From IMG/VR virus record IMGVR_UViG_3300022746_000053, positions 1 to 23,116 of that record: a stretch of DNA of 23,116 bases; one strand, written 5' to 3'. Under the pieces are notes generated by a model that did no database searches, was not told the DNA's origin, and saw only the letters and a program-made list of their open reading frames with translations. Origin of the DNA: a virus. The translations under genes and the position numbers were made by a program. This document shows, piece by piece, positions 1-23,116 of this stretch; the first letter of the stretch is position 1, and each line of letters opens with the position of its first letter.

Positions 1-22
1 AATGTCTGCTTTTGAAAACTCT

Positions 23-40
23 CTACCTTTGAGAAGGTAG
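23..40 (-). terminator. weak hairpin after the left minus-strand gene block
   Basis: A 7-bp perfect stem (CTACCTT pairing with AAGGTAG) with a 4-nt loop lies downstream of the last minus-strand gene. In the minus direction it is followed by AGAGTTTTC, a poor U-tract. It could be a weak terminator for the terminase-portal block or chance structure. Nothing else supportable is seen in bases 1-84. Confidence 0.25.
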
Positions 41-84
41 GTCCAGGTGCAGTTTGTGAGATTTGGCTATCCCATACTGACCAA

Positions 85-258
85 TCAAGCTGGTTGTCCG
101 CCACTTGGTGGAGCCTCCTCTCGAGCCGTCAATTCTTGTAACAGTGCTACACGATCTGTATCGGACTCGAAGGGGAAGCGAGCTAAATCCCATGCAACTG
201 GAGCCATATCAAATCCCAAAAACTCGAGGTTCTGCTCGAACTTCTGTAGAACTTTCAT
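85..258 (-). CDS. small hypothetical protein (57 aa)
   Basis: Not a family I recognise. The ATG at 258 overlaps the stop of the preceding gene in an ATGA arrangement, which suggests translational coupling, and GGAG lies about 10 nt upstream. The product is 57 residues, with a hydrophobic and acidic N-terminal half (starts MKVLQKFEQNLEFLGFDMA), an aspartate/leucine-rich middle and a Pro/Gly tail. It has no membrane segment and no cysteines. As the last readable gene of the terminase-portal block it is probably a small virion or assembly protein, but this rests only on position. A plus-strand ORF over the same bases has no ribosome site and is ignored. Confidence 0.6.
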   Translation of the reverse strand: MKVLQKFEQNLEFLGFDMAPVAWDLARFPFESDTDRVALLQELTAREEAPPSGGQPA

Positions 259-674
259 TGAGTTTGACTCCGTAGATAATTAACAAATGCTTTCATTGTT
301 CCACTTGATTGTGGCGAATCCGCAAACTTAGCCATTAATGGCATGTACTTAGCAAGAACTGAAAGATCTTGCAGTTGAGTATCAATAGGTGATTTCAATC
401 CAAGGATTTCACTACCTGGTCCTGGACCAACATCGACACCAGCAGTAACTGGTTCATCTGGTCGCATGCTTGGAGCATGCAAAGGAATAACACTTCCTAA
501 TGGATTTCCAGCTTTAGCCATAGGAGCAGCTTGCTCTTGACCCATAAATGCCTGTTGCTCACCATAAGCAGGGTTAGGCAAACGCTTTATCCCCTGCTTT
601 GGTGGAAGGTCAGTACGCTTAGTCAGCTTACCTGGTCCAGCAACCGCTCCAGGGTTTGGTTGCATCAATGACAT
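255..674 (-). CDS. hypothetical virion-block protein (139 aa)
   Basis: Function unknown. The 139-residue protein is rich in Pro, Gly, Gln and Ala in its first 95 residues (low complexity, probably disordered). It ends in a more ordered segment of about 45 residues (around SPIDTQLQDLSVLAKYMPLM) that could form helices. The ATG at 674 has AGGT 6-9 nt upstream; a second ATG three codons in is an alternative start. It lies between the LysM protein gene (7 nt upstream) and the 57-aa gene (4-nt overlap), downstream of terminase and portal. A disordered N-terminus with a helical tail would suit a scaffold or head-associated protein, but I see no diagnostic motif, so this is positional inference only. 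Confidence 0.7.
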   Translation of the reverse strand: MSLMQPNPGAVAGPGKLTKRTDLPPKQGIKRLPNPAYGEQQAFMGQEQAAPMAKAGNPLGSVIPLHAPSMRPDEPVTAGVDVGPGPGSEILGLKSPIDTQLQDLSVLAKYMPLMAKFADSPQSSGTMKAFVNYLRSQTQ

Positions 675-681
675 AAGTTAC

Positions 682-2241
682 CTATTTCTGAATTGTAGGG
701 ATCTTGACCTTTGTTCCTGACCAGATCATGTTGCCTTGCTTATACTTGGCATTCTTTTTAAAGATTGGGTTTGCTGCGTGAATATCTGAAAGAGATACTC
801 CAGCTGCTTTTGCGATACCTGAAAGAGTATCGCCCTTAGTTACTACATATGTAGAACCTTGTGCTGGCTTGATGGTCGAACCACCTGCACCAACAGATGG
901 TGCTCCTGGCTTTGGTGTGTATGTCTTCTCAATCTTAGAAGAGCTTACGTGTGAACCTGGAAGTATTCCTGGCTTAGCAGCACGAGCAGCAGCAATTGCT
1001 TTATTCTTTTTAGCTTGCGCTTTATCGATCTTTGCGTTGAGTTCATCCATACGTTCACGACGTGTCTTACCAATAAGACCAAATGTAGACAATGATGCAA
1101 GTGTTGAAGCATCTGCCTTCATAGACTCAAGAGGATTCTTGTTGCTACCCATGTTCTTATACTTAGGTGCTTTACCCTGAAGAGCTGCAAGCTTATTTTC
1201 AAGACGTTGAATTTCTTTAAAGTCTTTTTCGCTTGAACCCTTAACAGCAGATACTGCTTCTGCTGCAAGACCACCATAGAGACCAGCTTTGCCAATACCC
1301 TTTAGTCGTCCAAAGCGTCCAGCTTTAGCTGCTGCGCCCTTTACTGCATCTGCTTCTTTTACTGCAACTTCTTTACCCTTTGCTGCCACAGTTCCTTTTG
1401 CACGAACTGCTACATCTGTTCCAGTTGCCTTGGTTGCAGTTGCTTTTCCTTGAGCAATACGCATTGCTTCGCCCTTTGGAATACCGCGCTTGACCGCATC
1501 CTTGTAAGTTGCTACCTGATCTGCTGTTTTAAGTTCTCCACCTTCGGCAATACCTGCACCTGTCTTGGTCACCTTTGGCTTATTAACCTTTGGCTTTGCC
1601 AAAGATTCTGTTGCCTTTGCAGTTGGCTTACCTGCAGCTTTTTCCTGTGCAAATAAAGCCTTATTAAGTGCAGACTTTGGCTTTACACCTTGCTTAATAA
1701 GTTCGTCATAACGAGCTTGACCAGCAGCATTAAGTTCTTTACCTGCTGCATAGCCTTTAGTTGCAGGCTTGACAGAAGGTTTTGCAGCTGTTTCCGCAAC
1801 AGGTTTTGTCGCTTTCGGTGCTGTAGCCTTTGTCTTTGCTGCTTTCGCAGGAGCAGCTTTCGCTGCAGATTTTGCTGGTGTTGATGGCACTTCTCCTAGA
1901 TCAAGAGGTGTTGCTGCTTTTCCGCCGTAAGTACCAAACTCTGCTCGCATCTTTGAACGGAATGCTTCACGTGCTTGGCGACCTTCACGGTCAAATCTTT
2001 CTGCTGCAGTCTCTGTTGGCTTGCCGACGTTAATTGACTTTCCATCTGGACCAGTAATGATTCCAGCACGTGATTCCTTGGATACTTCACGAAGTACTTG
2101 CTTGTCTTCAGCAGTTAACTTACCTGTGATGTCCTTACGACGTGCTTGAACCTTACCGTTAAACGCTGCCTTAGCATCAGCCTTGGCAGCCGAACGAGCC
2201 TGCTTAAACTTCTTTGGAGCTTTTGGTTTCTTGGCTGCCAT
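682..2241 (-). CDS. Lys/Ala-rich (histone H1-like) protein with C-terminal LysM domain
   Basis: The 519-residue protein is very rich in Lys and Ala. Residues about 1-300 contain repeated AK, KAA and TKP stretches like histone H1 tails. Two similar segments of about 25 residues occur near 170-200 (ARYDELIKQGVKPKSALNKA) and 235-260 (ATYKDAVKRGIPKGEAMRIA), suggesting an internal duplicated helical motif. A glycine-rich hydrophobic patch (GLYGGLAAEAVSAV) lies near 320, followed by a coiled-coil-like charged region. The last 50 residues are a clear LysM domain (starts YVVTKGDTLSGIAKAAGVSL), a peptidoglycan-binding module. The start at 2241 has AAGGAT about 6 nt upstream. It follows portal and a 51-aa basic gene. 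It could be a virion protein binding DNA through its tail and cell wall through LysM, or a head protein delivered with DNA; both are inference. Confidence 0.8.
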   Translation of the reverse strand: MAAKKPKAPKKFKQARSAAKADAKAAFNGKVQARRKDITGKLTAEDKQVLREVSKESRAGIITGPDGKSINVGKPTETAAERFDREGRQAREAFRSKMRAEFGTYGGKAATPLDLGEVPSTPAKSAAKAAPAKAAKTKATAPKATKPVAETAAKPSVKPATKGYAAGKELNAAGQARYDELIKQGVKPKSALNKALFAQEKAAGKPTAKATESLAKPKVNKPKVTKTGAGIAEGGELKTADQVATYKDAVKRGIPKGEAMRIAQGKATATKATGTDVAVRAKGTVAAKGKEVAVKEADAVKGAAAKAGRFGRLKGIGKAGLYGGLAAEAVSAVKGSSEKDFKEIQRLENKLAALQGKAPKYKNMGSNKNPLESMKADASTLASLSTFGLIGKTRRERMDELNAKIDKAQAKKNKAIAAARAAKPGILPGSHVSSSKIEKTYTPKPGAPSVGAGGSTIKPAQGSTYVVTKGDTLSGIAKAAGVSLSDIHAANPIFKKNAKYKQGNMIWSGTKVKIPTIQK

Positions 2242-2250
2242 GGTTATCCT

Positions 2251-2406
2251 TTACTTAAGCTTGTTTTTGTTTCCCTTGATACCCTTTGGGGTAAGTCCTT
2301 GCTTTACGTTTCCTGCGCCCATTGCCTTACCGCCAGGCTTTCCCTTTGGTACTACAGTTGTTGCGCCCATAATTGCCTTAGCTGGCTTTCCTTGCTTTCC
2401 GAACAT
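2251..2406 (-). CDS. very basic small protein (51 aa)
   Basis: A short gene read directly from the minus strand: ATG at 2404-2406, TAA at 2251-2253, with an excellent AAGGAG site 4-5 nt upstream of the ATG. The 51 residues are dominated by Lys and Gly (13 Lys; starts MFGKQGKPAKAIMGATTVV) with almost no acidic residues. It fills the gap between portal and the LysM protein, with 9-nt spacings on both sides. Its composition suggests binding nucleic acid or another polyanion, or a flexible linker protein inside the head. The family is unknown. Lys/Gly codon use matches its large basic neighbour, so it may have split from that gene. Confidence 0.75.
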   Translation of the reverse strand: MFGKQGKPAKAIMGATTVVPKGKPGGKAMGAGNVKQGLTPKGIKGNKNKLK

Positions 2407-2415
2407 TGTTTCTCC

Positions 2416-4200
2416 TTATGCTGGGATCTGGCGAGTTACTCTCGCCGATAGATTGGGGTTACCGCCACCTGTTAGACCAGCAAGAAGTTCTTGCATAGGA
2501 GGTCTACCCTGTGGCATTTGTGGTGCTTGTCCACCACCCATAGGTGGTTCACCTGGTAATCCAGGTGTTTCAGCTTCTGGTGCTTGTGCGCCAGGTGCTG
2601 GTGTGGGTGCTGGTTTTGGCTTGAACGCATTACTAACTGCATCCTCGAGCGGTACGCCCTTCTTGCGATCATTAATAACGCTAGCCATCTTTTCAACAAC
2701 TTGCATCGGATCTTGACCTTGCGAAACCATTTGTGGAATCGCAGCAGCAAGTTGAGATACAGAAGCCTTAAGGCTGTCACGCATCTCTTCGATGTCAATT
2801 GCCCGCTCTTCTTCTCCAGCGTTGAGCGAAATTGGAAGGTTGCGACGTAGCATGCCACGTGAAATCAACTTATCTCCACGAGCCTGCAAGCCCCATACCA
2901 AAGCACGGTTTGGATCTAGCCCTGCCATTAATCCGTATTCAACAGTAACACCGTAGTTACCGTTAATATCTGAAGATGGTTTGTACTTTAACTTGTAAGG
3001 TACGCCATTGGCAGTAGCTGAAACTTCCCGAGTTAATTCAGGGAAGTAAACTTCATCTGTTGCATAGCAAAGAGAAACAACCTGACCGATTGCTTCACCA
3101 AGGATAGACTGTGAAATCTTAACTTGTGAATCGTATCCAGCCATCAAAGCCTTTACGCCTTGACCTGTAACTACTGATCCTTCCGCTTGACCCGCACGTG
3201 CTTGAGGGAAGCGTGTTCCAAGTTTCATTTCATCTGCTAGAACGTTGTTCTCTGCAAATGCAAATTGTGGTACATCGAGATTTACACGACGAATCTTTTC
3301 AGGGCTGTTTGAACGAATGACACTATCAGGACCGACGGTAAGCTGAGTAACATCAGTAGGCAGTGCAAGAGGAGCTTCAACAGATTTCTGAACTGCTTCC
3401 ATCGTAAGGAGCGCAAGACGTGCTTTTGCTGCGTAGACTGGAAGGACGTCGTCGAATTGTCCGCGTTGCTCGCCGTCAAGCGAAGGACGGAAAGCAATCG
3501 CAACTGGGACTTTACCGAGTTTGTTTGGTGTTGAGGCAAGGACTGCTCCGTTACGTTCTGGTAAAAATAAAACGGTCTTGTCTTTGTCAATCCAACGAAC
3601 TACCTGAAGTAGTGAGTTGTTGTCAGTGCGCTGACCGAATGTAGATGTCTGAAGAATTTGATCTGCTACTTCGGGGAAGCTAGCAGCAAGATCGCCAGCC
3701 TTACGGTGATATAGACGAGCGTAGGTGTTTACAACACCAAAGCGATCAATATCAAAGTAAGCACCCATTGAATTCTCAACATGGATGTGTGGTCTTTTTT
3801 CTTTAAAGTTTGGTTCGACACGTAGTGGGACGAAACCGTAAGTGATCAACTGATCTGCGCCACGCAGAAGCTCCGTACCAAGGCGTGAAGCTGCAACATA
3901 ATAGTTGGCAATCTTTGTACGCTTGTCGGCTTTGGTACGCTGGTTGTCATCTAGTGATGAATCGCCAGCAGCTGTAATGGTAGGAAGAACGCCAATTTGC
4001 TCAGAGAGATCTCGAGCCACAACGTCGATGAGGTTGGCAACGATAGGACGCGACCAAACACCTTCTGGAAATAGACCAGGAAAGACTTGCTCTGCTGCTC
4101 CCGCTCTTACAAGCGAAACCTCGCGCATGCGCTTATCGCGCTCGGCATTGCGGACTTTCAAAGCCTCAAATGCTACTACTAGTTCTTTCATTAATTTCAC
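2416..4200 (-). CDS. phage portal protein
   Basis: The portal forms the dodecameric ring at one capsid vertex through which DNA enters and leaves. The 594-residue product matches the size of actinophage portals and lies directly after the terminase large subunit, the canonical order. Its layout is portal-like: an acidic/basic helical N-terminus, a central region including LGTRFPQARAGQAEGSVVTG and ALMAGYDSQVKISQSILGEA, and a disordered Pro/Gly/Gln-rich C-terminal tail of about 70 residues. The start is GTG at 4198-4200, sharing a GTGA overlap with the terminase stop, which implies coupled translation; the ATG three codons later is the alternative. The call rests on position, length and overall sequence character rather than a single motif. 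Confidence 0.85.
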   Translation of the reverse strand: MKLMKELVVAFEALKVRNAERDKRMREVSLVRAGAAEQVFPGLFPEGVWSRPIVANLIDVVARDLSEQIGVLPTITAAGDSSLDDNQRTKADKRTKIANYYVAASRLGTELLRGADQLITYGFVPLRVEPNFKEKRPHIHVENSMGAYFDIDRFGVVNTYARLYHRKAGDLAASFPEVADQILQTSTFGQRTDNNSLLQVVRWIDKDKTVLFLPERNGAVLASTPNKLGKVPVAIAFRPSLDGEQRGQFDDVLPVYAAKARLALLTMEAVQKSVEAPLALPTDVTQLTVGPDSVIRSNSPEKIRRVNLDVPQFAFAENNVLADEMKLGTRFPQARAGQAEGSVVTGQGVKALMAGYDSQVKISQSILGEAIGQVVSLCYATDEVYFPELTREVSATANGVPYKLKYKPSSDINGNYGVTVEYGLMAGLDPNRALVWGLQARGDKLISRGMLRRNLPISLNAGEEERAIDIEEMRDSLKASVSQLAAAIPQMVSQGQDPMQVVEKMASVINDRKKGVPLEDAVSNAFKPKPAPTPAPGAQAPEAETPGLPGEPPMGGGQAPQMPQGRPPMQELLAGLTGGGNPNLSARVTRQIPA

Positions 4201-6086
4201 AATCTCACAGTATGCTGCGCTGCAGCAAGGTCATCTAGGTTGATGATGTATCTGCTTTCCATATCACCACGTGTTGTGTATTGGTGACTTAGGAAGTTAG
4301 GTACATTGGTTGAAGTCAAGAGAGTTTCTCGAGCTACAATCTCGCAGAACCAAAGTGCCATAACGGCGTCCATCTTTAGTTTCTTGCCTTGTACTCCTGG
4401 TTGCCAGGTGACAAGTTGCTCAATAAGTTTCTTGACGTGTTCGTTCTTTGAAGAATCTGGCAACTCGATTAAGTTGTCGCCAGCGTGTTTAAAATTGTTC
4501 ATGACTCCATCACGCTTGGTGATTGAGCCAAACAACGGTGCGAGTGAGGCTACGCCGAACTCGGGATCTTGCTTATTGTTTCCTGTGTAGTGAGGTCGAT
4601 AGTTGATACCTCTGGTCGACAGGAAGTTACGAATCTCTTCGTCTTGCGTTAAGAAAAGCTGAAAGGCGTTGCTCTCTACAATAACCGTTTGAGGTTTGTA
4701 GGCGTCTGTCCATTCCTTGATAAGAGTGCGGATAGCTGCAGGTGTAGGAGCCGTCATGATGTGAACATCCATGATGTAGCGTTTATGTGTTCTGCGATCT
4801 ACCGCGTAAGCAACAGCTGCCGTATCACCAGACATCGCTGGGTCGATACCAATAATCCTATAGAAACTCTGGGAGTTGTCAGGATGACCTGCTGCGCCTG
4901 CAATCAAAGCACCCGACTTTCTCATTCCGTTTACTGCGCCTCTGACGCACATCGGGTCGAAGATTGCATTCTCCGCAATATCGAGGTTCTGGTAAACCAG
5001 TGACCACTTAGATGGTCCAGCCTCGTTTCGGACAGCAGCAAGACGCTGTCCTGTCCATCGATCATACATTCCATTCTCATCTGGCACGTCAGTGTCAGTG
5101 AGTGGGACTGTAGTTTTCGCCCAGAGAGTTTTCCAATCCTCTGGTTCGTCAGCGTACTCAAGTACTGCTGGCATGGACAAATATGACCAAGGCAATATGC
5201 CGTCGGTGTAATGCTGTGGGTTGCGGAGTTCTTTGTATAAGTCAACCGCAGCAACGCGAGTACCAACTACCAAGAGTTGACCACCGCCAGGTGGGAGACG
5301 AGAAGCAACTTCCTGTCTGATCCATTCCTGCTGCTTAGCCCACTCTCCCGCATTAGAGAGAGTGACGACGTCATCGAGGACGATGAGGTCTGCACGGTTT
5401 CCGTAAACCTGCCCACCCATACCGATCGCTTCGATCGTTGGGTCTTTGGCATCTGAATCTCTGGTGTCTCCACCAAGATAAACCTTGTTGGCTGACCATT
5501 GGTCAGCGGTTGCTTTGTAGCCATCTACAGGACCGAAGGCGACCTGAAGGTCTGCATACCTAGGGTGAGTTAATCGCTGCTTGATAGCGTAGAGAAACTT
5601 CTTAGCCTGCTCTTGCGTCTTGGAAATAACCATGACGTTGATGTTGGGATTCTTTACAATGCGGTAGGTCACATAGTTAATCGTGATCGTCATTGTCTTG
5701 GCGTGGTTCGGTGGAACGTTTACCAAGAGGCGGGACAAGCCCGCCGACCCTTTTTCATAAACCATTGAATCGTGTAACCAGGAAGGATCTCTGCCTTCCA
5801 ACATATCGACCACGTTCATCATATGAGGGGGTACGACCGTACCAAGGTACTTTTCCGAGAACTCAGCAAAATCAGACAAATTAGACCGAGCCTCATCGGC
5901 GAGGTCTTGTGTTCTAAATCGAGCGTTATCTACCAAAGCTGAGAAGCCTTGAGCTTCTCGGCGTTGTGTGTCGTACCAGGAGCGAGAGCGACCAACAACC
6001 TTTAATGCGTCAGCAATAGTGCGCCCTTGGCGCACCAGGTTGATCAGTTCCTTTCTGGCTTCCTCTGGTGATAATTGTCTTTCCAA
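4197..6086 (-). CDS. terL: terminase large subunit (ATPase-nuclease)
   Basis: This motor packages DNA into the prohead and cuts the genome. Visible parts, numbered from the chosen start: an N-terminal helix-turn-helix-like segment (about 15-45), a P-loop variant PPNHAKTM (125-132), Walker B DLIVLDD (233-239), a coupling motif LLVVGTR (271-277), and an RNase H-like nuclease with IGIDPA (Asp about 414), VIVES (Glu about 470) and KMDAVMAL (Asp about 572). Length is about 629 residues. I chose TTG at 6084-6086 because GGAGG sits 4 nt upstream; the frame stays open to a GTG at 6138-6140 (18 residues longer), which lacks a good ribosome site. No separate small terminase gene is visible next to it; the N-terminal HTH may do part of that job (inference). 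Confidence 0.93.
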   Translation of the reverse strand: MERQLSPEEARKELINLVRQGRTIADALKVVGRSRSWYDTQRREAQGFSALVDNARFRTQDLADEARSNLSDFAEFSEKYLGTVVPPHMMNVVDMLEGRDPSWLHDSMVYEKGSAGLSRLLVNVPPNHAKTMTITINYVTYRIVKNPNINVMVISKTQEQAKKFLYAIKQRLTHPRYADLQVAFGPVDGYKATADQWSANKVYLGGDTRDSDAKDPTIEAIGMGGQVYGNRADLIVLDDVVTLSNAGEWAKQQEWIRQEVASRLPPGGGQLLVVGTRVAAVDLYKELRNPQHYTDGILPWSYLSMPAVLEYADEPEDWKTLWAKTTVPLTDTDVPDENGMYDRWTGQRLAAVRNEAGPSKWSLVYQNLDIAENAIFDPMCVRGAVNGMRKSGALIAGAAGHPDNSQSFYRIIGIDPAMSGDTAAVAYAVDRRTHKRYIMDVHIMTAPTPAAIRTLIKEWTDAYKPQTVIVESNAFQLFLTQDEEIRNFLSTRGINYRPHYTGNNKQDPEFGVASLAPLFGSITKRDGVMNNFKHAGDNLIELPDSSKNEHVKKLIEQLVTWQPGVQGKKLKMDAVMALWFCEIVARETLLTSTNVPNFLSHQYTTRGDMESRYIINLDDLAAAQHTVRL

Positions 6087-6161
6087 CGTTCCTCCAGTGG
6101 CTGTAGGGGTCCACAGGGGTCTGGACAGAAGTATCCCCACTTATGCATATAAGTTCTTTAT

Positions 6162-6180
6162 AGCGGGCATTAAGCCCGCT
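6162..6180. repeat. perfect 7-bp hairpin in terminase leader
   Basis: AGCGGGC and GCCCGCT pair around a 5-nt ATTAA loop. On the plus strand it is preceded by GTTCTTTATAGC, the same 12-mer that precedes the hairpin at 9406-9424. There is no U-tract after it on either strand strong enough for a terminator. On the minus strand it would sit in the terminase leader. Confidence 0.5.
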
Positions 6181-6327
6181 TTATCGGCTCAGTGGAACTT
6201 CGCCGTTACACTTATATAGGGGTCTAGAGCGTCGGCGTGTTTCAAGAGCAAATTAAAACTTTTTTTCTTGGTTATATAAAAGTGCTGGTCAGACTGGTTT
6301 TCTGGTGAAAATAATTTAGCTGATAGT

Positions 6328-6365
6328 GGGGGGCGGAGGGGGGGTGGGGCTAAACATGCTGGGGG
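6328..6365 (+). other. G-run cluster, possible G-quadruplex
   Basis: Runs of 6, 7, 4 and 5 consecutive G occur within 38 bases (6328-6333, 6338-6344, 6346-6349, 6361-6365), separated by short non-G stretches and one 11-nt loop. The 7-G run could supply two G3 tracts, so a four-tract quadruplex is possible with short loops. The minus strand is a matching polypyrimidine tract. It is unlike anything else in the window and lies between terminators and the terminase gene. Confidence 0.5.
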
Positions 6366-6384
6366 TCGATAGGGCTGCGGACAC

Positions 6385-6412
6385 AAAAAAAAGGGCAGGG
6401 TTTCCCCCGCCC
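6385..6412 (-). terminator. strong rho-independent terminator
   Basis: On the minus strand GGGCGGGG pairs with CCCTGCCC (8 bp, one G-U wobble) around a GAAA tetraloop and is followed at once by eight T. This is a textbook intrinsic terminator. It stops transcription coming from the 6490-6756 gene before it reaches the terminase block, and backs up the hairpin at 6443-6475. Confidence 0.88.
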
Positions 6413-6442
6413 GCGCCCGCGCATGATGCGTCTGGGCATGGC

Positions 6443-6475
6443 AAAACCCCCGCAACTCTCACCTGAGCGCGGGGG
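6443..6475 (-). terminator. rho-independent terminator of the 88-aa gene
   Basis: On the minus strand CCCCCGC and GCGCTC/GAG elements fold into a GC-rich stem (7 bp outer stem of CCCCCGC with GCGGGGG, plus a 3-bp inner stem) followed by TTTTG. It begins about 15 nt after the stop codon of the 6490-6756 gene. With the second terminator at 6385-6412 it forms a tandem pair. Confidence 0.7.
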
Positions 6476-6489
6476 CTTGCTGAACTATC

Positions 6490-6756
6490 TTATAGCGAAA
6501 TCCTCTTCATAACTACGCGGAGCGTGTCGCCTACGATAGCGAACTCAACCACGCCACGATTCTCCACGCGGTCGAACACGATACCTACGCGACCCTTGCT
6601 AAGCGGAACCAAGTCGCCTAACTGTGCTTCGCGCAATGGAACCAACTCGAAGTCAGGCACGTGATTCAGGCTAGGCACGTTGTAAAACGCTTTCACCTCT
6701 TGCACCTCTGCCTGTAGGTCAACGAGTAAATCATCCTTTGTCCATGCTGTGTTCAT
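6490..6756 (-). CDS. hypothetical protein (88 aa), monocistronic
   Basis: Family not recognised. The 88 residues begin MNTAWTKDDLLVDLQAEVQE. The N-terminal 40 residues look helical and acidic; residues about 45-88 are beta-rich (LGDLVPLSKGRVGIVFDRVE and EFAIVGDTLRVVMKR), consistent with a small beta-barrel, though this is guesswork from alternating hydrophobics. The ATG at 6754-6756 has AAAGGATG about 7-9 nt upstream. It stands alone, with its own strong promoter (6807-6835) and two terminators downstream, and is divergent from the plus-strand accessory arm. That insulated arrangement suits an early or constitutively expressed gene such as a regulator, but no DNA-binding motif is apparent. 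Confidence 0.75.
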   Translation of the reverse strand: MNTAWTKDDLLVDLQAEVQEVKAFYNVPSLNHVPDFELVPLREAQLGDLVPLSKGRVGIVFDRVENRGVVEFAIVGDTLRVVMKRISL

Positions 6757-6806
6757 CTTGCTTCATCCTTTCGTTCAAGCCGAGACCACCTCGACCGACA
6801 AGGAGA

Positions 6807-6835
6807 ATCATCTCATACCTCGAGCCGAATGTCAA
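6807..6835 (-). promoter_or_regulatory. sigma70-type promoter for the 88-aa gene
   Basis: On the minus strand a perfect TTGACA (6835-6830) is followed after 17 bp by GATGAT (6812-6807), a 4-of-6 match to TATAAT. Transcription would start near 6800, giving a leader of roughly 45 nt before the ATG at 6756. This is the best vegetative-type promoter I found in the window. Confidence 0.65.
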
Positions 6836-7027
6836 ATCTTGAGCGTAAATCCTCGGTGAGTCGGCACACCTTGAGCCTGCGGGTACGGCATGCCATGTCC
6901 GCCCCGCTACGTGGCGTGTATGCCCTATAGCGGGCATCACGCAGGGCGTAACGCTTGGGCTATGGGCTACGCAGATGGGCAAGTTGCAGCTCGCGCATGA
7001 TCCGCACACACCTGTCTTTTCTTTGAT

Positions 7028-7046
7028 AACAAATCGAAGATTTGTT
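7028..7046. repeat. perfect 8-bp hairpin with GAA triloop
   Basis: AACAAATC and GATTTGTT pair around a 3-nt GAA loop closed by C-G. It lies 54 bp before the first plus-strand gene. On the plus strand it is followed by TTG, not a proper U-tract, so terminator function is doubtful. It belongs to the set of short leader hairpins described in the findings. Confidence 0.55.
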
Positions 7047-7099
7047 TTGAATAATGTCGCCGAAATCGGAAAGTCCGAAAGGCAGAAAGCAGGATAACC

Positions 7100-7345
7100 A
7101 TGAGAACAGTTGAAACTAAGACACTGACAGCAGTCGTGAAGAACGGCGTTGTCCACGTATCCAAGCCAGATGACAAGCGCATCTTCGCCAAGGTACGCAT
7201 CACTACTAACACCGCTAAATCTTCGAAGAAGATTGAGCAGATTCTATCAGCATTCAAGGCTTACCCAAACTTCGCGCTCATCTCGAGCGAGATTGCAAAG
7301 GTTGAGCCAAAGGCTTACCTCACTCTGAAGGGAGGTGTCGCCTAA
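7100..7345 (+). CDS. hypothetical protein (81 aa)
   Basis: The first gene of the plus-strand accessory arm encodes 81 residues, with no recognised family. It is basic and contains many Lys, Thr and Val (starts MRTVETKTLTAVVKNGVVHV), with predicted beta strands at the N-terminus and a helix around KKIEQILSAFKAY. There are no cysteines or membrane segments. The ATG at 7100 has AGGA about 6 nt upstream. Its stop shares TAATG with the start of the following 37-aa gene, so the two are translationally coupled. It is preceded by the divergent control region and is probably transcribed early. Its small, basic character would allow nucleic acid binding, but that is only a guess. Confidence 0.75.
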   Translation: MRTVETKTLTAVVKNGVVHVSKPDDKRIFAKVRITTNTAKSSKKIEQILSAFKAYPNFALISSEIAKVEPKAYLTLKGGVA

Positions 7346-7458
7346 TGTATTACGGAGACTTTATTGCCTTGGCAATAGCACTGTTTATGTCTGGCTTCGT
7401 CGCTGGTATGTACCTCGCTCGTCGCGTCGTACGCCAATGGCTTGCACGTCAAAGATAG
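7345..7458 (+). CDS. single-pass membrane micropeptide (37 aa)
   Basis: The ATG at 7345-7347 overlaps the preceding stop (TAATG), with GGGAGG 8-9 nt upstream, and TAG lies at 7456-7458. The 37-residue product begins MYYGDFIALAIALFMSGFVA, one hydrophobic segment of about 20 residues (6-24). A strongly basic tail with several Arg follows (LARRVVRQWLARQR). That gives an N-out, C-in single-pass topology by the positive-inside rule. Phages use such peptides as holin accessories, superinfection-exclusion factors or modulators of host membrane proteins; nothing here decides between these. The stop codon lies within the left arm of a hairpin and the gene is followed by a terminator. Confidence 0.7.
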   Translation: MYYGDFIALAIALFMSGFVAGMYLARRVVRQWLARQR

Positions 7459-7473
7459 CAGACGAAGTCTGCT
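7457..7473. repeat. perfect 7-bp hairpin with GAA triloop
   Basis: AGCAGAC and GTCTGCT pair around GAA, closed by C-G. The left arm includes the last bases of the upstream TAG stop. It sits 8 bp before a true terminator hairpin. It shares the AGCA...TGCT outer stem and GAA loop with the hairpin at 9406-9424. Confidence 0.55.
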
Positions 7474-7481
7474 TATTTAGG

Positions 7482-7510
7482 GGGGACGGCAAATCGCTGT
7501 CCCCTCTTTT
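7482..7510 (+). terminator. rho-independent terminator inside the accessory arm
   Basis: GGGGACGGC pairs with GCTGTCCCC (9 bp, one G-U wobble) around an AAATC loop and is followed by TCTTTT. It separates the first two accessory genes from the rest, so the arm is either read through in part (attenuation) or restarted from a promoter near 7510-7530 that I cannot identify. Confidence 0.8.
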
Positions 7511-7532
7511 GTCGCTTAGAAAGGAGCAACAA

Positions 7533-7766
7533 ATGTCAACAAGCACTTACCTTGCAGTGGACTGTCGTTTATGCGGAAAGATTACACACATCCCTTGCAC
7601 AAACGAGCAGTTGATTGAACTCGAAATGCCTCGCTCGGAGCGACGCTACATGCAAGACATCTTCCCTGATTTATCTGTCGGAGACAGAGAGTTGCTCATC
7701 TCTGGCACTTGTAATACCTGCTGGCAAAAGTTGTTCGGCAGTGACTGTGAAGATGAGGAGGAATGA
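7533..7766 (+). CDS. zinc-finger-like small protein (77 aa)
   Basis: The ATG at 7533 has AAAGGAG 6-8 nt upstream; the frame is open further back but runs through the terminator, so this start is preferred. The 77-residue product has CRLCGK near residue 11-15 and CNTC near residue 60-63, two CxxC pairs about 45 residues apart that probably bind one zinc. The C-terminus is a run of acidic residues (CEDEEE). It begins MSTSTYLAVDCRLCGKITHI. Phage proteins of this type may bind nucleic acid or protein, but I cannot place the family. It is followed 1 nt later by the next gene start, with GAGGAGG overlapping its last codons. Confidence 0.72.
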   Translation: MSTSTYLAVDCRLCGKITHIPCTNEQLIELEMPRSERRYMQDIFPDLSVGDRELLISGTCNTCWQKLFGSDCEDEEE

Positions 7767-7767
7767 C

Positions 7768-7938
7768 ATGGATTACCAAGTCAAACTGAACTGGCAGGAA
7801 GATGAGAACGCACCTCGTGGTACACGCTACTGGGTCGAGTTCGCAAACGATCGCGTACTCATTGAGACAAACGGAACTTCATGGCATCAAGCCATGACTG
7901 AAGCACTAGACAAACTACAAGAGATAGGAGAAATCTAA
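7768..7938 (+). CDS. hypothetical protein (56 aa)
   Basis: The ATG at 7768 follows a strong GAGGAGG site; a longer frame exists upstream but lies inside the preceding gene. The product is 56 residues, starts MDYQVKLNWQEDENAPRGTR and ends in an amphipathic helix (WHQAMTEALDKLQEIGEI). The pattern of beta strands plus C-terminal helix (YWVEFANDRVLIET) resembles HicB-like or dsRBD-like small alpha/beta folds, but this is too short to claim. The stop overlaps the next ATG as TAATG, giving coupling. Confidence 0.68.
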   Translation: MDYQVKLNWQEDENAPRGTRYWVEFANDRVLIETNGTSWHQAMTEALDKLQEIGEI

Positions 7939-8285
7939 TGGGAGCACGTGTCAACTTCGTCTTCAAGCAAGACGAATCAGGTAAGAACCTAACGCTTTAC
8001 TCACACTGGGGCGCAGACTCATGGGAGATTGACCTTGCCTATGCACTAGACAAGGCACGACCACGCTGGGATGACCCGACTTATGGTACTCGGATAGTTG
8101 TTTCACAACTAATCGGTGACCAATGGCAATCAGAGACAGGCTTCGGACTATACGTGACAGAAGATACGTCCGATTTCTGGGACGAAGTAGTAACTGTTGA
8201 CTTCGTCAACAAGACAGTGAACGGAGTTCCGTTCGATACTCACATCAACTACGGACAAGCAAAGGAGGAATACACAAATGCCTAA
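7938..8285 (+). CDS. hypothetical protein (115 aa)
   Basis: The 115-residue product begins MGARVNFVFKQDESGKNLTL and is rich in Asp, Trp and aromatic residues, with several predicted beta strands. The general form (LYSHWGADSWEIDLAYALDK) resembles a recurrent actinophage hypothetical protein of unknown function. The start at 7938 is coupled to the preceding stop (TAATG) and has TAGGAG about 7 nt upstream. The C-terminus overlaps the next gene by 8 nt, with the AAAGGAGG for that gene lying within its last codons. There are no cysteines, membrane segments or catalytic motifs I can name. Confidence 0.72.
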   Translation: MGARVNFVFKQDESGKNLTLYSHWGADSWEIDLAYALDKARPRWDDPTYGTRIVVSQLIGDQWQSETGFGLYVTEDTSDFWDEVVTVDFVNKTVNGVPFDTHINYGQAKEEYTNA

Positions 8286-8928
8286 TTGGGTATTCAATTC
8301 ATTAGTCATTGAGGCAGAGCCTCAAGTTCTAGCACAGATTAGGGCGCAAGTATCTGCGCCTTATGAAACACAGTATCTCGATTGGAAAACCAACGAGCGA
8401 GTAAAAGAAATGGTTGAACAACCATTCTCATTTTGGAACATCATCAAGCCTACTGACCTTGATGCATACCATGACAACCCAGTGACACATGACCAGAGCG
8501 GGCGTGACCACTGGTACAACTGGAACATCCGCAACTGGGGTGTGAAGTGGGAAGCCAAAGAAGTGTACGAAAAGGATGACTTCACCGAAGGTGATGGCGA
8601 AACTTTCTATAACTTTGATACAGCATGGGGCATACCGAACGAAGCAATGCTCGAACTCTCACGCCAGTATCCAACAGCCACGCTTGAGCTCGAGTTCGAA
8701 GAAGAGGGTGGCTGGGGTGGAACCATTGTCTATAACAATGGTTGCGAAGAAACCACCGAAGAATACAACGACAAGTGCAGACAGTGCGGAGCACTAGACC
8801 AAATGGAAATGTGCGAAACCTGTGAGAACTATCTCTGCACGAAGTGCAACTATGGTTCATTCATAGATGAAGACACGCTCAAAGAGTGTGAAGTACACAA
8901 AGACATAGCCAAGGAGGTAAATGCATGA
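8278..8928 (+). CDS. YubB/Api92-type ferredoxin-fold protein with C-terminal zinc motif
   Basis: The N-terminus MPNWVFNSLVIEAEP, the central NWNIRNWGVKWEA and the later TAWGIPNEAMLELSRQYP with a LEFEEEGGWGG tail are the signature of the YubB ferredoxin-like domain found in phage and conjugative-plasmid proteins (Api92/DUF1281 type). Biochemical role is unknown in the family. The domain covers about residues 1-155. A C-terminal extension of about 40 residues (about 163-190) carries six Cys in CxxC pairs (CRQCG, CETC, CTKC), a likely zinc-binding module. The start at 8278 has AAAGGAGG upstream. It sits in the plus accessory arm with tight overlaps on both sides. Confidence 0.82.
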   Translation: MPNWVFNSLVIEAEPQVLAQIRAQVSAPYETQYLDWKTNERVKEMVEQPFSFWNIIKPTDLDAYHDNPVTHDQSGRDHWYNWNIRNWGVKWEAKEVYEKDDFTEGDGETFYNFDTAWGIPNEAMLELSRQYPTATLELEFEEEGGWGGTIVYNNGCEETTEEYNDKCRQCGALDQMEMCETCENYLCTKCNYGSFIDEDTLKECEVHKDIAKEVNA

Positions 8929-9119
8929 CCAAGTACATAGCAAATGAGAACGGCGATTGGTGGGAATACGTAGAGGATTCTGTCCTCTTCGTAATCGACG
9001 ACACCGAAGGACACATAAGCAAGGCAATGCAAGAAGAGGACGCATCTCCTGACGGAGATAAGTTCGAGAAGTTCATCTGGCGATACGGCAAAGCCGTAGA
9101 AATCAAGGAGGTAATCTAA
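8925..9119 (+). CDS. acidic small hypothetical protein (64 aa)
   Basis: The 64-residue protein is strongly acidic (starts MTKYIANENGDWWEYVEDSV). The start overlaps the preceding stop (ATGA) and has AAGGAGG 7-8 nt upstream; the stop overlaps the next start (TAATG). Aromatic and acidic residues dominate the first half, with a helix around EDASPDGDKFEKFIWRYGKA. The family is not recognised. Small acidic phage proteins sometimes mimic DNA to inhibit host nucleases or repressors; composition alone permits that idea but does not support it. Confidence 0.7.
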   Translation: MTKYIANENGDWWEYVEDSVLFVIDDTEGHISKAMQEEDASPDGDKFEKFIWRYGKAVEIKEVI

Positions 9120-9391
9120 TGGGACGCAACACAGCGCAAGACCTAGCAGAAAACGTGATTGACATTCGTCAATCCATAGCAATACAACTACGCAGTAATC
9201 ACTACCCACCTGTGCCACTGAGCATGGTTGACCCTTGCATTGAGGCTATCTATGCAGTATCTGATGGGCTAACTCATAAGCAAATCAACTTGCCTGAAGG
9301 TGTCACATGGCGGGGCTATCCTACGGCTCCCGCCTACACCATAGTCGAAGCACACCACCTTGAACCATGGTGTACATACGATCACGAGTGA
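9119..9391 (+). CDS. hypothetical protein (90 aa)
   Basis: The 90-residue product begins MGRNTAQDLAENVIDIRQSI, with a helical first half followed by VPLSMVDPCIEAIYAVSDGL and a histidine-bearing C-terminus (VEAHHLEPWCTYDHE). There is no recognised family. Two Cys and four His near the ends might bind metal but do not form a known finger. The start is coupled to the upstream stop and has AAGGAGG before it. It is the last gene before the leader hairpin at 9406-9424. Confidence 0.68.
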   Translation: MGRNTAQDLAENVIDIRQSIAIQLRSNHYPPVPLSMVDPCIEAIYAVSDGLTHKQINLPEGVTWRGYPTAPAYTIVEAHHLEPWCTYDHE

Positions 9392-9396
9392 CGTGT

Positions 9397-9459
9397 GTTC
9401 TTTATAGCATAGAGAATCTATGCTCTTGAATAACCCAACCAAACCGAAAGGAGATAGCA
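9397..9459 (+). promoter_or_regulatory. leader with 8-bp GAA-loop hairpin before the GP88-family gene
   Basis: GTTCTTTATAGC leads into a perfect 8-bp stem (AGCATAGA with TCTATGCT, 9406-9424) closed by a GAA triloop. A 20-nt unstructured CA-rich linker containing CCCAACCAAACC and a GAAAGGAG ribosome site follow. A CCAACCAA linker is also seen before an internal ATG at 10739 and the DUF932 start at 11504. There is no U-tract, so it looks like a leader or processing element rather than a terminator. Confidence 0.5.
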
Positions 9460-10185
9460 ATGCAAGCAACACTAAAGCGAAGCAATGACCGCAAGGTAAC
9501 CAACCTAGTCACACCAAATGGCAAGCAGTCTGCAATCGCTAATGCGTTCGGCTTACCAGCAGGCAAGGCATACTCATGTCCTAATGCAACCAGCATCTGT
9601 GAGAAAGTGTGCTATGCAGGCAAGCTCGAGCGTGTTTATAAGGGAGTGAGGGAAACTCTCCTTCACAACTGGCAACTACTGAAGGATGCCGACGTCAACC
9701 AAATGGTTGACTTACTTGATGACATGATACTTGATTTCATCAAGGACTGTGAGAGACGGAATGCGCCTAAGTTATTCCGCATCCATTGGGACGGCGACTT
9801 CTTCAACACTACCTATGAGTATGCATGGCAGAAGGTAATCATGATGCATCCAGACGTGCAGTTCTGGTGCTATACACGTGTTGAATCTGCAGCGTACTCA
9901 CTATCTGGTCTCGACAATCTGTCGCTGTACTACAGCACAGACGAAGAGAACAAACACATTGCCGAACAAATTCGGCGTGAGACTGACACCAAACTAGCGT
10001 ACCTATCCAACACATTCGCAGATGCAGAGGATGAAATGGTACGCATCACTGGCAAAGTAGGTGCGAAATGTCCTGCACTTACCAAGCAAATCCCACTCAT
10101 CTCAAAGAGTGGCTCAGCCTGCGTATCTTGTGGGCTATGCGTCAACGGCAAAGCCGACATTCGATTTAGTTCAACCAAGAAATGA
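9460..10185 (+). CDS. GP88-family cysteine protein (phage gene product 88 type)
   Basis: The 241-residue protein matches my memory of the phage GP88 family: an N-terminal basic segment, SCPNATSICEKVCYAG (Cys 40, 47, 51), a central IHWDGDFFNTTYEYAWQKV, the YTRVESAA/LYYSTDEEN core and a C-terminal cysteine set (C204, then ACVSCGLCVNG with Cys 221, 224, 227). Seven conserved-looking Cys suggest a metal or iron-sulphur site. The CX6CX3C spacing is not the radical-SAM CX3CX2C motif. The biochemical role is unknown to me. The ATG at 9460 has AAAGGAG 7 nt upstream and is preceded by the hairpin leader, so this gene probably heads a transcription or processing unit within the arm. Confidence 0.78.
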   Translation: MQATLKRSNDRKVTNLVTPNGKQSAIANAFGLPAGKAYSCPNATSICEKVCYAGKLERVYKGVRETLLHNWQLLKDADVNQMVDLLDDMILDFIKDCERRNAPKLFRIHWDGDFFNTTYEYAWQKVIMMHPDVQFWCYTRVESAAYSLSGLDNLSLYYSTDEENKHIAEQIRRETDTKLAYLSNTFADAEDEMVRITGKVGAKCPALTKQIPLISKSGSACVSCGLCVNGKADIRFSSTKK

Positions 10186-10193
10186 GGTAACAA

Positions 10194-10571
10194 ATGAACG
10201 CATCATTCCGCATTGAGCAGGTGAACTTCCTGCTTCAGCAATACCGAGAAGCAATGAACCGCCCAGGTATGCACGACCTCGCTATCTGGCAGACTCTCGA
10301 GACCTACTACAAACAGCCCGAAGAGTGGGACATTGAGCCCACATCCACACGTGAAGAAGCCTTCGACCGCATGGTCGAAGACGGATGGGTCGTGAACATG
10401 GGCGATCACTTCTATGGATTGGATTACGAAACCATAGACGAACTAGTTCTTGAGTACCTCAAGAATAATAATCTCGTAATAGACACATCTCAACCACCAG
10501 TCTGCACATGTGAGACTAAGCCTTGCTTGTGTGAAGAAGAGTGGTTCGCTAAGTATGGAGGAGGAAACTAA
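10194..10571 (+). CDS. hypothetical protein with Cys-rich tail (125 aa)
   Basis: The 125-residue product starts MNASFRIEQVNFLLQQYREA. It is helical and acidic for about 100 residues, then ends in a four-Cys cluster (VCTCETKPCLCEEEW) of the kind that binds zinc or copper. The middle (EEAFDRMVEDGWVVNMGDHF) looks globular. GAGGTAAC lies just before the ATG, and its stop shares TAATG with the next gene, which starts with an even denser Cys cluster; the two adjacent Cys clusters may reflect related metal handling. No family is recognised. Confidence 0.7.
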   Translation: MNASFRIEQVNFLLQQYREAMNRPGMHDLAIWQTLETYYKQPEEWDIEPTSTREEAFDRMVEDGWVVNMGDHFYGLDYETIDELVLEYLKNNNLVIDTSQPPVCTCETKPCLCEEEWFAKYGGGN

Positions 10572-11209
10572 TGCCAGTCATGTGTGATGATTGCAAATGT
10601 AGTAACTGGCTCTGCACATCTTGCGGAGAATACAGCAACGATTGCGGGTGTGAGTGTTGCAAATGCTCATGCCAGCGTCAAGATAGCACAGCTTTAGCTG
10701 TGCATATAGATAACCAACCAACCGAAGGGAGCACCACAATGGAAACAGAAGCACCAGTAGTAACGCCAGACCAGCAACAGATTGTGTACCTCAAGGAGCA
10801 GAATGCTGCGCTTGATAAGCGCATCGAAGCACTCATGCTTGACCTCACCAACTCACGCTCAATCATTGACGAGCACCGACGTAAGGTCAGCAAGTTATTC
10901 ACCAAGGTGAATGATTACATTGAAGAGAATGACTACGACGAAGACGGAGACATGAGCCTGTCAGAACTAGATGACATACTCAACAATGTGTTCAACAACC
11001 GACTCGTATTCGAGAAGGTGTACGAGGTACAGATTACCTACACACTGGATGCTACGTTCGAGATCCGTGCAAAGGATGAGGATGCAGCACGTGAGATAGC
11101 CGAAGAGATTGGTATCTGTGAAGACCCACGCTTCGACCATGACGAAGACCCAACTGAATGCGTGATTGACCAGTCACGTGTTGGATACCTACAACGAAAG
11201 GGAATGTAA
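10571..11209 (+). CDS. metallothionein-like N-terminus plus coiled-coil protein (212 aa)
   Basis: Residues 1-35 carry eleven Cys in CxxC, CxC and CC patterns (MCDDCKCSNWLCTSCG, then CGCECCKCSC), like a metallothionein. Residues 36-55 are a linker. From Met57 a distinct protein begins (METEAPVVTPDQQQIVYLKE), with a coiled coil of about 50 residues (QNAALDKRIEALMLDLTNSR), an acidic EF-hand-like patch (NDYDEDGDMSLSELDD) and an alpha/beta C-terminus. The internal ATG at 10739 has its own GGGAG site and a hairpin before it, so a 156-residue short form may be made, or two genes have fused in frame. The full-length start is coupled to the upstream stop (TAATG) with GGAGGAAAC ahead. Confidence 0.7.
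   Translation: MPVMCDDCKCSNWLCTSCGEYSNDCGCECCKCSCQRQDSTALAVHIDNQPTEGSTTMETEAPVVTPDQQQIVYLKEQNAALDKRIEALMLDLTNSRSIIDEHRRKVSKLFTKVNDYIEENDYDEDGDMSLSELDDILNNVFNNRLVFEKVYEVQITYTLDATFEIRAKDEDAAREIAEEIGICEDPRFDHDEDPTECVIDQSRVGYLQRKGM
10686..10741 (+). promoter_or_regulatory. intragenic hairpin plus ribosome site before an internal ATG
   Basis: GCACAGC and GCTGTGC pair perfectly around TTTA (10686-10703). ATAACCAACCAACCGAAGGG follows, then GAGCACCACAATG. The layout copies the leader at 9397-9459 (hairpin, CCAACCAA linker, GAAGGAG-like site, ATG) although here it lies inside an open frame. Confidence 0.5.
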
Positions 11210-11469
11210 TGCACTCAGTACCCAAGTTAGGTGACCGCGTCAGGAATGGCGCGGTCATCATTGACATCAAGCCAGCATGGGATTCATCTGGCTACATTGC
11301 CCTCTGTCTATGGACAGAAGACACACAAAACCCTGAGCCATTCAGACGTACGGCTGACCCATACGTCACGTGGTTCATACGTCCTGAAGCAGAAGGAATC
11401 ATCTGCCATCAGGGTCATTATCATGACCAACTCTCAGAAGCAATTGTTGATTTCAACAACCGCATCTGA
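11209..11469 (+). CDS. hypothetical protein (86 aa)
   Basis: The 86-residue product starts MHSVPKLGDRVRNGAVIIDI. It is mostly beta-strand-like (GYIALCLWTEDT, YVTWFIRPEAEGIICHQGHY) with a short C-terminal helix (DQLSEAIVDFNNRI), suggesting a small beta-barrel or SH3-like fold. One Cys and a cluster of His (CHQGHYHD) near the end could bind metal but form no known motif. The start overlaps the preceding stop (TAATG) and has AAAGGGA upstream. A longer frame on the same strand overlaps it but belongs to the DUF932 gene that starts downstream. Confidence 0.68.
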   Translation: MHSVPKLGDRVRNGAVIIDIKPAWDSSGYIALCLWTEDTQNPEPFRRTADPYVTWFIRPEAEGIICHQGHYHDQLSEAIVDFNNRI

Positions 11470-11503
11470 TACCCTCAGCCAACCAACTAGACAGGAGAAA
11501 CAA

Positions 11504-12484
11504 ATGACACAACTAACAATCAAGTCCCGCCGTAATGCATACAGCATTGTCGGTGAGCAAGTATCCGCTACATCTGCAAAGGATGCAGCAACACAGGCTG
11601 GTCTCGACTGGCACGTATCACTCGCTGATGTCTACGCATCAGCTGTATCTGACACAGGTGTTAGCCAACTCGAAGTGCCTAACACTTTCGCAACTATCCG
11701 TACCAACAAAGACAACAGCCAGTCAGTACTAGGTACTGTCGGCGGACGTTACAAAGTATTCCAGAATGCAGAGATGTTCTCAGCACTGGATGCACTGGTG
11801 GATTCAGGGGATGCAAGGTATGCATACGCTGGTGAAGTCAAAGGTGGAGCACAGGTTTACATGGTGCTCGAACTACCAAAGGGTGTGAAGATTGGTAACG
11901 ATGAACACATTGCCTATCTAGTAGCACGTACCTCACATGATGGTTCAACTGCACTGCAGATTGCACCAAGTGTGACACGTCTACGCTGCACCAATCAGAT
12001 CGCAGGCATCTTCTCTAAGTCTGCGACTTATACTCTCAAGCACACAACCAATGCTGAGTTCAAGATTGAGGACATTAAGAAGATTATCCCAGTCACATAC
12101 ACAGGCATTGAGTTCTACGAAACTGTAGGCAACAAGTTAATCAACGAGAAGCTTACGGACACAGAGGTGGATAACATCTTCAAGAAGATGTGGTCATTAC
12201 CATCTATCGTAGAAGAAGCACCATACGCAATGCTGACAACTGGACAGAAGCGACAGTACAATTCAGCAATGCTTGCACGTGAGTCAGCCAAGGGTATCTA
12301 TAAGGGTGTCACTGGTACACAAGAAGAACTGTACGGCACAGCGTACGGTGCGTTCCAAGCAATCGTTGAATACGCTGACCACTTCAGCCACAAGTCGGAA
12401 GACACACGTGCTGAACGTATCATCAACGGCTCAGCCGATCGCATCAAGAGCAAGGCTCTTGCCCTACTAACGAAGGGAATCTAA
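11504..12484 (+). CDS. DUF932-family phage/plasmid-like protein
   Basis: The 326-residue product has the layout of the DUF932 (phage/plasmid-like) family: VLGTVGGRYKVFQNAEMFSA, then DARYAYAGEVKGGAQVYMVL, the AYLVARTSHDGSTALQIAPS block, RLRCTNQ, and a C-terminal helical region with YGTAYGAFQAIVEYADHF. Family members are common on plasmids and phages near DNA metabolism genes; the biochemical activity is not established to my knowledge. The ATG at 11504 is supported by ACAGGAG 6-8 nt upstream after a CCAACCAAC linker; the frame is open further upstream but that part overlaps another gene. Its stop overlaps the next start (TAATG). Confidence 0.85.
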   Translation: MTQLTIKSRRNAYSIVGEQVSATSAKDAATQAGLDWHVSLADVYASAVSDTGVSQLEVPNTFATIRTNKDNSQSVLGTVGGRYKVFQNAEMFSALDALVDSGDARYAYAGEVKGGAQVYMVLELPKGVKIGNDEHIAYLVARTSHDGSTALQIAPSVTRLRCTNQIAGIFSKSATYTLKHTTNAEFKIEDIKKIIPVTYTGIEFYETVGNKLINEKLTDTEVDNIFKKMWSLPSIVEEAPYAMLTTGQKRQYNSAMLARESAKGIYKGVTGTQEELYGTAYGAFQAIVEYADHFSHKSEDTRAERIINGSADRIKSKALALLTKGI

Positions 12485-12663
12485 TGCCCTATACACAACC
12501 AAGCATCACGCCTCGACTAGCACAATACATACTCAAGGCACTTGATTACCTGCACATCTATGCACAAAAGCATGATGAGCCAGAGATAATTGAGCCTGAG
12601 TTACAGGCTGAGGCTGACCAGATTATGACAGACATAATCTTGGATGCACCTGATAATGGGTAA
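12484..12663 (+). CDS. small hypothetical protein (59 aa)
   Basis: The ATG at 12484 overlaps the DUF932 stop (TAATG), with AAGGGAA about 5 nt upstream, and TAA lies at 12661-12663. The 59 residues start MPYTQPSITPRLAQYILKAL, continue as two probable helices (YLHIYAQKHD, EPELQAEADQIMTDIILDA) and are acidic at the C-terminus. There is no recognised family. It resembles small phage helical bundles that bind host proteins, but there is no motif to support this. It overlaps the next gene by 8 nt. Confidence 0.65.
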   Translation: MPYTQPSITPRLAQYILKALDYLHIYAQKHDEPEIIEPELQAEADQIMTDIILDAPDNG

Positions 12664-12934
12664 GCTCGTAGGTAAAGACGAACTAACAGTTCGTCCTAAG
12701 AGTTTACGAATCAGACCTATCGCTGGGTGGTCGTGGTACTGTGGATACCACGACACCTATGGCATCGGTGATGATGAACAGGAAGTTCTATTCATGGCTG
12801 GTGCTCACATGCATTACTTCGAGAACATCGGAGATAACTGCGAGATAACTACAAGAGAACACACACCAGACCCAGAGCCAACCCCACGTCTACACGTAGA
12901 GGGTGCGCCTTGGTTCGACAAGGAGGAAGCATGA
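12656..12934 (+). CDS. hypothetical protein (92 aa)
   Basis: The ATG at 12656 lies inside the end of the preceding gene (8-nt overlap); another ATG four codons upstream (12644) is possible, and neither has a strong ribosome site. The protein starts MGKLVGKDELTVRPKSLRIR and includes a Trp/Tyr/Cys-rich segment (AGWSWYCGYHDTYG), a Met/His segment (FMAGAHMHYFENIG) and a Pro/Glu-rich tail. Its strand-rich character suggests a small beta fold. The last codons contain AAGGAGG serving the next gene, which starts with an ATGA overlap. Confidence 0.65.
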   Translation: MGKLVGKDELTVRPKSLRIRPIAGWSWYCGYHDTYGIGDDEQEVLFMAGAHMHYFENIGDNCEITTREHTPDPEPTPRLHVEGAPWFDKEEA

Positions 12935-13062
12935 TACATCTGACTAGCGTCACACTTATCTGTGGGTTTTGCAACGCAGAGATAGAACGCAGAACAGAAC
13001 TTGAAGCACGTGAAGCACTGGCTGAACACCAGAAGTACGTGCAGTGCATGAAGAACTACTGA
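12931..13062 (+). CDS. small zinc-finger-like protein (43 aa)
   Basis: ATGATA at 12931 overlaps the upstream TGA (ATGA) with AAGGAGGAAGC just before it, and the gene ends with TGA at 13060-13062. The 43-residue product starts MIHLTSVTLICGFCNAEIER, has a helix rich in Glu/Ala and ends HQKYVQCMKNY. CGFC (11-14) plus His33 and Cys39 give a CxxC...H...C set like a minimal treble-clef or C2HC finger. Size and motif suggest a nucleic acid or protein binding adaptor. The family is not recognised. The stop overlaps the next start as TGATG. Confidence 0.66.
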   Translation: MIHLTSVTLICGFCNAEIERRTELEAREALAEHQKYVQCMKNY

Positions 13063-13385
13063 TGGCTAAGCCAAGACCAACAGAAATAAAACTAGTAGCG
13101 AAGCTACTAGATCCAGACAATAGCAACTCCGAAGGTGCTGCGGAACTGGCGATTGAAATCATTGAGGAACTGGACAAGTCCAGAACCAAACGTGAATCGT
13201 TCATAGTCGTAGCAAAGCTAGCGGACTGGGCTCCCCTGCAAGCATGGGGGGAGTTCAGTACTCGCTTGCAAGCGGAGAAATTTTTTCCTCATCTTTCGTC
13301 GCCAGATGCGGGCGGTGGCAAGGGTGCAATAGCAAGGCTCGAACATCCAGATGATTTACTAAAACGAATAGGAGTAATCAAATAA
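13062..13385 (+). CDS. hypothetical protein (107 aa)
   Basis: The start is ATG at 13062, coupled to the preceding stop (TGATG); an in-frame ATG six codons earlier is inside the previous gene. The product begins MAKPRPTEIKLVAKLLDPDN and is helical at first (AAELAIEIIEELDKSRTKRE), then WAPLQAWGEFSTRLQAEKFF and a Gly-rich loop, ending in a basic helix (DDLLKRIGVIK). There is no recognised family. A 12-bp palindrome (CGCTTGCAAGCG, 13263-13274) and a T6 run lie within the frame but look incidental. Its stop overlaps the next start as TAATG. Confidence 0.66.
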   Translation: MAKPRPTEIKLVAKLLDPDNSNSEGAAELAIEIIEELDKSRTKRESFIVVAKLADWAPLQAWGEFSTRLQAEKFFPHLSSPDAGGGKGAIARLEHPDDLLKRIGVIK

Positions 13386-13555
13386 TGTTTTACAATGGAT
13401 TCACTTTACTCATGCAGATATTTGCGGGAGTCACTATGTATTGGGTAGGTAATTACTACGGACGTATACGTGGTGAACGTGAGATGTATGAGAGATGCAA
13501 GCGAGCAGACCAAGCAGTCAAAGACTTCTTCTCTGATGTCAGTCGGGGTAGGTAG
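13385..13555 (+). CDS. single-pass membrane small protein (56 aa)
   Basis: The ATG at 13385 overlaps the preceding TAA, and TAG lies at 13553-13555. The 56 residues start MFYNGFTLLMQIFAGVTMYW: a hydrophobic segment of about 20 residues, then a tyrosine/glycine turn and a basic/acidic cytoplasmic helix (GRIRGEREMYERCKRADQAV). N-out, C-in topology is expected. It ends the plus arm, just upstream of the convergent terminator. Like the 37-aa gene at the other end of the arm it is a single-pass peptide with a basic tail. It could be a spanin-like, holin-like or exclusion factor; nothing distinguishes these. Confidence 0.68.
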   Translation: MFYNGFTLLMQIFAGVTMYWVGNYYGRIRGEREMYERCKRADQAVKDFFSDVSRGR

Positions 13556-13565
13556 GTAAATAACT

Positions 13566-13598
13566 AAAGGCGGGGGCGTTATGCCTCCGCCTTTTTTT
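13566..13598 (+). terminator. strong convergent terminator
   Basis: A 12-bp stem (AAAGGCGGGGGC with GCCTCCGCCTTT, one G-U wobble) around a GTTAT loop, with a T7 run overlapping the end of the stem, ends the plus arm. The minus-strand glycosyltransferase stop codon (13579-13581) lies inside the loop. On the minus strand the stem has only three As behind it, so it mainly serves the plus arm, while minus transcripts probably also end here. Confidence 0.88.
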
Positions 13599-14301
13599 GT
13601 GTCGCGTCCGCGACTGTGTGCGTAACCCAATACAACTTATAGAAGTCTTCATCAAATGAAAATCTCTTCATGTGTTTAACTGTTGCGCCAGTGTGTGCAT
13701 GCAATGGGATGCCAGCTTCTTTCATCTTCATAAAGAACTGGATGTCTTCACCGATGAACTTGTCATCGTTGCCGTCTGATGTCTCCATAAACAAAGCCTT
13801 GTCACCGTGAACTTCACGCATCTTATCTGCTGCGTTGCGATGGATAAGGAAGAAGCCGAAGCCTGCGTAGTCCACCTTGATCAGTTGATCTGCTGGCAAT
13901 GGATGCACGTATGACATCACATACTTATCTTCAGGGTGAGCCATAAACAAAGAAGGAAATGGCTGCATAAGAGCTCGCTCATTCTCCTTGGAAATAAAAT
14001 ACGTTCCACTAATAGCAGGTCGTAGATGCTGGTGCGCTGACTCCCAAACTTTAGAGAGCGCATCATTGGTTAAGACTATGTCGCTGTCGATCCACAACGC
14101 CCACTCAATATCGGTTTGCTTATGCCAAAGATCAAAGGCAGCTTGACGCTGCCTGCCAATTTGATTTCCCTGTGTGCGTGATGCGCTAACGATTGGAAGA
14201 CCTGCCGTCAGTACAGAATAAACTAATCCTTCGGTGAACTTTCCATCAACCAATCCATTGTCGCACCAAAGCAACATAATCTTGCCTTTATCCTTGGGCA
14301 T
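13579..14301 (-). CDS. GT-A fold glycosyltransferase-like protein
   Basis: The 240-residue protein resembles family 2-type GT-A glycosyltransferases: an N-terminal beta strand with WCDNG, then AFDLWHKQTDIEWALWIDSD with the metal-binding DxD (Asp72-Ser-Asp74), a central segment (SGTYFISKENERALMQPFPS), a VDYAGFGFFLIHRNAADKM block and a GEDIQFFMKMKEAGIPLHAH segment that typically follows the catalytic region. The donor and acceptor cannot be told; phage examples modify DNA bases or virion proteins. I start at ATG 14299-14301; a GTG at 14308-14310 has GGAGG 5 nt upstream and adds three residues. The frame stays open to 14373 but there it overlaps the FmdB-like gene. It is the last gene of the minus operon. 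Confidence 0.78.
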   Translation of the reverse strand: MPKDKGKIMLLWCDNGLVDGKFTEGLVYSVLTAGLPIVSASRTQGNQIGRQRQAAFDLWHKQTDIEWALWIDSDIVLTNDALSKVWESAHQHLRPAISGTYFISKENERALMQPFPSLFMAHPEDKYVMSYVHPLPADQLIKVDYAGFGFFLIHRNAADKMREVHGDKALFMETSDGNDDKFIGEDIQFFMKMKEAGIPLHAHTGATVKHMKRFSFDEDFYKLYWVTHTVADATQKKAEA

Positions 14302-14467
14302 GATTGCCACCCCATCCTCCGCCTTTGAATTGAATACCAGGTGCGTTGTACACCCGACGTAATGTGCTGCCACATACTGGGCAATCGTACTCTTGTTCTT
14401 CTTCCGTCATGCCACGTTCAATAATAATTACTTGTCCATCACCTGGACATTCGTATTCATAGTTCAT
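14288..14467 (-). CDS. FmdB-type zinc-ribbon protein (59 aa)
   Basis: A short gene read directly: ATG 14465-14467 overlaps the stop of the sigma-like gene (ATGA), and TAA lies at 14288-14290. The product begins MNYEYECPGDGQVIIIERGM and continues with YDCPVCGSTLRRVYNAPGIQ and FKGGGWGG. The N-terminal YEYEC, a CxxC pair about 20 residues later and APGI-FKGGG are the signature of the FmdB putative regulatory protein family, a small zinc ribbon. Cys7, Cys29 and Cys32 are present; the usual second N-terminal Cys is missing (ECPGDG has one). Its role in phages is unknown. It overlaps the glycosyltransferase start by 14 nt, suggesting coupled expression. Confidence 0.82.
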   Translation of the reverse strand: MNYEYECPGDGQVIIIERGMTEEEQEYDCPVCGSTLRRVYNAPGIQFKGGGWGGNHAQG

Positions 14468-15156
14468 TGGTATGGATTCTTTCCGCCAAGATAATCGGCG
14501 ATATCCCGAACACCTTTAGCTACTAGTTGTTCGACTCGTTGAGGTGAGATGTCCCACGCCTTAGCGATATCTGCAAGTGGTAGATCGTGGGTGAATCTAG
14601 AATTGAGAATGCCTTGCATTCTTGGATCAAGCTTAGCCATTGCTTTAGATACATCAGCAATCATTGCTGCTAAATTGTTTCCTTCATTTGCTAGCTTCTT
14701 ATATTGTACGCCGTGTACATCTGGATCAAATACTTGATTAGCCAAGTACGCTTCACCAGAGCCAACAACTTTGATCAGTCCTTCGATTAACTCCAGACGA
14801 TAGAAGTATTCATCACCAAGTTCGTAACCAAGAACCTTTGCCTTTTCCTTGCGAGCGAACCGCTCGCCAGCACGACGGATGAATGTACTAAATGCTTTGT
14901 ATCCTTGTTTCTTTTCGATAGGGTCTTCCCTAACAAGGTATTCCGATACCTTATCTTTACGCTTCCACGCATACTCATTCATTGCTTGACGAATGTCAGC
15001 TTGTTCCGTGTAGCGTGAAAATCTTTTAGACAAGGAATAAGCAATGGTGCTAGTGATGTCATTGACCTCACTCCATATTGGATCGTCTTTACTTAGTTCA
15101 CTCACTGGCTTGTACCAAATACTTGTGTGCTGCAAGTACAATCTCTGGGTCATCAC
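14464..15156 (-). CDS. sigma-70-like factor
   Basis: The 230-residue protein has a sigma region 2-like N-terminal helix set (SEVNDITSTIAYSLSKRFSR followed by EQADIRQAMNEYAW, resembling the core-binding and -10 helices) and a convincing region 4 at residues about 172-226. There AMAKLDPRMQGILNSRF leads into a helix-turn-helix DLPLADIAKAWDISPQRVEQ and a final helix. This two-region layout without regions 1.1 or 3 is typical of small phage-encoded sigma factors that redirect host RNA polymerase. The start is uncertain: GTG at 15156 or ATG at 15153 overlaps the endonuclease gene by about 56 nt with no clear ribosome site, and GTG at 15105 would reduce the overlap. Partner and target promoters are not visible. 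Confidence 0.75.
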   Translation of the reverse strand: MMTQRLYLQHTSIWYKPVSELSKDDPIWSEVNDITSTIAYSLSKRFSRYTEQADIRQAMNEYAWKRKDKVSEYLVREDPIEKKQGYKAFSTFIRRAGERFARKEKAKVLGYELGDEYFYRLELIEGLIKVVGSGEAYLANQVFDPDVHGVQYKKLANEGNNLAAMIADVSKAMAKLDPRMQGILNSRFTHDLPLADIAKAWDISPQRVEQLVAKGVRDIADYLGGKNPYQ

Positions 15157-15385
15157 CCATTAAACCAAGTGCGCGATTGTGATTAGAACATAGCAAACCA
15201 CGCACCTTGCCAGTGTTGTGGTCGTGATCAATACTCAAGGCGCGGTTGCTATCTTGCTGTCCACATATGTAACAGCCACCGTTCTGCTCTTCAAGCATGC
15301 GATTGTAATCTTCAACAGTGATTCCGTATGAGCGAATGCGCGAGATGCGTTGCTCTTCGTAAGTCTTATTCCGATTTCTTGGCAT
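15098..15385 (-). CDS. endonuclease VII-like HNH protein
   Basis: T4 endonuclease VII-type enzymes resolve branched DNA. The 95-residue product has the family signature: YGITVEDYNRMLEEQNGGCY with CxxC (CYIC), the catalytic LSIDHDHNTGKVRGLLC, and a helix ending HKYLVQ. Zinc ligands are Cys-x2-Cys plus Cys and, where most relatives have CxxCN, here CSNHN, so the fourth ligand is probably His. The start at ATG 15383-15385 is preferred to the upstream GTG at 15401-15403. The gene overlaps Nmad1 by 20 nt and the sigma-like gene, and may be a phage recombination or debranching enzyme for replication intermediates. Confidence 0.85.
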   Translation of the reverse strand: MPRNRNKTYEEQRISRIRSYGITVEDYNRMLEEQNGGCYICGQQDSNRALSIDHDHNTGKVRGLLCSNHNRALGLMGDDPEIVLAAHKYLVQASE

Positions 15386-15683
15386 ACTTAGCCCACACTC
15401 CACGCTGTACCATCAGTGCAATGACTGCATAGTTAGCGAGATCAACGAACGAATCTTCAAGAGATTCGTTATTAGGTTTGATCTGTTTGTATATCAGGTT
15501 CTTAAGGCGTTCTATCTTGTCTGACATACGCACCATCAATCCATTGGTTGCACCGCCAGGTGCATTCCATACGTTGAGTGGACCGTAATCGATTTGCTTC
15601 TTTACAAGAATCGCAAGAAGCTCGTCGTATATTTTCTGTGCGTCTTCCTCGAATTCAAGGATGACGTTATCATTAGTCGCCAA
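15366..15683 (-). CDS. Nmad1/DUF1599-family protein
   Basis: The 105-residue protein matches the DUF1599 family, now called nucleotide modification associated domain 1: KKQIDYGPLNVWNAPGGATN, then VRMSDKIERLKNLIYKQ, then NESLEDSFVDLANYAVIALM. Family members sit in phage operons tied to modified nucleotides or base metabolism; the exact chemistry is not known to me. The D-x-x-x-Y-G and K-x-E-R-L motifs resemble MazG-type helical pyrophosphatases. The start is TTG at 15681-15683 because AAGGGG lies 6 nt upstream and no ATG is in frame nearby. It is downstream of the TOPRIM gene with 10-nt spacing. Confidence 0.8.
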   Translation of the reverse strand: MATNDNVILEFEEDAQKIYDELLAILVKKQIDYGPLNVWNAPGGATNGLMVRMSDKIERLKNLIYKQIKPNNESLEDSFVDLANYAVIALMVQRGVWAKYAKKSE

Positions 15684-15693
15684 GCAGCACCCC

Positions 15694-16338
15694 TTAGTCT
15701 AACGCATTGACGAGGTCAGCCAATGCTTGTGCTCCTTGTGTGCAAATTATACTGTTAACATCACTATCAGGTGGTAGCGACACGCGGACAGATTGAGGGA
15801 TTGCATCTTGCAATCGGCGGGCTAGTTCCTGCCCTGGGTTAGAGCCATCCTCTTTAGCATCATTGTCTGTAGCAATAACCACTCGCCCAATTCCATCAAA
15901 GCAACGAGCAAAGTGTGGCTTCCAAGCATTAACGCCAGCAACAGCAACGGCTGGGTAACCAGCCATTGTTGCAGAGATAGCATCTATCTCGCCCTCAACT
16001 ATAAGTACCTGATTGACAGCACCAAGAATTGCAGCAACGTTGTATAGATGATGCTTTTGACCAGTAGGAATCATGTACTTAGGATCACCACCATCTATGC
16101 GACGAAACTTAAACCCAACTACACCAGCCTTGGTAATGTAAGGAATGGATAGGTGATGCTTAAGTCTGTCTTCATGACCAGGTGCAACCTCTGCTACGTA
16201 GCCAAGCTTGAACAACTCGGCTGAATCTAAGATGCCACGGTTAGCTAGATAGGCTTCGGCTGGTGAACCAATAAGACTTTCGTGGTACTGGTCTGCTGCT
16301 CTAGTCCAAAGCTCTACTAGCTTTGGATTAGTTCTCAT
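15694..16338 (-). CDS. DnaG-type primase core (TOPRIM), lacking zinc domain
   Basis: The 214-residue protein carries a Toprim_N-like segment (AYLANRGILDSAELFKLGYV, residues about 30-100) followed by a TOPRIM fold with VLIVEGEIDAIS (Glu115) and VVIATDNDAKEDG (Asp158, Asp160), the metal-binding residues of DnaG. The zinc-binding N-terminal domain of DnaG is absent but is encoded separately at 17067-17396. It has no helicase-binding C-terminus. Start is ATG 16336-16338 with AGGA about 6 nt upstream; the frame stays open to 16410 but that part overlaps the 71-aa gene. It should synthesise RNA primers, probably with the zinc protein supplied in trans (inference). Confidence 0.85.
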   Translation of the reverse strand: MRTNPKLVELWTRAADQYHESLIGSPAEAYLANRGILDSAELFKLGYVAEVAPGHEDRLKHHLSIPYITKAGVVGFKFRRIDGGDPKYMIPTGQKHHLYNVAAILGAVNQVLIVEGEIDAISATMAGYPAVAVAGVNAWKPHFARCFDGIGRVVIATDNDAKEDGSNPGQELARRLQDAIPQSVRVSLPPDSDVNSIICTQGAQALADLVNALD

Positions 16339-16543
16339 CCCATTCCTGCTTTGCCCATAAAGTAAAGTTGATAAAGAAGAATAAGAAGTCGAGTCGTAAG
16401 ACTCGAGCATCTACGTAACTAACGATATCAAGCGAATCTAAATCTTCATAGGCTGAGTACATTGTATGAAACTCCAGTCCTAATCCAAAGCAATGTAAAT
16501 CATTCCAACCAATGTTGATACCTAGTCTGCCGATGTCAATCAT
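16328..16543 (-). CDS. hypothetical protein (71 aa)
   Basis: The ATG 16541-16543 overlaps the stop of the proteasome-like gene (ATGA), a strong sign that this is real, with AGGAGAA about 7 nt upstream. The 71-residue product starts MIDIGRLGINIGWNDLHCFG and is unusually hydrophobic/aromatic, with a stretch LRLDFLFFFINFTLWAKQEW that is either a membrane segment or a buried strand. No family is recognised. It sits between the proteasome-like gene and the primase core and overlaps the latter by 11 nt. Confidence 0.66.
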   Translation of the reverse strand: MIDIGRLGINIGWNDLHCFGLGLEFHTMYSAYEDLDSLDIVSYVDARVLRLDFLFFFINFTLWAKQEWDEN

Positions 16544-17070
16544 TTCTTCTCCTGTCTATGGATTATGAATGGAGGTGCAGTATACACGTCATTCTTTGCT
16601 GCTGTTTGCATTGCTTGCTTCCATGTTGCACCGACAGCCATAGCACCCAACGCCCACTGAGAGCCAGAGCCTATGCCATACAGTCCATCATCACGCAAGT
16701 ATACAGAATAAGAATCATCTATCTGGTAGATGGTTCCATTGACGGCTAGCAATAATTCAAAGCCAGCATCGGGATCATCTTTGTCTGGCACATAGCCAGA
16801 CTCCTTGATGCAATCACGAATGCTTGGAGCAATTGTTGTAATCATAAAATGATATTCATCTTTAGTATTAGCTGGGATAACTGGTGGTTTCCATACGTGT
16901 TGTATTACATCACATGGATGTACGTCACCAGCACCAGCAACCAACCACTTACCACGTTTAGTTATCTTAGTAACTGTCTGATGTGAGAAGGGTCTTCCGC
17001 CTGCTGTTGTGCGGGAATCGGCTACCAACATGCAGCCATTGTCTTGTTGAATTCCAATAATGGTTGTCAC
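16540..17070 (-). CDS. proteasome beta-type Ntn hydrolase
   Basis: The 176-residue protein starts MTTIIGIQQDNGCMLVADSR. Removing Met exposes Thr1, the nucleophile of proteasome beta subunits and HslV. Asp17 (VADSR) and Lys34 (TVTKI, equivalent of Lys33) complete the catalytic set, and GSGS (134-137) plus D161-V-Y-T164 match the family Ser129/Asp166/Ser169 positions. Thus it looks catalytically competent, with no propeptide. It is shorter than host beta subunits (about 240) and has no alpha partner in this window. The start is GTG at 17068-17070 overlapping the CHC2 stop (GTGA). Substrate unknown: virion maturation, host-factor cleavage or subunit mimicry are all possible. Confidence 0.8.
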   Translation of the reverse strand: MTTIIGIQQDNGCMLVADSRTTAGGRPFSHQTVTKITKRGKWLVAGAGDVHPCDVIQHVWKPPVIPANTKDEYHFMITTIAPSIRDCIKESGYVPDKDDPDAGFELLLAVNGTIYQIDDSYSVYLRDDGLYGIGSGSQWALGAMAVGATWKQAMQTAAKNDVYTAPPFIIHRQEKK

Positions 17071-17396
17071 TTACGCAACCTTGGCGGTGTCCACCTACCG
17101 CTTGTCTTCCTAGTGCCACGACTTACTGGCGTGTGTGACTGAGTTGACTCAGCACCTATGTTTGTTTCTGCCCATTTGCGAGCTTCTGGGTATGTCATGT
17201 TCTCTCTAGCCATAACTATGTGGATACCAGACCCACTGGCATGACAGGCATAACATACCCAGACGCCCTTCTCTGAGTTCACCGAAGCAGACTTCTTTGA
17301 ATCATCGTGTACAGGACATAGGATTGACTTCTCACCTTGCGGTAAGGTCAAGCCATAATGATTAAAGACTGCTTCAAGAAACTCAGGCTGGTTCAT
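17067..17396 (-). CDS. CHC2 zinc domain of DnaG-type primase (stand-alone)
   Basis: This 109-residue protein is a DnaG N-terminal zinc-binding domain: ILCPVHDDSKKSASVNSEKG then VWVCYACHASGSGIHIVM, with Cys27, His30, Cys48 and Cys51 (CxxH-x17-CxxC). A Ser/Thr/Arg-rich basic tail (about 85-109) follows where DnaG normally continues into the RNA polymerase domain. It would recognise primer initiation sites and act together with the TOPRIM core at 15694-16338. The start is ATG 17394-17396, with AAGGAA about 11 nt upstream. It lies directly downstream of the transglycosylase-like gene. Confidence 0.85.
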   Translation of the reverse strand: MNQPEFLEAVFNHYGLTLPQGEKSILCPVHDDSKKSASVNSEKGVWVCYACHASGSGIHIVMARENMTYPEARKWAETNIGAESTQSHTPVSRGTRKTSGRWTPPRLRK

Positions 17397-17774
17397 TTAA
17401 AAGTAATTCCTTTCTTGGTGAAATCTGTACGCTTTGCACCATGATCCGTACCGATGTTGAACATACTTGTTTGCCTCGCTGGCTTGTTTGAATATAGACC
17501 AAGTGGGTTTTCCCCACATCAGTTGCCATACTCCACGAGCGGACGAGTGTTTGTTCTTTGCATTCTGTCGGTAGCGAGATTCCTTGAACGCTATCTTGAT
17601 AGCGCATTCTTGTTCCGACGCTTTCTCCACTAACATCCCAATAGCAAACTGTGCTTGCATCTTGGCTGGCATTGCTGCCACCCTTTGCTCCAATGTTGCT
17701 GCTGGAGCTGATGCTGAAGCTGGTGTTGCTATCGCTATCAGCGAAGTTATTACGGTCATTACTATCAACCGCAT
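17397..17774 (-). CDS. secreted lytic-transglycosylase-like protein
   Basis: The 125-residue precursor has a signal peptide (MRLIVMTVITSLIAIATPAS, cleavage near ASA, residues 20-23), an N-terminal helix and an SLT/lysozyme-like fold: AIKIAFKESRYRQNAKN with the catalytic Glu65, then SSARGVWQLMWG (77-88) and YVQHRYGSWCKAYRF (104-118). This is the pattern of small actinobacterial transglycosylase-like domains that cut peptidoglycan. Two Cys (57, 113) could form a disulphide outside the cell. The start at ATG 17774 has AGAGGT 6 nt upstream. It sits oddly in the middle of a replication operon and is preceded by a hairpin (17776-17817) that could mask its ribosome site. Confidence 0.8.
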   Translation of the reverse strand: MRLIVMTVITSLIAIATPASASAPAATLEQRVAAMPAKMQAQFAIGMLVEKASEQECAIKIAFKESRYRQNAKNKHSSARGVWQLMWGKPTWSIFKQASEANKYVQHRYGSWCKAYRFHQERNYF

Positions 17775-17775
17775 A

Positions 17776-17817
17776 GTTACCTCTTTTCAGTTGGTAACAC
17801 ACTGTCACTGTGTTACC
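17776..17817 (-). promoter_or_regulatory. alternative-pairing leader before the transglycosylase gene
   Basis: On the minus strand GGTAACACA pairs with TGTGTTACC (9 bp, 7-nt loop). The right arm's GTTACC can instead pair with the GGTAAC that includes the ribosome site AGAGGTAAC (6 bp). The stop codon of the upstream resolvase gene lies in the left arm, so ribosomes finishing there would open the first hairpin. Confidence 0.5.
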
Positions 17818-18166
17818 TATGTCCATTGTAACCTGCCTGTTTTAGCAGATCAGCCCAGAGCCATGCGGGCATTACCGCGTATGACTCTGAGACATTTGTA
17901 GTGCCACGCTTTTTTATTAGCACCACGCCAGTCTCAGCATCAGCATGAGTCATCTCATCCGAGAGTTCTTGCAGATAGCTACTGAGAGTGATCTTCTTTT
18001 CGTTCTTACATTCTATCACTACGCCATCGATGCCATCAATATCACCAACATCGTCGTGACGACCTGCACCATACGCACGTTCAGCGCATGGAAAACCATA
18101 AGAGACTAGCCACTTGGCTACGTCTCTTTCATATTGAGAACCCTTGCGTTTAGCGGGTGTGCTCAT
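17813..18166 (-). CDS. Hjc-like Holliday junction resolvase (PD-(D/E)XK)
   Basis: The 117-residue protein carries the archaeal-type Hjc/phage resolvase pattern: KGSQYERDVAKWL (Glu13), then AYGAGRHDDVGDIDG (Asp42) and GVVIECKNEK (Glu52-x-Lys54), followed by a helix and VVLIKKRG. These residues form the metal site that cuts four-way junctions. It begins at ATG 18166 overlapping the WhiB stop (ATGA). Its last codons form the left arm of the hairpin in front of the transglycosylase gene. It probably resolves recombination intermediates of concatemeric replication. Confidence 0.8.
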   Translation of the reverse strand: MSTPAKRKGSQYERDVAKWLVSYGFPCAERAYGAGRHDDVGDIDGIDGVVIECKNEKKITLSSYLQELSDEMTHADAETGVVLIKKRGTTNVSESYAVMPAWLWADLLKQAGYNGHR

Positions 18167-18420
18167 AGATAATCGCTAACCAAAATAGATTGAACAGTTA
18201 TACCCATTGTTCTACGCATCATCATTCTTGTACGTGGCACAGTGCCACCCCATATACCAAAGGTTTCATGATGCAATCCCCATTCTAAACACTCGTTAAT
18301 TACTGGACAATTACTGCAAATCTTTTTAGCTAATGGAACAATACTTACATCATCTTCTGGATAGAAGAACTCAACACCAACTTCTCTACACAATGCATCA
18401 CTAAAGTCTGGATATTTCAT
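18163..18420 (-). CDS. whiB: WhiB-family iron-sulphur regulator
   Basis: WhiB proteins carry a [4Fe-4S] cluster and regulate transcription with the primary sigma factor; they are confined to Actinobacteria and their phages. The 85-residue product shows Cys11 (DALC), then ICSNC (Cys35, Cys38) and ECLEWG (Cys44), followed by the GIWGG turn (55-59) and a basic C-terminus (RTRMMMRR) that contacts DNA. The ATG at 18418-18420 is preferred to an upstream TTG at 18435; it overlaps the preceding nuclease gene by 20 nt. Mycobacteriophage TM4 WhiB causes superinfection exclusion, a precedent for function. It shares an operon with a sigma-like factor. Confidence 0.93.
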   Translation of the reverse strand: MKYPDFSDALCREVGVEFFYPEDDVSIVPLAKKICSNCPVINECLEWGLHHETFGIWGGTVPRTRMMMRRTMGITVQSILVSDYL

Positions 18421-18919
18421 TGACAAGACTCTCAATCGGTTGTAGTTGATTAGCGTCCATTACTAATCGAGTACCGTAACCATAGTCATGTAGATAATGG
18501 TTCGCAAGAAATACTTCTCTAGTAACCCAGCCCATTACATCAAACTCACTGTCAACATGTGGCAGTTGTTTATCTCCAGAAAACTTAACCAATATTGCAA
18601 TGTCGGATACAAATAAATCTGCTGCATTAAATATTAATTGCGGTAGTGTCGACGTCTTAACCTGTAAAGTTCTACCCAATATTGTCTTGAGGTCGTGTCC
18701 ATCATCACCGCTCGGCGTAATGCTGTTGTCCACTTGTAGCCCAAGGATCTGAGCAGCTGCCATCTCACCCAAGCGACCCATAAGATTAACGGAATACGAG
18801 GAATTGTTTTTATCAAACTTACGATCCGTGACTTCATACTGTTTCTTATTCTCTCTTACTCTATGTACAAACCTTAATGCATCCATTAGTTCATCTTCAG
18901 AAAGAATAACTATTGCCAT
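18401..18919 (-). CDS. PD-(D/E)XK nuclease-like protein
   Basis: The 172-residue protein has a restriction-endonuclease-like core: a GRLGEMAAAQILG helix with Glu52, then GDDGHDLKT (Asp73/Asp76) and LQVKTS (Gln86-x-Lys88), in the order and spacing of the PD-(D/E)XK fold, with Gln replacing the usual Glu in the (E/Q)xK motif. The C-terminal part is mixed strands and helices without a known domain. The start at ATG 18919 overlaps the ATPase gene by 10 nt. It might be a recombination or DNA-processing nuclease of the phage, or an anti-host nuclease; the family is not resolved. Confidence 0.66.
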   Translation of the reverse strand: MAIVILSEDELMDALRFVHRVRENKKQYEVTDRKFDKNNSSYSVNLMGRLGEMAAAQILGLQVDNSITPSGDDGHDLKTILGRTLQVKTSTLPQLIFNAADLFVSDIAILVKFSGDKQLPHVDSEFDVMGWVTREVFLANHYLHDYGYGTRLVMDANQLQPIESLVNEISRL

Positions 18920-19743
18920 TGACGTAACGTCCTAGCTCTTTGTAAATCAGCGGGAGAGTTATATAAACTCATGTGTGCTGGCTCGGCAGATAAAGTAATA
19001 AAGTTTTCTGCAGTTGGGTCTGCTTTACCATGACGATTCTTAACCACAGCAATGCGATAAGCATTTGCTGCACCATCTAATGCCACACTAAGAACCAGTT
19101 CAGGTAGTGCTGATACCTTGCCCATCAACGCCTTACGTGGCGCAGGATAGTTTGGCTTTGACATCTTCTCATTCTCAGATACATGGTGGAGAACAATAAA
19201 TGCTGATTCATATTCACGTGCCATATAGTGAAAGGCTGACATGGCATCACGTAATGCAGTCCACTCGTTGTCACTCATGGCTGCTACGTTCATTAAGTTA
19301 TCAATGTAGATTGCCTCTGGTGGAGCACCGTGCAATTCAATCCAAGCTTCTATCTCTTCCTCGATGTCTTGAAGAGATGGTGACGGATCAAAGTTGAATC
19401 GAATATGTGCTGCACCATCGGCAAGAGCGTCTTCTAATAAGACGCTAGCCTCCGAGTCCATCATCTTCTCAACGTCTGACACAGGCTTATCCATAATGAT
19501 TGCTCCTGCACGAAGGGCAATGGTTCTTGAGTCTGAGTCTGCTGAAAAGTAAAGAGCTGGAGTCTTTGAAGTTACGGCGTACCACAATGCAAGCATCGTC
19601 TTACCACCACCTGGTTGCGCTGCAACCAAATGTAACTGTGCTTGGCGAAAGGTAACCTGAGCACCTGTAAGTTGAGGAAGAATCTCTGGCAGGGCGTGAC
19701 CTGCTGGAGATTCCACTCCGACTACTTGCAATAGTGAACGCAT
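18910..19743 (-). CDS. DnaB/RecA-type helicase ATPase
   Basis: A 277-residue RecA-fold ATPase: Walker A QPGGGKTM (43-50), a strand ALYFSADSD after it, Walker B EAIYIDN (143-149), a switch segment IVLHHVSE (183-190) and an arginine-finger-like VKNRHGKADP (234-243), the arrangement of the DnaB C-terminal helicase domain. The DnaB N-terminal domain is absent and the protein is shorter than typical DnaB (about 450), so it is either a minimal phage replicative helicase or a RecA-like recombination ATPase. The start at ATG 19743 is 5 nt after the stop of the preceding gene. With the two primase pieces it forms the replication set of this operon. Confidence 0.85.
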   Translation of the reverse strand: MRSLLQVVGVESPAGHALPEILPQLTGAQVTFRQAQLHLVAAQPGGGKTMLALWYAVTSKTPALYFSADSDSRTIALRAGAIIMDKPVSDVEKMMDSEASVLLEDALADGAAHIRFNFDPSPSLQDIEEEIEAWIELHGAPPEAIYIDNLMNVAAMSDNEWTALRDAMSAFHYMAREYESAFIVLHHVSENEKMSKPNYPAPRKALMGKVSALPELVLSVALDGAANAYRIAVVKNRHGKADPTAENFITLSAEPAHMSLYNSPADLQRARTLRQWQ

Positions 19744-19747
19744 TTAA

Positions 19748-20227
19748 TTACTTAGCCCAGATGGTTTCTGCTTCTGTTGCACCTGGTGTGAAAGGCTTCG
19801 GTCCCTTAGCTGGGTCAAACCAACCAACGTAAGCCTTGCCAGCCTTGGAAGTACCCTTTTTCTTTGCGTACTTGCCACGACCGTCTGGTAGTGCTGGTGC
19901 ATCTGGATGTCCATATGTCCATTCATTACCATAGCGATCCATAATTACTTCAATTGCTTGAGGAGTTGCGGTTCCTGTAGCAACTGGAGTTGGATTGAGT
20001 CCTGCATCCTTTAACATCTGCAATGCTGCATCTGTATTAGGTGTATATGCATTCCCTGATGCACCGCCTGAACGGTTATTCAGTGTCTGCTGTAGCGCAG
20101 TAGCCTCAGCGATTGCTTCGACTGCTGCTGTTAGGTTTGCTTTGAATTCACTTACGCTATTGCCACGCACAGTGAATAGGTCAGTTGAGTTCAACTTACC
20201 TGTGTATGAGAACGTAGATTCAGTCAT
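19748..20227 (-). CDS. unknown replication-operon protein (159 aa)
   Basis: The 159-residue product starts MTESTFSYTGKLNSTDLFTV. Its first 50 residues contain a beta hairpin followed by a long helix (VSEFKANLTAAVEAIAEATA). A low-complexity Ser/Gly/Asn linker follows (residues about 55-65), then a C-terminal domain with GNEWTYGHPDAPALPDGRG and a Lys-rich YAKKKGTSKAGKAYVGWFDP. The last motif and basic patch would suit single-stranded DNA binding, and its neighbours are a Cas4-like nuclease and a DnaB-like ATPase, so an SSB-like or annealing role is a reasonable guess, but I do not recognise the family. The ATG at 20227 overlaps the upstream stop by 8 nt, with AGGAG 9 nt upstream. Confidence 0.7.
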   Translation of the reverse strand: MTESTFSYTGKLNSTDLFTVRGNSVSEFKANLTAAVEAIAEATALQQTLNNRSGGASGNAYTPNTDAALQMLKDAGLNPTPVATGTATPQAIEVIMDRYGNEWTYGHPDAPALPDGRGKYAKKKGTSKAGKAYVGWFDPAKGPKPFTPGATEAETIWAK

Positions 20228-20897
20228 CTAGTTCATCTCCTTTTCTTTTTCCCTGAATTTGTAATGGGAAATCTTTACCACCCATTGCAGGGCATTGTGC
20301 CGTAAAACTACACATCCTGCATGAGTCACCAACTGATGGCGGAAACCAACCCTCCCAAACGGAAGCGTTCATTGCGCCAAATACATAATCAAAATATTCC
20401 ATTGTCAAATGTGACAAGTCAATTAATTCATCAAGCTCGCCCTTGCGAGTCATAAAGAAAGCACCCCACTTAGGGCGGATGCCATAACTTCTTTCAATAC
20501 CAGAAGCATAAAGTCCTGCTTGGATAGCACCGAAGGGTGTCCTGGAACCAGTCTTGTAGTCAACGATAACTAAGTCTTCCCCTACTTGGTATACCGCATC
20601 AACAACCATACGCACTGGTGTACCCCCGAAGAATACATCAGCAGCCCATTCGATTCCAGGACGCCCATCGGGCATAGTAGCGATCTTCCAACCAGACTGC
20701 TTGTACCAGTTATGGTACGCCTCAACCTGCTTGAGTCCATCGCTCTGCCAGAAAGGCAGGTCTTCCCCGTCAGGGCGTAAGGTGGTCTTACGCCCTGCGG
20801 TCTTCCACTCCGAAGAGGGAATGCCAGTTTTCTGTTCCGTCTCTAGGACAGCATCATTAAATACTTCTGCCCACTTAGTTGTCAAATCGATATTCAT
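20220..20897 (-). CDS. Cas4/RecB-like nuclease, C-terminal part
   Basis: This 225-residue protein has the second half of a RecB/Cas4-type PD-(D/E)XK exonuclease: MVVDAVYQVG (Asp100), IVDYKTGS (Asp113-x-Lys115), the QxxxY helix QAGLY (126-130), and a C-terminal Cys set DSCRMCSFTAQCPA (Cys193, 196, 202), three of the four ligands of the Cas4 [4Fe-4S] cluster. The N-terminal elements, the first cluster Cys and motif I, are missing here but lie in the separate ORF at 21071-21265. The start at ATG 20897 has GGAA about 5 nt upstream and overlaps the zinc-ribbon gene. It is probably a 5' end-processing or recombination nuclease when paired with the N-terminal piece (inference). Confidence 0.85.
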   Translation of the reverse strand: MNIDLTTKWAEVFNDAVLETEQKTGIPSSEWKTAGRKTTLRPDGEDLPFWQSDGLKQVEAYHNWYKQSGWKIATMPDGRPGIEWAADVFFGGTPVRMVVDAVYQVGEDLVIVDYKTGSRTPFGAIQAGLYASGIERSYGIRPKWGAFFMTRKGELDELIDLSHLTMEYFDYVFGAMNASVWEGWFPPSVGDSCRMCSFTAQCPAMGGKDFPLQIQGKRKGDELDD

Positions 20898-21105
20898 CGG
20901 GGTTCCAATCTGGGTGATCTACTGGTGTTGGTGCTGTCATTGGTGAGCCACACTGGGCGCAGAACGAATCTAAGAACCACATAACCAACTCGTAGTCTGA
21001 AAATACCGCTCTGATTACTTGGACGTTACTACCGCAATTGATACACTCATTGCTAGGTACGCCCCGCTGGTCAATCCCCTGTGGATTGCTGTCGGTAGAG
21101 CTCAT
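20875..21105 (-). CDS. zinc-ribbon protein between the halves of the Cas4-like nuclease
   Basis: The 76-residue product begins MSSTDSNPQGIDQRGVPSNE and holds CINCGSN and, 27 residues later, CAQCGSP, two CxxCG knuckles that define a zinc ribbon, then an acidic Pro/Asp-rich tail (PVDHPDWNPDEYRFDN). It overlaps the N-terminal nuclease ORF by 35 nt and the C-terminal ORF by 23 nt, in a different frame from both. The ATG at 21105 has GGAG about 10 nt upstream. It may be an independent small gene that landed in the nuclease gene, or an insert domain joined by two frameshifts. The family is not recognised. Confidence 0.7.
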   Translation of the reverse strand: MSSTDSNPQGIDQRGVPSNECINCGSNVQVIRAVFSDYELVMWFLDSFCAQCGSPMTAPTPVDHPDWNPDEYRFDN

Positions 21106-21265
21106 GGTTTAACCACTCCAACATTGAATGGACGGCGGAACCAGCAGCCAAATAGACGGCTGGTTTTTCTGGAACCATGGCTACCTTACTCAGATAATAT
21201 TTCTGAGGGCATGACTGCCAAGTAGATAGCTGGCTAAATGATCTATGAGGAGGAAGTTCATTCAT
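21071..21265 (-). CDS. Cas4/RecB-like nuclease, N-terminal part
   Basis: The 64-residue product starts MNELPPHRSFSQLSTWQSCP. SFSQLSTWQSCPQKYYLSKV (Cys19 probably the first Fe-S ligand of Cas4-type nucleases) and AAGSAVHSMLEWL (motif I, His46) are the normal N-terminal segment of phage RecB/Cas4-like exonucleases. It stops after the motif I helix, where family members continue with the sequence now found in the 20220-20897 ORF. It is the first gene of the long minus operon. The ATG at 21265 has no obvious ribosome site, and three 10-bp repeats lie directly upstream. Confidence 0.78.
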   Translation of the reverse strand: MNELPPHRSFSQLSTWQSCPQKYYLSKVAMVPEKPAVYLAAGSAVHSMLEWLNHELYRQQSTGD

Positions 21266-21270
21266 ACACC

Positions 21271-21300
21271 AAGGTTACCAAAGGTAACCAAAGGTTTCCT
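21271..21300. repeat. three 10-bp tandem repeats, operator-like
   Basis: AAGGTTACCA, AAGGTAACCA and AAGGTTTCCT follow each other exactly (one helical turn apart). The first two cores form a 7-bp inverted repeat, GGTTACC-AAA-GGTAACC (21273-21289). The array ends the noncoding gap just before the ATG (21265) of the long minus operon, a fit place for an operator or leader regulator. Confidence 0.6.
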
Positions 21301-21362
21301 GTACCGACACGCCATACATTTTTACCAATAATGATATAGGGTTGAGGGGTGGTGGGCGGGAT

Positions 21363-21380
21363 GGGCTGCGAAAGCAGCCC
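21363..21380. repeat. perfect 7-bp hairpin with GAAA tetraloop
   Basis: GGGCTGC and GCAGCCC pair around GAAA, closed by C-G (GNRA type). It ends 21 bp before the start of the plus-strand 69-aa gene and is followed by no U-tract, so it looks like a 5' leader hairpin stabilising or regulating that message. Confidence 0.55.
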
Positions 21381-21401
21381 AATGAAAAGATATGGAGATA
21401 T

Positions 21402-21611
21402 ATGGAACCAGAAGAGAAAGCCAAGTGGGACGAATACATCGGTGCGCTATTGGCGCATCACAAAAATGAAGAGTATGTCGAACACATGAAAAAGGTAATC
21501 TATAAAATCCTGGAAACAAGAATCCCAGTAAAAGACAAATGGTCTGATGGTTTTAACATTGGATTAGAATGGTCAATTCGAATATATCTTAAAGATAAAT
21601 CTGCTTATTAA
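21402..21611 (+). CDS. isolated small hypothetical protein (69 aa)
   Basis: The ATG at 21402-21404 has GGAG about 5-6 nt upstream; a longer frame beginning at 21342 would translate the hairpin and is less likely. The 69-residue product starts MEPEEKAKWDEYIGALLAHH and is highly charged and helical (NEEYVEHMKKVIYKILETRI), ending WSIRIYLKDKSAY. The family is not recognised. It is the only plus-strand gene between two minus-strand blocks, with its own leader hairpin and a terminator 3 nt after the stop. Its A/T-rich codon use differs somewhat from its neighbours, so it may be a recent arrival (a 'moron'). Confidence 0.72.
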   Translation: MEPEEKAKWDEYIGALLAHHKNEEYVEHMKKVIYKILETRIPVKDKWSDGFNIGLEWSIRIYLKDKSAY

Positions 21612-21613
21612 AT

Positions 21614-21656
21614 AAAAAAAGAGGGGGAATGATTTCTCATTCCCCCTCCCTTTTCG
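21614..21656. terminator. bidirectional terminator
   Basis: A perfect 12-bp stem (GAGGGGGAATGA with TCATTCCCCCTC) around TTTC is flanked by seven A on the left and CCCTTTTC on the right. On the minus strand it is an excellent terminator (stem plus T7) for the tail-type gene block; on the plus strand it is a weaker one (CCCTTTT) for the 69-aa gene. Confidence 0.85.
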
Positions 21657-21658
21657 CC

Positions 21659-21880
21659 CTACCATTCAGGTGGAGCAACTGCGAGCGCATCTAGCGTGGC
21701 TTGATTGATGCACCCGACTGCTGGGATACCAATGCGACGCTGCAACCCTCGAAGCACTTCAGCTAGGGGAGCATCAAGCAGGTCATCGCCAGCAACATTA
21801 AGAGCCACACGCACTTGTGTGACTAGTTCTGATCTTTGATCTGGTGAAACTATCGTGATTAATTTATTTGTATCAACCAT
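21659..21880 (-). CDS. small peptidoglycan-binding-like protein (73 aa)
   Basis: The 73-residue product starts MVDTNKLITIVSPDQRSELV and ends with APLAEVLRGLQRRIGIPAVG, then CINQATLDALAVAPPEW. The last part resembles the helical PG_binding_1 repeat (LQ-x-G-x-x-x-x-G-x-INxxTxxAL), though it is short. Such a small protein downstream of a tail-type gene may be part of the tail tip or bind cell wall during entry; that is weakly supported. The start at ATG 21880 is just after the preceding stop (the two genes share base 21880). It ends directly before the bidirectional terminator. Confidence 0.62.
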   Translation of the reverse strand: MVDTNKLITIVSPDQRSELVTQVRVALNVAGDDLLDAPLAEVLRGLQRRIGIPAVGCINQATLDALAVAPPEW

Positions 21881-23116
21881 TAAACAATTGAATCTTCATG
21901 GTCGATTGTCTGCAACTGCAGAGTAACTATTCCTCCGAAGCCCCTCGCAAAAGTTGGAGGTGCAGCTTGCTCGTATTGGATAGCTCGGATAACACAGATT
22001 CTTTCTTCTCCTGTAGAGAAGTCTTGGAAGAGAACCGCGCCACCGTTTTGTTCAATAGTCTCAAGGTATTTGAGACGGTCGTATGGCTTAGATGTTCTGG
22101 ATACACCATTAGAATCTCTTTCATCTTCGTAGCAAAGTAATGGAACTGTGAATGTTCTTGAACGTAGCGGTGCTGGTAAACCACGAAGAGTCCATTGTTC
22201 AAGGACTGGTCCACCAGTTGCTGTATCAGAACCAGCATTAAAGTTAAACGTAACCTCAAAGTGATCTGCTGGTTGTAAAGAACCAGCAAGGTAGATTTCA
22301 GTTGTCATTCCAATTGGAATAGAACCAATATCAACAGAGTGATTCTCTTGATCGTATAGATTAAAACCAAGATATGCGTTTGTATTTCCAGAAGGAAGTG
22401 ATGAGCGAACCGACAACGATACTGGTTGCTTCTTCTCGCTAGTTCCGAATCGAACCCATCCAGACTTAAGATATCCAGATCGAGCTACTATGCTTGCATC
22501 TTCAACCCATACACCACTGGAAGAGGTAATGAACTTACGTTCAGTTTGACCAACAAATGAAATGCCAGTTGGTATGTTTCCATCTGTAACAACATCTGGT
22601 GCATAGGCATATCCAGTAGCGGTAGATGTATAACCATATGTTGAAAGAAGTGTTGTTCCTAAATCAAGACGCCAAGCACCATATGTACCTGAGACTGCAA
22701 GTCCTCGAGTTCCATAAATGTATGATTGATTAAAAGCAATATCTTTGCAATCGCCTTCTACGTTAATAGAACCGTATGTAAAACTAATTCCATCTGTACC
22801 TAGATTACCTACACGGATACCCTCAGTAGTTGCAAGAACTACATACTCGTTTAGATAACAACGAACCTGATTAAGAAGTTCTCCACGTGGAAGTTCAGCA
22901 ATAATATATGGATCATCAAGACCAGCAAGTAAAGATCCAGCTGTAAGTGTGTATGCCTGAATTCTTGATATTGCACCTAACGTATAACCAATTGCAATAG
23001 CACCAGGAAACGCAGCAATAGAATTAAATGTAAGGTCTGATGTTGCATATGTCCATGCTACGTTAGAAGCGTCTGGATTATGAGGAACTGGTGGAGATGG
23101 ATAGCGGGCAAGTTCA
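21880..23116 (-). CDS. tail-type structural protein, 5' end outside the window
   Basis: The minus frame that ends at 21880 is open all the way to the right edge (about 411 codons visible); the gene is cut off at its 5' end. The visible part is beta-rich with repeated small hydrophobic/Gly/Ser segments: IAAFPGAIAIGYTLGAISRI, ELLNQVRCYLNEYVVLATTE, then IRVGNLGTDG, DIAFNQSYIYGTRGLAVSG and ISFVGQTERKFITSSSGVWV. These resemble beta-propeller or stacked-blade blades used in phage tail and baseplate proteins. The last 180 residues (from about SVRSSLPSGNTN) look like a separate domain with SLQPADHFEVTFNFNAG and ERICVIRAIQYEQAAP. The protein type is inferred from beta structure and gene order. Confidence 0.7.
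   Translation of the reverse strand, partial: ELARYPSPPVPHNPDASNVAWTYATSDLTFNSIAAFPGAIAIGYTLGAISRIQAYTLTAGSLLAGLDDPYIIAELPRGELLNQVRCYLNEYVVLATTEGIRVGNLGTDGISFTYGSINVEGDCKDIAFNQSYIYGTRGLAVSGTYGAWRLDLGTTLLSTYGYTSTATGYAYAPDVVTDGNIPTGISFVGQTERKFITSSSGVWVEDASIVARSGYLKSGWVRFGTSEKKQPVSLSVRSSLPSGNTNAYLGFNLYDQENHSVDIGSIPIGMTTEIYLAGSLQPADHFEVTFNFNAGSDTATGGPVLEQWTLRGLPAPLRSRTFTVPLLCYEDERDSNGVSRTSKPYDRLKYLETIEQNGGAVLFQDFSTGEERICVIRAIQYEQAAPPTFARGFGGIVTLQLQTIDHEDSIV

Follow-up and report, generated by a model that had tools for sequence, protein, structure and literature searches.

Actinophage exonucleases of the phrog_1870 family, such as ORF68 of Mycobacterium phage SWU2 and gp36 of Streptomyces phage Ponzi, are single chains of 259-264 aa. 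The nuclease domains of AdnA and AddB and the Cas4-family protein ACE1 (PDB 9np6, 4cej and 9iac), which were the nearest solved folds to a fusion modelled in this work, are likewise domains of one chain or single-chain proteins. On the other hand, there are phage enzymes whose two chains are encoded on either side of another ORF. Namely, the NrdA of Aeromonas phage Aeh1 is encoded by genes-in-pieces and is functional, and the T4 topoisomerase gene 60 is also split (PMC2988022). In both of these phages the gene was split by a homing endonuclease.

Here, we analyzed one actinophage virus record of IMG/VR (IMGVR_UViG_3300022746_000053; all of its 23,116 bases are called the window below), where a nuclease with the same motif residues and the same DnaB-like helicase neighbours as the SWU2 and Ponzi exonucleases was encoded by two chains rather than one. 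The two halves shared 34-43% identity with SWU2 ORF68 and, together with a zinc-ribbon ORF located between them, occupied three different reading frames, all on the minus strand (Table 1). The locus was similar to Aeh1 NrdA and T4 gene 60 in that a phage enzyme was cut into two chains around another ORF. However, the gap of this nuclease was either empty or occupied by the ribbon or by other ORFs, and the split extended over the whole lineage. As in other genes-in-pieces, each chain appeared to carry a part of one active site, and there were relatives with a single chain.

Table 1. Positions of the split nuclease, its neighbours and the gap ORFs of related loci (window positions unless a locus is named)
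Feature	Position	Strand	Remarks
N-half of PDDEXK_1/Cas4-like nuclease, 64 aa	21071-21265	-	S-x-S-Q, C19 (first Fe-S Cys), H46 (motif I), Glu50
Zinc-ribbon ORF, 76 aa	20875-21105	-	CxxC-x24-CxxC, acidic tail; between both halves, overlapping each
C-half of nuclease, 225 aa	20220-20897	-	E83, D100, D113-x-K115, Q126-xxx-Y130, C193, C196, C202
35-nt overlap, N-half end / zinc-ribbon start	21071-21105	-	
23-nt overlap, zinc-ribbon end / C-half start	20875-20897	-	
Gene downstream of the C-half, 159 aa, without family match	19748-20227	-	conserved neighbour in group 1
DnaB-like helicase/RecA-fold ATPase	18910-19743	-	phrog_243, E 9e-75
WhiB-like protein	18163-18435	-	
Primase ORF, CHC2 zinc-finger protein	17067-17396	-	
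HslV/proteasome-like peptidase ORF	16540-17070	-	separates CHC2 and Toprim ORFs
Primase ORF, Toprim protein	15694-16410	-	
Sigma-70-region-4-like protein	14464-15156	-	
Gap ORF, basic, ~110 aa, no clear family match	L291:2682-3011	+	
Gap ORF, basic, ~110 aa, no clear family match	L297:2661-3005	+	
Gap ORFs, 107 + 218 aa; no clear family match for the 218-aa ORF	L263:2045-3017	+	~1 kb between halves; near-identical contigs likewise

A sequence-only reading of the window had assigned the first Fe-S cysteine and the motif-I histidine to the N-terminal ORF, the D, DxK and QxxxY motifs with three more cysteines to the C-terminal ORF, and a zinc ribbon in a third frame to the ORF overlapping both. 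All of these residues, as well as the coordinates and the overlaps, turned out to be right. The Pfam PDDEXK_1 profile (PF12705) matched the N-half over profile positions 3-53 (E 2.7e-7, 31.2 bits) and the C-half over positions 109-247 of 247 (E 2.6e-7, 31.3 bits); both scores were above the curated cut-off of 22 bits, and the two matches covered complementary parts of the profile. Similarly, the phrog_1870 exonuclease profile was aligned to the N-half at positions 11-68 and to the C-half at positions 75-293 (E 4e-57), and phrog_69 also matched the N-half (E 2e-11). Since both halves adjoined each other in the phrog_1870 profile, the zinc ribbon was an extra element. The Cas_Cas4 profile (PF01930) scored 16.1 bits against the C-half, under its cut-off of 22.7, and the nuclease was therefore filed as PDDEXK_1/Cas4-like rather than as Cas4 proper.

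The motif residues were very well preserved. Among 124 distinct N-halves, C19 was kept in 121 and H46 in 123, while E83, D100, K115, Q126, Y130, C193, C196 and C202 were present in all 140 distinct C-halves and D113 in 139 of them. The cysteines followed the four-Cys Cas4-type pattern, with one N-terminal residue located on the N-half and three C-terminal ones on the C-half, and these four are probably the ligands of an Fe-S cluster. Two aberrant C-halves were also observed. One of them (L457:2494-3046) had an in-frame deletion of the active-site VDLK segment and was a dead copy or else the result of misassembly; the other (L134:895-1564) was interrupted, in that contig only, by a stop or frameshift that divided it into two ORFs.

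Viral contigs were scanned with each half, which gave 148 and 171 relatives, and the best 80 of each were kept. Wherever both halves were present in these two sets, the zinc ribbon was located between them, and neither the order nor the relative frames of the three ORFs varied; this arrangement (group 1) was retained down to about 70% identity of the C-half. A tblastn search of named phages returned mostly single-chain 'Cas4 exonucleases'. However, the nuclease of OX376641 (LanE43-AprF5) was split at the same site without a ribbon, and OX376640 (LanE43-AprE7) had the same split as F5. Both names match those of the first Ca. Planktophila phages brought into culture (PMC10202952), and the main text of that paper makes no mention of an exonuclease or Cas4. 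In the open-access literature that we searched, we did not encounter a Cas4-like phage nuclease described as being in two pieces. A further scan with the C-half of F5 gave 305 relatives, and in most of the loci examined among the best 80 of these the N- and C-halves overlapped directly. Thus, judging from the alignments, there is a second split clade (group 2, including E7 and F5) with the same loop cut, where the ribbon is absent from the gap.

Altogether, we obtained 193 distinct N-C DNA stretches with the split (104 with ribbon-type spacing, 84 with nothing between the halves and 5 others) and 48 distinct single-chain loci; the three split classes were defined by gap length, the ribbon itself having been detected in the loci of the first two scans. 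C-halves without an N-half all began within 221 nt of a locus end (13/13). When 25 split virus records and F5 were searched whole, each had one N+C pair except G009, and no intact spare copy of the nuclease was found in these possibly incomplete records. The exception was a 45.5-kb record (locus L289) with pairs at 1702-2446 and 40997-41744, near both of its ends, which was perhaps a chimera or two related phages. In cellular genome contigs the relatives were limited to two Streptomyces loci, both single-chain. The relatives were also compared for each ORF occurring alone as a complete protein, a finding that would have spoken against the split according to the sequence-only reading; this gave only a weakly similar zinc ribbon and neither of the halves.

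In a tree built from the joined N- and C-halves, all the split forms together with the L364 locus formed one side of a single branch (support 97/89, and 96/90 without the longest branches). L364 was a single in-frame fusion of the N- and C-halves without a ribbon or spacer, observed in one contig. It nested inside group 2, with an AU p of 0.008 against excluding it, and since it was located within a split clade it was best read as a re-fusion. The single-chain L362 adjoined the split side of the tree, and its placement with either split group was not rejected (AU p 0.40 and 0.38). The tree thus favoured one split, and two independent splits are possible because the AU tests did not reject L362 with either group.

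The natural fusion L364 was modelled with AlphaFold2 with good overall confidence (pLDDT 88, pTM 0.84), while residues 44-53, around motif I and the join, had pLDDT below 50. Among solved structures, the AdnA nuclease domain was the best match to this model (Z 14.7), and AddB, ACE1, Exo5 and the Cas4 of a Cas4-Cas1-Cas2 complex were also found; a sequence profile search retrieved ACE1 and AdnA first. The RecB nuclease fold was thus obtained, for the fused relative only. According to the alignment with the single chains, the chain break follows directly on the motif-I helix and is located in the loop that leads to the next helix.

The contents of the gap were variable. In L291, L297 and L387 from group 2, a basic protein of about 110 aa was encoded between the halves, and such extra gap ORFs occurred in a minority of the examined group-2 loci. 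No significant endonuclease match, including to a homing endonuclease, was obtained for the gap ORFs. The junction behaved as if it were a tolerated insertion slot for unrelated ORFs. With respect to the ribbon, C21, C24, C49 and C52 were invariant in 26 aligned rows of group 1, although its assignment rested on this CxxC...CxxC pattern, with all Pfam matches being under the curated cut-off. In group-1 genomes the gap copy was the only zinc ribbon present, whereas most of the group-2 genomes searched had one weak ribbon match elsewhere (E 1e-5 to 4e-9). This was a small protein with a TAPTPxD motif near its end that adjoined a lysozyme-like gene, and its homology to the group-1 ribbon was based on the weak profile match. 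Against isolate phages, the window's ribbon had no tblastn match at E 0.1, and the group-2 ribbon matched E7 and F5 only. A structure model of the ribbon alone was poor (pLDDT 56) and was left unused. Since the ribbon was absent from the group-2 gap and had a weak match elsewhere in group 2, it behaves, by these comparisons, as an independent gene that is not necessary for the split state.

The nuclease belonged to a conserved replication module, which also contained primase parts, a DnaB-like helicase and a putative PDDEXK resolvase. The helicase was found close to the nuclease not only in both split groups but also in the single-chain relatives. CHC2 primase proteins that stand alone are already known as a phage family (phrog_360). 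Such two-gene actinophage primases, where phrog_360 is accompanied by a Toprim part, were another case of a replication enzyme encoded by two ORFs, in the window as well as in its relatives. However, the primase break fell between separate domains, whereas the nuclease break was inside one catalytic domain. In group-2 phages, the two primase ORFs were close together. WhiB-like and sigma-70-region-4-like proteins were of kinds known from Planktophila phages too, which fits an actinobacterial host.

Outside the overlaps, the median dN/dS was 0.013 for the N-half, 0.068 for the ribbon and 0.104 for the C-half, which are rough values with dS above 1 and near saturation. Synonymous change was far above amino-acid change in all three ORFs, and this excess, together with the constant order and frames, suggested that the arrangement was more than chance. 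Moreover, indels between group-1 loci were multiples of three, as overlapping genes would predict. The start ATG of the ribbon was nearly always kept in the relatives (it was GTG in L107 and lost in L033). Shine-Dalgarno-like AAGGAG, AAGGA or GAGG preceded the ATG of the C-half in many relatives; no such match was present ahead of the C-half in the window or its own lineage. The ORFs appear to be initiated separately, and initiation is probably coupled through the overlaps.

The sequence-only reading had left three alternatives, of which the real split nuclease was supported by the conserved split in the relatives. There was next to no chance that the arrangement resulted from assembly or sequencing errors: indel errors can yield overlapping ORFs in three frames, but the 193 distinct split sequences came from many samples and two isolate genomes, and each ORF was under strong purifying selection. 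The remaining alternative, that two programmed +1 frameshifts join the N-half, the ribbon as an insertion domain and the C-half into one polypeptide, was quite unlikely. Both group-1 junctions always needed a +1 shift and the ORFs overlapped. However, constant frames are expected anyway, since indels must preserve overlapping ORFs, and neither junction had a conserved slippery sequence. Moreover, group 2 had a different N-to-C frame and no ribbon, some of its gaps held other ORFs or about 1 kb, a similar ribbon stood alone elsewhere, and L364 was fused without one.

Two further explanations were considered. It was unlikely that the two nuclease chains require the ribbon as a third subunit for their bridging or regulation. 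This heterotrimer would explain why the ribbon was strongly selected and never missing from the gap of a group-1 relative that had both halves, but the group-2 split site and the single-chain relatives lacked it and other ORFs filled the same gap. The similar ribbon of group 2, which sat beside the lysozyme-like gene, could still act in trans. Decay of the nuclease, with the C-half being a leftover or having a new non-nuclease role, was very unlikely. The halves were physically separate genes and the L457 contig lacked a part of the catalytic core; nevertheless, the catalytic and Cys residues were essentially invariant in both halves over wide divergence.

Therefore, weighing these points, we consider it highly probable that the locus encodes a two-chain Fe-S nuclease. 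From the observed sequences, their conservation, co-occurrence, selection and clade structure, we infer the following assembly, cluster, activity and role. The three ORFs would form one operon and be translated as separate genes, and the products of the first and the third would be the two chains that make up a PD-(D/E)XK exonuclease of the Cas4/AdnA-nuclease type. The 64-aa chain would dock on the 225-aa chain and supply the first Fe-S Cys and the motif-I His, while the C-chain would contribute the Asp residues that bind the metal, the Lys and Gln and the remaining three Cys, so that the active site and the cluster would straddle the chain interface. The overlapping cistrons may keep both chains made together. 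The zinc ribbon would be a gene of its own that has settled between the halves in one lineage, either as a passenger or as an optional partner. Most likely, the role of the enzyme is to process DNA ends when the phage DNA is replicated and recombined. There was about an even chance of a more specific version, where the two-chain Cas4-like nuclease is obligate, the Fe-S cluster staples the two chains together (with one Cys of the small chain and three of the large one), activity requires both a loaded cluster and paired chains, and the gene junction is a slot for different small phage genes.

If this two-chain model is true, the phages would possess a naturally split single-domain nuclease, where the catalytic residues and a metal cluster are shared between two chains, and selection would be maintaining the split in phages that infect some of the most abundant bacteria of lakes. 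Since two of the carriers (E7 and F5) have been cultured, experiments can address whether the chains pair, how the cluster is assembled and whether the small chain is needed. The family would also provide a clean case for studying why genes split and stay split, with one relative showing that a small change at the junction can rejoin the halves.
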